IMG/VR virus record: IMGVR_UViG_3300033182_000988
Span: 1 to 52,477 of that record
Reading direction: 5' to 3' (one strand)
Source: a virus
Length of the DNA: 52,477 bases
How positions within the stretch are numbered: the stretch's first letter is position 1; each line of letters opens with the position of its first letter. Made by a program: the position numbers and the translations under genes. Positions 1 through 52,477 of the stretch are shown here, piece by piece. The notes below the pieces were generated by a model. That model made no database searches, was not told the origin of the DNA, and worked only from the letters and a program-made list of their open reading frames with translations.

Positions 1-243
1 AGTAACATCTCCAGTTAAATTCTTTGTAATCGTAGCAGGAAGTCTATCATTACTGATAGTTCCTGTTGTAATATTAGCACCATCAGCAAGATTAGTGGCA
101 GTCGTTGCCGTGCCAGTAACATCACCAGTAACATTACCCGTAATATTTCCAGTCAGATCACCAGTGAAACTTGTGGCAGTAACAACACCAACACTAAAAT
201 TTTGCTGTTGGATTAGGTTACCACTAACTTTAGTAAGTGCCAT
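1..243 (-). CDS. Fibre-like virion protein, N-terminal part (runs off the window)
   Basis: The reading frame opens at an ATG at 243 and is still open at base 1, so only the first 81 residues are present. It begins MALTKVSGNLIQQQ and then has a degenerate repeat of the GDLTGNITGNVTGDVTG type, followed by a DRLPATI motif. Such Gly/Thr/Val repeats are typical of phage tail-fibre shafts and recur in the fibre-like genes at 595 and 49702. It lies 12 bases downstream of the 110-residue gene on the same strand, at the end of the structural gene series. The exact fibre type cannot be named because the C-terminal part is missing. Confidence 0.75.
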   Translation of the reverse strand, partial: MALTKVSGNLIQQQNFSVGVVTATSFTGDLTGNITGNVTGDVTGTATTATNLADGANITTGTISNDRLPATITKNLTGDVT

Positions 244-255
244 ATCGTTTTATCC

Positions 256-588
256 TTATGGTGTGACTTCCATAATAGTCAAAGCAACATCAAGACTATT
301 GTTTACATCACTATATGCTGTGACCGTATCGTTTGTTTCTAATACAACTTTGTTTCCTTGCATGAATTCCAAGGAGGAACCCTGAGGAAGTGGGACATTT
401 TTCAGAATGCTGATGTTGTCCGCTGATGGTCTTGTGATTCCAATACCAACGTTAATTGATGAACCAGAGACGTTTGCTAGTGTGACACCAATAATGACCG
501 TTGCAGTGACGGGAGAAGTTGCAGTGTAAATCCCAACAGTCGTTACACCTACATTCGCTTTTGTTTTTAGTTTAAAGGTATTTGCCAT
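256..588 (-). CDS. Small virion-associated protein, unknown function
   Basis: A 110-residue protein starting MANTFKLKTKANVG. It is rich in Thr, Val and Ile, with few charged residues, and looks like a single all-beta domain. There is no signal peptide or membrane segment and no catalytic motif was recognised. It sits between two fibre-like genes with gaps of 6 and 12 bases, so it is probably co-transcribed with them and is likely a small fibre- or baseplate-associated structural protein. I recall similar proteins in marine T4-like phages, but no specific role can be assigned. Confidence 0.7.
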   Translation of the reverse strand: MANTFKLKTKANVGVTTVGIYTATSPVTATVIIGVTLANVSGSSINVGIGITRPSADNISILKNVPLPQGSSLEFMQGNKVVLETNDTVTAYSDVNNSLDVALTIMEVTP

Positions 589-594
589 CTTTTA

Positions 595-1404
595 TTATCC
601 TAATGCGATTGCAAGTGCGACTGCATCATTTTCTGCAGTTGTGAGAACACTGGTTCCATTGATAGTAACATCCGTACTGCTATTTATAGTGCCATCAACA
701 TCCAGTGTTGTGGTTGGAGCAGTAGAATTGATTCCAACTAAACCTCCAGAAGTGGTGGTGATTACAGTACCACCAGCACCTACATTAAGTAATATAGTTG
801 TAGTAATTCCACTGGCATTGACATCGGTTACATCTAATCGGTTATAAACCGTAATACCAATACCACTGGTTTCAAGTTTTAAGTTTCCATTATAATAAAG
901 TCCTACTTCTGCACCAGTGTTTGCAATAATCTTTGATGCACCAGCAGAAGATAATATTTCAACATTATCTCCAGCGATCTTAAGATTTCCACTTCCAGAA
1001 GAATTCTGTATCCAACTGTCAAGAGTATTGTGGAAAATCTGAAGATCTCCACTATCTCCAGCGGCACCGCCAAAGTGAAGTCTATCGCTATCTAAAAGGT
1101 GTACCTTATCTCTGAATGTAGAGACACCAGATACATTTACGTCTCCATTGATATCAAGAGTAACTGTCGGATTGGTTGTTCCAATACCAACCGAGTTCTC
1201 ATAATAAATTGATGTAGCACCGAAATTTTCAGTCCACGGAGTCAACAATGTGATTGTTGTACCTATCCCGACACCGCCAGTGTCTCTTTCTGCAAATAGG
1301 TAACCGTCGTTAAAGTTAAGGGCTAATTCTCCCTTCTGCAGATCAGAAAGTCCAGGTCGCTTTCCAGATACAGCAGATCGTTTTAACCTAAAAGGTGTGG
1401 ACAT
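595..1404 (-). CDS. Tail fibre-like structural protein
   Basis: A 269-residue protein. The N-terminal part (MSTPFRLKRSAVSGKRP) contains a short conserved phrase, LQKGELALNFNDG, common at the start of phage fibre proteins. It is followed by shaft modules such as VGIGTTNPTVTLDINGDV, NVSGVSTF and DLQIFHN. The same modules appear in the 831-residue gene at 49702 (DLQIYHN, NVSGISTF). There is no membrane segment or enzyme motif. The length is short for a full fibre, so it may be a fibre segment or adaptor. A late-type promoter is not clear directly upstream of its start, and an inverted-repeat terminator lies at 1428-1455. Confidence 0.75.
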   Translation of the reverse strand: MSTPFRLKRSAVSGKRPGLSDLQKGELALNFNDGYLFAERDTGGVGIGTTITLLTPWTENFGATSIYYENSVGIGTTNPTVTLDINGDVNVSGVSTFRDKVHLLDSDRLHFGGAAGDSGDLQIFHNTLDSWIQNSSGSGNLKIAGDNVEILSSAGASKIIANTGAEVGLYYNGNLKLETSGIGITVYNRLDVTDVNASGITTTILLNVGAGGTVITTTSGGLVGINSTAPTTTLDVDGTINSSTDVTINGTSVLTTAENDAVALAIALG

Positions 1405-1427
1405 TTATGTATCTCGGTATGTACCAA

Positions 1428-1455
1428 AAAAGGAGACTTATATAAGTCTCCTTTT
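1428..1455. terminator. Symmetric hairpin terminator
   Basis: A nearly perfect palindrome (AAAAGGAGACTTATA centre, then its complement) with an A-run on one side and a T-run on the other. It can therefore act as a rho-independent terminator on both strands. On the minus strand it lies just after the stop of the 55-residue gene at 1461 and before the fibre gene at 1404. Confidence 0.7.
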
Positions 1456-1460
1456 ATTTA

Positions 1461-1628
1461 TCAGTCTTCAGAATCTCCCTCTTCTACCAATGTCAGTGCT
1501 TCAATTGCACCTAGGATTTTGAGATATTGTTCTTTCTTTGCATTGAACTGTCTTTCAAGATCAACCAATTCATTCCTGAGATTTTTTTCTCTCTCATTCA
1601 GTTCTGTGAGCATTGATTCAGGATTCAT
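1461..1628 (-). CDS. Small coiled-coil protein, unknown function
   Basis: A 55-residue frame starting MNPESMLTELNEREKN and ending in EEGDSED. It is highly charged, with heptad-like Leu/Ile spacing (LTELNEREKNLRNELVDLER), so a short alpha-helical coiled coil is likely. It is too short for ordinary gene finders. A late-type AATAAATA box lies 22 bases upstream of the start (1650-1657) and a terminator follows the stop, so it has a complete transcription unit of its own. It could be a chaperone or trimerisation factor for neighbouring fibre proteins, but that is only inferred from position. Confidence 0.65.
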   Translation of the reverse strand: MNPESMLTELNEREKNLRNELVDLERQFNAKKEQYLKILGAIEALTLVEEGDSED

Positions 1629-1648
1629 TTACTTACATATATGGCAAT

Positions 1649-1670
1649 CTATTTATTATACAATAAATAG
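1649..1670. promoter_or_regulatory. Divergent late-type promoter pair
   Basis: The site is a perfect inverted repeat, CTATTTATT-ATAC-AATAAATAG. Each arm reads AATAAATAG in its own direction, close to the T4 late box TATAAATA. The left-facing arm is 22 bases from the start of the 55-residue minus gene. The right-facing arm is 16 bases from the ATG of the plus-strand PA14-like gene at 1686. Confidence 0.6.
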
Positions 1671-1685
1671 TAAAAAAAGTCAAAA

Positions 1686-3857
1686 ATGGCACGTAAAATA
1701 TTCAAAAGGGTCGGTCTGAGAAGGGACTTTAACTTTTCCGATCTTTCTGATTCTAAAACTGCTCTGAATAACTTACTTGATACGCTTGTTGACGATCAAA
1801 CTGCTACATTCATATCTGAAGACTTGGATGCAATCAGAAATGTCTTTGCAGAGGGAATGTCCAGCGAAGACTATCAGAACGTAATTGGTAGTGCGGTTGA
1901 AAATACGAATGCAAATGGAATCAACCAACCAGTATTCCCAAGAATTACATATCAGAATCGTTTAGATAAGTTTGAAGTTTTTTCTGGTGATCCAAGATTT
2001 GATGGTGGTAATGGTCTCACTGCCACATATTTTAATGAAGACCAGGTAGATGATACAACATCAGGAATCTTTGTAGGAGTTACAACTGGTGGAATTATTC
2101 CAGGTGATACTTTCTGGGAGGATGGGAACTTTAATTATACTGGTAAAATTCACCCACAATCTGTAAACGCAAATGGTGGTGTACTGTGGGAAGGATTCTT
2201 TGTTCCTACTCAAACTGGAAGTTATACTTTTAATACAAGTGCAAGTCTTGGTTTTACCATGGACTTCCAAACTGAAGGATATGTCTCTGGTATCAATACT
2301 TATACTGAATATCAAAGAGTTGGGCTTGCAGTAACAGTTACGGCAACAACTTCTGGCACAAATGTAGTCACTATTCCAACTGCTAATGTTCCGAATGTTG
2401 GAATTGGAATGTCGGTAAGTGGATCTGGTATTCTTGCTGGTACAACTATCGGTGAAGATAATTCTATTGATAGGACGACAGGAGAGATTACACTCACGAA
2501 TGATTCTGGAGATCCAATTACTACTGCTAACTCCAACATTCCAGTTACGTTCTTCAGAGATCCTGGAACATCAGTAAGTACAACTTTCTCTACTTATGTT
2601 TTGGAAGCATTTGAGAGATATAGAGTCAGATTTAGATTCTACGTTCCTCAGAGTGTCAATGCAATTGGTGTAGATAGAAATATTGACTTTAATTATAATC
2701 CTCCTGGTGGATCAACCACAGATTTGAGATATAACAATCTTTATTCTCTTAACTATGATTTTTCTGAATCTGCAAAGGGAAGTTTCAATAATTTCTATGA
2801 CCAGTCTATTCTCTTTGGTGGTGGATTGATTGGTGGATCAGCAAACTCAAATGCATATGTGAAAGTCAAGTCAACCAAGAAAATTGACATCAAATATTCA
2901 CCAAAAACCTCACTGGCGGCGATTACTAAGGCATCACCAACTGCATCAACCACAAATAATTCAAAAGTTGCATCTTTGACTGATACGTCAAATATTGAGA
3001 TTGGTAACTATGTCTTTGGAACAGGAATTCCAGCAAATACAAGAGTTACTGAAATTATTATTAATGACTCCTTTATCATGAGTAATGCTGCGACAAGCAC
3101 AACAGCATCAAATGCACTAACAATCATTGATCATCGTGGATTCGTAAAAAGAGCAACAGGAAGTGCGAGTAGCGGAACTATTACTCTCTCCACTGGTGAT
3201 ACATCAGATCTTAAAACTGGAATGATCGTTATTGGTAATGGTATTACTCAATATACTGGAATTACCACATCTGCATCTGCAACTCAAGTCACAATTGACC
3301 CAAGTCAAGGATTTGCGAACAGAGCATTATATTTCTATGAATCTAGAGGTCTTGTAGACGAAGCACTGAATGCATTCTGTGTTCCTGCAAATACAAGATG
3401 TATGATTGTGACTTCTGATACTCCTGCAGGATCAACATCAATTCCAGTTCAAGATACAACTGGTGTTGGTAATGGATGGAAAGTTCAAGGATTCCAATTT
3501 GCAAGCGGAACCACTGTAAATGGAGCACCTTTAAGTAATACAATTGCACTTAGTGCAGCGACAACAAAAAATCTCATTGCAGGGGCAAACTTTACAGTTA
3601 CGAATGCAAGTGGAGATAGACAACTCTGTTGCCCACCAACAGATACTTCACCACCATTCAACCCAACTGAAGAAGGCCTTGACACAACTTCTTCTGAGCA
3701 AAGTCTGAGGATTGAAGAAGGTAATGTCGTTTTTGATGCTTTGACTGCAAATGTTACTGCATCAAAAATCACAAACTATGCTTCAAGTGACAAATCTAAT
3801 AGTAGACTTGAATTAAGAGCAGGAGACGGCACTACCTATAAGGTTTTGTGCGTATAA
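1686..3857 (+). CDS. Large virion protein with PA14-like domain
   Basis: A 723-residue protein and the only plus-strand gene in the first 22 kb. The N-terminus carries GLRRDFNFSDLSDSKTALNN, which matches the start of the 306-residue protein at 3935 and probably anchors it to the tail. Residues about 105-210 (GLTATYFN ... WEGFFVPTQTGSYTFNT) look like a PA14-type beta-barrel, a fold often used for carbohydrate binding. The remainder is Thr/Ser-rich beta repeats. The last part contains a few cysteines (LCCPP). It probably recognises or decorates a cell-surface glycan. The late-type box upstream fits a virion gene. The domain assignment was made by eye. Confidence 0.75.
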   Translation: MARKIFKRVGLRRDFNFSDLSDSKTALNNLLDTLVDDQTATFISEDLDAIRNVFAEGMSSEDYQNVIGSAVENTNANGINQPVFPRITYQNRLDKFEVFSGDPRFDGGNGLTATYFNEDQVDDTTSGIFVGVTTGGIIPGDTFWEDGNFNYTGKIHPQSVNANGGVLWEGFFVPTQTGSYTFNTSASLGFTMDFQTEGYVSGINTYTEYQRVGLAVTVTATTSGTNVVTIPTANVPNVGIGMSVSGSGILAGTTIGEDNSIDRTTGEITLTNDSGDPITTANSNIPVTFFRDPGTSVSTTFSTYVLEAFERYRVRFRFYVPQSVNAIGVDRNIDFNYNPPGGSTTDLRYNNLYSLNYDFSESAKGSFNNFYDQSILFGGGLIGGSANSNAYVKVKSTKKIDIKYSPKTSLAAITKASPTASTTNNSKVASLTDTSNIEIGNYVFGTGIPANTRVTEIIINDSFIMSNAATSTTASNALTIIDHRGFVKRATGSASSGTITLSTGDTSDLKTGMIVIGNGITQYTGITTSASATQVTIDPSQGFANRALYFYESRGLVDEALNAFCVPANTRCMIVTSDTPAGSTSIPVQDTTGVGNGWKVQGFQFASGTTVNGAPLSNTIALSAATTKNLIAGANFTVTNASGDRQLCCPPTDTSPPFNPTEEGLDTTSSEQSLRIEEGNVVFDALTANVTASKITNYASSDKSNSRLELRAGDGTTYKVLCV

Positions 3858-3881
3858 TACCCAAAAAGGTCTCAGATCAAA

Positions 3882-3911
3882 TTTTTGGTGGAATTTTTTT
3901 TCCGCCAAAAA
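3882..3911. terminator. Bidirectional terminator between convergent genes
   Basis: A 10-base-pair stem (TTTTTGGTGG with CCGCCAAAAA, one T-G wobble) with a T-rich loop. The A-run and T-run ends serve both strands. It separates the plus gene ending at 3857 from the minus gene ending at 3935. Confidence 0.65.
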
Positions 3912-3934
3912 TGGTTTTAAAAGTTGATTTTGGT

Positions 3935-4855
3935 TCAGGTAGACAACAATAAGTAATAAGTCTCCCCGTTGATAGCAACAGGAACTTTATGGGTGAACGA
4001 AGTCACGTTTACTTCTGATCCTGATACAGTGCTGACTCCAGTGATTGTAATGTCATTATAAAAGAAGAGATCACCAATTGTAACTTCTTCACTAAGAGTT
4101 CTCAGTGTGCTTCCAGAGATTTCCCATGGATTGTTGTCTGCTGAGAATGCACGAGTGTCACCAATAAAGATACCAGGTGATTGTGCATCACTTAATTGAG
4201 TTTGACTAACGTTAAACTGTGCTGGGTCAAAAAGATTAACAGTTCCTTCAAACTTAATTTCTTTATTTGTCTCTGTATTTTCTGTTCCTTTATATTTTTG
4301 TCCGATGAAGTATCTTGCTGACTCATTATTTGCCTGAGTCGTATCAAAAATACTATTGATGGATCCTGCCAGATATCCACCAAAATCTTCAGTATCTTGA
4401 ATATCTGGTTGAATATAGTTAACTAAGTTAGTCTGATGAACTGCATCCTTACGAATAAAGTTAAATGATGTTGGAGATACTGAAGTAACTGAGATCGTAT
4501 TGATTCCAAGGTTTGATGTACTTGGAGTGGTTGATAATTTGAATTGAGTTTCTGTATTTGAGTTGCAGATATAATAATCAGTTCCTGCAGATAATGTGGA
4601 TGAACCAACATTTACGTCAGTGCTTACCGTGACAACATCATCATTTGTGAAAACGAATTCATTATCTGGGAAAGAAAAGAATCCATTTGTAAAAGTTACA
4701 AACCCAAGAGTAGATGTATTTCTTAAGTTATTCTGAATGACTCTTAAATCATTTGCAAGACCAACTCCACCAAGGTTACTTAATGCCTGTGTGTCGTTTG
4801 TATTCTCTTGAAAGTTTAAATCTTTTCTAAATCCTTGGTTCTGTCTTACTGCCAT
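3935..4855 (-). CDS. Virion structural protein with shared N-terminal anchor
   Basis: A 306-residue protein beginning MAVRQNQGFRKDLNFQENTN. The GFRKDLNF ... DTQALSNL stretch matches GLRRDFNF ... DSKTALNNL in the PA14-like protein at 1686. The rest is a beta-rich, Thr/Ser/Asn-rich body with no catalytic motif or membrane segment. It lies one base downstream of the leucine-rich-repeat gene and is probably translated from the same late message. A baseplate- or fibre-associated subunit is the best guess. No specific T4 counterpart is recognised. Confidence 0.7.
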   Translation of the reverse strand: MAVRQNQGFRKDLNFQENTNDTQALSNLGGVGLANDLRVIQNNLRNTSTLGFVTFTNGFFSFPDNEFVFTNDDVVTVSTDVNVGSSTLSAGTDYYICNSNTETQFKLSTTPSTSNLGINTISVTSVSPTSFNFIRKDAVHQTNLVNYIQPDIQDTEDFGGYLAGSINSIFDTTQANNESARYFIGQKYKGTENTETNKEIKFEGTVNLFDPAQFNVSQTQLSDAQSPGIFIGDTRAFSADNNPWEISGSTLRTLSEEVTIGDLFFYNDITITGVSTVSGSEVNVTSFTHKVPVAINGETYYLLLST

Positions 4856-4856
4856 T

Positions 4857-7310
4857 TTAACTATGTGTAATGTTCCAGCCTTTAGATCTTAAAATTGCAA
4901 TCTTATCTAATGTATCCTGATTAGGTGCAGAATTTCCACGTAAGTTTACAGTTACACGACCACGATTTACTGAATTATAATTCTCAAGTAAATCATTAAT
5001 CATCTGTTCAATTGCTTGCTCAGTCAAAGAGTTATTCGCTAAATCTATATATCTGATTCTGTATAATTGTGCGAATGCACCTTGCTTATAGTTTGTAAAC
5101 TGATTGTTGAATAGAATCAGGTAGTATAAGTATGGGCAATCAGTGAAGTCAGGAATCTCACCAGCAATTTGATTATTATGTGCGTAGAAGTATCTCAGTC
5201 TTGGTAAGTTCTGGAAAGTTCCAATTGATGTGAAACTATTATTGTAGAGATACAGATAAGTAAGGTTAGAAAGATTTTTATATGATGGAATCTGTCCGCT
5301 CAGTTGATTATAACCAAGTTGTACATAATAGATGTTTGGATTCGCGGCAAAGTTGGGAACCGAACCACTAAACTTATTATGATACATCCAAATGTATCTT
5401 AAGTTTGCGTTCGCTGCAAAACTTGGAAGAGATCCTGTTGTTCTTCCACGAGAACGATACCAGAAATAATAGAGACTTGAGCATGTGCTCAGAGCATTTG
5501 GGTGGATTGGTGAAGTCAGAAGATTTCCAGAATCCAACAGAATATAATAGACTGAAGTGAGATCCTTGAATGTAATCTCTGGAATTACATATGTAGTATC
5601 ACCACTTGGGGATCCACCAGTAATGCTAGTATATCTTAAATCAAGATAATAAAGTGATGGGTTTGTAAATCTTGGCAACGCACCAGTGACACCTGACGCA
5701 TAGCAGTGTAAGTATCTTAGTGATCCGCAACCATCAAACTTATATGATGTACCATTTAGAAGTGAACCAAGACTTCTACAATAATATGCATAGAAAATTT
5801 GAAGAGACTGTTTTCCAGAAACTCCTGTTGGAATTGGAAGATTAGTTCCTTGAATGTAAATGTTTACAATAGAATTGTTATTATTATTGATTGAGAAACT
5901 ACCATCAGACAGGTAATAGTTACTTCCTAGATTTAATGTCTGAAGATTTGTAAGTTGCTTTACGTTGTAAGTATTTCCAGATCCACTTGCTGTGTTATCA
6001 ATTGCTCTGAAGTCATTTGATACAACACTGTACGTTGTACAAGTATTTGGAACGTTTGGAATTGTGCAACTTGAATCATCAGAGTCTGGGTGGAAATATG
6101 CACCGCCACCTCTACCTAGATTTAGAGTAGTGAGTTGTGTGAAACGATTTGCAATAATGTTTTGAGTGATAGAACCATAGAAGGTTCCTTCCATATAAAG
6201 TTCTCTAAGTCCAGATGGAATCTTATTTACAACTGCCTGATTGAGTTTTCTTTCACTCTCGGTCTCACTTAAGTAGAATGGATTCCTCATCAAGTACAAA
6301 TTCTGTAGTGATGGAGCAATAAAATTCAGATCTGGGAAATTCTTAAGGTTGTTATATGCAAAGTCAAGTGTGGTTGCATTCAGGAACTTGACGGTTGGAA
6401 GTTCTGCAATGTTTGCAGATCTGATTTGAATCCTTGAAATATTATCTGGATTGTAGTAGAATTGAATATATCTTTCTCTTGATACCGAAGATCTATATCT
6501 AATTGTGGATGTTGTTCCACCTTGGTCTGCATAGTTTGTATAATTATTTGCATTACCTGTCTCAACAATCTTCCAGCTTGCTGAGATATTATCAATCAAT
6601 GATGATAAATTGACTGTTGCATCCAAGTTTCTAAAGAATCCTGTAAAGATAACAGGGATTCCTTTCATCGCATAAAGAGTTACCGTCTGCCCACCAATGC
6701 TACATTGAATTTTTGAAGTTGGAAACTCTGAATTAAATTCTTTTGCTTGAGGAACAATGGATGTCTGAAGTCTTGGTCCACTGATTGCAGTAGACTGTGT
6801 ACCAAACTGCAAAGATCCACCAGTTGTGATACCAACTCTAGCACCATAGGATATTCTTGCCTTTGCTTGAGTTGCCAGATCTGTACTGGTTGCTCTGGAA
6901 TCACTTGAACTCCATGCACTGATTCTTGACGTTGAAATGTCTGCAATCTTTACGGTAGCACCTGTCCCAGTACCGCTGATATAGCGATAGCGAATTGCAG
7001 AACCACTAAGTGCTCCGTTGATGCTTAAGTTACCGAAAAGAACACTATCGGTTCCTGCTCTCCTCTGTAGAATTCCGTTGTATTGTTCCGAATCTCTATA
7101 ATATCTGTCTAATGTTTCATGAAGAGGGACACTTAGCCTTGAAAAACTAATCCAATCATGTCTTGTTGCTCCTGCGTTTGCAGAACCAGCAATCACCTCA
7201 AGGTCAAGAGGTGGCAGATTGATTGCTTGCAGAGCGGCAGTCTTATTCTCTACGTCTGCAAAAAGACTTAAGACATTAAGTCCGAATAGTTTTGGGTTTC
7301 TAAGTGCCAT
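4857..7310 (-). CDS. Leucine-rich-repeat tail protein
   Basis: An 817-residue protein. The N-terminal part (about 1-300) looks like a structural module with ENKTAALQAINLPPLDL near the start. From about residue 300 to 790 it is a run of leucine-rich repeats. Many are of the plant-like type, for example LSGQIPSYKNLSNLTYLYL followed by YNNSF, and AGEIPDFTDCPYL. The last repeat ends in a cap with VTVNLRGNSAP and SKGWNITHS. Tyr is unusually common at repeat positions. Leucine-rich repeats bind proteins, so this is a likely host-receptor-binding component. Stops and starts are 1-2 bases from its neighbours, so it is part of the virion operon. Confidence 0.85.
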   Translation of the reverse strand: MALRNPKLFGLNVLSLFADVENKTAALQAINLPPLDLEVIAGSANAGATRHDWISFSRLSVPLHETLDRYYRDSEQYNGILQRRAGTDSVLFGNLSINGALSGSAIRYRYISGTGTGATVKIADISTSRISAWSSSDSRATSTDLATQAKARISYGARVGITTGGSLQFGTQSTAISGPRLQTSIVPQAKEFNSEFPTSKIQCSIGGQTVTLYAMKGIPVIFTGFFRNLDATVNLSSLIDNISASWKIVETGNANNYTNYADQGGTTSTIRYRSSVSRERYIQFYYNPDNISRIQIRSANIAELPTVKFLNATTLDFAYNNLKNFPDLNFIAPSLQNLYLMRNPFYLSETESERKLNQAVVNKIPSGLRELYMEGTFYGSITQNIIANRFTQLTTLNLGRGGGAYFHPDSDDSSCTIPNVPNTCTTYSVVSNDFRAIDNTASGSGNTYNVKQLTNLQTLNLGSNYYLSDGSFSINNNNNSIVNIYIQGTNLPIPTGVSGKQSLQIFYAYYCRSLGSLLNGTSYKFDGCGSLRYLHCYASGVTGALPRFTNPSLYYLDLRYTSITGGSPSGDTTYVIPEITFKDLTSVYYILLDSGNLLTSPIHPNALSTCSSLYYFWYRSRGRTTGSLPSFAANANLRYIWMYHNKFSGSVPNFAANPNIYYVQLGYNQLSGQIPSYKNLSNLTYLYLYNNSFTSIGTFQNLPRLRYFYAHNNQIAGEIPDFTDCPYLYYLILFNNQFTNYKQGAFAQLYRIRYIDLANNSLTEQAIEQMINDLLENYNSVNRGRVTVNLRGNSAPNQDTLDKIAILRSKGWNITHS

Positions 7311-7311
7311 A

Positions 7312-7890
7312 TTAGGTCGTTCTCATGATGAACGCAAGTGCATAGTATGGTGGAAGGTTTGCATTGGTTGCAGAAACTGCACCAGATGGTGTGCCAGTTG
7401 TACCTGAAATTGAGATTGTCTCTGTTCCAACTCCTTGATCACCTGCCTTCAAGAAGTTAGATGCTGATTGTGTTGTGGATGGACCATTAGAACTTGAGAA
7501 ACTATCCGATCCACTAAAAGAGTGAGTGTGAGTGACAATAGCTGCATCAGCACTACCACCAGTAGCATCAACAGAAAGACCTGGGTATGTTGTGTCCCCA
7601 GTTCCACTGCTAGCACCAACAACAAATCTATTCCTTAAGTCAGGTGTACTATTACTACCGTCACATAGGGCCCATCCACTAGGAATGGAAGTAACAGAAC
7701 CAGACCACATGATGATTCCACCAACTGGAATCGTTCCCCCACCAACAAAACTTCCAGCAGTAACACTGCTAGATGCAGTCATACTTTCCGCAGTAATACT
7801 ACTATTTGGCAGACTTAAATCATCAGAATCAGTTAACTCCTGAATCTGACCTGCACTTGAATTTACAATTAAAGGTCTACGAGATGCCAT
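7312..7890 (-). CDS. Tail collar domain protein
   Basis: A 192-residue protein containing the phage tail-collar signature: IPVGGIIMWSGSV, then IPSGWALCDG, then TPDLRNRFVVGA, a His-rich THTHSFSG loop, and LPPYYALAFIMRT at the C-terminus. This domain occurs in T4 gp12-like short fibres and in microcystin-dependent-protein homologues, where it forms the trimeric tip. It is much shorter than T4 gp12, so it may be a stand-alone collar or tip protein. A late-type box lies 18 bases upstream of its ATG. Confidence 0.85.
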   Translation of the reverse strand: MASRRPLIVNSSAGQIQELTDSDDLSLPNSSITAESMTASSSVTAGSFVGGGTIPVGGIIMWSGSVTSIPSGWALCDGSNSTPDLRNRFVVGASSGTGDTTYPGLSVDATGGSADAAIVTHTHSFSGSDSFSSSNGPSTTQSASNFLKAGDQGVGTETISISGTTGTPSGAVSATNANLPPYYALAFIMRTT

Positions 7891-7908
7891 TATTGACTCT
7901 TTTTTCTT

Positions 7909-7915
7909 TATTTAT
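7909..7915 (-). promoter_or_regulatory. Late-type promoter box
   Basis: The minus strand reads ATAAATA (in the context AATAATAAATAAAG), close to the T4 late consensus TATAAATA. It lies about 18 bases upstream of the collar gene and overlaps the stop codon of the preceding gene. Confidence 0.5.
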
Positions 7916-10900
7916 TATTGTTCTTTAAAGTTCAAACTTGCTTGAACTGATCCACTTGCACCAGCATCAAGTTTCTTGGCAACTATAAATGTTGCCTCTG
8001 CATTATTGTTGTCTGGTGTGATTACGTTTCTGTCTGCACCAAAGACCTTAGACATATCAATTTCTTGTGTTGAGTTAGCACCAACATAAAGAATGTCTCT
8101 GGTTGTTCCTGGTCTCAGTTTCTGCTCATTCTGTGTATCAATTAATGCAGAAGAAAGACGATTGATTTCTGTGAAGTTCGTTGGTGCAGCACCAGTAACA
8201 TCAGCATTTCCATCTGCATTAGTAATTTCAACATTACCAAGAGTATAGAACTTAGGTGAGATTGTTCTTTCAAATCCACCAACAGTTTCTTTTACTGAGA
8301 TATTATTGATTGCTGCATTGTCTTTCAACTTCATAACGAGATATAGTGGATATGGACTGTAGTTATACAGTTTAGACTTCGTATTCATTCCATTGGCAGA
8401 GATTTGAACTGGGCGAATCAGAATTGTAAAGTCAGCACCAACAGATCCAAGAGATTGATCAATCTGAATGTACTGGAATGATGTAGTTGCTGTTGAATAA
8501 GAACTTACGATACCAACGAATCTGGTATTAGTTACAGTAACTGTTCCTCCAGAGAACAATGCAATCTGACCACCATCAAAAGTAACTCCTGCTGGGAAGT
8601 TACCTTCAATCTGAATCCAGTGTCTACCTAAAGAGTCTGTTCCTGTTCCATTAGGTGGTGGGTTGCCTGGTTCATAATCAAACTGATTTAGATTTGTAAT
8701 TTCTACTGGATCTAAAATCTCAATAGTTGCTTTGGAGCAAATGCCAGGGGATGGTGAAGGTAAAGTTGGGATTCTATAGTCAATACCCATTCTGACTTGT
8801 GGGTTAGTTGGTGCCCAACCCTCTCCAGTTTCAACACCATCTTCATCCAATGATGCATAAGAGTGAGTGTGCTCACCATAAAGAATGTTACTGTTTGGAA
8901 GCACTGTAGTTGTTGCAGAACCGATTACAAATCCATTCAAAGTATCTGGAATTGAAACATCAGGTTTAATGTCAGTAACACCAATCAGAAAGTCTGAGAA
9001 ATGTGCATAGTCATCTTTTTGATTTGGATTGACAAATTGAAGTTCAATCTTAGAACCAGTGAACTTAAAGTCTGATGCAACATAGTGATCATAGTTGCTG
9101 AGACGAACAGCGTATGGATATGTTGTGATACCTACAGTGGTAGTGACACCAGTGACTCTATCCAATGCTTCAATTCCCGCCAGTGCTCTTGATGCACTTG
9201 TTACTGGATATGCATTATATCCTGGTCCCCATCCCTGAATCTTTGCACTCTCAAATGAACCAGCAGTTCCGACTGGATCACTTACGCTTACAACGTATGC
9301 ATTATAGATTGAAGGTGCGATGACCTTTGCGCCGATGTCACTCTCATAGAAGTATGAATCATTGATTGCTGCGAGATCATTTCCACTTGTGAATTCAAAC
9401 TCTACACTTCTACCACTCTCAGTTGATGCCACTCCAGGTGTATAAACATGACCAAATCCAGGACATGCAGTACAGTTGACAACTTTAACTTCAGTAAGTG
9501 AGTCTGTTGTAACATTAAGTCTGGTTGGGATGATTAATTTTTTGTTTTCAATTTCAGTACCAACACTATTCAGAATGAAGTTCTTGGGTGTAAGACCCAT
9601 CAGAGTTCTGTAGTCTGAGGTATTGGTTGCCCTTTCTCTTGTGCTTACAGAATAAATTTGAGATGTTCCTTCATCTCCACCATCAATATAGTATGAAGCA
9701 CCGTACTTATACAGGAACTGTGGAGTTCTGATGTCAGCAGTGTTTGCAATGTTCAGAGAATACTTCAGTCTAAAATATGAATCCTCTAAACATGGTGAAC
9801 CAAGAGAGTTTTCAATGACTAAGGTATGAATAACAACCCATCTTGCTTCTCCAGGGCCTGCAGGAATATAAGCATAGAATCTAGCACCAATTGCACCATA
9901 CCAACCAAACTCAATCTTATACATTGTGACTTTGTTTGGTTGAATCAAATACCCAGAAGGACCGTTACCATTCAGTGGGTCGCCATTAAACTTATCTCTG
10001 GGGATTTCAATTGTCCAATACTGAGTGTCATCAAATGGATCACCAGATACTTTTCTGACCTGATCCAGAATTGACAAACCACTTCTGGCAAGAGCGGCAG
10101 ACTCAAGAGGAATTGTACTTCTACGAATGATCTTGAGTTGCCCAGCATCAATCTGGAAAACATATTGGTCGGTTGGGTTTGTGATACCCCACTCTAATGT
10201 AATACCACTAACAGGTTCTGTTGATGACTTAAGACCAAAAGTAAATCCACTAATTCTACCTGGTTGGTATCTGAATACTCTTCTTGATTGTAAGAATGAA
10301 TACCTGATATCGCTTGAACTGTATCCTGGTCTCGTTGAAGTGGAGTCTACACTTGAATTAAGAACACTGTTGACCTTTGCAAAGTTAAATGTTGATCCAT
10401 CAGTAGGGTCAATCAATAAACTGTCCTTAATGTCTCTCCAGGTATCAGTCCATGTATCAATCTCTGCAAAGGATGTTGAAATGCCAGCAGCATATTCTAC
10501 GTCACCAGACTGAACATATACATTAGTCTTATTTAAAAACTTCTCTTTCCAACCTGCAGGATATCCAGAACCTGCACCAGTATTATAATAATCGTACAGA
10601 TCGTTGCCGAGTTGAATGAATGTGAGGTATTGGTTGAACAGATCTGAATTATATCCACCAAGGTTTGCAAACTTAGGTCCAAATGGATATGAGTATGGTG
10701 GTGGGAATGCCTCTAGTCTAATCGCAGACTCTTGAACCTCTTCAGTTCTTGTTGCAAGATAGCGATTACCATAAATTTCATTTGCTCTGTTATCCCAACT
10801 ACTAAAACTAATTCCACCATTGAAACTATAGAACTCAAACTCATCGGGATCTAATCCATAAGATGATACGTTTGAGAACAAACTTAACTGAGTTTCTGCA

Positions 10901-11610
10901 CGGGGAACACCAAGGAGAGTTGTACTAACTTCACTGGTCTCTTTGAATTGCTCCTCAATCTTCCAGACATTGTTTGCTGCCTTAAGATTTCTTGTTGCTC
11001 TCTCAATTAAAATATTATTAGTATGAATGCCAGCAAAGGTAGCATTGTTTGACAGTATAATTCTAGATGGATTGACTTTAGTTACAAATGTTCCATCAGG
11101 AATATATCTACCAGAAACTTTATCAAATGGTTTGACGCCAATAATTGTAGAGATTCCTATTGAATCATCAAAGTACATTCTGTTCCTTTCGGAACCCTGA
11201 TCAGCAACAGTTTTGACTTCAAGATATGGGTACTCATCTAAGTCAACAACTGTTCCACTAGTCATCAGAACAGTGGAAGCGAAACTAACAGTGCCGCCAC
11301 TGGTTGTTCCTGCTCCAGTTGTTACATAAACATCAAGATCACCGCAATAAGTTGCAGTGAAAATACCAACATTAGCATGGTCTACTCTTGTGTATGGTGT
11401 GGCGGCATTCTGATCAAAAACAATAGATGTAGATCTCTTTGCCGTTGTGTCTGGAATAAAGTATTGATCAACCTCTGTAATCAGAGGAGTGCCGAATTCA
11501 TCAGTTAATATTTCACCGTTTGCAATGTTATAAAGATTATCCTCATTAGAAGGAATAATGGAGACGGGTCTTTTATCGTCTCCAAGCCTTATATCTTTTC
11601 CCCCATTCAT
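7915..11610 (-). CDS. Large virion structural protein (paralogue of the next gene)
   Basis: A 1231-residue protein starting MNGGKDIRLGDDKRPVS. Its centre (residues about 555-660) contains MYKIEFGWYGAIGARFYAY, then GEARWVVIH and YGASYYIDGGDEGT. These align closely with the 1187-residue protein at 11614. A second shared phrase is FRYQPGRISGFTFG. The two genes are therefore tandem paralogues. No enzymatic motif or membrane segment is visible. The size and place suggest a baseplate-periphery or long-fibre-base protein. The T4 equivalent, if any, is not recognisable by eye. The 3-base gap to the upstream gene indicates one transcript. Confidence 0.75.
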   Translation of the reverse strand: MNGGKDIRLGDDKRPVSIIPSNEDNLYNIANGEILTDEFGTPLITEVDQYFIPDTTAKRSTSIVFDQNAATPYTRVDHANVGIFTATYCGDLDVYVTTGAGTTSGGTVSFASTVLMTSGTVVDLDEYPYLEVKTVADQGSERNRMYFDDSIGISTIIGVKPFDKVSGRYIPDGTFVTKVNPSRIILSNNATFAGIHTNNILIERATRNLKAANNVWKIEEQFKETSEVSTTLLGVPRAETQLSLFSNVSSYGLDPDEFEFYSFNGGISFSSWDNRANEIYGNRYLATRTEEVQESAIRLEAFPPPYSYPFGPKFANLGGYNSDLFNQYLTFIQLGNDLYDYYNTGAGSGYPAGWKEKFLNKTNVYVQSGDVEYAAGISTSFAEIDTWTDTWRDIKDSLLIDPTDGSTFNFAKVNSVLNSSVDSTSTRPGYSSSDIRYSFLQSRRVFRYQPGRISGFTFGLKSSTEPVSGITLEWGITNPTDQYVFQIDAGQLKIIRRSTIPLESAALARSGLSILDQVRKVSGDPFDDTQYWTIEIPRDKFNGDPLNGNGPSGYLIQPNKVTMYKIEFGWYGAIGARFYAYIPAGPGEARWVVIHTLVIENSLGSPCLEDSYFRLKYSLNIANTADIRTPQFLYKYGASYYIDGGDEGTSQIYSVSTRERATNTSDYRTLMGLTPKNFILNSVGTEIENKKLIIPTRLNVTTDSLTEVKVVNCTACPGFGHVYTPGVASTESGRSVEFEFTSGNDLAAINDSYFYESDIGAKVIAPSIYNAYVVSVSDPVGTAGSFESAKIQGWGPGYNAYPVTSASRALAGIEALDRVTGVTTTVGITTYPYAVRLSNYDHYVASDFKFTGSKIELQFVNPNQKDDYAHFSDFLIGVTDIKPDVSIPDTLNGFVIGSATTTVLPNSNILYGEHTHSYASLDEDGVETGEGWAPTNPQVRMGIDYRIPTLPSPSPGICSKATIEILDPVEITNLNQFDYEPGNPPPNGTGTDSLGRHWIQIEGNFPAGVTFDGGQIALFSGGTVTVTNTRFVGIVSSYSTATTSFQYIQIDQSLGSVGADFTILIRPVQISANGMNTKSKLYNYSPYPLYLVMKLKDNAAINNISVKETVGGFERTISPKFYTLGNVEITNADGNADVTGAAPTNFTEINRLSSALIDTQNEQKLRPGTTRDILYVGANSTQEIDMSKVFGADRNVITPDNNNAEATFIVAKKLDAGASGSVQASLNFKEQ

Positions 11611-11613
11611 GAA

Positions 11614-14600
11614 TCACTGCTCCTCCCATGTCAGACTTGCTGAAATTTCTGCTGCTGGACTACCTGAATTATATGTAGACTGGGTTGAACCACAGATGTA
11701 GAGACTCTCAACTTTATTAGTGAGGGGGAATGAGAGATACTCTTTATTGTAGTCAAAGTATGGGGAGAGATCATACTCTTCACCTGATGCAGGAACAAAG
11801 ATACTCGCCACGATAGTTCCAGTCTTTGGAATTGGACTTCTTACTTGTGGATTAACCTTAATGGAAGACAACTGAGCAAGAGTAAACTCTGTTGTGATTC
11901 CAGAAACACCATCACCAACTGGATTTGAATTCTCTTCTCTTAAGAATGGTTCAGTCGTAGTAAGAATAATGTTATCTGCTGTTGCATTCAGAGCATAGAA
12001 GTAGTAACCATCAGTCTGAACGTCTTTGGTTCTATCTGATCCTCTGTTCTCAAGGTATCCAAGGACAGAGATTGGTCTCTGAGATGCATCGTTCTCAAAG
12101 TATCCTCTAAAGTAACCATAGGTTCCACCACCAATGTCTCTGATGTACTCTGCGTATGCTTGTCCAACATTAACAGTGAATGTTGTGCTGTTAGTTACAG
12201 TAACAGCAGTGGTTACTCCAGAGATTGGGTCAGTGGATCTTGGGTATGAGTGGTTGGTTGCGTAATTATCAAGTGAACATGTAAGTGTAATCGCACCATT
12301 TGCAATGTCAACTGTATCATTCGTTGACATTCCGTGAGCAGTGCTAGTTACAATGGTCAGAACTCCAGTTCCGCCATCATAATCAGTTCCAGTCGTTGCA
12401 GTCAGTGCTGCACCTGCTGCTGCTCCACTCTGAACTGTGATTGCACCAGCAGTTCCAGAAACAAAATTATGATTACCAGTGTAGATAACCAGTGGCAGAT
12501 CAACCTGAGTTGGTTTGCCTCTCTTACCGATATTAACTGAAGAGTTCAGTGTCAGTGCAGAAAGAGTTGGTTCTACAATGACTGAAGTTGTCTGGAAGAT
12601 AGGTGACTTCAAAAGGTCAACCTTAACAACCCCAGTAGAACCAGTTGAGAGTCTAGTTGGATATACCTGAGTTCTATTTCTTACGTTTCTACCAGTGCTG
12701 CTCTGGATAAAGTCTCTACACTTGATACCAACCAGAGGAGTTACACGGTTTGGAATGATATTGATGGTTGAAAGTGAAGATGAATTCAGAGGAGCATTGA
12801 GATGCAGTCTATTGTTTGATGGATTGACATAGGTGATCTCAATGTTTTGATCAAGTGGATCAGATGTGATGACCTTTGCACCAACATAGTATGATGATGT
12901 CAGCCCAGAAGTTGCACCTGCAGTGATGTATGGATCTGAAGAATCAGTTGCATTAGTGAGTGCTGCTTCAGTTGTTCCCGATCCAACTGTATAAGTTCTC
13001 TTAAGACCATACACATCTGTATTGGTTGGTGAACCATAACTAAACAGTTTTACCGTACCACGGTCACCACCATCAATGTAGTATGAAGCACCATACTTAA
13101 CAATGTGCTCAGAGGATGAACCATAAGAGAATGATGTTGCTGCTCTCAGAGCATTCGCATAACCATTTCTATTTGCTCCACCTCCACCATAGACCATGTA
13201 GGTGATAGGAAGAGTCGCATTGCCCAGTGAGGAGACCTTCAACTGGTTTGATGCCCTCAGGTGGTGTACACGTACCCAACGTGCCTCACCGTTGCTTACA
13301 GGGACGTATGCGAGGAACAGAGCACCAACAGCACCATACCATGAGAACTCAACTTTGTACATGGTAACCTTGGTCAGGTCAATGTCCCAGATACTGGTAT
13401 CAGTTAATTGTTCTCCAGTATCAGCATCGGTTACAACTTGTCCTGCTCTCTTATCTGATACTGCATCACTGTAAAGTAAGTCATCCGTTTCACCATCTAA
13501 TCGGTCACCACTAAATCTAGATCTTGGGATACGATATTCGTAAACACCCCAATAGTTAATGTCAACGTTCTGATTAACCCACTTCTTATAATATGTGTTG
13601 ACTGCATCAATCTGGGCCTTGAGTGTTGCTGTATCTGCAACCGATAATGACGTATCAATATAACCTTCATTGTTATTATCTGCATCGGTATACATGTAAG
13701 GGAACATGCCCGTTGCCTTTACAGTTGTATACTTAGTTCTACCTGCTGCAATCAGAGTACCATTTGTTGGTTGTACAAATGGAACAGGAGTTACCAGAAC
13801 GTGTGATGAAATACCAGTGAACACTTGGTTGGTAAGTCCAGTTACTGCAGTTCCACCAAGGTCTTCTAAAGTAACCGTACTGATTCCTGTACTTGAGTTG
13901 ACCGTTACTGATCCAACTCTATAGATCTTGTCATCGGTGAATCCACCATGTGCAGAGGATGCAGTTCCCTTTGAGTAGGAAACATATTGATCGGTTGAAA
14001 GACCAACTACATGTCCACCACTATGATAGAAAGTAGGAACAGTTGAAACACCAACGTTAACTGTGAATGAAGTTGCCGAGTCAACCTTTACAATATTGTA
14101 TCCTGTAGTTCTGTTTGGATATGTCTTTGGATTGACTGGATCCAAGTAGCAAGTCATTCCGATTCCAGTCAGAGTGACAAACTTACCATTCTTGAATCCA
14201 TGTTCATCACTGGTGGTGACGACCATCAAACCAGTGTTAATGTTATAAACAGCGTTAGTGACACTCTTCGCCAATCCTGCCATGGAAATTGTATTTCCAT
14301 TAAAGATTGAAGTGATTCCTACCTTGTGCTCTGGTTGTAACAGTGATGGATCATAGACACCAGCATGTGTCATCATCAAGTTATCTCTTACGATAACAAG
14401 ATCACCAAGTTCTGCATTAGTGTATCCAGTTGGGACTGAAGTTGCACCAGCACCAACAGATTCGGATGCTCTTGGATCAAGTGGATCGTAAGGATTTGTT
14501 ACGCCATAGTCGGCAGTCTGCTCAGAAGCACCAGTTCCAAAATCTACTGGATTTCTGAAGGTAATAGACTGTGTTCTTCTTACTACTGAAAAGTTATCTG

Positions 14601-15177
14601 CTTCTCCGTTATTTCTTGATTCCCAATAATAACCATCGTAGTTATCAAAGATACCGTACTTACGAATCGCAGGGTTCTGGACACTGGATCCATCTGCACC
14701 AATCAGAGTTGTCTTAACGCCAAAGGTAGCGGAAGAAACACGACCAGGTTGATATCTGAAGAATCTCTTTGAAGTCAGGATTGCAGTCTTATCTGCAGGA
14801 GCTTCAAGAAGAGCACCAGATTCTTCGGGTACATGAGTGAGACCCCAACCCATTGTCTGAGCAACACCAACATAGTTGCCATCATTACCAACAGTGGCAA
14901 ACTGTTCTGGTGTCGCTGTCCATTCAGTTGGGTTTACATCATAAGTGTTAACGTCAGCGAAGATACCAAGAGCAACCTCCGATCTGGGAATACCCAGAAG
15001 GGAGAGTGCAACTTCGGACTGGACTTTATTCTGTTCAGCAACTGGAATAGTTGACTGGTCACTTGCAATAACAACAGGGATTGACTTTTCAGACTTTTGT
15101 TGACCAGGAGGAACAGGAGCAGTTCTACCTACAACAACAACTGCTGAATTATTATTTACGTTAGTATTGTCTGGCAT
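11614..15177 (-). CDS. Large virion structural protein (paralogue of the previous gene)
   Basis: A 1187-residue protein starting MPDNTNVNNNSAVVVVG. It shares with the 7915 gene the blocks FRYQPGRVSSATFGV, MYKVEFSWYGAVGALFLAY, GEARWVRVHHL and VKYGASYYIDGGDRGT (residues about 600-720). The N- and C-terminal thirds differ, so duplication was followed by divergence of the flanks. Inserted beta-repeat sections (TCYLDPVNPKTY, VTVTNSTTFTVN) resemble those in the 2294-residue gene next to it. It is probably a baseplate or fibre-base component. There is no enzyme signature. It starts directly at the stop of the giant gene at 15178. Confidence 0.75.
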   Translation of the reverse strand: MPDNTNVNNNSAVVVVGRTAPVPPGQQKSEKSIPVVIASDQSTIPVAEQNKVQSEVALSLLGIPRSEVALGIFADVNTYDVNPTEWTATPEQFATVGNDGNYVGVAQTMGWGLTHVPEESGALLEAPADKTAILTSKRFFRYQPGRVSSATFGVKTTLIGADGSSVQNPAIRKYGIFDNYDGYYWESRNNGEADNFSVVRRTQSITFRNPVDFGTGASEQTADYGVTNPYDPLDPRASESVGAGATSVPTGYTNAELGDLVIVRDNLMMTHAGVYDPSLLQPEHKVGITSIFNGNTISMAGLAKSVTNAVYNINTGLMVVTTSDEHGFKNGKFVTLTGIGMTCYLDPVNPKTYPNRTTGYNIVKVDSATSFTVNVGVSTVPTFYHSGGHVVGLSTDQYVSYSKGTASSAHGGFTDDKIYRVGSVTVNSSTGISTVTLEDLGGTAVTGLTNQVFTGISSHVLVTPVPFVQPTNGTLIAAGRTKYTTVKATGMFPYMYTDADNNNEGYIDTSLSVADTATLKAQIDAVNTYYKKWVNQNVDINYWGVYEYRIPRSRFSGDRLDGETDDLLYSDAVSDKRAGQVVTDADTGEQLTDTSIWDIDLTKVTMYKVEFSWYGAVGALFLAYVPVSNGEARWVRVHHLRASNQLKVSSLGNATLPITYMVYGGGGANRNGYANALRAATSFSYGSSSEHIVKYGASYYIDGGDRGTVKLFSYGSPTNTDVYGLKRTYTVGSGTTEAALTNATDSSDPYITAGATSGLTSSYYVGAKVITSDPLDQNIEITYVNPSNNRLHLNAPLNSSSLSTINIIPNRVTPLVGIKCRDFIQSSTGRNVRNRTQVYPTRLSTGSTGVVKVDLLKSPIFQTTSVIVEPTLSALTLNSSVNIGKRGKPTQVDLPLVIYTGNHNFVSGTAGAITVQSGAAAGAALTATTGTDYDGGTGVLTIVTSTAHGMSTNDTVDIANGAITLTCSLDNYATNHSYPRSTDPISGVTTAVTVTNSTTFTVNVGQAYAEYIRDIGGGTYGYFRGYFENDASQRPISVLGYLENRGSDRTKDVQTDGYYFYALNATADNIILTTTEPFLREENSNPVGDGVSGITTEFTLAQLSSIKVNPQVRSPIPKTGTIVASIFVPASGEEYDLSPYFDYNKEYLSFPLTNKVESLYICGSTQSTYNSGSPAAEISASLTWEEQ

Positions 15178-18100
15178 TTAGATGACTCCGACTCTTCCTT
15201 TGGCGATTGTAAATGTTCTCCTTATAGATATATATCCACTCTGGTTACCATCAATTACAGAAGTTGTTGTAAATCCAGTCAGTGCGAGTTCAACAGAGGT
15301 GATACCAACAGTTGTCTTAGACTGAACAGTGAGACTGTACTGCGAAAGACTTGGAGATACTGAGTGGTTGACAAGTTTCACAACGTCACCAGTGGAGATT
15401 CCACTTGCTTGTGTATAGTCATCAAGTGTAACCGTGTAAGTAGTTGCACCTGCACCGATTGTGTTCCAAACACCTGTTCCGATTCCAATGTAAGTTGAGA
15501 ATCCAGAAGGTTGCTGTAAGAATTCTTGTGCAACGATATCGTATCCAAGAGCACTGCTGAGACCCAGAGTACTGGTGTTTGCAAGTGGCATTGAGAGTTG
15601 AATGTATCCATTCTGTCTGCCAAATGTTCCAGTGTCTGGAGTTGTGATGTTGAAACTCAGGAATGGAGTACCAAGAGTTTCGTTTGTGGTTCCCTGACCA
15701 ACGATGGTTCCGATTCCAGCAGAAGTAATGGAGACTTTTCCGCTGCTGATATCCTTGGCATCACCATCCACAATGTACTGAAGAACAGGACCGAAGAAGT
15801 CAGCAGTTCTATCAATCGTGATATTGACTGAGTTGTAGTCGCTGTCATAGATGTCTGGTGATGGGATGTACTCATCGGATGGACCAAGAATGATGTTGTT
15901 GGTGGTTGTGATCTTACCAGTTGCGTAAGTCCTCAAACCAGTTCCACAATTGCGGATGATGTTACCGCCAGTGGAGACAATAGAAGTAACAGAGAGGTCA
16001 ACAGGACCAGGATAATTCTCAAACAGAGAATCATTGATTCTCAGAACTTCAGATTCTTGTGCTTGGATTGGTTCAAATGGATATCTATCAGTCAGTGATC
16101 CATCAACAAACGATGAGTTCTCAACTGAAACTCTGTTTGAATCATAGATGTAGAGACCGTGTGCGGGACTGTTGCGGATCTCAAGATCTTTAAAGAGTGA
16201 AGAAGAAATACCCCTGAAGTAAACCAGATAGTTATCTAATTCTCCATCAAAGAGAATGTTGTTGCCATTATTTCCATCAATCGTGATGTCCTTGATGGTT
16301 ACATCCGATGCATTTGTGGTTCCAATTCCAACAAAGTTTCCATCAAAGTCAAGGCTGTTTCCGCCACCATCTGTTTCATCATTTGCAAAGTACTGCTGCT
16401 TGATGATAGTATTCTTTCCGTTTCCACTAAGAGTAAATCCAGTTGGAATAATAATCTTATTGGCAAGATAGGTTCCACTTGGCATATCAAGATAGTTACC
16501 ACCAGATGCTACAGTGTCATCAATCGCTGCACTGATTGCATAAGTGTTATCATGGACAACGGTTACTGCATCGGTAGTTCCAAATCCAGTTGCATTGTTA
16601 AAGTTATATGCACCGTTGACAGTGATTGTGCTTGCACCGATAGAAACGATTTCATCTAATGCCCAACCTCTTCTCTGTCCAGTGGTTGCAATGTTGGGGA
16701 AGTGAATCTGATCCGAATCATATTCATTCTTCGTACCCTTGGTTGACCAGGTGGTTTTCTCATAAACACCGTAGTCTTTCCAGAGAATACCAGCAGTTGC
16801 ATTGGTCAGTTCCTTAGGACCAAGGATACCAACTAACTTCGCATCATTAATATTAGTTGTTCCTGCACCAACACTCTCTTGTCTGTAAACAAGAATACCA
16901 TGATTGGTATCAGTTCTTGCAAGAGTCAGAGTGATGTGATCAAGATCATTGAAGTTCTCAATGGATGTCATTCCAATTCCAGAGGTTGGAGAAATCTGGG
17001 AAGAAACACCGACCTTACCATTTCTGTAATTGTATTGTGCAATCCAGTAGCGATAGGTTGAAACGGTAGCAGAAGTACCAACCTGTGCGAAACTAGAAGA
17101 ACCAACAACAGGACCAGATACGGTAACCGAATCAGAGGTGCTGGTTACACCGAAGAGTTTAACCTTCTCTCCTACGTTGAACTTAGCAGTAGCGATACCA
17201 CTAACTACCAGTTTACCACCTACAGTGCTACCAGTTCCGACATAAACTGTTGGGTCATTGCTGATATTGTAACTTCTTAACTTGAATGCATTAAGTTCAT
17301 GTGCGTCAACTAACTCATATCCATTACCAGCACTGTTGACTTTCAGAACACGATCCCTCTTGAAGGTCGTCTCTTCTGTTGAAGTGTTAGGAAGATCAGA
17401 TAACTTGAAGTTTTCGTAAACATTTGCACGGATCGTTCCGTTAACATCCAATTCATAAGAAGGGGTTGCAGTCTTGATACCAACAAACTCACTAGACTGA
17501 TTAACAATCAGTGATGGGTTTGCATCAGGACCAATCTGGAAGAATGGATTGACAGTGTTGTTACCCTTGAGGAGTAACTTGATTGCGTTGATTCCATCTT
17601 CAGCATCAGTAGAAGTAATCTTATTGGTAAAGTTTACTGGTCCTCTGAATTCTGATGGAAGGTTTCTGTTTGCACCACCACCAACACGGAGAGTGTTACG
17701 AACATAAACATCGTCAAAGGTTGCAGTGAGATCTGATCCAGTCTCACCCAGGAACAGTTCTCTTGCAGTTGCTCTCTCGCCAGTGAAGAAGTCACCACGA
17801 TCATTCATACCAGAGAAGAATACGATACCGCCTTTCTCTTCCTTAGAAACTGAGAGAAGTTCCTCTTCCTGAGTCAGAGTTCTTTGAATTCTCTGAGGGA
17901 GTGCAGTGGAGTAGTTACCAGGACCATAACCAACGTATTCAAAGGTGTGACCCGAAGCACGGATGCTGGAGAATCTACGAACCTCAGAAGGAATGACCTT
18001 AATGTTCTTGACAACAGATCCATTATCGTGTGGTTTTGCAATTGTACCAAGTGTACCTCTGATTACGGTGAGGTTTGAATCACTTGCAACTGCAGAAACT

Positions 18101-21100
18101 CTGATGACTTCATCATCAACTTGGAGGAATGAACCTGTTGAGAATCCAACAGTGCTAGTAACCTGTAGGGTAGTTGCCGTTGTGCTGATACCAGCGGACA
18201 TTGTGGTGCTGATACCAGCGTTCATGCTCAGCAGACTTCCACCGATCTTCTCACTTTGGAGAGAAGTGTCTTCACCAAATGCACCAATACCATACTTATA
18301 AACTTCTGCAGATCCGATTGCAGTTGTGGTGATACCAACAGTTGGTTTGATGGTGAAACTAAACTGACTGACTTTTTCCTTAACGATGAAGTCAGCATTG
18401 TAAGTATCAGCAGCAGATCCAGTAACTCCAGTGATCTTGATTCTGTTACCAACCGAAAGACCATGGGCCTTGGTAGTGGTGACAGTTACGATTCCCGCAA
18501 GAGTTGTTACTGCAACACCAGTAACTGTACTAATTGGAAGTGCTTCATCAACAACGTAGAATATACCACTTGAAGTCGTATAGATTCCAGGGTTTGTTCC
18601 TGCGGTGTAGGTTACAGACTTGGAACTTGGAACGTCAGTGATCTTATACAGTCCGTTGTAACCACTGTTGTTGCGGTTCTGGGTTGTACCAATACCAACA
18701 ACCTGAATGACATCACCGATGTTATCGTTGATTGAATTGATGCGGAGAACACCACCAGTACCAGTTGGAACACTCAGGGTATTACCGACACCGTATGCAC
18801 CACCGCCATCTACAATCTGAACTGCGGTAATCGTTCCTGCAGCACTGACAGTAACGTTTGCGGTTGCACCAGATCCATCACCACCAGAAAGTGAGAGGTT
18901 GTAGAGAGTGGTTACAATACCAGCACCATAACCTGTTCCTGCTTCAGAGATTCCAAGACCAGTGATAGTGTTGAGGTTATGGTCTAAAGCACTATATACG
19001 GTGGAAACACCAGAAGTACTTGAGATTGCACCAGTGACTGCAAAACCAATTCTGTTATCATCAAGATAGTTGATAGCAAATTCTTTGGTGATGCTGTTCA
19101 GTGGATCATTGACAACAACCTTACCGAGCAGTTTGTCAGAAGCAGCGGACACTGCCTGCTCTGGGTCATTAACTGGGTTGTCAATGTCAACAGTTGGGTA
19201 GAGGTAGTTCAGGTTCTGCTTGAACTTGAGGCTTGAGAACTCAGAAACTGTTGGTGAGATGTTTCCGATCAAGCAGGTCAAATAGTAGATACCATCTTGA
19301 ATACCCGAAACATATTCTTGAACTGTTTCTACTTCTTGGATTGTATATGTTGTGTCGTACTCGTTTCTCTCAAATACAGGAAGTCCAGAACCTCTGGTTG
19401 AAACATTATCGGTGAATGCTCCACCGTCATTTGCATTTGTATAAGTGAATGTCTTTGTATCACTTACTGAAGTTACATAGTAGTAACCATTAAAACCTGC
19501 TTCATCAGCACCAGTGGTGTTGGTGGAACTCTTAACATTCTTGATGTGAACTCTGTCATTGACACTCAGACCATGTGGTCTCTCTGAAGTAACAGTGACA
19601 GTTGAACCAGAAGTTGAGATGCCAGCAATGACACGAGGATTACGGTTAGAGTTTACATCAATAATTGTTGACTCTTCTGAAACCGTCTTGGATTCTTGAA
19701 GTACAAAGTTCTTTGAAGGTGCCTTTGCATTTGAGAATTCCTTAGGAACAACATAACGTAACTTATAGATTCTGCTGTTCAGGTCACGATTCTCAGAGAG
19801 TCTTCTAACATAAGTTGAGGAGTTATTGCTTGCAATCTCTGTTGAGAAACCAACAAATCCATTGTAGATTGTATTAGTTGCAGTGGTAGAAGAACTCAGT
19901 ACGTACCAGTTGTTTTGTGCAGAATCATACTGAACAGGGTGTCCAAGTTCACCAGGAATCTTATCGGTAACTCTGCTGACCAGAGTTAGGATGCCGCCAT
20001 TGGTGTTCTTGATATCAACAACCGTGCCATTGTTAGCATTGTTCAGTGACTTTGCCAGTCTGATTTCAGTTGCAGAACTTGAAACAACATAGTACAGTTG
20101 GTTGTTCTCCAGTCCACCAGGAACAACACCGTTGTCACTATAGAGTCTTACTGATTCACCAGTGAAGAAGTTATGAGCGGAGTCTAAAGTTAAGGTATCA
20201 CTTGAAGCATCAATTGATGATACAGTAAATGACTTTTTCGTTGAAGGACCATCACCAGATGGAACCTGCATCAGAATTGGTGCAGAGTATTGGGTATTCG
20301 TACCACCAATGTTGGCGTCAAGATAGAGAAGTTCGCTATTTCTTGAACCAACTCTGAAACCGTTAGTGATGTTTGATGGTGGGTTATCAAAGTCAGTCTC
20401 ACCGAGGAGATAAAGTCTTGAAGTAGTAGCGGCACTTACAGTTGTAGTTGGATCTAAAGTTCTCCACAGAACGTTGAACTCTGCTTCCTGAGTATCCTTT
20501 GGGGGAACAATGTGAGTGACGTAACCAGTATCATCACGATCAAAGGATTGCTTTCTGAATCCCTTAGAGATCAGTGACTTGTTACCAAAGTTTGAGTTGG
20601 AGTTTGTGATAGATTGGTCTGCTCCATCTTCTGCCAGGAAGTGGTTGGAGAAACCAATTGCGAAAACTGAAACTGCCTGAATAACAGCATCATTTGATGC
20701 CTTGACATGGAAGTTCTCATAACCAGTCTTATAGACGGCATCCTGGTTGATGTAGAGTGGTTTCAGAGTACCAGTAGGAGCGGTATCATTAGTATCATAA
20801 AGACCAGTTGTGTCATTGTAGATCACAAATGCATTGGTGTCCTTCTGAAGACCGATACCAGTGAACTGTGCGACAACCATGGACTTGAATCCAGTTGCCT
20901 TAGCACCGTCAGCATGTAATCCACACATGCCGTAGGTGGATCTCAGTGAGCAGTTGAAGATGTATGGTGAAGCACCTGTTACGTTGTCTGCTTCAATGAC
21001 AACTTTCTCGTTACCACCAATCGTAATGACGCTATCAACTGGTGTATCAAGCAGAGTGTAGGTGAACTTGGTAGCACTGGAGATACCAGAGACCTTGTAA

Positions 21101-22062
21101 CTTCCGTTGTAGAGATCAGATCCAACTCCAGTTACACGGAATGAATCATCAACGTTGAGGTTATGTGCAACATCGGTTACGATACTTGCAACAAGTCCCG
21201 ATGAGGAAAGTTCAGTAACACCAAAGTCATTCGCAGAAAGATCACCAACGATCTTGAACTCAGGGCTGTTGGGTTCAAAGTCAGTTACAGTTGGGTAATC
21301 TGTAATCTCTCTGTTGCCAGTATCATCACCATAAGCATTCATCAACTTGAAGTAATACATATCAAGGTCAGTCAGACCTGTCAATGCCTTCTGGTTGACA
21401 CCATCTGCATACTCAAAGCAAGTCAGTTTGTGGTGAGAGAAACTTGGGTTTGCTTTTTGTGCGAAGTTTTTGTTATAGAATACTGATCTATCAGCATCAA
21501 ACATGGAGAATTGCCAGAAGTAGCAACCACCAGTTACACGGAACAATGCCGATCTGTCAATAGATGCATTGGTTGGATCAGGAACATACAGAGGTCTGAC
21601 CTTTGTCTTTCTCAGATCAAGACCAACAAGTGAGGTTCCCTTTGGAACAATGACACCACCATCAACAGAGTTGAACTTATAGAGAACGTTTGATGCGTTA
21701 TCTAAGTCAAAGATGGTATTGTTTGTTAACTCAAGGTCTGGAGATGCTACTGAATTCTCATTGACATCAAAATACTGTGGAGAACCACCATTATTTTTGA
21801 TGTAATATCCAGGTCTATTATCAATTAAGTGTGTTCCAGGATACAATAGGATGGTTGTCCTATCAAATCTGTCGTTATTTGCTCCACTCTGATAGGCAAA
21901 TCTCGCTGCCTCTATCAGTGCTCTCTGGATTGTTCTGAATGGTCTTGTTAAGGAGTTTCCCTTATTATCAAAACTATCAGTTGCGTCTAAATCTGATGGA
22001 TTTACATAAAGAATATTACCATCTGTGTTAATTAGAAAATTTTCTAACCTGGAAAGAGGCAT
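15178..22062 (-). CDS. Giant beta-helix tail protein (pectate-lyase-like)
   Basis: A 2294-residue protein, the largest in the window. The N-terminus (ILYVNPSDLDATDS, then SLTRPFRTIQRALIEAARFA and ILLYPGTH) is typical of right-handed beta-helix proteins. A second helix lies at residues about 1835-2065, with AIDDTVASGGNYLDMPSGTY, GNGKNTIIKQ and ITIDGNNGNN-type rungs as in pectate-lyase-3 proteins. Between them are GTGY-type repeats and a fibre-like VGIKTATPSYELDVNG module. Such proteins often act as depolymerases or receptor-binding spikes, but no catalytic residues can be assigned. A late-type box at 22093-22099 lies 30 bases upstream of the start. Confidence 0.8.
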   Translation of the reverse strand: MPLSRLENFLINTDGNILYVNPSDLDATDSFDNKGNSLTRPFRTIQRALIEAARFAYQSGANNDRFDRTTILLYPGTHLIDNRPGYYIKNNGGSPQYFDVNENSVASPDLELTNNTIFDLDNASNVLYKFNSVDGGVIVPKGTSLVGLDLRKTKVRPLYVPDPTNASIDRSALFRVTGGCYFWQFSMFDADRSVFYNKNFAQKANPSFSHHKLTCFEYADGVNQKALTGLTDLDMYYFKLMNAYGDDTGNREITDYPTVTDFEPNSPEFKIVGDLSANDFGVTELSSSGLVASIVTDVAHNLNVDDSFRVTGVGSDLYNGSYKVSGISSATKFTYTLLDTPVDSVITIGGNEKVVIEADNVTGASPYIFNCSLRSTYGMCGLHADGAKATGFKSMVVAQFTGIGLQKDTNAFVIYNDTTGLYDTNDTAPTGTLKPLYINQDAVYKTGYENFHVKASNDAVIQAVSVFAIGFSNHFLAEDGADQSITNSNSNFGNKSLISKGFRKQSFDRDDTGYVTHIVPPKDTQEAEFNVLWRTLDPTTTVSAATTSRLYLLGETDFDNPPSNITNGFRVGSRNSELLYLDANIGGTNTQYSAPILMQVPSGDGPSTKKSFTVSSIDASSDTLTLDSAHNFFTGESVRLYSDNGVVPGGLENNQLYYVVSSSATEIRLAKSLNNANNGTVVDIKNTNGGILTLVSRVTDKIPGELGHPVQYDSAQNNWYVLSSSTTATNTIYNGFVGFSTEIASNNSSTYVRRLSENRDLNSRIYKLRYVVPKEFSNAKAPSKNFVLQESKTVSEESTIIDVNSNRNPRVIAGISTSGSTVTVTSERPHGLSVNDRVHIKNVKSSTNTTGADEAGFNGYYYVTSVSDTKTFTYTNANDGGAFTDNVSTRGSGLPVFERNEYDTTYTIQEVETVQEYVSGIQDGIYYLTCLIGNISPTVSEFSSLKFKQNLNYLYPTVDIDNPVNDPEQAVSAASDKLLGKVVVNDPLNSITKEFAINYLDDNRIGFAVTGAISSTSGVSTVYSALDHNLNTITGLGISEAGTGYGAGIVTTLYNLSLSGGDGSGATANVTVSAAGTITAVQIVDGGGAYGVGNTLSVPTGTGGVLRINSINDNIGDVIQVVGIGTTQNRNNSGYNGLYKITDVPSSKSVTYTAGTNPGIYTTSSGIFYVVDEALPISTVTGVAVTTLAGIVTVTTTKAHGLSVGNRIKITGVTGSAADTYNADFIVKEKVSQFSFTIKPTVGITTTAIGSAEVYKYGIGAFGEDTSLQSEKIGGSLLSMNAGISTTMSAGISTTATTLQVTSTVGFSTGSFLQVDDEVIRVSAVASDSNLTVIRGTLGTIAKPHDNGSVVKNIKVIPSEVRRFSSIRASGHTFEYVGYGPGNYSTALPQRIQRTLTQEEELLSVSKEEKGGIVFFSGMNDRGDFFTGERATARELFLGETGSDLTATFDDVYVRNTLRVGGGANRNLPSEFRGPVNFTNKITSTDAEDGINAIKLLLKGNNTVNPFFQIGPDANPSLIVNQSSEFVGIKTATPSYELDVNGTIRANVYENFKLSDLPNTSTEETTFKRDRVLKVNSAGNGYELVDAHELNAFKLRSYNISNDPTVYVGTGSTVGGKLVVSGIATAKFNVGEKVKLFGVTSTSDSVTVSGPVVGSSSFAQVGTSATVSTYRYWIAQYNYRNGKVGVSSQISPTSGIGMTSIENFNDLDHITLTLARTDTNHGILVYRQESVGAGTTNINDAKLVGILGPKELTNATAGILWKDYGVYEKTTWSTKGTKNEYDSDQIHFPNIATTGQRRGWALDEIVSIGASTITVNGAYNFNNATGFGTTDAVTVVHDNTYAISAAIDDTVASGGNYLDMPSGTYLANKIIIPTGFTLSGNGKNTIIKQQYFANDETDGGGNSLDFDGNFVGIGTTNASDVTIKDITIDGNNGNNILFDGELDNYLVYFRGISSSLFKDLEIRNSPAHGLYIYDSNRVSVENSSFVDGSLTDRYPFEPIQAQESEVLRINDSLFENYPGPVDLSVTSIVSTGGNIIRNCGTGLRTYATGKITTTNNIILGPSDEYIPSPDIYDSDYNSVNITIDRTADFFGPVLQYIVDGDAKDISSGKVSITSAGIGTIVGQGTTNETLGTPFLSFNITTPDTGTFGRQNGYIQLSMPLANTSTLGLSSALGYDIVAQEFLQQPSGFSTYIGIGTGVWNTIGAGATTYTVTLDDYTQASGISTGDVVKLVNHSVSPSLSQYSLTVQSKTTVGITSVELALTGFTTTSVIDGNQSGYISIRRTFTIAKGRVGVI

Positions 22063-22092
22063 TGTATCAGCACACTAATTTTTCTTCTGCTT

Positions 22093-22099
22093 TATTTAT
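22093..22099 (-). promoter_or_regulatory. Late-type promoter box for the giant tail gene
   Basis: The minus strand reads CATAAATAAAG, matching six to seven positions of the T4 late box. It gives a leader of about 24 bases before the ATG at 22062. Confidence 0.55.
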
Positions 22100-22129
22100 G
22101 AACAACAAAACTATGTAAAAAAAGTACAT

Positions 22130-22195
22130 ACAAGAAGACCCCCCAAATGGGAGGTCAACCTGCACACGGAAGGTTTTGGTTCGGCAGTATCGCCA
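22130..22195 (-). ncRNA. Candidate small RNA (promoter plus terminator-like hairpin)
   Basis: A sigma70-like promoter at 22201-22229 would start a transcript near 22195. About 60 bases later the strand forms a strong hairpin (22137-22156, GACCTCCC paired with GGGGGGTC) followed by TCTTCTTG, a weak terminator tail. An upstream pairing GTTTTGG/CCAAAAC spans 22173-22199. A short open frame also crosses this stretch (ATG near 22236, about 41 codons), but that ATG lies upstream of the predicted transcript start. The region is equally open to being only a leader for the giant tail gene. Confidence 0.3.
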
Positions 22196-22200
22196 AAACT

Positions 22201-22229
22201 ATTATACACTATTTTAATAACTTTGTCCA
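22201..22229 (-). promoter_or_regulatory. Sigma70-type promoter
   Basis: TGGACA, 17 bases, TATAAT on the minus strand. It lies between the first tRNA gene and the late gene for the giant tail protein and points into the candidate small RNA. Confidence 0.5.
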
Positions 22230-22260
22230 GAAGCATATCTCTCTCTCTCTCTTTAGTTAA

Positions 22261-22344
22261 GCTGGAGACAGGATTTGAACCTGCGGTGTCCTTTCGGAGC
22301 GGCATTACAAGTGCCGTGCGTTCGACCTCTACGCTAACTCCAGC
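22261..22344 (-). tRNA. tRNA with anticodon UGU (Thr codon ACA), long variable arm
   Basis: An 84-base cloverleaf. It has a perfect 7-base-pair acceptor stem (GCTGGAG/CTCCAGC), an anticodon stem CGGCA/TGCCG with loop CTTGTAA giving anticodon TGT, and a T-arm GCAGG-TTCAAAT-CCTGT. Fifteen bases lie between the anticodon and T stems, with a TCC-GAAA-GGA mini-hairpin. That long variable arm is normal for Ser, Leu or bacterial Tyr tRNAs but not for Thr. CCA is not encoded and the discriminator base is T. By anticodon it is tRNA-Thr, but the body looks serine-like. Confidence 0.85.
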
Positions 22345-22347
22345 AAA

Positions 22348-22617
22348 TTAATCAGCAGGTAACAGTTCTGGGTTCTCCAGATCCAATTCAAACATAAGAG
22401 GATGACACTCTTCATCAATCAAATAGAACGATGCGTAGTATAAATCTTCTGGTTCAAATCTTCTTTCGTTATCTGCGACTTGTAGAACTTCCTTATCGTA
22501 ATATAAACTTTCAGGAACTTCATCAAAAGTAAATGGAACTTGCTGGATGAAATACATGAGAACCAACATTGATTCCTTATTGTACCAAACATATTTGGTG
22601 TCAATACGGTATTTCAT
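22348..22617 (-). CDS. Small acidic protein, unknown function
   Basis: An 89-residue frame from ATG 22617: MKYRIDTKYVWYNKESMLVL through to a C-terminus ending ELLPAD. A longer frame to 22692 would run into the tRNA gene, so the internal ATG is preferred. An AGGA immediately precedes it and a CTAAATA late-type box lies 21 bases upstream. It is acidic and rich in Tyr and Glu, with no motif or membrane segment. It is placed between two tRNA genes. No function is proposed. Confidence 0.65.
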   Translation of the reverse strand: MKYRIDTKYVWYNKESMLVLMYFIQQVPFTFDEVPESLYYDKEVLQVADNERRFEPEDLYYASFYLIDEECHPLMFELDLENPELLPAD

Positions 22618-22637
22618 TCCTGTTCCGTACTTTTGTT

Positions 22638-22644
22638 TATTTAG
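22638..22644 (-). promoter_or_regulatory. Late-type promoter box
   Basis: CTAAATA on the minus strand, between the tRNA at 22666 and the start of the 89-residue gene at 22617. It resembles the T4 late box. Confidence 0.45.
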
Positions 22645-22665
22645 GAATTGGTTAAGAACTCCTAA

Positions 22666-22739
22666 TAGGCGTGGTCGGATTCGAACCGACACTGGATCGA
22701 TTTTAAGTCGATTTTCTCTGCCTGTTGGAATACACGCCC
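22666..22739 (-). tRNA. tRNA with anticodon UAA (Leu codon UUA), short variable loop
   Basis: A 74-base cloverleaf. The acceptor stem is GGGCGTG/CACGCCT (last pair G-T), with a three-pair D stem, GG in the D loop, anticodon stem ATCGA/TCGAT, loop CTTAAAA (anticodon TAA), a five-base variable loop CCAGT, and T-arm GTCGG-TTCGAAT-CCGAC. The discriminator is A and CCA is not encoded. Leu tRNAs normally have a long variable arm, so this short-arm form is unusual. A Leu identity rests on the anticodon only. Confidence 0.85.
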
Positions 22740-22746
22740 AAAAAAC

Positions 22747-22902
22747 CTATTCAGGTTTATAAGTAGATGGATTCATCCTACAGTATTCATTGAAAGTAAT
22801 CTTCATCTCCTTCCAAGTCAGTCCACAATTTTCTGCTGCTTTTGGAACATTCCACTTTGCTGCGAACAGCATTTGCATAGATTCCCTTGTTTCTGGACGC
22901 AT
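22747..22902 (-). CDS. Small protein with helix-turn-helix-like segment
   Basis: A 51-residue frame starting MRPETRESMQMLFAAKW, with WNVPKAAENCGLTWKEM in the middle. It reads like a short helix-turn-helix (alternating helices with a Gly turn), so DNA or RNA binding is possible. It lies in a chain below the 23156 promoter. An alternative overlapping frame (22787-22954, MIEYSYKHYQEILKYYS) starts 5 bases after the upstream stop and covers part of the same DNA in another frame. The downstream frame is preferred for its composition, although no clear ribosome site is seen before its ATG. Confidence 0.55.
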   Translation of the reverse strand: MRPETRESMQMLFAAKWNVPKAAENCGLTWKEMKITFNEYCRMNPSTYKPE

Positions 22903-22959
22903 GTGAATAGTACTTTAAGATTTCTTGGTAGTGCTTGTAAGAATACTCAATCATTTCAA

Positions 22960-23130
22960 TCAATCAATCAACATGACATCACCACGAAGTTCGGCAAGTT
23001 TGATCTCAGCAAGAGTCTGAACACAAGTCCAGTATGCTTGACCACTGATGCAATTTTCATCGCAAAAGTACTCTGCCATGTCTTCTTGCAATTCACGAAG
23101 AGGAATCAGATCTTCTCGGTTGATTCGCAT
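22960..23130 (-). CDS. Small conserved-looking protein, unknown function
   Basis: A 56-residue frame: MRINREDLIPLRELQEDMAE at the start, then a Cys-containing middle (YFCDENCISGQ) and a C-terminal helix ending GDVMLID. It is the first gene after the perfect sigma70-type promoter at 23156-23184, with a leader of about 20 bases, so early transcription by host polymerase is expected. The two closely spaced cysteines could bind metal or form a disulfide, but no family is recognised. Confidence 0.6.
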   Translation of the reverse strand: MRINREDLIPLRELQEDMAEYFCDENCISGQAYWTCVQTLAEIKLAELRGDVMLID

Positions 23131-23155
23131 GGTGTCGTCGTTTGATTACCTGCAT

Positions 23156-23184
23156 ATTATAACAGGTCCGAGTCCTGGTGTCAA
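23156..23184 (-). promoter_or_regulatory. Consensus sigma70-type promoter
   Basis: TTGACA, 17-base spacer, TATAAT on the minus strand: both hexamers match the bacterial consensus exactly. It ends the hub operon side and directs transcription into the small genes and tRNAs at 22261-23130. Confidence 0.8.
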
Positions 23185-23187
23185 GCG

Positions 23188-23952
23188 TCAGTCAAAATAG
23201 GACTTGTTGGAGGGGTCACTCACAAAGTCCTTGAGTTGCTCCAATGCGTCTGCTCTCTCCTGGGTCTTTACCTTTGCGTAGTTGTACGCATGTCTCCTTG
23301 TATACTGTTCTTTGAGTTCAGTTTTTAAGATACCTACTCTGAATGTAGTCAGTCCAACTCGTTCTGCTCTTAACGCTGCCAATTCTCCTGTAAGGACATC
23401 TAACTCAGCACTCAATGCCGAACAGGTTTTACCAGGACAGGTAGCGATACCACTGGCATTTGCATCAACAGTGAAGATTGAATTACCAACACCACTTAGT
23501 GTTACAATTTGAGTATCAACTCCAACACCATAATATGTTGATGCAGTTGCAGTATCAGATCCGATTCCCGTTGTAAGATTTGCTGTCCCTAAGTTGTCAG
23601 TTGCATATGGATTGGTTCCTGTGAAGGTTGGATCTTCCGAATCTTGTCTTGGTGCCTGTACTCTTTCGTAGTATGAAGTAGTACCGAGAGCAATTGCAGT
23701 TCCACCAGCACCAGCAACTGTAGTTGCACATCCACAATAGATGATTTCGTCAGACTTTACGTCAATCTCATACATCTTTTGATTGATTGCAACCGTCAAC
23801 TCAGCAATCTTCTGGTCATACTTTGCCGCAGGAACAATCAAATCATCAATCTTATCCTGAATCGGGGTGACTAATGTTGGAAGATCTCTAATTTGTTGTG
23901 CTTGTATATCATATTCTTCACTTACAAACTTTATAATATTCTCTTTAGACAT
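23188..23952 (-). CDS. Virion-associated protein with coiled-coil ends
   Basis: A 254-residue protein. Residues 1-70 (MSKENIIKFVSEEYDIQAQQ onward) and about 180-250 are charged and helical, probably coiled coils. The middle is a Gly/Ala/Thr-rich region with CGCATTVAGAGGTAIALG and paired cysteines in CPGKTCSAL. It is the last gene of the hub operon and its ATG overlaps the upstream stop (TAATG). It is likely a baseplate-associated structural protein. No T4 equivalent is recognised. Confidence 0.65.
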   Translation of the reverse strand: MSKENIIKFVSEEYDIQAQQIRDLPTLVTPIQDKIDDLIVPAAKYDQKIAELTVAINQKMYEIDVKSDEIIYCGCATTVAGAGGTAIALGTTSYYERVQAPRQDSEDPTFTGTNPYATDNLGTANLTTGIGSDTATASTYYGVGVDTQIVTLSGVGNSIFTVDANASGIATCPGKTCSALSAELDVLTGELAALRAERVGLTTFRVGILKTELKEQYTRRHAYNYAKVKTQERADALEQLKDFVSDPSNKSYFD

Positions 23953-24767
23953 TATTTTGTACCTCCGATCTCAGTTCCTTCGTACTCTGGTACTAATTTA
24001 TTAACATCCTTTCTCTCTGCAAACACAGTGTAATGATAATTGAACTGTGTTTCTCCCTGAACTATGACTCCACCACCTACTTTGATTTGATTATCTTTAA
24101 TATATTCTACATAAAGGTTTTGGTTTTGTCCAATAGGAGTTAGATTTACTGTGATTGTATCTTCATGAACTAAATCTTTCCAGTAGTCAGGAAGAGTAAT
24201 CGTATTGGTTTTGGATTTACCACGGAAGTAAACTCCAATCTCTGGGCCCTCAATGCAAGCATGTCTTAATCTGTATCCAGTTTTAGATGGATGTAAGATA
24301 TCAAATTGCTTGAATGGTGCAGCAACTGATGAAAATGTTGCTAGTCCAGTAACAGTAAGTGTTCCATTAACAAATGTTGATCCATTGATTGTTGTTACAC
24401 CATTGATTGTTGCTGCACCATTAAAAATACTGGCGGCATTGACAGTATTCACTCCATTGGTAGTCTGTGTTCCATTAAATATGGATGCACCATTGCAGGT
24501 ATAAAGTCCTAACTGGTTGGTATTTCCAACAAAATTAGATACACCAGTGACTTCTAATGAGAAAGGTAATGCACCAATACCAGGAATTGCAGCAGGTGGA
24601 CTAATAGTAACTCCTGCTCTGACTGTTCCGATCTGAGTTGATGCACCAAAAATACTAACTCCAGGATTGGTCAGTAACCCAGCACTTGTGTACCCAGCAA
24701 AAGTGAATACGGATGCATCAAAAGCACCAATAGCAAGTTTCGCTGCCTGAAGATATGATAATCTCAT
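23952..24767 (-). CDS. Fibre-like protein with S74-adjacent motif
   Basis: A 271-residue protein. The middle is a short beta-repeat run (SIFNGTQTTNGVNTVNAA and similar). The C-terminal third has FDILHPSKTGYRLRHACIEG then PEIGVYFRGK, a motif commonly seen near the C-terminal end of phage fibre and tip proteins close to intramolecular chaperone domains. This suggests a trimeric tip or needle-like protein. It lies in the hub operon 4 bases from the preceding gene, so a baseplate or central-spike association is more likely than a long fibre. Confidence 0.65.
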   Translation of the reverse strand: MRLSYLQAAKLAIGAFDASVFTFAGYTSAGLLTNPGVSIFGASTQIGTVRAGVTISPPAAIPGIGALPFSLEVTGVSNFVGNTNQLGLYTCNGASIFNGTQTTNGVNTVNAASIFNGAATINGVTTINGSTFVNGTLTVTGLATFSSVAAPFKQFDILHPSKTGYRLRHACIEGPEIGVYFRGKSKTNTITLPDYWKDLVHEDTITVNLTPIGQNQNLYVEYIKDNQIKVGGGVIVQGETQFNYHYTVFAERKDVNKLVPEYEGTEIGGTK

Positions 24768-24771
24768 ACCA

Positions 24772-25371
24772 CTACCTCTTGAAAAATGCTCTTGCTTTAT
24801 TTAAAACATTAAACACTGTATCAAATATAGTTGGACCAAGAATAGAATCAACTCCTGTTGCAGTTTGAACTGGTGCTGCTTCGGAGTATAAAGATAGATT
24901 ACCACCCGATAAAAGCATATCCAAAGTAGCACTGGCAGTAAACATTGTGCTATCAACTATAAATTCTGGTGTTCTCATGTATACAATTTTATTAGATTGT
25001 ATAGAAACACCACCATCAGCAGATGTGGAATTGATTAAAACATTACGACCTTCAAGAATTAAATCTCCGGCCTCTGCGGTGATTTTAATTTTTCCCTGAT
25101 CTGCACTGATTACAATAGAAATTTCTTTGTCATTGGAATCTTCACCAGAGCGAATTTCCATTGACTTGTTGGAAACTACTTTGGCGACACCACTCTTATA
25201 GAAATGAATTCCCTGAAGATTGTCAGTTGATACACAATAATCAGTTTCACCATGACCAATTGTCTTACTACCAGAAGTCACTTCAAATCCAGGGTGTGCT
25301 TCTCTATAGTAATCTGGACTGAAAGATTTCAGTTCATTTTGTATTAATTTTTTTACTTCTTCTTCTGTCAT
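24772..25371 (-). CDS. Probable central-spike / needle protein
   Basis: About 199 residues from the ATG at 25371, which overlaps the gp5 stop as ATGA. A TTG six bases earlier is an alternative start. After an N-terminal helix (MTEEEVKKLIQNELKSF) the chain is short alternating beta strands (KSMEIRSGEDSN, GKIKITAEAGDLILEGRNV, GVSIQSNKIVYM), like the beta-helix spikes of gp5/VgrG-type needles. In T4 the spike is the C-terminal part of gp5. Here gp5 lies directly upstream, so the spike may be encoded as a separate chain. Confidence 0.6.
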   Translation of the reverse strand: MTEEEVKKLIQNELKSFSPDYYREAHPGFEVTSGSKTIGHGETDYCVSTDNLQGIHFYKSGVAKVVSNKSMEIRSGEDSNDKEISIVISADQGKIKITAEAGDLILEGRNVLINSTSADGGVSIQSNKIVYMRTPEFIVDSTMFTASATLDMLLSGGNLSLYSEAAPVQTATGVDSILGPTIFDTVFNVLNKARAFFKR

Positions 25372-27617
25372 ATACAATCAATAACACTTGTAATACCAAC
25401 CAGAGTTCTTCTCGTACCAGAGGCAAGATTGTCCTTATTGGACAGTGGTTTGTATGCCATAATTGGTATCAAGGATGCTCCTCGTCCAGTGTCTGTATTT
25501 ATGGTGATCTCTGGATAGTCATCAAACTCAAAGTTAAATCCACTTGGAACTTGAATCTTAATAATTGATCCATTTGGAGTAGTCAATAATGGGAATTGAA
25601 CATCATTACCATTGATAGATGCAGTATCATTGTCACTATTATACCCGACCCCTGGTGCTTGAATGAATATATCATCTACAGTTCCTCTGACATTCTCATC
25701 AACAGATCCCTGAGTAGAACCAGCACAGTATCCAAATCCTGGATCAATGACTGCTACTTTATCAATAGATCCATCCTTCAATATCAATTTGACTCTTGCA
25801 CCAGTTCCATGTCCAGTGTTATCAATAACTGCGACTGATGTATCATTATCATATCCAGTTCCACCATTAACAATTTGTACCGAGAATATAGTTCCAAATT
25901 TAGAAACAATTGGTATCAATGATGCACCAGAACCATTACCAATGACTTCTATTTCTGGTGGAATACATTTATTATATGTGTATCCAAGTGGCATTGGGAT
26001 TATTTCACTCTGACTTGTTGGGTTATTGATCTTCTGATTACATGCATCAAAGACTGTATTATCAGTACCGAATAAAGTTGACGTTGCAACCGCACTTTCA
26101 ATAGATCCAAGTCCTTTATTAAGTTCCTCTGAAGAACTTCCTCCAGTTAAACCATCAACAGTAGTTAAGATACTATCAACTCTCATACCATTGTATTCTG
26201 GTATATTATTTTCTTCATCTGTGCCAAAGAAATTATCAATATCGTCTTCTATTGTCTGCCCAAACTGTGCAAGATCATTTGCAATATTATCAAAGACATC
26301 AACCTGATCTAGTTGCTTTTGCCAATCTGTAGCAGCAGTCTGAAGTGCAGCATTAGTTGATGAGATCCACTTACTTGGGGTGCTACACTTAAGGCCATCA
26401 CATCCAATAAAACTATAGATTGCAGTTGCAACGCTGCTTACTTGTCTTAATATATCTCTTACCTCTCCTATTCCACCCATCAACCATTCAAGTCCAGATA
26501 AGACAGGTGCTAATGCTTCTTCTAATAAATTAAATACCTTTGCAAAAATTGCAGACACAAACTGTTCCGCTGCACAGACTGGTCCGTTAATGATATTTCC
26601 AATTAAAGTTTCAAATAGATGAGTTAAGAACCCAATAATGTCTTGAATTAATTTTTCAAAGATACAAAATATCGTTGCCAGGGTTTGCATGAACCCCTTT
26701 TGTGCTGCAGGATCTGTTAAGTATGATGCTGGATTTTTTAAATTTGCAGTTCCCAACCATGTACTAAAAGTTACAGTTAGTTTTCCAATCAATCCATCTC
26801 TAATATTATTGATCACACTCTTGACCACAGATTGTGTTGTGCTTACAATCTTTTTGATCTTTGCTGGCATGTTTACCACTTTATTGAGAAGTGGATCTAC
26901 GAATGCACCAGCAGCAAAGTCTAGAGTATTTGTAAATGCAATGAAGTCTGTAAGTATTTGAGTTAGTTTTCCAATTGCATCATCGCCACAATTACTTGGA
27001 ATTATTTCAGTCTTAGTTGATTTTCTTTCAATTCCATCTTGTGCTGGACTTCCAGTTCCTCTTGGGTAACATACTGATGCTTCTGTTTTATTTGAACCAG
27101 GAGGAAGTGGATCTACTTTACCTTGATTTCCTTGATCAATTGGTTGGGTAGTAAGTTTTTTTATATTTGTTGGTTTACTTCCTCTATTACCTGTGAATGG
27201 TTGGAATCTAGAACTCTTCTCTTGCTTAAGTTCTTCATTAGTGAAACTATTTTCTACTTTTTCGTTACGATGAAGTAGACCCATGATGACAGGTTGTTGT
27301 GCCTCTTCTCCATCCATGAAGAATCCAACACAAGTTTCACCACCCTGAAGTGAAAGTACTTGCCCCTGACCACCTTGACCACTTCCACTTATGGGATCCA
27401 TCATCACATCTGCCCAAGGAAGATCTTCCTCCTTGAGCGTATTATCAAATGGATGATAGCCAATAATTCTAACTTTACATCTCTGACCTTTTTCGCCAGA
27501 TTGATCCATTACGGTGTTGATTGCTTTCCAGTAATCTGGATGTGCAACTCTTCCTATCCACCATACGAATCCATCTCTACCGAGAAGGTTAGATTTAAGT
27601 AAAGATTCTTCAATCAT
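25368..27617 (-). CDS. gp5: Baseplate hub protein gp5-like (OB-fold, no lysozyme domain)
   Basis: A 749-residue protein. Residues about 10-125 match the gp5 OB-fold: GFVWWIGRVAHPDY, then RCKVRIIGYHPFD, LPWADVMMDP, and the end VGFFMDGEEAQQPVIMGLL. T4 gp5 continues with a lysozyme domain, but none is seen here. Instead there is a Lys/Pro/Gln linker, a helical hydrophobic section (about 210-400, several long apolar helices), and GTGY-type repeats (IVNGGTGYDNDTSVAVI) near the C-terminus. Cell-wall cleavage may be delegated to the neighbouring M23 and lysozyme-like proteins. Its start overlaps the cp12 stop (TGATG). Confidence 0.85.
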   Translation of the reverse strand: MIEESLLKSNLLGRDGFVWWIGRVAHPDYWKAINTVMDQSGEKGQRCKVRIIGYHPFDNTLKEEDLPWADVMMDPISGSGQGGQGQVLSLQGGETCVGFFMDGEEAQQPVIMGLLHRNEKVENSFTNEELKQEKSSRFQPFTGNRGSKPTNIKKLTTQPIDQGNQGKVDPLPPGSNKTEASVCYPRGTGSPAQDGIERKSTKTEIIPSNCGDDAIGKLTQILTDFIAFTNTLDFAAGAFVDPLLNKVVNMPAKIKKIVSTTQSVVKSVINNIRDGLIGKLTVTFSTWLGTANLKNPASYLTDPAAQKGFMQTLATIFCIFEKLIQDIIGFLTHLFETLIGNIINGPVCAAEQFVSAIFAKVFNLLEEALAPVLSGLEWLMGGIGEVRDILRQVSSVATAIYSFIGCDGLKCSTPSKWISSTNAALQTAATDWQKQLDQVDVFDNIANDLAQFGQTIEDDIDNFFGTDEENNIPEYNGMRVDSILTTVDGLTGGSSSEELNKGLGSIESAVATSTLFGTDNTVFDACNQKINNPTSQSEIIPMPLGYTYNKCIPPEIEVIGNGSGASLIPIVSKFGTIFSVQIVNGGTGYDNDTSVAVIDNTGHGTGARVKLILKDGSIDKVAVIDPGFGYCAGSTQGSVDENVRGTVDDIFIQAPGVGYNSDNDTASINGNDVQFPLLTTPNGSIIKIQVPSGFNFEFDDYPEITINTDTGRGASLIPIMAYKPLSNKDNLASGTRRTLVGITSVIDCI

Positions 27618-27829
27618 CAGTCGTCATATACTAAACATTCTGGTGCTTCTGGATTTGCATCACAATAAAGTTCTAATGCTGTAGGATCATGAGAATCTTC
27701 TGGATGATGCTCTTTGTATGATTCTAATGCCTTCAACTCTTCTTGAGTATGACGACGCATCTGTGGTGAGATTGTAGAGTCGTCTAAAATTTCTTTGTCT
27801 TTCTCAATGTGCTTGTCAATGTTTTCCAT
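27617..27829 (-). CDS. cp12: CP12-like Calvin cycle inhibitor
   Basis: A 70-residue protein. The C-terminal motif LELYCDANPEAPECLVYDD is the CP12 signature, with two cysteines nine residues apart and a YDD end, which binds and inhibits GAPDH. The N-terminal cysteine pair of canonical CP12 (PRK binding) is missing, as is the AWDxVEE core, replaced by EELKALESYKEHHPED. Phage CP12 with TalC is thought to slow the Calvin cycle and favour the pentose phosphate pathway. A good ribosome site (AAGGAG) precedes the ATG. It lies inside the hub operon, between gp5 and the gp27-like gene. Confidence 0.9.
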   Translation of the reverse strand: MENIDKHIEKDKEILDDSTISPQMRRHTQEELKALESYKEHHPEDSHDPTALELYCDANPEAPECLVYDD

Positions 27830-27837
27830 GTTTCTCC

Positions 27838-29127
27838 TTATTGATTTGGTCCGTAAAGTCCATAGGAATCTCTCATCAGTTTGAGAGATGTTGTGTTTTG
27901 TTGAGCGGAAAAATGATGTCTCAACTCCCTTATAACATAATTGCCACTTGTTTCTGAATCAACTTCTCTTGTTTTTCCAGAATTCATTTCGGGAAATTCA
28001 CAATAGATTATATCTCCTACTTTTAGATTTATGTTACATGGTATAAGAATATTTAGTGCCTGTGTGAACAGCAAATTATATCTAGAGTATGCTTTTGCCT
28101 GATCTGAAATATCTCTTCCCGACTGTGCAGTTCCGCCAGCAGGTGCCAATATACCATGATCAGAAGTTCTAACCATAATTCTGGAAAATGATTTTCCTAG
28201 TCCCTCAGATACAGCAATACTTTCTTGGTTGCCAAGTTGAGAAGCATTTTTAATTTCATCTTGAAGATAGTAGTTATAGATTGAGAATGTATGATTCTCT
28301 CTATTATAGAAGTATGTTTTGTTGGCATACATTCCAACACGTAATGCTTTTCTCAGGTCAATATTTTTCTCAAAGAAGTAATTCAAAATTGAGAAATTGT
28401 TTTCAATGTTTCCCGCTTCAATTACCTTACCATTATACTTGTAACTATACTTACTTTCTGTCTTTGTTACAATTTTGTCAATACTTCTAAAGTTGAATCC
28501 ATCCTTGTTCTCATAGAACAAGAATCCTGCAGTTCCTTTCGCAAGGCCTTGTTCTGTTTTATCTGCGCCATCAGTTCCAGTTTTCTTTGTGGCAGTAGAT
28601 ATAGACTTTGGTCCTAACCATTGCAAAACATGCAAAGGTTTCTTCATGTTACCAATGAAACTAAAAGTATTTGATGTTTCTTCTATGTTCTCAGACTTGA
28701 AGTTGGTCGTCTTTAAATCCTCTTTCAGGATCTTTGTTACAGTTTGATTTACTTTTCCCGAATATTTGGTGGCACATCTTGCAGTCTCATTTGTGAGAAA
28801 CTCTCTAGATACCAAATGCAAGGTAAAGTTCTCTGCTGTTTTCTCTGCTTCAAGTCCACTCACTTTGTAGACATACATCTGGTCAACAGCAAATTCTCCT
28901 GATGCAGTCTCTGCTTCTAGGAATAATCTTTCGCCTCCACGAATAGGAAGTCCATTAAACAATCCATATGCATTTGTGATTTGCATTGTCATTGTCACAC
29001 ATGGTTCCAGAATATCTTCAAAATAATCTACCGACAATACAGCATTAGAAATATCAAATGCATTGCCCCCATCAAGAGATTGTAAGACAACCGATCTATA
29101 TTGTAAACCCGATACTGCTTCTGCCAT
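27838..29127 (-). CDS. Baseplate hub protein, gp27 / gpD-like
   Basis: A 429-residue protein with a beta-rich start (YRSVVLQSLDGGNAFDISNA, SVDYFEDILEPCVTMTMQI) and the phrases VYKVSGLEAEKTAENFTLHL and VGDIIYCEFPEM. It ends with ELRHHFSAQQNTTSLKLMRD. This layout is that of hub proteins of the late-control gpD/gp27 superfamily, which form the trimeric torus holding gp5. T4 gp27 has a similar length (391). The assignment is by fold features and by its place next to gp5, not by strong sequence identity. Confidence 0.65.
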   Translation of the reverse strand: MAEAVSGLQYRSVVLQSLDGGNAFDISNAVLSVDYFEDILEPCVTMTMQITNAYGLFNGLPIRGGERLFLEAETASGEFAVDQMYVYKVSGLEAEKTAENFTLHLVSREFLTNETARCATKYSGKVNQTVTKILKEDLKTTNFKSENIEETSNTFSFIGNMKKPLHVLQWLGPKSISTATKKTGTDGADKTEQGLAKGTAGFLFYENKDGFNFRSIDKIVTKTESKYSYKYNGKVIEAGNIENNFSILNYFFEKNIDLRKALRVGMYANKTYFYNRENHTFSIYNYYLQDEIKNASQLGNQESIAVSEGLGKSFSRIMVRTSDHGILAPAGGTAQSGRDISDQAKAYSRYNLLFTQALNILIPCNINLKVGDIIYCEFPEMNSGKTREVDSETSGNYVIRELRHHFSAQQNTTSLKLMRDSYGLYGPNQ

Positions 29128-30992
29128 TACGTTGAAGAAAGTTTAGTTAATAGGAGAGTATTCCACAAACTATTTAATAGGACAACTTCAGGTATTGATG
29201 CTACAGCAACACCTCCACCACCTCCACCCATTGGGATTGGGATTGGGATTTGTTGTGGTATTACTTGTGGTCCTCCACCTTGTCCTTGTGTGATAATTAC
29301 TGTTTGCTGTCTTCCTGATGATTGTGACGCTGGTACTCGTGCTTGTGCTTGTGCTTGTGCTTCTGGTGGTTGTACTTTTGTTCTTACTGCAGATTCTGTT
29401 TTTTCTCCTGGTTTAGATTTGGCAGTAAAGAATGGATCGCTGAATTTATATGCACTAAGAGGATCAAAGCGACCTGTTATTTGCGCTCCATTCCATCCAG
29501 TCCCAGTTTCCCAATGTAGGTGTGGACCAGATGTTCTTCCAGTCATTCCAACTTTTCCAATAATATCTCCCTTCTTGACTGGACCACCTCGTTTATACCC
29601 TTCTTGCATATGACCATAAAGATGATGAATACCTTTGTCATCCCTAAAGACTAAGAAATTTCCCCATCCGCTTTCATAATCAGAGTCTACAACTTCACCA
29701 TCGGAAATAGCACGAAGAGGAGTTCCTTGTGCTGCTGCAATATCTTCTCCTTTATGCATTCTATCTCCACGCATTTGCCCATAAGATCCCTTAGGAGTTA
29801 AGGTTATCCCAGTATCAGGATCGGTATACTCGTATCCACCACCTTCTTTTGGTGCTCCATATAATGAGTGCTGAAGATTGAAACTGGGACTATAAGTTAA
29901 AGGTCCTTCTTTTTTATCGGATGTTCTTCCTTGAGCAAAAGTCAAAAGACCATCAACCGCCTCACCAAATGTTTTGAGTAAAGAAGAAAATTCTTTTTCG
30001 TTCTTTATATCTCTTTTTTCATTTTCTTTGATTTGATCTATTTTTTTGTCAGCACCTGTGAGTTTATCTGCAACACCACTCAATAAACTTGATCCTGCTA
30101 TTCCACCAATAAGTGCAGAAGCACCAACTGCCAATGCATAGACTACTCTAGAACCAGGAACAGGAGTAACTATGAGTGGGGATAGTGCAGCTGCAGTTCC
30201 CTTTGCAGCAGCGATCCCTGCTGCAGCACCTGCCCACCCACCAACTCCTCCAGCAACTGCCCCACTAATTGCTTGAGTTTGTGTCTGCCCTTCCGATAAT
30301 CTACTTCCATAATCATATGCAGCAAGACCAGCACTTAATAGTCCACCTCTAAGTCCAATCCCTCCAGGTTTTCCTCTGGGGACATTTGTGCCACCACCAA
30401 CTTGTGGTTTACCACCTCCAAATCCTGGAAGTTTAAATCCTTGCCCCTTTAATGCTCCTTGTGCATTAAATCCACCCTTTGTGAAAAGTCCAGATGCACC
30501 AATATGACCTCTTCTGAAAAGTCTAAGGCGATCACCTAAATTTGATTTACCAGAAATATACCTAGAGAAAGAATCATTAAGTCTACTCAGACTCTTAGGA
30601 TTTAATTTTGGTATTTTTATCCCACCACCGTTGGTTGACTTTGGTTTGGGTTTACCTTTCGGTGGTTTTGCTCTCCTAATGAATGGGATATCTGGTCCAC
30701 CAAGACTAGGAAGAAACATGCCTGGGATCCCACCAAGCAATCCAAGTAGTCCGCCAAGACCACCGCCTCCTCCTCTGTCCATCTCAAGAACTAGTTTTTC
30801 TAGTTTCTTGATTTCTTTCTTTGATGGAATCTTTATCTTCTCTAGATCTTTTGTACTAGAGTCTATCCATTTGATAAATTTCTTGTACTCGGACTTCTTA
30901 TCAAAGTCTAGCGCCTTAACCATTCTGGTTTGAGGCGAAGCTACAATATTATTTGCTGAATTTTTGAGTGGAGACTTTATGAGAGTAACCAT
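29127..30992 (-). CDS. Tail protein with M23 peptidase domain
   Basis: A 621-residue protein. The N-terminal third is basic and Gly-rich (GGGGGLGGLLGLLGG) with a hydrophobic Ala/Gly segment around 230-300. Residues about 395-525 form a complete M23 (LytM-type) metallopeptidase. It has the zinc motif HKGED (HxxxD), the phrase HHLYGHMQEGY, and HLHWETGTG (HxH). Such enzymes cut peptide cross-bridges in peptidoglycan. The C-terminus is a Gln/Pro/Gly-rich tail. It sits between the gp27-like hub gene and a lysozyme-like gene, so it is likely a virion-borne enzyme used during DNA injection. Confidence 0.85.
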   Translation of the reverse strand: MVTLIKSPLKNSANNIVASPQTRMVKALDFDKKSEYKKFIKWIDSSTKDLEKIKIPSKKEIKKLEKLVLEMDRGGGGGLGGLLGLLGGIPGMFLPSLGGPDIPFIRRAKPPKGKPKPKSTNGGGIKIPKLNPKSLSRLNDSFSRYISGKSNLGDRLRLFRRGHIGASGLFTKGGFNAQGALKGQGFKLPGFGGGKPQVGGGTNVPRGKPGGIGLRGGLLSAGLAAYDYGSRLSEGQTQTQAISGAVAGGVGGWAGAAAGIAAAKGTAAALSPLIVTPVPGSRVVYALAVGASALIGGIAGSSLLSGVADKLTGADKKIDQIKENEKRDIKNEKEFSSLLKTFGEAVDGLLTFAQGRTSDKKEGPLTYSPSFNLQHSLYGAPKEGGGYEYTDPDTGITLTPKGSYGQMRGDRMHKGEDIAAAQGTPLRAISDGEVVDSDYESGWGNFLVFRDDKGIHHLYGHMQEGYKRGGPVKKGDIIGKVGMTGRTSGPHLHWETGTGWNGAQITGRFDPLSAYKFSDPFFTAKSKPGEKTESAVRTKVQPPEAQAQAQARVPASQSSGRQQTVIITQGQGGGPQVIPQQIPIPIPMGGGGGGVAVASIPEVVLLNSLWNTLLLTKLSST

Positions 30993-30997
30993 ATCCC

Positions 30998-32689
30998 CTA
31001 TGCCTCAACAATATTGTACAACATCTTTGCACTCAATCCAGCATAACTATCAAAATTATTAGAAGGTAAGAATGCAATTGATGGTCCTTTAGTTTGAGCA
31101 GGTATTGATGATACTCCTCCAGTTGAAGGTGCTGCCTGAACTCCACCAGAATCACCAGGTATTTGTATTACTGATACTTCTGCACCTGGGCGAGATTCTC
31201 CTGGCGTTCTTACTCCATTTGGGTCTGGATTAATTCCATACATCCCCTGAACCGTATTATACCAATCTCTTGATCTTTGTAATGGTATACTTTGGTTATA
31301 AACGAAATACTTATCTTTGAATAGTTGCCTTACCCTGTCTTTTTCAGCATCAGTTAGAGTTTGTTTCTGAAGAAGATCAAGCAATTCAGTATGACCTCTT
31401 GCTTGGATCTCTTTAATCATTGCAGCAGCATTTGCTTTAATTCCTTCGTCGCCGCTTGCTTTTAATCCTGCTTCGGTTGGATCAATTCCTCTTGCTTTTA
31501 ATTCATCCAGTAATACTTTTTCTCTCCCACCCTGCCAACTTACTGCTCCATATGCCTTCACTCCATTATCCATATGAGTTCCCAGAATAAGATCTCTTCT
31601 TAGACTATTCTCTCTTCCAATTTCTGCGGTAGCAAGTTTTGCACCTTCTTCGGAAAGGCCTTGTGCTTTAAATTCCCCAGTAAGTAAATTTGCAACCTCT
31701 TTTTGGGAAGCACTGGTTGGTGCTGCATTTGATGGACTGGTAGGAATTAATCCAGTTTGAGGTACTACTGGTGAATCATCTTGTCCATCTTGTTTTGTCT
31801 TTCCACCAGACAGCAATAGATCTACTGCTTGTTTAAACTTATTAATAATTTTTTCAAATGTGGTTGTATTTTTTTCACGAGTATCTGTAGTTTGTGATTC
31901 TTCTTTTCTCTGAATATCAAAGTCTGCTTCTTGTGCATTTACTTTATTCATAAAGGAAGATCCAAGTCCAAGGACACCAAGAACTCCTAAACCACCTAGG
32001 GTCATCCTAGGTAAAACTTTCATTGCTGTTCCACCTAATCCGATTCTAGAAAATAGAGAAATTATTCCCCCAATAACAGATCCTACTAATTTTAGAACAC
32101 CACCAATAAGACCTGCAATTAAACCTAAGGCACCACCACCGCCGCCGACAGCAGAGATGGATGGGATATCTTTTAACTGCTTAGCAATTCTATTGATTGT
32201 GATTCGTAAAAACTTAGCAATCTCAAAAGTTTCTGTCAGAGAATTTCTAAGTCTTTGTACACTCTTTCTTAATCTTCTTTCTGTTTTCTTAGATCCAAAG
32301 AAGTCTAAGATATCATACCCAGTTGCTCTACCATAACTTTTAGTATTTGAAATATTATTAATTACTGAACCAAGATTATTCTGACTAGGTGGAGATATAT
32401 TATTTCTTTGGAAACTGACAATATTATTCCTAGCACCAGATACTATAGATGCACCTGGTTTAGATCCACCTGATATAAAATTAACTGCCGCCGCTAATGG
32501 ATCACCCTGTTCTTTTATTATTTTATCACTATAATCTTTTGGTGAAAGATTTGAAGATAAAGGTTTTGGTTTATAAAATTTTCTAGTGGAGGGCAAAATT
32601 GTTTTAAGTCCTTTAAGTCCCGTAGATCCCTTAGGTCCAGTATCCCTAAAGGTTCTTTTATACTTTATAATGGGACGTTTTTTATCCAT
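30998..32689 (-). CDS. Tail-associated lysozyme-like protein
   Basis: A 563-residue protein. The N-terminal half is basic and then helical, with two apolar Gly-rich stretches (GLIAGLIGGVLKLVGSVIGG, near residue 195) that may be membrane-active. Residues about 325-485 resemble a phage-tail lysozyme domain: GLSEEGAKLATAEIGRENS, then KAYGAVSWQGGREKVLLDEL. A glutamate in EIGREN is the best candidate catalytic residue, but this is by eye. It overlaps the small gene at 32682 by 8 bases. With the M23 protein beside it, the hub carries two potential wall-cutting activities. Confidence 0.65.
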   Translation of the reverse strand: MDKKRPIIKYKRTFRDTGPKGSTGLKGLKTILPSTRKFYKPKPLSSNLSPKDYSDKIIKEQGDPLAAAVNFISGGSKPGASIVSGARNNIVSFQRNNISPPSQNNLGSVINNISNTKSYGRATGYDILDFFGSKKTERRLRKSVQRLRNSLTETFEIAKFLRITINRIAKQLKDIPSISAVGGGGGALGLIAGLIGGVLKLVGSVIGGIISLFSRIGLGGTAMKVLPRMTLGGLGVLGVLGLGSSFMNKVNAQEADFDIQRKEESQTTDTREKNTTTFEKIINKFKQAVDLLLSGGKTKQDGQDDSPVVPQTGLIPTSPSNAAPTSASQKEVANLLTGEFKAQGLSEEGAKLATAEIGRENSLRRDLILGTHMDNGVKAYGAVSWQGGREKVLLDELKARGIDPTEAGLKASGDEGIKANAAAMIKEIQARGHTELLDLLQKQTLTDAEKDRVRQLFKDKYFVYNQSIPLQRSRDWYNTVQGMYGINPDPNGVRTPGESRPGAEVSVIQIPGDSGGVQAAPSTGGVSSIPAQTKGPSIAFLPSNNFDSYAGLSAKMLYNIVEA

Positions 32690-32861
32690 TTACCGCCTGT
32701 TGTGCTTTTAGATTTTCCTCTTCAATATGTTGATTCAGAAGTGCAAGATAGATATCTCGCTCCCAAGGCATCATGTTTTCAATCTCTGTCAAACTGTATT
32801 TATGATGCTGCATCAAGGCAAAATTAAGTTTATAGAATGACTCAAGGTCAATATGAGCCAT
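32682..32861 (-). CDS. Small gene after gp26; probable -1 frameshift extension (tail assembly chaperone)
   Basis: From ATG 32861 the frame encodes about 59 residues: MAHIDLESFYKLNFALMQHH, then YSLTEIENMMPWERDIYLAL. The MPWERDIY phrase is typical of the second reading frame of tail assembly chaperone pairs. Its frame is continuous with gp26 shifted by -1 through TTTTTTC at 32870-32876. It can therefore be made as a C-terminal extension of gp26, or by re-initiation at this ATG, 2 bases after the gp26 stop. Such a split is the rule for tail assembly chaperones of many tailed phages (lambda G/GT). Confidence 0.7.
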   Translation of the reverse strand: MAHIDLESFYKLNFALMQHHKYSLTEIENMMPWERDIYLALLNQHIEEENLKAQQAVNG

Positions 32862-32863
32862 GA

Positions 32864-33589
32864 TCAACCGAAAAAACTTGACAGTCCCTCCAGCGTCACT
32901 TCACTTTCAACTTCGGTATTTGGATTGGTAACCTTAAACGTATGAGAAAGTTTTGGCATGGTAGCAAAGAACTCTTCAATTTGTTTAAACTGACTTGAGT
33001 TCAATCCATCTAACCAAGACATCAATTCTTTCTTGGTGCAATCTGCAGCAGACCAGCACTCATCTGCATCAAAGATCATATCAATACATGATGCAATAAT
33101 TTCAAATGACTTCTCAAGTGAAGATTCATCATCCGTATTGAAATCAAAGTTGTTCTGAATGAATTGATTCAGAGATGGATACTTCATACGCAATGTGAGT
33201 TTACCATCAAGATTAATATCTGTAGTATGATTTAGATCTTTCTGTACAGAAATCTCATCAATGTAAACCTTGACTGGAACTGTAGTCTCCCCATCATCAG
33301 GGCAAGTTACAACCAGATCAATTGCTTCTCCAACTGACTTGCCACGAACATTTAAGAAGACATATTCAATGTCAAATGTAGGAAGTTCTTCTACTTTAAC
33401 TCCTCTTGTTTGAATGCAATCCTTCAGCGTTGTTTTGATTGCACTTGTAATTTGATCTACATTCTCACTCTCTAGTGCAAGAATCAGAATCTTTTCTTCT
33501 CTGACTAAAAATGGTCTGTATTTAATCTTCTTTCCAGTTGAAGGTAATTCCAACTCATATGTTGGTGTGGAGATCTTTGGTAAAGGCAT
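32864..33589 (-). CDS. gp26: Baseplate hub assembly protein gp26-like
   Basis: A 241-residue protein starting MPLPKISTPTYELELPSTG, the family pattern of T4 gp26-type baseplate proteins (PSTGKKIKYRPFLVREEK). The middle contains ECWSAADCTKKELMSWLDGL and the C-terminus LEGLSSFFG. It is needed for assembly of the hub. A late-type box is at 33618-33624 and GGATATT precedes the ATG. The final codons AGT TTT TTC hold a slippery heptamer, so a longer gp26 fusion with the next gene is likely. T4 gp26 has a comparable length (208). Confidence 0.8.
   Translation of the reverse strand: MPLPKISTPTYELELPSTGKKIKYRPFLVREEKILILALESENVDQITSAIKTTLKDCIQTRGVKVEELPTFDIEYVFLNVRGKSVGEAIDLVVTCPDDGETTVPVKVYIDEISVQKDLNHTTDINLDGKLTLRMKYPSLNQFIQNNFDFNTDDESSLEKSFEIIASCIDMIFDADECWSAADCTKKELMSWLDGLNSSQFKQIEEFFATMPKLSHTFKVTNPNTEVESEVTLEGLSSFFG
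32870..32876 (-). promoter_or_regulatory. Slippery heptamer for -1 frameshift
   Basis: The minus strand reads T TTT TTC in the gp26 frame (codons TTT TTC), a canonical X XXY YYZ slippery site, two codons before the gp26 stop. A -1 slip gives TTT TTT CGG TTG ATC ATG and joins the small frame downstream. Confidence 0.65.
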
Positions 33590-33617
33590 AATATCCTATA
33601 GAGTTTTCAGGTATGAT

Positions 33618-33624
33618 TATTTAG
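33618..33624 (-). promoter_or_regulatory. Late-type promoter box for gp26
   Basis: CTAAATA on the minus strand, about 29 bases upstream of the gp26 ATG. It overlaps the stop of the gp54-like gene. Confidence 0.5.
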
Positions 33625-34520
33625 TTCATTGGTGAAGGTGGTCCTGCTATTTCTGCAGTAGCAGGAGTTCCACCCTGTTCTCTAATTCTATTTTGAGATC
33701 TGATTATCATTTCTCTAATTTCACTAACAGAATCAGTGATAGATTGTGGACTAGGTTGTTCTGGATTCGCCTTGTTTGTTGTGGGTGTTCCGTTAGGAGT
33801 TGTAGTTTGTTTATCAAATCCAGTTTTCTCTACAATATATCTACTATAATTAAATGAAGCAGTAACTTTTGTGATAGTGCTAGACTCATAAGAAAATGGA
33901 AGGGCAACAATATTCATTGGGAATGCATCAATGAATGTATACTTGACTAATGGTTGTGATCTAAAACCAGAATTAGAAACATTTGGATTTGCCAGGAAGT
34001 TTCTTTCAAACTTAACTACTGATATAGGTCTCTTATAATCATTTGGATATTTCATTCTGTAAAAATTATTACGCTCACTGAATCCAGTTTGACCACCACT
34101 AGATCCTTGGTACTCACCGCCAGTTCCTGAATAAATCGGGTCAATATAATTCATCCATTCTTCCAAAAGACGAAGTGAATTGTAATCCTTGTCAACATAA
34201 AAAGTCAAATCAAAGTCTGTATAAATTCTTCTCGTTGCAAATCTTTCAATAACTCCTTGGCGACTACCACTTTCTTCACTCATGTCAAATGATGATCCAG
34301 GAAGAGTCACATCAGAGCAGAGTAAATTATATGACTCTAGTGACTCTTTTTTATTAAGTAATCCAGAAGATGTTAAGTGCGTATAGACACCACCCTTTTC
34401 TTTATCTTTACTTGGTGCCAAATTCAAATTCACCATGAATTGAGATGTCTGAGACAGTTTTCCGATAAGAGCGGAAACATCAGACATCTTTTTATAATAG
34501 AGTTCGGCGGACTCTGACAT
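33621..34520 (-). CDS. gp54: Baseplate tail-tube initiator gp54-like
   Basis: A 299-residue protein. Residues about 95-130 (RIYTDFDLTFYVDKDYNSLR, then WMNYIDPIYSG) match the tail-tube fold as in T4 gp54 (its FRMDSEACNYRAMQDWVNSV region). Near the C-terminus is FPMNIVALPFSYESSTITKV, the typical end of tube-like domains. After it comes a Pro/Thr/Gln-rich tail. T4 gp54 is 320 residues. It caps the baseplate and starts the tail tube. It is the first gene of the leftward operon, divergent from gp4. Confidence 0.75.
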   Translation of the reverse strand: MSESAELYYKKMSDVSALIGKLSQTSQFMVNLNLAPSKDKEKGGVYTHLTSSGLLNKKESLESYNLLCSDVTLPGSSFDMSEESGSRQGVIERFATRRIYTDFDLTFYVDKDYNSLRLLEEWMNYIDPIYSGTGGEYQGSSGGQTGFSERNNFYRMKYPNDYKRPISVVKFERNFLANPNVSNSGFRSQPLVKYTFIDAFPMNIVALPFSYESSTITKVTASFNYSRYIVEKTGFDKQTTTPNGTPTTNKANPEQPSPQSITDSVSEIREMIIRSQNRIREQGGTPATAEIAGPPSPMN

Positions 34521-34527
34521 CTAAATA
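34521..34527 (+). promoter_or_regulatory. Late-type promoter box for the gp4-gp53 operon
   Basis: CTAAATA on the plus strand, 25 bases upstream of the gp4 ATG at 34553, in the 32-base gap between divergent gp54 and gp4. Confidence 0.5.
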
Positions 34528-34552
34528 CTTTGAAACTACTTATATTATATGT

Positions 34553-34990
34553 ATGTCATATCATGGACGTTACCTTCCAGAGAACCCAACAAAGTACAAA
34601 GGTGACCCCACAAATATTGTTTACAGATCTTTGTGGGAACGGAAGTTCATGAGGTATTGTGATCTAACTGAAGAAGTTGATCAATGGCAATCAGAAGAAT
34701 TTTGGATTCCTTATATCTCACCAGTTGATAATAGAGTTCATCGTTACTTTCCAGATTTCTTTATCAAGTATAAAGACAAAACAGGAAGACATAGAACAGT
34801 GGTTGTTGAAATCAAACCCAAAAGACAAGTAGAGATGCCACCACAAAATCCCAAGAGAAGAACAAAGGCATGGGCCAATTCAGTAAAGACTTGGGTGGTT
34901 AATCAGGCAAAGTGGAAAGCAGCAAGAGAGTTCTGTGCTGATCGTAATTATGAATTTAAAATTATGACAGAAGACGACCTAGGAGTATAA
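34553..34990 (+). CDS. gp4: Head completion nuclease-like protein gp4
   Basis: A 145-residue protein beginning MSYHGRYLPENPTKYKGDP. The motifs YRSLWERKFMRYCD, RYFPDFFIKYKD and VVVEIKPKRQV match T4 gp4 (gp50), a head completion protein with a PD-(D/E)XK-like core (PDF ... EIKPK). Its length is close to T4 gp4 (about 150). It completes DNA-filled heads before tail joining. It is first in a plus-strand operon and its stop codon overlaps the next ATG (TAATG). Confidence 0.85.
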   Translation: MSYHGRYLPENPTKYKGDPTNIVYRSLWERKFMRYCDLTEEVDQWQSEEFWIPYISPVDNRVHRYFPDFFIKYKDKTGRHRTVVVEIKPKRQVEMPPQNPKRRTKAWANSVKTWVVNQAKWKAAREFCADRNYEFKIMTEDDLGV

Positions 34991-35751
34991 TGGAAAAGTC
35001 ACAATCATTCATAGACAAACTTGCTGTTACGATTAAGTATGGAAAAAATCGTATTCCATTAGAGCGTCATGACACAGATGAGTTAAAAGCGATAGCAAAG
35101 AACCTTGGTTTTAGGGGGTACAGCAAATTAAACAAAAAAGACTTACTCTTAGTTATTAGACTAAATCCAAAATATGAAAGGAGTTATCATCCTAAAACTC
35201 TAAAAAGAGTACAGTCAATCAAAGAAGTACAAGAAACAATTGATTTATATGATGAAGAAGAAGATTATATTGAAGATACAACCATTGAACAAAGAATAAG
35301 AGAAAAGGCAATTGGTGAACCAAACACAGATGAAGACTGGTACGCTTCTCAATTATATTCGGAGTTAGAATCAGTAGCAGCGGAACAAAGATTACCTTCA
35401 ATAGGAGAATTCTGTTTCTTTGGTTATAGTGCAGCGTATCCAGATCGGTACGAATACTACGACCAAAGACCACTAACATACATATTAGAATATCAAGAAG
35501 ATAAAATCCTTGGCGCAAACGTTCATTACCTGAATCCAAGTTATCGTGATTCCGTTGCAACTTCCCTTCTAAATAAAGGTGGAGCAGCATATGTACCAAA
35601 AAAAACATTGCACAGTTACTTCATCAGCAATATGGATAATCTCTTTATAATTCCAGATAGAGATCTGGAAGGTATTGCTAGGTTAGTAACCGAAAGATTC
35701 GTAGATCGTGATGGCGTTAAAGTAGAACTTCAAATGGTCTGGGATAGTTAG
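34990..35751 (+). CDS. Rho_N/SAP-like N-terminal protein, unknown function
   Basis: A 253-residue protein. Residues about 28-56 (ELKAIAKNLGFRGYSKLNKK, then DLLLVIR) match the short helix-extended-loop-helix of Rho_N/SAP domains, which bind nucleic acid. The middle is acidic (LYDEEEDYIEDTT), and the C-terminal half has EFCFFGYSAAYPDRYEYYDQ, a well-folded-looking part of unknown type. It lies between gp4 (DNA packaging) and gp48/gp53 (baseplate). In T4 the neighbouring gene 2 encodes a DNA end protector, so a DNA-binding packaging role is possible. The latter is inference only. Confidence 0.6.
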   Translation: MEKSQSFIDKLAVTIKYGKNRIPLERHDTDELKAIAKNLGFRGYSKLNKKDLLLVIRLNPKYERSYHPKTLKRVQSIKEVQETIDLYDEEEDYIEDTTIEQRIREKAIGEPNTDEDWYASQLYSELESVAAEQRLPSIGEFCFFGYSAAYPDRYEYYDQRPLTYILEYQEDKILGANVHYLNPSYRDSVATSLLNKGGAAYVPKKTLHSYFISNMDNLFIIPDRDLEGIARLVTERFVDRDGVKVELQMVWDS

Positions 35752-37461
35752 ATGGCAGAATTAAAAGATCTTATAGATTTAGAACCAACTGGTTTTGGGA
35801 AAAATCCCAAAAAAGGTACAGTTATTTTAAATAAAAATTATGTGAATGATGGTAATAGTTATGAATTGAGATATGCTCCAGAAAATGGAACATTAGTTTT
35901 ATATAGAAAATATGGTAATTCTTATAAAATTTTATTCCAATCTACATCAGATGGAAAATACCAGTTTTCAGTTGAAGCAGATACCCTTTTAACTGCTAAT
36001 CTGTTAAAGGCAGGAGATGGAACGGTTTTGACCAGAGATACTTTATATCAAAGACTTAGATCTGATGCCGAAAAAGCGGCCAAAACAATAAAATTACCAG
36101 ATAACATAAAAACAGTAGTAAATCCAATAGTAAATAATCCAACTAGTCCAGAAACTTTAGTTGGTGTTGCTGATGGATTAAGTGAAGATGGAGAGTTTGT
36201 AGAACCAGAAAAGACTGATGGTGAGGAATCTAATGACAATAATTCCTCCCTTTTAGATCGGGCTAATGAACTAGTTGAAGGAGTAATTAATACAATAGAA
36301 ACAAATATTCTTGGAGGAGATCTCAAGTTAGATGATTTTCTACTTAAAGGTAATTTAGATGTAAAATTTGGTGCAGTTGATGACGCAATTAGAGGTACAT
36401 TTAAATACCCAGAAGATGCAATTTATGATAAATCGGATTTTACTCAAGACTATATTCAAATAGTTCAATTCAGTTATAAACCTCCATATAAAGAGAATAT
36501 ATTTTCTGGGAAGGGTGGTGCCGTAAATATATTGACTGGAGGAAGTGAAAGAACAACTCCCTTTAAAAAATATATTGGAATGGTAAAACTTCCAATGCCA
36601 AATAGTATTTCAGATTCCAACTCCGTGAATTGGGGTGAGGATCAAATGAATGATTTGAATATGGCAATACTAAATTCATTTGCAAGTGCTCCAAGAGATG
36701 TTATCAAGGCTGCTGCTGTTGGTGGTTTTGCATCTTCCCTTGGACTTGGTGGAGCAGGAAGACTTGCTACTTTCCTCGCACTACTTAAAAATGCTGGGGG
36801 AGTAGAAGGACTAAAAAATATAATAAAATCCCCAAATTCTGGTGGTCTAGTTCAAAGTGCAGTATCATCCAGAGTATTGGCACTAGCAGGCATACAAGTT
36901 TCTCCAGAATCTATATTGGCAAGAGGATTTGGTGTAGTTCCTAACAGCAATATGGAATTACTATTCAATTCACCAACATTAAGATCATTCCAATTCTCAT
37001 GGAAGTTAAGTCCTAGAGACAAAAACGAGGCATTGATGGTGAATAAAATTGTCAGATTCTTTAAACAAGGAATGGCAGTTAAAAAACAAACAGGAACTAG
37101 TGGTGCTGCTGGGGGAAGATCTTTATTCTTAGGAACACCAAATATATTCAAACTTAATTTCAAAACTCAAGGTGGTAGTGATATCTCTGGAGTAAATAAG
37201 ATAAAAGCATGTGCTATTAAGTCATGCAGTGTGAACTATACTCCAGAACAAATTTGGGCATCATACGAAAGAGGTCAACCTGTTAGTATTCAGATTTCAC
37301 TGACAGTTCAGGAACTCGAACCAATCTATGATACTGATTATCAAGAAGTCACTGATGAAAAACGATTATTTACTGTTTCTGAACCACCAACATCCAATGG
37401 TAATTTTGGGGATTTAGATTCAATTAGAGCAAACAAGGACACATACGACGTAGGTTACTAA
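35752..37461 (+). CDS. gp48: Baseplate tail-tube cap gp48-like
   Basis: A 569-residue protein. The C-terminal half has the tail-tube-cap block: PNSNMELLFNSPTLRSFQFS, then WKLSPRDKNEALMVNKIVRF and IKSCSVNYTPEQIWASYERG, ending in VQELEPIYDTDYQEVTD. This is the gp48 family, which forms the first ring on the hub. The N-terminal part is extra (T4 gp48 has 364 residues) and contains an ELRYAPENGTLVLYRKYGN beta stretch. It begins immediately at the end of the previous gene and is followed one base later by gp53. Confidence 0.8.
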   Translation: MAELKDLIDLEPTGFGKNPKKGTVILNKNYVNDGNSYELRYAPENGTLVLYRKYGNSYKILFQSTSDGKYQFSVEADTLLTANLLKAGDGTVLTRDTLYQRLRSDAEKAAKTIKLPDNIKTVVNPIVNNPTSPETLVGVADGLSEDGEFVEPEKTDGEESNDNNSSLLDRANELVEGVINTIETNILGGDLKLDDFLLKGNLDVKFGAVDDAIRGTFKYPEDAIYDKSDFTQDYIQIVQFSYKPPYKENIFSGKGGAVNILTGGSERTTPFKKYIGMVKLPMPNSISDSNSVNWGEDQMNDLNMAILNSFASAPRDVIKAAAVGGFASSLGLGGAGRLATFLALLKNAGGVEGLKNIIKSPNSGGLVQSAVSSRVLALAGIQVSPESILARGFGVVPNSNMELLFNSPTLRSFQFSWKLSPRDKNEALMVNKIVRFFKQGMAVKKQTGTSGAAGGRSLFLGTPNIFKLNFKTQGGSDISGVNKIKACAIKSCSVNYTPEQIWASYERGQPVSIQISLTVQELEPIYDTDYQEVTDEKRLFTVSEPPTSNGNFGDLDSIRANKDTYDVGY

Positions 37462-37462
37462 A

Positions 37463-38122
37463 ATGTCATACTTCAGAGAACTACCTAACATATCTTACGT
37501 CTCTCGTTTGCCTGGTGCAAATAGAAGCGATGAACGAATTGAAGTTAAAAATATTTTTAAGAGAGCAAAACTTAGATCTGATATAGAAAGTGCAATCACT
37601 GCATTTAGTTTTGGAACGATTCCAGAAGGTGCAAGACCAGATGTAGTTGCACAAAATGTTTATGATGATCCAGAATTGGATTGGGTGGTGCTCATCACAA
37701 ATAATATAACCAGTATTAGGGACCAATGGCCTCTGAGTCATAATGATTTGGAGAGTTACCTGCTTGATAAGTATGGTTCTACCGAAAACATCTACGCTGT
37801 TCACCACTATGAAACTTTTGAAATCAGAGATGAGTACAATAGAACTATTCTAGAAGGTGGTTTAGAAGTAGACTCAGACTTCCAGTTTACATATTCAGCA
37901 TTTGATGGGACAATCAAAACTGTAAATCCAGTTGGACCAGTTACGAACTATGAATATGAAACCAGAATAAATGAAGCAAAAAGAGTCATAAGAATACTGA
38001 AACCAGAATACTTGGCAGCATTTGTAACTGACATGAGAAACATGATGAGACACCAAACCTCTTCACAGTATGTCAATAGAACCATGAAGAGGTCATATAA
38101 TCCTAAGGATTCTGGGGTATAA
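37463..38122 (+). CDS. gp53: Baseplate wedge protein gp53
   Basis: A 219-residue protein starting MSYFRELPNISYVSRLPG, with the gp53 pattern of YDDPELDWVVLITNNITSIR, WPLSHNDLESYL and RVIRILKPEYL. T4 gp53 has 196 residues and joins wedges into the baseplate around the hub. It is the last gene of the plus-strand operon and stops 3 bases before the bidirectional terminator at 38126. Confidence 0.9.
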   Translation: MSYFRELPNISYVSRLPGANRSDERIEVKNIFKRAKLRSDIESAITAFSFGTIPEGARPDVVAQNVYDDPELDWVVLITNNITSIRDQWPLSHNDLESYLLDKYGSTENIYAVHHYETFEIRDEYNRTILEGGLEVDSDFQFTYSAFDGTIKTVNPVGPVTNYEYETRINEAKRVIRILKPEYLAAFVTDMRNMMRHQTSSQYVNRTMKRSYNPKDSGV

Positions 38123-38125
38123 AAA

Positions 38126-38145
38126 AACCCTCCTTTCGGAGGGTT
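38126..38145. terminator. Terminator between gp53 and gp32
   Basis: Hairpin AACCCTCC-TTTC-GGAGGGTT. On the minus strand it is followed by seven T residues and lies just after the gp32 stop. On the plus strand the A-run precedes it, so it mostly serves gp32. Confidence 0.85.
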
Positions 38146-38151
38146 ACTGAA

Positions 38152-39078
38152 TCAGGAGTTGACCAGTCGGGCGAAGTAGTTGAGGGAATCATCTTCTTCA
38201 TCCGAGTTATCAGAATCATAACTCGGCAGTTCAGGTTCAGAACGGGAGACAGTCGGTTCAGAGTAGTCACCACTACGCTCACGTTCCCACTGTGCCTCTT
38301 CTTCCTGGACTTCAGGATCCATAGACTTGGGAACGCCACGGACACCCAGAGTGTAGTCAAGACGCTTCTTCAGATCATCATAGGACTTGAAGTTCTTAGG
38401 ATCAAGGAACTCATTCAGATCGTGAAGTGAGTTGTAGATACGCTCCAGTTTGTCATCGTCATCAAACAGAGCAGAAGGACGATCAAACTCAGACTTGTCG
38501 TAGTTCTGATAACCTTCAACCTTACGGATCTTCAGTTTGAAGTTAGCACCTTGCCAGAAGTCAAAGGGGTTGATGGGTTCTTCATCAGCGAACTCGGGCT
38601 TCATTGCTTCCATGATCTTGTCAAAGATCTTCTTACCAAACTTGAAGAGGAAGACTTTACCTTCGTTGTCAGGATTTGCGGGATCAGCGACAACGTAGAT
38701 GTTGGAGTAATATGACAGTTTGCGCTTTTGCTTACGTGCCTGTTCTTTGCCAGCATCAGTACCATTATTCCACAGAGTGGAGTTGTACTCGCAGACAGGG
38801 CACTTCTGTTCCTTGGTGGTGAGACATTGGTCAATCAACCAACCACCAGGACCTTGGAATGCGTGAGTATACACTCGTGCCCAAGGGAGATCGCAACCCT
38901 CAGGTTCGGGGAGGAAACGAATGATGGCATAACCATTACCAGACTTATCAACTGCTGGTTTCCAGATACGCTCGTCTGCACCACTGCTTGCCTTGTCGTT
39001 GAGTTTTTCAACAGACTTGATCAGTTTGTCGGTGAGGGAACCAGAGCGAGACTGCTTCTTGAGATTTGCGAAAGACAT
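38152..39078 (-). CDS. gp32: Single-stranded DNA-binding protein gp32
   Basis: A 308-residue protein. The N-terminus (MSFANLKKQSRSGSLTDKLI) carries the basic cooperativity region. The core has the zinc finger (H in VYTHAFQG, then QCLTTKEQKCPVC), and the ssDNA groove region follows (KLSYYSNIYVVADPANPDNE). The C-terminus is acidic (DSDNSDEEDD), the usual site for partner proteins such as gp59. It coats ssDNA in replication, repair and recombination. It is transcribed from its own perfect sigma70-type promoter at 39128, with a 50-base leader that has the tandem repeat ATCCTAAT. Confidence 0.95.
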   Translation of the reverse strand: MSFANLKKQSRSGSLTDKLIKSVEKLNDKASSGADERIWKPAVDKSGNGYAIIRFLPEPEGCDLPWARVYTHAFQGPGGWLIDQCLTTKEQKCPVCEYNSTLWNNGTDAGKEQARKQKRKLSYYSNIYVVADPANPDNEGKVFLFKFGKKIFDKIMEAMKPEFADEEPINPFDFWQGANFKLKIRKVEGYQNYDKSEFDRPSALFDDDDKLERIYNSLHDLNEFLDPKNFKSYDDLKKRLDYTLGVRGVPKSMDPEVQEEEAQWERERSGDYSEPTVSRSEPELPSYDSDNSDEEDDSLNYFARLVNS

Positions 39079-39127
39079 ACGGATTAATTAGGATAGATTA
39101 GGATGTGTCGGATTTGACGACAGGTCT

Positions 39128-39156
39128 ATTATAGGGCAAGTGCCCTCACCTGTCAA
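39128..39156 (-). promoter_or_regulatory. Consensus sigma70-type promoter for gp32, with palindrome in the spacer
   Basis: TTGACA, 17 bases, TATAAT on the minus strand, upstream of gp32 and partly inside the end of the DUF1825-like gene. The spacer holds a perfect inverted repeat AGGGCA-AG-TGCCCT (39133-39146), a possible operator. Confidence 0.8.
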
Positions 39157-39478
39157 GGGATTTCTCCAGGTTTTTGATTGTGGAATCAAGTTGCTCAAAG
39201 AACTTGTCCATGCCATCAATTTCATTGTAACCAAACATTTTTGCTGCGTCAAGAACTCTTTGCTTAATCTCCAGTGCATCTGGATCATCAGAAAGAGAAA
39301 TGCGGAAGAAGAAAATCTTTTGCTTCTCTAAAAATGTTTTTAGAGTTTCTAAATGTTCTCTCTTTTCTTCAGCAGAAAATGTGTGGATGTTCATCATCTC
39401 ACTGTAGAGTTTTTGTTGAAGTTCTTCTAGTTCAAGAACTGACTCTCTTACTACTTCAGAATCAAAAAATCTGCTCAT
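39146..39478 (-). CDS. DUF1825-like protein (cyanobacterial family)
   Basis: A 110-residue protein starting MSRFFDSEVVRESVLELEEL, with FLEKQKIFFFRISLSDDPDA and a C-terminal GYNEIDGMDKFFEQLDS. These phrases match a small all-helical family found across cyanobacteria (DUF1825, function unknown) and carried by many cyanophages. It is likely taken from a host genome. It lies between gp59 (ATGA overlap) and gp32, so a link to DNA replication or to host takeover is possible. The gp32 promoter overlaps its end. Confidence 0.8.
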   Translation of the reverse strand: MSRFFDSEVVRESVLELEELQQKLYSEMMNIHTFSAEEKREHLETLKTFLEKQKIFFFRISLSDDPDALEIKQRVLDAAKMFGYNEIDGMDKFFEQLDSTIKNLEKSLDR

Positions 39479-40068
39479 GCTACTTGCTCTTTAAGAATTG
39501 TTTTGTATTTTTCCACATCAATATTTAGAAATGGTTTATACTTTTTAATTTTCAAACTGACGGTCTCCCACACTGGGTCACTCAGTTTTGTATCAAAATC
39601 CTTAACGTAATCAAGAATCATGTCAAGGATTACCATCGTTTCAATAGACAAAGCACCCTGGAGATACTTTTTCAATATCTCAGGATGCGATTGACCTTTG
39701 ATTCTGAATAATTCTTGAAAGGTTTCTCTATGAACAAAGACTTCTACCTCTGTCTTGAACAGATCGGTAAGTCCCCGAAACCTCTTCAACCAAGAGGAGT
39801 GACTATCATTGCCAGTCTGAATGATCTCGCCAATCCATAAGCGATCAGGATCATCACACTCTATGAAATTGGCAAGAAAAAATTCTTTGATCTCATCATC
39901 TGTTTTCTTCCGAGACATTCTCTCAAAGAAATAACGATCCTTACGATTGTTATATGCTTCAACAGATGCTCTGGACTTACCAGAATATTTAAAGTAATTG
40001 TAACTTACTTTAGTAAAGTGGTTCTTGAAGGCGAGATACGTTTTGTAAACATCAATCGGTGTCATCAT
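39475..40068 (-). CDS. gp59: Helicase loader gp59
   Basis: About 197 residues from ATG 40068 (or 40065, giving MTPIDVYKTYLAFKNHFTK). The motifs DRYFFERMSRKKTDDEIKEF, DRLWIGEIIQTGND and SLKIKKYKPFLNIDVEKYK follow T4 gp59 closely, including the NID end of the conserved C-terminal helix. It loads the replicative helicase onto gp32-covered DNA. The longer frame to 40089 is rejected because the conserved part begins at MTPID. It overlaps the neighbouring small gene by 17 bases and the next gene by ATGA. Confidence 0.85.
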   Translation of the reverse strand: MMTPIDVYKTYLAFKNHFTKVSYNYFKYSGKSRASVEAYNNRKDRYFFERMSRKKTDDEIKEFFLANFIECDDPDRLWIGEIIQTGNDSHSSWLKRFRGLTDLFKTEVEVFVHRETFQELFRIKGQSHPEILKKYLQGALSIETMVILDMILDYVKDFDTKLSDPVWETVSLKIKKYKPFLNIDVEKYKTILKEQVA

Positions 40069-40240
40069 TAATTTGGTCAAACTCTTCAATTTGTTCTGCC
40101 ATCACTTCGTGTTCGCCTGCGACGAGATACCAGTGATGACCAGAACGTTCTCCAAGATATTTTAATTCAGAATCAATAAAGACATTTTCACGCATTGCTG
40201 CCTGAATTTTAAAATGCATCAATTCACTTTTGGAAATCAT
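40052..40240 (-). CDS. Small protein between gp33 and gp59, unknown
   Basis: A 62-residue frame: MISKSELMHFKIQAAMRENV, then KYLGERSGHHWYLVAGEHEV and an acidic end (EFDQINDDTD). It overlaps the gp33 stop as ATGA and the gp59 start by 17 bases. This dense overlap supports a real, translationally coupled gene. The composition suggests a compact alpha/beta fold. No family is recognised. It may be a partner of the neighbouring replication or late-transcription factors. Confidence 0.6.
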   Translation of the reverse strand: MISKSELMHFKIQAAMRENVFIDSELKYLGERSGHHWYLVAGEHEVMAEQIEEFDQINDDTD

Positions 40241-40491
40241 AGCGGTAGTTTTGCTCTTGTGGTTTTCTTCAAGAAGTTCAGTTGAATTGCATCATACTTT
40301 AACTTCTCTTTCAATGGTTTTGAAATCAGTTTAGACACGGATTCCATTTCAATCTTGTTTTCTTCACAGAATGTAAGAATAGCATCAATGTAATTGAAAC
40401 CATTTTTCTTTACAAGACTTTCAATTTCCTGAGCAAATTTTGCTTGGCATAGAAATTTTTCCTTGATGAGATCTTCAACCTGATTCTCCAT
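40237..40491 (-). CDS. gp33: Late-transcription coactivator gp33-like
   Basis: 84 residues from ATG 40491 (MENQVEDLIKEKFLCQAKFA). A longer frame to 40590 is unlikely because its extra part lies wholly within the exonuclease gene. FAQEIESLVKKNGFNYIDAI, then LTFCEENKIEMESVSKLI resembles T4 gp33 (EKMVEEFGMSYLEATTAFLE, then ENSIPE), which links the gp45 sliding clamp to RNA polymerase with gp55 at TATAAATA promoters. It overlaps the end of the exonuclease gene by 17 bases. Confidence 0.75.
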   Translation of the reverse strand: MENQVEDLIKEKFLCQAKFAQEIESLVKKNGFNYIDAILTFCEENKIEMESVSKLISKPLKEKLKYDAIQLNFLKKTTRAKLPL

Positions 40492-41161
40492 GGGTTCCTG
40501 TTTTGTAGTCAACAAATTTTCTGATGTACTCTGTGAGAAGTTTAATATAGTGACCCTTGTTACGCTTTTCATAGACGACACATTCTCCATTTTCAGCTAC
40601 CATAATAGTAATAAGTTTTTTCACTGGTATACCAGTCATTTCATAATACATGCAAGCGTATGCAGTCTCTTGCACAAAATAATTTTGAATCCATTCCTCT
40701 GGTTTTATTTTTGTTGCCGTCTTAAAGTCAATGACTGCGAGTTCGCCATCGTACTCTGCAATGCAGTCAACTCTACCTGCAAGACCAAGGTAGTCACTAT
40801 ACAGTGACTTCTCTAAAGCATGTATATTATTTATACGGTCCAAATAAGGTTTAGCCGCAAGGAGGAGAAACTTTGTTGAAGGAAGCATCTCAATCTCACT
40901 GATTGGGGTGTTCCTCATGTAGTGTTCTACACAATCATGAAACTTTGTTCCTCGGAATGTAGACTCTCTAGTGATCTTGTTTGCCTTTTCTTCACCGACT
41001 TTCTTTCTCCATTCAACGAAGACTTCACGGTTATAAAAACTTGTGACCGAAGTAATTGACGGATACATCTTCCCAGATGGGACTTTGTAAAAACGAGTCC
41101 CATCTATATTAGATGCTTCTAGATCAACTTCATCTTTCAAATAATCTAAATGAACAAACAT
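40475..41161 (-). CDS. PD-(D/E)XK exonuclease
   Basis: A 228-residue protein. GLAGRVDCIAEYDGELAVID, then FKTATK forms the D...(E)xK core. RGTKFHDCVEHYM is the upstream helix with the conserved His, and YFVQETAYACMYYE is the Q-containing helix. This is the RecB/Cas4/MGME1-like exonuclease group, common in T4-like cyanophages. It is probably used in degrading host DNA or in phage DNA processing. Its ATG touches the phoH stop and gp33 lies directly below. There is no signal peptide. Confidence 0.8.
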   Translation of the reverse strand: MFVHLDYLKDEVDLEASNIDGTRFYKVPSGKMYPSITSVTSFYNREVFVEWRKKVGEEKANKITRESTFRGTKFHDCVEHYMRNTPISEIEMLPSTKFLLLAAKPYLDRINNIHALEKSLYSDYLGLAGRVDCIAEYDGELAVIDFKTATKIKPEEWIQNYFVQETAYACMYYEMTGIPVKKLITIMVAENGECVVYEKRNKGHYIKLLTEYIRKFVDYKTGTHGESG

Positions 41162-41922
41162 CAGATACCTAGTGCAATTTTAGTCATAATGTAATTACGG
41201 ACGAATCCAGAGCGGACAATATCATTAACATCGTACTCAACAGACTCAAAGTCTTCTGTCATCGCCATAATAATCTTTTTGAAATCAAGAATACCATTCC
41301 TTTCATTAGTCTTCACAAGGTCAGACTGTGCAGCATCACCACAAAAAATAATCTTACAGTTCTCACCAACACGAGTGATAATAGAATCAAGTTCGTGGAA
41401 GTTCAGGTTCTGCATCTCGTCAACGATAATGATACAGTTGTCCATGGTAGTGCCACGGAGGAAAGAAGTAGACCAGAAACGAATCGTCTCTTGTGCTTTC
41501 AACGCTCCGTAAAGCATTTCAAACTCTTGATCATCTGCCATCTCAAACATGTACTTGACCATGTTCTTGTATGGGATTTGATAGAGAGAAGATTTATCTT
41601 CATGGTCTCCAGGAAGAAAACCAATCTCACGAGTAGCAACTAGAGAGCGAACCACATAAACTTTTTCATATGGAGTCATTACATTCAGAACTTCTTTCAG
41701 TGCAAGGTAGAGTGCAATGAATGTCTTGCCAGTTCCTGCTGCTCCATATGCAAACAGGTTCTTACCTGCTTTGTATGCGTCAAAAAACTTCTTCTGGTTA
41801 TCGGTCAACGGTTTGATGTCAACCATTATGTCCGAATTAATCGGTTTCTTTCTCTTCATTTGTCGTGAACTCATGCTACCAATACCGCTATTGGAGTCGT
41901 TCTTTCTTTTTCCTGCAGGCAT
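41161..41922 (-). CDS. phoH: PhoH-like ATPase
   Basis: A 253-residue protein with a basic N-terminal tail (MPAGKRKNDSN). Walker A is FAYGAAGTGKTFIALYLAL, Walker B is CIIIVDEMQN, and sensor-like KIIFCGDAAQSDL follows. This is the PhoH/P-loop ATPase family, a common cyanophage gene. Its role in infection is not established, although the Escherichia coli homologue responds to phosphate starvation. It is placed in the replication operon between exonuclease and the 82-residue gene. Confidence 0.95.
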   Translation of the reverse strand: MPAGKRKNDSNSGIGSMSSRQMKRKKPINSDIMVDIKPLTDNQKKFFDAYKAGKNLFAYGAAGTGKTFIALYLALKEVLNVMTPYEKVYVVRSLVATREIGFLPGDHEDKSSLYQIPYKNMVKYMFEMADDQEFEMLYGALKAQETIRFWSTSFLRGTTMDNCIIIVDEMQNLNFHELDSIITRVGENCKIIFCGDAAQSDLVKTNERNGILDFKKIIMAMTEDFESVEYDVNDIVRSGFVRNYIMTKIALGI

Positions 41923-41924
41923 AC

Positions 41925-42173
41925 TTAGATTTTCTTTACTCGTGAACCAGGCATTTTGGATGCCCTATGTAAAACATCATTCCAACCAGGATTGCGGTTG
42001 ATCAGTTTATCTTTCCACTCACCGACTTCCCCAGGAGAAGGACAAGTAGAAGGATCTGACCAATCCCGAATCCAGTCTGGATTATCCTCTAACCACTGAT
42101 TCCAGTCGTGAATACTCATCACAACTTCTTTTTGCTCACCAGTGGTCTTATTCACTACGGGGTATGTTGCCAT
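41925..42173 (-). CDS. Small conserved cyanophage protein, unknown function
   Basis: An 82-residue protein starting MATYPVVNKTTGEQKEVVMS, then IHDWNQWLEDNPDWIRDWSD, STCPSPGEVGEWKDK and NPGWNDVLHRASKMPGS. The N-terminus resembles that of FmdB-type zinc-ribbon proteins. Only one Cys remains, so a zinc ribbon is not possible. Tryptophan content is high. A late-type CTAAATA box lies at 42195-42201, 22 bases upstream, overlapping the thyX stop. Its position beside phoH recurs in cyanophages as I recall. Confidence 0.65.
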   Translation of the reverse strand: MATYPVVNKTTGEQKEVVMSIHDWNQWLEDNPDWIRDWSDPSTCPSPGEVGEWKDKLINRNPGWNDVLHRASKMPGSRVKKI

Positions 42174-42194
42174 TGTTATAAAATCAAGATAATT

Positions 42195-42201
42195 TATTTA
42201 G
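42195..42201 (-). promoter_or_regulatory. Late-type promoter box
   Basis: CTAAATA (context TCTAAATAAAT) on the minus strand, 22 bases before the 82-residue gene. It overlaps the end of thyX. Confidence 0.45.
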
Positions 42202-42833
42202 ACCCACTCCAGTGCTTCCGCAACTGTAGGGAATTGTTCAACAAATACTTCTTTACATGCATTTGCGATGTCCATGTGTTCCTTCTGAGTTCCATGTGCA
42301 GATCTCAGATCAATGTAGTGAATCCAGGAACGGCAAGAACCACTCATGTAGATACGAGTGGGAGTACACAGAGGAAGCACATTACGAGCACACTCTTTGG
42401 CAACACCTGCTTTAAGCATCTGTTGATACAGTGCCATAGATGAATCAAACAGAGTATTCATCTGCTTCTCCAACCTATCAATAATGAGCGGATCCAAGTC
42501 ATCAATACTGTTCTGACGATTCTTGGTGTCCTGACGACGAAGTTCTGGGAGAGGGATCGCCTTTGATAGTAGGGAACTATCAGCATAGCGTTGGGAAAAC
42601 TCTTGAAATGTGAAACTACGGTGACGCAAAATTTGGGCTGCGATAGCACGAGTAGTCTCAATCTCAAGAGTCATGAAAGACTGTTCAAACACACTCCAGT
42701 GATTGTGCTTGATGCAGTAACGCAAAAGACCTGCATAGTTTTCATTTTGCTGATTGGCAGGGTTGGAGACTCGGGCAACATATGCCATTGTCTGCTCTGC
42801 ATCAGGAGTCACACTTACAAGTTTAACAGTCAT
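42198..42833 (-). CDS. thyX: Flavin-dependent thymidylate synthase ThyX
   Basis: About 211 residues from ATG 42833, which overlaps the upstream stop as TGATG. A TTG one codon earlier is less likely. The ThyX motif reads RHRSFTFQEFSQRYA (canonical RHRxxSxNExSxRY, with F for the second S and Q for N). CTPTRIYMSGSCRSWIHYID and RSAHGTQKEHMDIANACK follow. It makes dTMP from dUMP using FAD and methylene-THF, supplying thymidine for phage DNA, which fits its place beside replication genes. Confidence 0.95.
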   Translation of the reverse strand: MTVKLVSVTPDAEQTMAYVARVSNPANQQNENYAGLLRYCIKHNHWSVFEQSFMTLEIETTRAIAAQILRHRSFTFQEFSQRYADSSLLSKAIPLPELRRQDTKNRQNSIDDLDPLIIDRLEKQMNTLFDSSMALYQQMLKAGVAKECARNVLPLCTPTRIYMSGSCRSWIHYIDLRSAHGTQKEHMDIANACKEVFVEQFPTVAEALEWV

Positions 42834-43015
42834 CAAAAGTCCTCGTTTAAATCGCTATCTTCAAATACTTCATCATACTCATGGAGGTACGATGCTATTT
42901 GATTATAATCTGGTTTAGGTTTGTATGCATCAATATCAGAATAGATTTCTGCTTTGAGAGAATCTACCAACAATTCCAGATTCCGAATCATTAATTTTAG
43001 TTTGTCTCTGTCCAT
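42833..43015 (-). CDS. Small acidic protein coupled to thyX
   Basis: 60 residues from ATG 43015: MDRDKLKLMIRNLELLVDSL, then KAEIYSDIDAYKPKPDYNQI, and an acidic tail (EDSDLNEDF). An ATG at 43033 is nearly at the predicted transcript start and is less likely. It is driven by the sigma70-type promoter at 43037-43065 and its stop overlaps the thyX start. It is helical in the first half, with no family recognised. It may be translationally coupled to ThyX. Confidence 0.65.
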   Translation of the reverse strand: MDRDKLKLMIRNLELLVDSLKAEIYSDIDAYKPKPDYNQIASYLHEYDEVFEDSDLNEDF

Positions 43016-43036
43016 AAAATAGATTTCTCTCATGAC

Positions 43037-43065
43037 ATTATACACAAAAAAAGAGGGAGAGTCAA
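43037..43065 (-). promoter_or_regulatory. Sigma70-type promoter for the thyX operon
   Basis: TTGACT, 17 bases, TATAAT on the minus strand. The -35 box overlaps the stop codon of the 51-residue YRG gene. Confidence 0.75.
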
Positions 43066-43217
43066 TCCCCCTCAAACTTAAATAATTTGTCAAACCATTC
43101 ATCTAGATGAATTAGGTAGCATGACCAGTAGTTACAACCTCTGTACTTTAATTGATAGCAGGCAGGTGGTCTGTTATCTTTATCCATATCATCATAATGA
43201 TACCGATAATTTTCCAT
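43062..43217 (-). CDS. Small YRG-motif protein (DUF4278-like)
   Basis: A 51-residue frame: MENYRYHYDDMDKDNRPPAC, then YQLKYRGCNYWSCYL, ending FDKLFKFEGD. The phrase LKYRGCNYW matches the YRG-Y core of DUF4278 proteins, a cyanobacterial family. As I recall, one DUF4278 member, PirA, binds PII in arginine control. The start overlaps the previous stop as TAATG. Three cysteines are present. With the other YRG gene in this cluster it suggests a host-derived small regulator. Confidence 0.6.
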   Translation of the reverse strand: MENYRYHYDDMDKDNRPPACYQLKYRGCNYWSCYLIHLDEWFDKLFKFEGD

Positions 43218-43303
43218 TACTTGTTCAGCAATAGTACTTCCACATAAATTAAGAGAATGAAAGCAGTTGAACCAAGAACAATCCCACCAATTAGAGAAAT
43301 CAT
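43217..43303 (-). CDS. 28-residue single-span membrane peptide
   Basis: MISLIGGIVLGSTAFILLIY with VEVLLLNK at the end, almost entirely a transmembrane helix. It overlaps the preceding frame (AAAAAATGATT) and the next (TAATG), so it is embedded in a chain of four coupled tiny genes. It may insert in the host cytoplasmic or thylakoid membrane, like the small membrane regulators of photosystems and transporters. No homologue is recognised. Support is its clear hydrophobicity and coupling. Confidence 0.55.
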   Translation of the reverse strand: MISLIGGIVLGSTAFILLIYVEVLLLNK

Positions 43304-43425
43304 TTTTTCCTTACCTGGCAGTGTCCCGCCATACAAAGTTGAGCATTATGAAGTTTTTTGTCCTTTACTTGCTTTGCCTTAATGACAGAAAGCCAGTTGG
43401 TTTGGTGAACTTGAGGTTGTGTCAT
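43300..43425 (-). CDS. Small basic protein, unknown
   Basis: A 41-residue frame: MTQPQVHQTNWLSVIKAKQV, then KLHNAQLCMAGHCQVRKK, in a basic chain with two cysteines. Its ATG overlaps the stop of the previous YRG gene (ATGA) and its stop overlaps the next start. The region up to the next gene is fully used by coding frames, which supports that it is real. No function is proposed. Confidence 0.5.
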   Translation of the reverse strand: MTQPQVHQTNWLSVIKAKQVKDKKLHNAQLCMAGHCQVRKK

Positions 43426-43568
43426 GATACCACCTCTACCTTCTTGGTATAAGAACCACCACGATAGTTCATGGTGAATTCTTTAACTTCGTGCTTGTGC
43501 TCAGTATGAGTATCATACTTTACACCACGATAAGAAGTGTTGGTGTTGTACAGATTTAAGATTTGCAT
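43422..43568 (-). CDS. Small double-YRG protein (DUF4278-like)
   Basis: A 48-residue frame: MQILNLYNTNTSYRGVKYDT, then EFTMNYRGGSYTKKVEVVS. Two YRGxxY boxes, about 20 residues apart, are the hallmark of DUF4278 domains. A strong ribosome site CAGGAG lies 9 bases upstream. It is the first of four overlapping tiny genes (43062-43568). The DUF4278 proteins I know are cyanobacterial and include PirA, a PII-linked regulator (recalled, not checked), so a role in nitrogen metabolism is plausible but inferred. Confidence 0.65.
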   Translation of the reverse strand: MQILNLYNTNTSYRGVKYDTHTEHKHEVKEFTMNYRGGSYTKKVEVVS

Positions 43569-43611
43569 GTACTTACTCCTGAAATACTAAGGTTAATTAA
43601 AACCCGTTCCT

Positions 43612-43806
43612 TCAGTCGTTTGCGTCCTTGTTATCAAAACAATGAGGGTCTGTATGATCCATCCAGTGTGTGAGAATTTCAAGTTTCTCACTTGGAGTGA
43701 AGAAGTCAACCCTCGCTAGACCATTTGCTAACCAATCAAAGTCCTCACACCTAAGGTACATCTCAGGTGGGACATGACTAAAGAGAATTAGAGCAAGTGA
43801 TAACAT
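43612..43806 (-). CDS. Small protein behind riboswitch-like leader
   Basis: A 64-residue frame: MLSLALILFSHVPPEMYLRC, then EDFDWLANGLARVDFFTPSE, ending in DPHCFDNKDAND. The N-terminus is mildly hydrophobic, but there is no clear signal or transmembrane segment. It starts right after a hairpin-rich leader (43807-43862) and a sigma70-type promoter, so it is expressed early. It has no recognised family. Short proteins following Downstream-peptide-type riboswitches are typically of this length. Confidence 0.65.
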   Translation of the reverse strand: MLSLALILFSHVPPEMYLRCEDFDWLANGLARVDFFTPSEKLEILTHWMDHTDPHCFDNKDAND

Positions 43807-43862
43807 AGGATCAACGGAACCGTTGCGCGACTTACTTGCGTCTGGTTGCCCAGATGAACGTA
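43807..43862 (-). promoter_or_regulatory. Riboswitch-like leader (glutamine / Downstream-peptide-like)
   Basis: On the minus strand the leader reads CGTTCATC, a TGG-GCAA-CCA hairpin, GACGCAAGTAAG, then GTCGCGCAACGG, followed by a hairpin CAACGG-TT-CCGTTG. The first four parts match the glnA/Downstream-peptide core (CGUUCA, GACGGAAGUAGG, CCGAAGG) from memory. Those RNAs bind glutamine. The 3' strand of helix P1 (GGAACG) is not found, so a variant or non-functional form is possible. It precedes a short gene and is made from a strong promoter. Confidence 0.55.
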
Positions 43863-43867
43863 TAGGT

Positions 43868-43896
43868 ATTATATACCTTATAATTTATATAGTCAA
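43868..43896 (-). promoter_or_regulatory. Sigma70-type promoter of the small-gene operon
   Basis: TTGACT, 17 bases, TATAAT on the minus strand. The start of the transcript, near 43861, falls at the first base of the riboswitch-like core. Confidence 0.75.
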
Positions 43897-43994
43897 GTTG
43901 TTATTTTTTATACATTTACAGTATCAATAGAATACACAAATTTTCTATTGCTGACTACATCTCGTATCAAATCATCAAATAATTGTCTATTTTT

Positions 43995-44171
43995 TTACTC
44001 AACCAAATCACTAACACCTTCCATCAGTTTGGAGATGACCTTTTCGTTTCCGTCCATCTTCTTGACTTCAAAAAGAGGAGAACGCATATACTTTTTAAGT
44101 TTCTTATACTTTTTCTTTACACCTTTAATTGCATCAAGATCAATTCCGATGTTTAAGTTGTTGTCAGTCAT
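43995..44171 (-). CDS. Small basic protein with in-frame extension behind its stop
   Basis: A 58-residue frame: MTDNNLNIGIDLDAIKGVKK, then KYMRSPLFEVKKMDGNEKV, ending SDLVE. The TAA at 43995 is followed in the same frame by 28 more codons, KNRQLFDDLIRDVVSNRKFV and so on, with a stop at 43908. That extension reads like protein and fills the gap to the next promoter. The gene may therefore have a premature stop, or the TAA may be read through. Its ATG overlaps the upstream gene as ATGA. Confidence 0.6.
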   Translation of the reverse strand: MTDNNLNIGIDLDAIKGVKKKYKKLKKYMRSPLFEVKKMDGNEKVISKLMEGVSDLVE

Positions 44172-44428
44172 TTCTTTTTCTTAGTTCCAGGGGGATTCCA
44201 TAGTTTTGGATTTGTTCTTCCTTCTGATTGTTTAAATCCAATCAGGTCTTCACGATACAAATCCCAATAGTAATCAAAGATATCTACCTTTTTAGTGCAT
44301 ATAACCAGATCCCATTTAGTTACACCATCAGAGATATACTCTACCAAGTAACTGGTACAGGGTAGAGATCTATCATTTGCGGCTTCTGGGTCGCAGTCCT
44401 TTTGTATAAATTTAATCTTAGGACTCAA
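44168..44428 (-). CDS. Small protein with TTG start, unknown
   Basis: An 86-residue frame: MSPKIKFIQKDCDPEAANDR, then TSYLVEYISDGVTKWDLVIC and a Pro/Lys-rich end. There is no ATG in the frame. The start is TTG at 44428, which overlaps the stop of the DUF6433-like gene (TTGA). A GGTGG run lies about 10 bases upstream. It is probably cytoplasmic, and aromatic-rich in the middle. It is likely translationally coupled to its neighbours. No family is recognised. Confidence 0.6.
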   Translation of the reverse strand: MSPKIKFIQKDCDPEAANDRSLPCTSYLVEYISDGVTKWDLVICTKKVDIFDYYWDLYREDLIGFKQSEGRTNPKLWNPPGTKKKK

Positions 44429-45045
44429 CTTCTACCACCCCACTGAATATCTGGATATGCTTCGGATACTACTTCCTTAGAAATACTATACCTACTTTCC
44501 AGATTCTTATCCTTAACTAGGCAAAGGATTTCAGCATCAAGTGGATGGAGTCCTTCCAGAATTTGAATGAACATCGTCTCCCTACGAAGAGACTTTAATT
44601 GATCATTACCACCCTTGATGAAATTATAAAACCTTCTCCATTCCTTTCGGATGGTAGTCTTGCCTTGTTTCAAGTCAGCAGCATTACCAAGAGATACAGT
44701 ATCAAAATAATCCATAGTACCAACCAACTGGTTGATCTTAGTACTGAGGGTTCCGTTTGAAACTTGTTCGTCTTTCAAACTAGAGTAAGGAACTTCTCCA
44801 GGGGGAAGCATAGAGATTACACTCTCATCAAAATTCCAAATGAACAATGCTTTGAGTGATTCATGCTCATACTTTTTCAGCACTTCAACTTTCTTTGCTT
44901 TTGTTCTTTGCTTTGATGCAAGAGTAAGAACTTCAAATGCAAAAGGATTTGCTGGCAGATCAAGCGTTGACTGAACAGACCGAGTAGTCTGAGTAGTTTT
45001 TCGCTTAGTCGTAGTCTTCGTCTTCGCTGTTGTCTTCGTAGTCAT
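44425..45045 (-). CDS. DUF6433-like conserved T4-type phage protein
   Basis: About 206 residues from ATG 45045. A GTG at 45054 is an alternative. After a Thr/Lys-rich N-terminus (MTTKTTAKTKTTTKRKTTQ) come KAKKVEVLKKYEHESLKALF, MLPPGEVPYSSLKDEQV and the C-terminal LRRETMFIQILEGLHPLDAE, then ILCLVKDKN. This is the pattern of a T4-family protein I associate with DUF6433, of unknown function. The first nine codons are mostly Thr and Lys, an unusual low-complexity start. It is driven by the sigma70-type promoter at 45066. Confidence 0.7.
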   Translation of the reverse strand: MTTKTTAKTKTTTKRKTTQTTRSVQSTLDLPANPFAFEVLTLASKQRTKAKKVEVLKKYEHESLKALFIWNFDESVISMLPPGEVPYSSLKDEQVSNGTLSTKINQLVGTMDYFDTVSLGNAADLKQGKTTIRKEWRRFYNFIKGGNDQLKSLRRETMFIQILEGLHPLDAEILCLVKDKNLESRYSISKEVVSEAYPDIQWGGRS

Positions 45046-45065
45046 AGTATCCACAATCTAAAATG

Positions 45066-45094
45066 ATTATACCGTATTTAGTTTATAGAGTCAA
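45066..45094 (-). promoter_or_regulatory. Sigma70-type promoter with embedded CTAAATA
   Basis: TTGACT, 17 bases, TATAAT on the minus strand. The spacer itself contains CTAAATA (45075-45081), a late-type box. Confidence 0.7.
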
Positions 45095-45671
45095 GGAGTT
45101 TATTTTTTCTTTTTCTTTCAAGTATTCTATCTCTATTTTTAGCATAATATTCTCTTTCTTTCCTTCTAACTTCTTCTCTATTTTTCTCTCTATACTCTCT
45201 TTGCTTTTCATTTATTTTATCTCTATTTTTATCAGCATATTCTTTTTGTCTCTGATTTAAAATTTCTCTTCTCTTTGCATTCCTTTCATTTGTTTTTCTA
45301 TTAAATTCTTCTCTGTTTTCTTCTCTCCATCTTTTCAATTTTTTAGCAGCGTTTATTTTATTCCTCAATAATGCATTTTCTTTTTCTTTTTTAGTTAAAT
45401 ATTTTCTTGCTCCACCTTTTCCTCCATGAACCATATTAACTAAAATTCCACCTTCACATTTTCTTCCATATAAAGCAATCAAATACTGTTCGTGTTTATA
45501 TGCTTCATCTTCTATTTCAAAGTTTTTGAGTATTAGTATTTGATTTCTATTTTTTGGTAATAAATTTTGACCATTATTTCTTATGTGTTTCCGATAAGCT
45601 CTATCTCCCGATCCCTTTCCAATATAATAGGGAGTCCTATATTCACGCAAATAAGCGTAAGTGTAATACAT
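45078..45671 (-). CDS. GIY-YIG endonuclease (homing-type)
   Basis: A 197-residue protein. The N-terminal MYYTYAYLREYRTPYYIGKG, then SGDRAYRKH is the GIY-YIG catalytic fold (YAYL / YYIGKG, Arg in DRAYRKH, and a later Glu in KHEQYLIALYG). The C-terminal half is highly charged (NRKTNERNAKRREI, QREYREKNREEV), a helical DNA-binding region. Such enzymes spread as selfish elements by cutting DNA. It has its own perfect T4 late box TATAAATA at 45696. A 12-bp inverted repeat lies just upstream. Confidence 0.9.
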   Translation of the reverse strand: MYYTYAYLREYRTPYYIGKGSGDRAYRKHIRNNGQNLLPKNRNQILILKNFEIEDEAYKHEQYLIALYGRKCEGGILVNMVHGGKGGARKYLTKKEKENALLRNKINAAKKLKRWREENREEFNRKTNERNAKRREILNQRQKEYADKNRDKINEKQREYREKNREEVRRKEREYYAKNRDRILERKRKNKLLDSIN

Positions 45672-45695
45672 CTACTCTGTTGTGATTCGCAATAG

Positions 45696-45703
45696 TATTT
45701 ATA
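45696..45703 (-). promoter_or_regulatory. T4-type late promoter box (perfect TATAAATA)
   Basis: The minus strand reads TATAAATA exactly, 25 bases before the GIY-YIG endonuclease ATG. Confidence 0.65.
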
Positions 45704-45706
45704 CAA

Positions 45707-45730
45707 GAAAAGGTGCCGAAGCACCCTTTC
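45707..45730 (-). terminator. Hairpin terminator before the endonuclease gene
   Basis: On the minus strand AGGGTGC-TTCG-GCACCTT is followed by TTTCTT. It follows the 77-residue membrane protein gene. Confidence 0.75.
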
Positions 45731-45764
45731 ACCTGATAGTTGCGAATCACACAGGTATTACTAT

Positions 45765-45998
45765 TTATTCATCAATTTCATCATCGTACTCTTCATCATC
45801 AAAATAATCGGGATTAAATGAAACTGCCAAAACTTCATCAGGAATTACATTTCCATTTTGATCATAGAATTCTGGATGCAACTTTGGAATCTCCCTGTAG
45901 TTCATCATGTATTCTCTGGCAACCCAACCACTTATGAGTCCCACAACAAGAAAGAGAAACGTCATTAATGAAAAGATCGTTATAGTTGCAGCAGTCAT
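45765..45998 (-). CDS. Small membrane protein with acidic tail
   Basis: A 77-residue protein. Residues 5-26 (TITIFSLMTFLFLVVGLISG, then WVA) form one transmembrane helix. REYMMNYREIPKLHPEFYDQ follows, and an acidic C-terminal tail (YFDDEEYDDEIDE). Similar small proteins occur in many cyanophages as I recall, of unknown role. A good GGAGAAG ribosome site precedes the ATG. The leader (46004-46150) contains competing stem-loops. A terminator lies downstream at 45707. Confidence 0.7.
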   Translation of the reverse strand: MTAATITIFSLMTFLFLVVGLISGWVAREYMMNYREIPKLHPEFYDQNGNVIPDEVLAVSFNPDYFDDEEYDDEIDE

Positions 45999-46031
45999 AG
46001 TTCTTCTCCGAGAGATTTTTTCTTAATTAAA

Positions 46032-46128
46032 AAAGAGGCTTCAAATGAAAAGTGTATCTCTCTTCGGAAGAAGGAGACCATCTTGGCAAATTTTAAATAA
46101 AAATTGCCTCTTTGGGGTTTCGGTCTCC
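46032..46128 (-). promoter_or_regulatory. Attenuator-like leader of the 77-residue gene
   Basis: Minus-strand pairs GGAGACC/GGTCTCC (46122-46128 with 46073-46079) and GCCTCTTT/AAAGAGGC (46106-46113 with 46032-46039) cross each other. The second is followed by a T-run, as in a terminator. An inner pairing, GGCAA...TTGCC, overlaps it. Only one of the alternatives can form at a time. Confidence 0.35.
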
Positions 46129-46152
46129 CTCCTAATATTAGTTCTACACCTC

Positions 46153-46159
46153 TATTTAT
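46153..46159 (-). promoter_or_regulatory. Late-type promoter box
   Basis: The minus strand reads GAAATAAATAG, directly after the glutaredoxin gene. It would drive the leader of the 77-residue membrane protein gene. Confidence 0.45.
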
Positions 46160-46166
46160 TTCAAGA

Positions 46167-46403
46167 TCAGAGGATCTTTTTTTCTTGGAGGTATCTAATT
46201 GTGTCACTACATCCTCCCAGTTTGGTTTGATCTGCAAGAACTTGGGGGAAAGTTGTACCATTTCCAAACTCATTATAGAATTCTTCTCTAGTAAAATCAT
46301 CTCCAAGTTTATATTCAACATACTCCAAGTTTAACTTTTCTAAAACTTGAACTGTCTTTGTGCAATATGGACAACCATATTTGGAATAAACTGTAAACTT
46401 CAT
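46167..46403 (-). CDS. Glutaredoxin
   Basis: A 78-residue protein: MKFTVYSKYGCPYCTKTVQV, with redox motif CPYC at positions 11-14, the cis-Pro TFPQV and the glutathione-binding GGCSDT. It is the normal size for a phage glutaredoxin. It reduces disulfides and could supply electrons to ribonucleotide reductase (whose genes are not in this window). Its ATG overlaps the upstream gene as ATGA. No signal peptide is seen, so it acts in the cytoplasm. Confidence 0.95.
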   Translation of the reverse strand: MKFTVYSKYGCPYCTKTVQVLEKLNLEYVEYKLGDDFTREEFYNEFGNGTTFPQVLADQTKLGGCSDTIRYLQEKKIL

Positions 46404-46738
46404 TTCTTTTCGTATGGGTGTGCTTGTTTGAATTCTCCTTCAGCAAAAGGTTTAGAAGGTTCAAAGGGACTACGAGAGAGGTTCTTGATTACAATGAATG
46501 CATCCTTATTGTATTTGCGGGTGCCTTTGAGTGGTGCCCACTTAGTGCCAGCACCATCAATACCATAGACTGATGTACCACCAATCTCTACGGCAACATC
46601 ATCATAACAATCCCATCCAAGTTCTGCAATAGTCTCTTTGACTTTATCATGTATTGACTTCATCACAGCAGCAGATTTACGTTTTGCAATCAACTGATCA
46701 TTCATTACTCTTTCTTCTGGTTCCAGATTTCCGTTCAT
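46400..46738 (-). CDS. Conserved-type protein upstream of glutaredoxin, unknown
   Basis: A 112-residue protein: MNGNLEPEERVMNDQLIAKR, then KSIHDKVKETIAELGWDCYD, DVAVEIGGTSVYGIDGAGTK and WAPLKGTRKYNKDAFIVIKN. It is mixed alpha/beta with no clear family. A second ATG at 46705 is possible. It is transcribed from the sigma70-like promoter at 46763, whose predicted start lies inside the talC terminator. The first ATG has no good ribosome site; the second has AAGAAAGAG upstream. Confidence 0.6.
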   Translation of the reverse strand: MNGNLEPEERVMNDQLIAKRKSAAVMKSIHDKVKETIAELGWDCYDDVAVEIGGTSVYGIDGAGTKWAPLKGTRKYNKDAFIVIKNLSRSPFEPSKPFAEGEFKQAHPYEKK

Positions 46739-46745
46739 AAAAAAA

Positions 46746-46761
46746 GGAGGATTACTCCTCC
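46746..46761 (-). terminator. Terminator of talC, straddling the next transcript start
   Basis: On the minus strand GGAGGA-GTAA-TCCTCC is followed by seven T residues, a strong terminator for the talC transcript. It lies immediately downstream of the -10 box at 46763-46768. Confidence 0.75.
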
Positions 46762-46762
46762 C

Positions 46763-46791
46763 ATTATATCAGAGAATATTTTTTTAATCAA
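46763..46791 (-). promoter_or_regulatory. Sigma70-type promoter overlapping the talC stop
   Basis: TTGATT, 17 bases, TATAAT on the minus strand. The -35 box covers the talC stop codon. The expected start (about 46756) is within the terminator hairpin, so its own transcript keeps only half the stem. Confidence 0.65.
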
Positions 46792-47441
46792 CCGTGAACA
46801 GAATACCAATCTTTTTGAAATTGTTCTAATCCTTTATCTGTCAGTACGTTGTTATACATTCCCCAGAAAACTTTAGAAGGAATAGTAACAACATCGGTTC
46901 CTGCCAAAGCACATTGTTCAACTTGACGAACATCACGAAGAGATGCACTCAGAATTTGAGTTGTTGTGAACTGTCCATTGCCAGTATATACCTGACGAAT
47001 GTTTTTGATAAGTTCAACACCATCAATTCCATTGTCCACCCAACGACCGACGAATGGTGAGACATATGCAGCACCTGCCTTCTCTGCCAAAATTGCTTGG
47101 GCAACAGAGAACACAAGAGTCACATTGACTTTATAATTAGTCATTGCAAGGGCAGTACATGCCTTCAGACCTTCTACAGTACATGGAACTTTAATGGCGA
47201 CATTCCAGAGTCCATTAAATTCTTGTGCTTGATCAACCATCTCTTCTGCAGTGTCAGCAACAACCTCGGCAGAGATTGATTCAAGACTTGCAAAAGAAGA
47301 GGAGATCTCTTTAATAACTTCAACAGGATCACGACCACTCTTTTTAATCAGAGTTGGATTAGTCGTGACTCCATTGATCAATCCAGTTTCATGTGCCTTT
47401 GCGATTTCGGCAACATCAGCAGTATCTAGAAAAATTTTCAT
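46788..47441 (-). CDS. talC: Transaldolase TalC
   Basis: 217 residues from ATG 47441 (MKIFLDTADVAEIAKAHETG). A longer frame to 47522 is rejected because its extra part lies in the neighbouring membrane-protein gene. Signatures are GVTTNPTLIKKSGRD, the Schiff-base lysine in NVAIKVPCTVEGLKA, and TFVNVTLVFS-like YKVNVTLVFSVAQAILA. It is the compact TalC/FSA type found in cyanophages, and transfers a three-carbon unit in the pentose phosphate pathway, feeding ribose for nucleotides. It fits with CP12, which slows the competing Calvin cycle. Confidence 0.95.
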   Translation of the reverse strand: MKIFLDTADVAEIAKAHETGLINGVTTNPTLIKKSGRDPVEVIKEISSSFASLESISAEVVADTAEEMVDQAQEFNGLWNVAIKVPCTVEGLKACTALAMTNYKVNVTLVFSVAQAILAEKAGAAYVSPFVGRWVDNGIDGVELIKNIRQVYTGNGQFTTTQILSASLRDVRQVEQCALAGTDVVTIPSKVFWGMYNNVLTDKGLEQFQKDWYSVHG

Positions 47442-47566
47442 TAGTTCGGAAAGTAAATCAAGGACAATGTAAACACAACAAAAATGATAACAGTAAAGAT
47501 CATCAATCCTACTCCTGCCCAAGGAACCCAGTCGGGCATAGGTTCGTAGTTGTGATTGTGAGACAT
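47441..47566 (-). CDS. 41-residue membrane protein coupled to talC
   Basis: MSHNHNYEPMPDWVPWAGVG, then LMIFTVIIFVVFTLSLIYF and PN. A single transmembrane helix follows a short polar N-terminus with paired His. Its TAA overlaps the talC ATG (TAATG), a clear translational coupling. It may sit in the host membrane as a partner of an energy or transport complex, but no family is recognised. It is too short for most annotation pipelines. Confidence 0.65.
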   Translation of the reverse strand: MSHNHNYEPMPDWVPWAGVGLMIFTVIIFVVFTLSLIYFPN

Positions 47567-47607
47567 AAGTAGTGTAACATCTACTGGACTATAAATCAAG
47601 TCCTCTA

Positions 47608-47820
47608 TTATCTAGGGGGTTTCTTTTTCAAGGGGAATAGTTCTGATGGATTTGTTAGGAATTGCTGATGCACCATTTCACCCAGTTCATCAGCACACTG
47701 ACACCACACCTTTCTCAGTTCTTTTGCTGCTGGGTCTTTATTAGAAAGCAACTCAAACCATTCTCGCCAGAGGGCAGCACATTCATCAGACTTCTTTTGG
47801 AGATGAGGTTCCTTGTACAC
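47608..47820 (-). CDS. Small protein with GTG start, unknown
   Basis: A 70-residue frame starting at GTG 47820: MYKEPHLQKKSDECAALWRE, then WFELLSNKDPAAKELRKVWC. It has three cysteines and ends in KKKPPR. An AGAGGG ribosome site lies 6-11 bases upstream and a perfect TATAAATA late box is about 43 bases upstream. It overlaps the previous frame by 35 bases. It is helical and basic at its end, with no recognised family. Confidence 0.6.
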   Translation of the reverse strand: MYKEPHLQKKSDECAALWREWFELLSNKDPAAKELRKVWCQCADELGEMVHQQFLTNPSELFPLKKKPPR

Positions 47821-47944
47821 TGGAACCCTCTGTATGGGTTGTGTGCCCTAGACTTCTGTTACTATTTATACCAGGACGAAACAATTGGGGCCATGTGTCC
47901 TGAATGATTTCTCTAAGTTTATCTGGTGTTTCAGAACTAATCAT
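47786..47944 (-). CDS. Small protein overlapping neighbours
   Basis: A 52-residue frame: MISSETPDKLREIIQDTWPQ, then LFRPGINSNRSLGHTTHTEG. Its ATG overlaps the stop of the upstream membrane protein (ATGA), which suggests coupling. The first 25 residues look protein-like; the rest is Ser/Thr-rich. A late box for the next gene lies inside it, so the 3' part may be less constrained. No function is recognised. Confidence 0.45.
   Translation of the reverse strand: MISSETPDKLREIIQDTWPQLFRPGINSNRSLGHTTHTEGSSVQGTSSPKEV
47863..47870 (-). promoter_or_regulatory. T4-type late promoter box (perfect TATAAATA)
   Basis: The minus strand reads TATAAATA, about 43 bases upstream of the GTG of the 70-residue gene. 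Confidence 0.55.
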
Positions 47945-48141
47945 TTAACACAAGAAGTTTGTTGGTAGTTTATGTCATTCCAATGTCTCACCGCATTAGC
48001 CACGATAGCGACATTAGTAACCAGGTAAGAAACAAAAATAAGGGTGCGTATCCAAGCAATAGTATCTGATTCTCGGTCATTTCGTCCATGCTTCTCACCT
48101 AATGCCTTTGCCCAAAGTCTCCAGAATTTACCCTTTCGCAT
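47941..48141 (-). CDS. Small membrane protein
   Basis: A 66-residue protein: MRKGKFWRLWAKALGEKHGR, then the membrane segment IRTLIFVSYLVTNVAIVANA (residues about 31-51). A basic N-terminus suggests it is cytoplasmic on that side. I recall similar proteins in cyanophages, without a known role. The stop overlaps the next ATG as ATGA, and its start overlaps the previous gene by 14 bases. Confidence 0.7.
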   Translation of the reverse strand: MRKGKFWRLWAKALGEKHGRNDRESDTIAWIRTLIFVSYLVTNVAIVANAVRHWNDINYQQTSCVK

Positions 48142-48310
48142 CTACTTTCATCTCTCTCATTCCTTTACATTCAACTCCACGTCTAAACATTGACATCATT
48201 GATTCTTGTGCAGAGATCATATCAAAGTAAACGGCAACTTTATCTTCACCCTGGTAAACATAATCAACACAGTAGAACCCAGTTTGAAGAGGATCTTTTC
48301 TTTTTTTCAT
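48128..48310 (-). CDS. Small protein, unknown function
   Basis: 60 residues from ATG 48310 (MKKRKDPLQTGFYCVDYVYQ). A TTG at 48319 is less likely. The middle is GEDKVAVYFDMISAQESMMS, and it ends in a basic KVDAKG. The gap to the upstream gene is only 2 bases (TAAATATG). It is probably a compact cytoplasmic protein, and no family is recognised. Confidence 0.6.
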   Translation of the reverse strand: MKKRKDPLQTGFYCVDYVYQGEDKVAVYFDMISAQESMMSMFRRGVECKGMREMKVDAKG

Positions 48311-48312
48311 AT

Positions 48313-48471
48313 TTACCAATTATGATAAAGTTTCGGAGAAAGATAAGGACGTTTAAAAACTTGCTTTAGAGTAAGAGTTTCCAATTCTTGTTTTTGTTCT
48401 TGAGAAAGTTTACCCCAACGAAGAGTAGCAATAAGATTTTTTAGCATTCCTTTATGTTTGTAAAGAACCAT
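48313..48471 (-). CDS. Small basic protein, unknown function
   Basis: A 52-residue frame: MVLYKHKGMLKNLIATLRWG, then KLSQEQKQELETLTLKQVFK, RPYLSPKLYHNW. It is basic and helical. An internal ATG at residue 9 is another possible start. No ribosome site is obvious. It starts within 15 bases of the psbD terminator and ends 2 bases before the next gene, so the dense packing supports it. It may be transcribed by read-through from psbD. Confidence 0.5.
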   Translation of the reverse strand: MVLYKHKGMLKNLIATLRWGKLSQEQKQELETLTLKQVFKRPYLSPKLYHNW

Positions 48472-48483
48472 TATAGCATAAAA

Positions 48484-48501
48484 AAGACCCTTTCGGGTCT
48501 T
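48484..48501 (-). terminator. psbD terminator
   Basis: On the minus strand AAGACCC-GAAA-GGGTCTT is followed by T residues, just after the psbD stop at 48507. Confidence 0.85.
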
Positions 48502-48506
48502 GATAA

Positions 48507-49568
48507 TTAAAGTGCGTTGCCCCTCGGCAAGACTTCCTCTGGGAAGATAAAGTTTTCGTGTGGTTGGTCAACTGGTGCCATCCAGGCACGAAGACCTTCG
48601 TTAAGAAGAATGTTCTTAGTATAGAACGTCTCAAATTCTGGATCTTCTGCCGCTCTAATCTCCTGACTCACAAAGTCATAAGCACGCAGGTTAAGTGCAA
48701 GACCGATAATGCCGATAGAAGAAACCCAAAGACCCATAACGGGTACAAAAAGCATAAAGAAGTGAAGCCAACGCTTATTGCTAAAGGCAATACCAAAGAT
48801 CTGAGACCAGAAACGGTTCGCAGTAACCATTGAATAGGTTTCCTCTTCTTGGGTAGGTTCAAAACCTTTGAAGGTATTTGCTTGTTCACCATCTTGATAG
48901 AGAGTATTCTCTACTGTAACACCATGAATTGCAGAAAGCAATGCACCGCCAAGGATACCTGCAACACCCATCATATGAAACGGGTTGAGCGTCCAGTTGT
49001 GGAAACCCTGTAGGAAGAGTAAGAAGCGGAAAATCGCTGCAACACCAAAGGAAGGTGCGAAGAACCAACTGGATTGTCCGAGAGGATACATGAGAAACAC
49101 ACTGACAAAAACAGCGATAGGCCCAGAGAATGCGATTGCGTTATAAGGTCTGATACCAACCAGACGAGCAATCTCAAACTGACGTAACATGAATCCTATA
49201 AGAGCGAAGGCTCCGTGGAGCGCCACAAAAGTCCAGAGTCCCCCAAGTTGGCACCATCGGACGAAATCCCCTTGAGCTTCAGGACCCCAGAGAAGAAGAA
49301 GAGAATGACCCATAGAATCTGCTGGAGTACTAACTGCCGCAGTAAGAAAGTTTGCACCCTCAAGATAGGAGGATACAATCCCATGAGTGTACCAACTCGT
49401 AACGAAAGTTGTCCCAGTAAGCCAACCACCAATAGCAAGATAAGCTGTGGGAAAAAGAAGAAGTCCAGACCAGCCAACAAAAACGAAACGATCTCTCTTA
49501 AGCCAATCGTCAAGGACATCAAACCACCCCCTTTGTTGAATAGGTTGTGAAAGTGTTGAAGATACCAT
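48507..49568 (-). CDS. psbD: Photosystem II reaction centre protein D2
   Basis: A full-length 353-residue D2: [20 protein letters not shown] at the start, ending LPRGNAL. Key residues are visible: the His in [11 protein letters not shown] (P680 ligand, H197), [12 protein letters not shown] (iron ligand H214) and [10 protein letters not shown] (iron ligand H268). Five transmembrane helices are expected. Phage D2 replaces the damaged host protein and keeps photosynthesis going during infection. A strong site TTAGGAGGATA precedes the ATG. Promoters of both types lie upstream. Confidence 0.98.
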
Positions 49569-49590
49569 TATCCTCCTAAGTAACTTTTCT

Positions 49591-49624
49591 TATTTAGTTT
49601 ACATTACTTTACAATATAAGTCAA
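49591..49624 (-). promoter_or_regulatory. psbD promoter region (sigma70-like plus late-type)
   Basis: TTGACT, 17 bases, TAAACT on the minus strand, with a CTAAATA box (49591-49597) overlapping the -10. It is upstream of psbD with a strong ribosome site. Confidence 0.5.
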
Positions 49625-49701
49625 TAGGAAGTTTTACTTATGGTGATTAAGGTAGTTTATTAGGTTTTGTAGAGTTTGTGTATCTTCTCCACACCAACCT
49701 A

Positions 49702-52197
49702 TCATACTATTACAGTTGATAGATTTCCAGAGTCGTCCACGATCAGTCTGTACTCGGTTCCGTTTGGAGATGTAAGAACCAGTCCAACTGAAGTGTTAAC
49801 GCCAACATTAACATCACTCTGGAATGTAGAAATACCAGATACATTCAGAGTGTCTGTCTCTGTGTGACCTGTTACATCAATACCAGAAGCAGTAGTATTA
49901 AGTTTTTTATTTCCTAAATGATAGAGTTGTGCTTCACCAGTAGAACCTTCTACTTGAATTCCAAGGAAAGCACTAGTCTTATATGCCCAGAGTCTTAAAT
50001 TTTCATTAGAAGCATATTGATTGATATCAAATCTACCAGTGTTATTCTGAATAACAGAATAGCTATTCCACCAAAGAGAAAGATTATTATCAAAGTCTAA
50101 TACACCAGTTCCATCAATACTTACATTATTTTGGAATGTAGAAATACCAGATACATTTAGAGTGTCTGTCTCTGTGTGACCTGTTACATCAATACCAGAA
50201 GCAGTGGTTTTAAGTTTCTTGGAGTTGTCGTAGTAAAGTTCAAAAGCACCATTATGTAAACCTTGAGCAAAAATACCATATCCTCCACTAGAATCATCTT
50301 GAAGGTATACGTTGTTACCACGTAATGTTAATCCACCAGTACCAACATCTTCAATGATATTGGAGAAGCCATTATGATAAATTTGCAAATCTTCTCCATT
50401 ACCTAAAATAATCTTATCATTATCACCAAGATATACATCATCACTAAATGTAGAAATACCAGAAACAACCAGTGAGTTAGTTCTTACGTCGGCGGTTGTA
50501 ATACCACTGCCACCAGATCCATTAGAAGCAGCAGTAATACGTCCTTGAGCATCAACAGTGATATCTGCATTAGTGTATGAACCAGCACTTACCGCAGTGT
50601 TAGCAAGTTCATCTGGTCCAATAACATTGTCATCAATAGTCCAAGTAGCACCAGAGTTTGAAACTGTGATATCTCCTTTGTCACCATCACTGATTCCACC
50701 ACCGCCGCCGCCAGATGAAGTAATGGTTACGTTTCCTGTGGATTGATTAATAGAAATACCAGAGCCAGCAGTGATAGATGTTACTATTCCAGTTAAACTA
50801 GAACCAGATGCACCAGCAGTAATGAACCCAACATTATTAGTTAAGTCTCCAGTATCTGATGGGATAGTCGGTTTGTTGGTAAGGTCATTATAGTCGCCAG
50901 AGAATGTTGCAACTCCCGCAACAGCACTAGTGACGTATCCTTCTGTTGCGTATCCAACTACACTGTGGTCTCCCCAAGAGTATGCGGTATTCCAATTAGA
51001 AATCTGAATGTTTGTAATAGTGCTTGCGGCACCAGTAAAGGTTGCCGAAATACCAGTTAAGTTTGATCCATCTCCAGAGAAAGAAGTCGCAGTAATTACA
51101 CCAGAATAATTTGCATTTCCAGAACTAGTGATTGTCAGACCACTACCAATAGTAATTGAGTCATCATAACCATCTAAAGTTATGGATCCAGTTCCAATGG
51201 TCAGAATGCCAGTTACTCTAGCGTCTCCAGTTACAACAAGTTCTTCTGAAAAAGTTGTAGAACCACCAACACGAACTTTGGTGGAAGTTACAATCCCAAC
51301 ACTCATTCCCAGAGAAGAAGTGTTCCCCAAAAGGAGAGTATCATTTAAATCTTGTGACCCTGCACCAACAGAAGAAAACTCAAACTTACCAATTGTATGA
51401 TTATACTTTAAAAACTTACCATCATAAAAAGATGGGTTAGTTGCGATACCAACTATATCATCAAGATATTGGAGCTTTGTTTCTCCACCACCACCTATGG
51501 TAGAGAGTTGTTGCTGAACTCTATTAATAAAAAGTTTGTAATGTGCCTGTAGTTGATCAAGGGTAACAAAGTTCTGATCTAATGGTGTCAGTGAATCATT
51601 ATTATCAGTTGAAGGAGGCTCGTTTAGAAGACCTTCTTGTAGAGTTTGATACTCTACACCAATCTTATCTAACTTCTCATTGATGAGATCTTCGTTTGCT
51701 TTAGTGTTCTTTCTAAGTTCTTGGAATACCTCTTCTCTTAACGCATAAAGAGAACTTGAAGACTTTTTAATATACTCTTCTACTGCAATAACACTTGCTC
51801 TAAGTTTATTAACATCCTTAATCTCTTCTCTGAAGTAGACCTTAATTGTTTCTTCAGTCTCAGCAATTCTTTCTTCAAGAGTTTCATACAACTCTTTCTT
51901 GAGTTCTCTAATTCTGGTTTCAGTTCTTAAATCAGATTGTAGAACTTGCTTCTTATACTTGGGAAGTTGATTCTGTTTAATGTCATTACAGATATTATAT
52001 ACTTCAATGACATGATCTTTGTAGGAAGAAAGTTCTTTCCTATTAGAATTTAGAATTTGCTCTTGAATATTTTTAAAGGCACTATCAATCAAAGACACTG
52101 AATGAGAAATGTCTTCTTCCAGTGTTTGTTTTTCAGATTCTTCTACAACTTCAATGACTTCATTCGTTTTGTCAAAAAGTTGGGATGGACTAATCAT
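49702..52197 (-). CDS. Fibre-like protein between psbD and psbA
   Basis: An 831-residue protein. Residues 1-250 form a long helical coiled coil (KKELYETLEERIAETEETIK and similar). From about 260 on it is a beta-repeat shaft with DARVTGILTIGTGSITLDG, DLQIYHNG, and two near-identical 74-bp direct repeats encoding SGIDVTGHTETDTLNVSGIS. This is a phage fibre layout: trimeric coiled-coil base and repeat shaft. It is unusual in separating the two photosystem genes. Its promoter at 52220 has late-type and weak sigma70-type boxes. Confidence 0.8.
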   Translation of the reverse strand: MISPSQLFDKTNEVIEVVEESEKQTLEEDISHSVSLIDSAFKNIQEQILNSNRKELSSYKDHVIEVYNICNDIKQNQLPKYKKQVLQSDLRTETRIRELKKELYETLEERIAETEETIKVYFREEIKDVNKLRASVIAVEEYIKKSSSSLYALREEVFQELRKNTKANEDLINEKLDKIGVEYQTLQEGLLNEPPSTDNNDSLTPLDQNFVTLDQLQAHYKLFINRVQQQLSTIGGGGETKLQYLDDIVGIATNPSFYDGKFLKYNHTIGKFEFSSVGAGSQDLNDTLLLGNTSSLGMSVGIVTSTKVRVGGSTTFSEELVVTGDARVTGILTIGTGSITLDGYDDSITIGSGLTITSSGNANYSGVITATSFSGDGSNLTGISATFTGAASTITNIQISNWNTAYSWGDHSVVGYATEGYVTSAVAGVATFSGDYNDLTNKPTIPSDTGDLTNNVGFITAGASGSSLTGIVTSITAGSGISINQSTGNVTITSSGGGGGGISDGDKGDITVSNSGATWTIDDNVIGPDELANTAVSAGSYTNADITVDAQGRITAASNGSGGSGITTADVRTNSLVVSGISTFSDDVYLGDNDKIILGNGEDLQIYHNGFSNIIEDVGTGGLTLRGNNVYLQDDSSGGYGIFAQGLHNGAFELYYDNSKKLKTTASGIDVTGHTETDTLNVSGISTFQNNVSIDGTGVLDFDNNLSLWWNSYSVIQNNTGRFDINQYASNENLRLWAYKTSAFLGIQVEGSTGEAQLYHLGNKKLNTTASGIDVTGHTETDTLNVSGISTFQSDVNVGVNTSVGLVLTSPNGTEYRLIVDDSGNLSTVIV
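49820..49893. repeat. Direct repeat, copy A (fibre gene)
   Basis: A 74-bp segment, copied at 50132-50205 with a single mismatch. In the fibre protein both copies encode the shaft module SGIDVTGHTETDTLNVSGIS. Confidence 0.9.
50132..50205. repeat. Direct repeat, copy B (fibre gene)
   Basis: The second copy of the 74-bp shaft module, 312 bp from the first. The near-perfect DNA identity points to recent duplication or gene conversion. Confidence 0.9.
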
Positions 52198-52219
52198 TCT
52201 ATGATATTGACCTTTTTAG

Positions 52220-52255
52220 TATTTAGATAATAACAGAAATCTATTAGTTTTGCAA
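52220..52255 (-). promoter_or_regulatory. Fibre gene promoter region
   Basis: TTGCAA, 17 bases, TATTAT on the minus strand (weak sigma70), directly followed by CTAAATA (52220-52226), a late-type box 23 bases before the fibre ATG. Confidence 0.4.
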
Positions 52256-52275
52256 GTGCTTGATTCCATAAAAAA

Positions 52276-52292
52276 GGGTCTCAATGAGACCC
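52276..52292 (-). terminator. psbA terminator
   Basis: On the minus strand GGGTCTC-ATT-GAGACCC is followed by TTTTTTA. It follows the psbA stop at 52321. Confidence 0.85.
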
Positions 52293-52320
52293 CCTTTTTA
52301 TTATTCAGTTTTTATGAAAC

Positions 52321-52477
<157 letters not shown>

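Follow-up and report, generated by a model that had tools for sequence, protein, structure and literature searches.

A predicted -1 frameshift joining gp26 and gp51 into a two-form tail assembly chaperone in marine T4-like phages

A -1 frameshift at the end of gp26 very probably joins this gene to the small gp51 frame that follows it, as judged from sequence comparison across relatives. The window, by which we mean the whole stretch of DNA that was analysed, is a 52,477-base IMG/VR virus fragment. Among the named members of the phage collection, the closest to it are T4-like phages of Synechococcus and Prochlorococcus. That the frameshift occurs in this virus, and at what rate, are matters that we infer. 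The features that bear on it are collected in Table 1.

Table 1. Features of the gp26/gp51 region, in positions of the window
Feature	Position	Strand	Basis
gp26 (241 aa), the short tail assembly chaperone form, TAC-N	32864..33589	-	Pfam PF12322 T4_baseplate; PHROG 150
Slippery heptamer T TTT TTC, in gp26 frame	32870..32876	-	Sequence; conservation; near-zero synonymous change
Predicted -1 frameshift product gp26-gp51 (TAC-NC), 302 aa	32682..33589	-	Alignment to T4 gp51 through the junction
Small gp51 frame from the customary ATG start, 59 aa	32682..32861	-	PHROG 634, E 3e-28
Shine-Dalgarno-like GGAGGG, predicted frameshift stimulator	32886..32891	-	9-10 nt upstream of heptamer, dnaX-type spacing
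Downstream hairpin ATGGCTCA/TGAGTCAT, 8-bp core, predicted stimulator	32837..32861	-	Folding; clade comparison
Tail tube protein gene, directly upstream of gp26, TAC-typical neighbour	33621..34520	-	PF23849 Phage_TTP_2, E 5e-17
563-aa gene directly downstream, sharing 8 nt with the end of gp51	30998..32689	-	Position; hydrophobic segments

The match of gp26 to PF12322 (E 6e-72; 242 bits against a curated cut-off of 24.5) covers residues 9-240. On the minus strand the gene ends with TCA AGT TTT TTC GGT TGA, followed by TC ATG GCT CAT. The original prediction placed a slippery T TTT TTC in the gp26 frame at this end and stated that a -1 slip would enter the small frame without a stop. Both points were confirmed: the heptamer stands at 32876-32870, and the slipped reading, TTT TTT CGG TTG ATC ATG GCT, stays open until 32684-32682. 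The predicted fusion follows gp26 up to the TTC at 32870; base 32870 is then read again as the first of the -1 part, which ends with the stop at 32682. Beside its PHROG 634 match, the small gp51 frame also hits positions 241-280, at the end of the PHROG 150 model, and it gave no match in NCBIfam or Pfam. It is predicted to be the C-terminal domain of the frameshift product. Frameshifted tail assembly chaperones elsewhere lie between the tail tube and tape measure genes; here the pair stands beside the tail tube gene and before a candidate tape measure gene. The 563-aa protein encoded by the latter (30998-32689) has a long hydrophobic stretch and matches no Pfam family, and its PHROG tape-measure hit is weak (E 0.029); by position and hydrophobic segments it is the best tape measure candidate of this phage group. 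The gene at 29127-30992 on the same strand encodes a tail-region protein of 621 aa; it has an M23 peptidase domain (PF01551, E 5e-25), and its N-terminal part is hydrophobic and rich in glycine.

We asked whether the heptamer could stand at the end of gp26 by chance. TTTTTTC occurs 17 times in the window against 22 +/- 4 expected and is not enriched, and the observation in a single sequence is therefore weak. Of the 15,624 codon positions in the 35 ORFs that reach 150 codons, a single one has T TTT TTN in frame: the gp26 site, 9 nt before the gp26 stop. Given its conservation over hundreds of relatives, the slip site is far more than a chance occurrence.

For this comparison, 252 loci with a usable gp26 end were taken from IMG/VR contigs (several scans) and from named phages; two viral-contig scans, with Vibrio and Agrobacterium queries, recovered none or only one relative. 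A gp51-domain profile was run in all three forward frames after each gp26. The domain was found in 250 of the 252 loci, and in every one of the 250 it lay in the -1 frame. Since 79 of the loci, read in -1, supplied the profile, they are not independent for the frame test; the other ~171 were not used for building. The heptamer, too, proved to be conserved: counting the window, 235 of 253 sequences have a canonical T TTT TTN, and it is kept in 155 of 161 clusters (clustering at 85% aa identity), figures which, like the other conservation figures given here, are descriptive and not probabilities, the sequences being related by descent. Among phages of rhizobia, Rhizobium phage RHph_I1_9 has T TTT TTG at the slip site and Sinorhizobium phage phiN3 has T TTT TTT, and the site is therefore kept across host phyla with differing A-site codons. 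The residue encoded in the gp26 frame directly after the slip varies (Gly 58, Ala 48, Val 12; also Ser, Glu and Asp). This codon begins with G in 129 of 150 cases, so that the -1 frame encodes Arg in 128 of 150. Re-initiation would not translate this Arg, which lies upstream of the ATG. By the pattern of codons across relatives, the gp26/gp51 overlap is read in the -1 frame. Conservation of the site, the frame of the gp51 domain and the continuity with T4 gp51 described below all support the predicted frameshift joining gp26 to the downstream frame.

Beside the heptamer, the region contains two putative stimulators. GGAG at -16 from the P-site codon occurs in 49% of clusters, against 7% expected from synonymous shuffling (z 21.7), and GAGG at -15 occurs in 73% against 25% expected (z 13.6). 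Overall, an SD-like element is present in 83% of clusters against 47% expected, and the offsets adjoining -16 and -15 are without comparable excess, one rare case excepted. A generic 'longest SD match' score was mildly raised (4.50 against 4.21), and the position-specific test was the decisive one. On the downstream side, the RNA just after the slip site folds with a mean z of -2.4 to -2.7 against shuffles (80 clusters), the upstream control being 0.17. The predicted hairpin follows the pattern AGTATGGCTCA-N9-TGAGTCATACT in the window's clade, and its 5' arm contains the ATG usually taken as the start of gp51. The arms vary in step (GCTCA/TGAGT, GCACA/TGTGT, GCGCA/TGCGT). Cells with double changes in the stem number 131 against 83 +/- 6 in shuffles, and up to 128 when the partner is slid; because the slid controls overlap on this count, the covariation is supportive, not conclusive. 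We also considered the hairpin as a universal part of the signal and rejected this: it is clade-specific, the stem fitting 61 of 151 clusters, window included, against at most 16 with the partner slid by 1-3 bases. Other clades have a different hairpin at that position (e.g. CTCTTCCA/TGGAAGGG) or none.

The run of T could in principle be kept without any role in frameshifting, by a need for Phe-Phe or by chance codon use, and T4 gp26 also has Phe-Phe. The codons themselves make this barely credible. Over 4,053 related pairs, the two slip codons show synonymous differences of 0.00 and 0.02, compared with 0.45 for the gene as a whole, and in the same comparison the other Phe columns of gp26 range from 0.08 to 0.49, that is, they differ synonymously in 8-49% of pairs against 0-2% for the slip Phe codons. 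The codon before the heptamer (AGT, TCT, GAT, AAT, GCT or CGT) ends in T in 155 of 155 clusters although its residue changes among Ser, Asp, Asn, Ala and Arg, and the background frequency of third-position T is 0.32-0.81 for Ser, Asp, Asn and Ala. Moreover, T4 gp26 encodes its Phe-Phe as TTC TTT, and RHph_I1_9, with TTT TTG, drops the second Phe yet keeps the heptamer type. The same codons bear on the idea that the fused reading comes from slippage of the transcribing polymerase on the T6 run rather than of the ribosome. A run of six T is indeed present, with seven or more in a minority of clusters, but bacterial transcriptional slippage generally needs runs longer than six T. The P-site codon is TTT in all 155 clusters, and the A-site codon is TTC in 135, TTT in 16, TTA in 3 and TTG in 1. 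In these genes overall, Phe is encoded by TTT 1205 times and by TTC 604 times, and the A site instead has TTC in 135 of 151 Phe cases. This preference, despite TTT being the commoner codon, suggests selection against a run of seven T, and it limits the run mostly to six. Transcriptional slippage would also leave unexplained why an SD-like element and a hairpin stand at ribosomal spacings, and we regard it as very improbable.

The original prediction named as its alternative that ribosomes stop at the gp26 TGA and restart, by re-initiation or translational coupling, at the ATG two bases later, producing a separate 59-residue gp51. This ATG, at stop+5, is found in the window and in many relatives (86 of 151 aligned clusters), and database records annotate gp51 as a gene of its own. 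Nevertheless, 58 of 161 clusters have no ATG, GTG or TTG from the start of the -1 open region to +11 past the gp26 stop, and Aeromonas phages Ah1 and Aeh1, Cronobacter phage LPCS28, Synechococcus phage S-MbCM7 and Methylophilales phage Melnitz keep the heptamer and have no ATG at this position (in Ah1 there is a GTG in frame). Where the ATG is present, it often coincides with the hairpin: all 61 clusters of the stem class have it, against 25 of 90 others, and it sits within the stem. No SD tetramer at a spacing suited to initiation precedes the gp51 ATG position in any locus or cluster examined. Because the ATG lies in the hairpin, no SD accompanies it and a start is absent from so many clusters, re-initiation is unlikely as the main route; it also leaves the conservation of the slip codons unexplained. 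We therefore disfavour it as an alternative to the -1 frameshift and consider it improbable, while some separate gp51 made from this ATG is possible.

The clusters without the canonical heptamer all belong to Ackermannviridae or similar-looking phages. At the end of gp26, Salmonella kutterviruses have ATT TTC ATT TAA, Serratia phages GTT TTC ATC TGA, and Vibrio phages CTT TTT CGC TAATG and similar. In these phages (loci L085, L094, L087, L187-L202 and L272) the gp51 domain keeps its place in the -1 frame, and several have no start codon for it. Those without a start codon may use a weaker, non-canonical slippery site, and those with TAATG may use re-initiation. The absence of a start codon also bears on annotation. 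Although the domain is present in the -1 frame, it is unannotated in Ah1, Aeh1, LPCS28 and S-MbCM7 (also at loci L085 and L094), apparently because there is no usable start codon; the Melnitz record starts gp51 further on, within the domain. Both the short gp51 of cyanophages and the absence of gp51 from Aeh1 are noted by Sullivan et al. 2010 (PMC3037559). Since Aeh1 carries the gp51 domain in the -1 frame without a start codon, its reported absence is explained.

The two proteins of T4 correspond to the two predicted forms. The 302-aa in-silico fusion gave an alignment of 239 columns with T4 gp51 that continues across the junction (E 2.9e-19), the segment of the fused reading at the junction being FFRLIMAHIDLESFYKLNFAL. 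Against T4 gp26, it aligned only to the junction, where T4 gp26 ends (E 1.4e-23). On T4 gp51, PF12322 scored 177.5 bits and covered residues 1-201 only, the remainder being exactly the small gp51 domain. The predicted structure of a T4-type gp51 matched gp26 models (e.g. Aeromonas phage 25 gp26, E 3.8e-10). T4 and the window share PF12322, and the short and the predicted long form of the window have their counterparts in T4 gp26 and in T4 gp51, whose C-terminal domain is the same. By contrast, the two forms are encoded in T4 by separate genes that are divergently transcribed, and no slippery heptamer is present; in T4-type genomes generally the two forms are in separate genes, and gp26 ends TTC TTT with no heptamer. 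These sequences are most simply explained if gene duplication and fusion took the place of frameshifting in T4-type phages, a direction of change that we infer. The proposal that the T4 gp26 type works as a two-form chaperone is supported by the sequence comparison, with one amendment: the predicted long form matches T4 gp51, a separate gene in T4.

If the frameshift operates as predicted, gp26 and the small gp51 frame would be one gene read two ways. Most ribosomes would stop at the gp26 TGA and yield the short chaperone (TAC-N). A minority would pause at T TTT TTC, aided by the upstream GGAGG and, in this clade, also by the downstream hairpin; these would slip back one base and make the 302-residue gp26-gp51 fusion (TAC-NC). 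In the dnaX cassette of Escherichia coli, an SD-like element lies ~10 nt upstream of a slippery heptamer and a hairpin ~5 nt downstream of it. The arrangement at gp26, which has these elements at dnaX-type spacing when ~5-9 nt is allowed for the hairpin, resembles this cassette. It differs in that the heptamer is T TTT TTC here and A AAA AAG there, the shift extends the protein whereas that of dnaX shortens it, and the hairpin is present in some clades only. The predicted products resemble in layout lambda gpG and gpGT (Xu, Hendrix and Duda 2004; PMC5009743), which are likewise a short and a -1-extended form with a common N-terminus. On the model of gpG/gpGT, the tape measure protein would be the binding partner of the domain common to both forms, the added domain would bring in tail tube or hub subunits, and both forms would leave before the virion is completed; these binding roles are drawn from that comparison. 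No sequence relative was found in the PDB, and fold searches of the PDB with gp26 and with a T4-type gp51 gave no significant match; with the gp26 model, Foldseek placed HK97 gp13 (2ob9) second (E 0.41, probability 0.33, not significant).

Frameshifting of this kind is known. According to papers that cite the work (PMC10885494, PMC12846349), T4 gp26 and gp51 were named tail assembly chaperones by Vladimirov, Gautam and Davidson 2022 (doi 10.1016/j.virol.2021.11.003), in agreement with the chaperone reading of gp26 and gp51 given here. In these citing papers, some T4-like phages are described as having a short gene and a longer fused gene in place of frameshifting (PMC10885494), and poly-T slippery sequences as known in T4-like TAC-N genes (PMC12846349). 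From such statements, this kind of frameshift is not new, and Vladimirov et al. 2022 may have covered the cyanophage case. PMC12846349 also infers a -1 frameshift in the tail chaperones of Pakpunavirus Adele and its relatives from a conserved T-rich motif; there, as here, an open -1 frame has no gene start, and the motif (GTTTTT) and the phage families differ. The literature searched, with most subscription papers outside it, held no report of the SD-like element, of the hairpin over the ATG or of the explanation for Aeh1.

In its most far-reaching form, the reading would be that the tail chaperone of marine T4-like phages contains a complete three-part dnaX-like cassette; that its hairpin lies over the apparent gp51 start, the ATG annotated in many genomes being a stem element and not a start; that the T4 superfamily ancestrally had the frameshifted gene, which duplication replaced in T4; and that Ackermannviridae make the -1 fusion on a non-canonical site (ATTTTC/GTTTTC). 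We give this whole an even chance of being right. On the frameshift reading as such, the part missing from the short gp51 would be gp26 itself, joined to it by frameshifting, which implies that gp51 is wrongly annotated, or left out, in many T4-like genomes.
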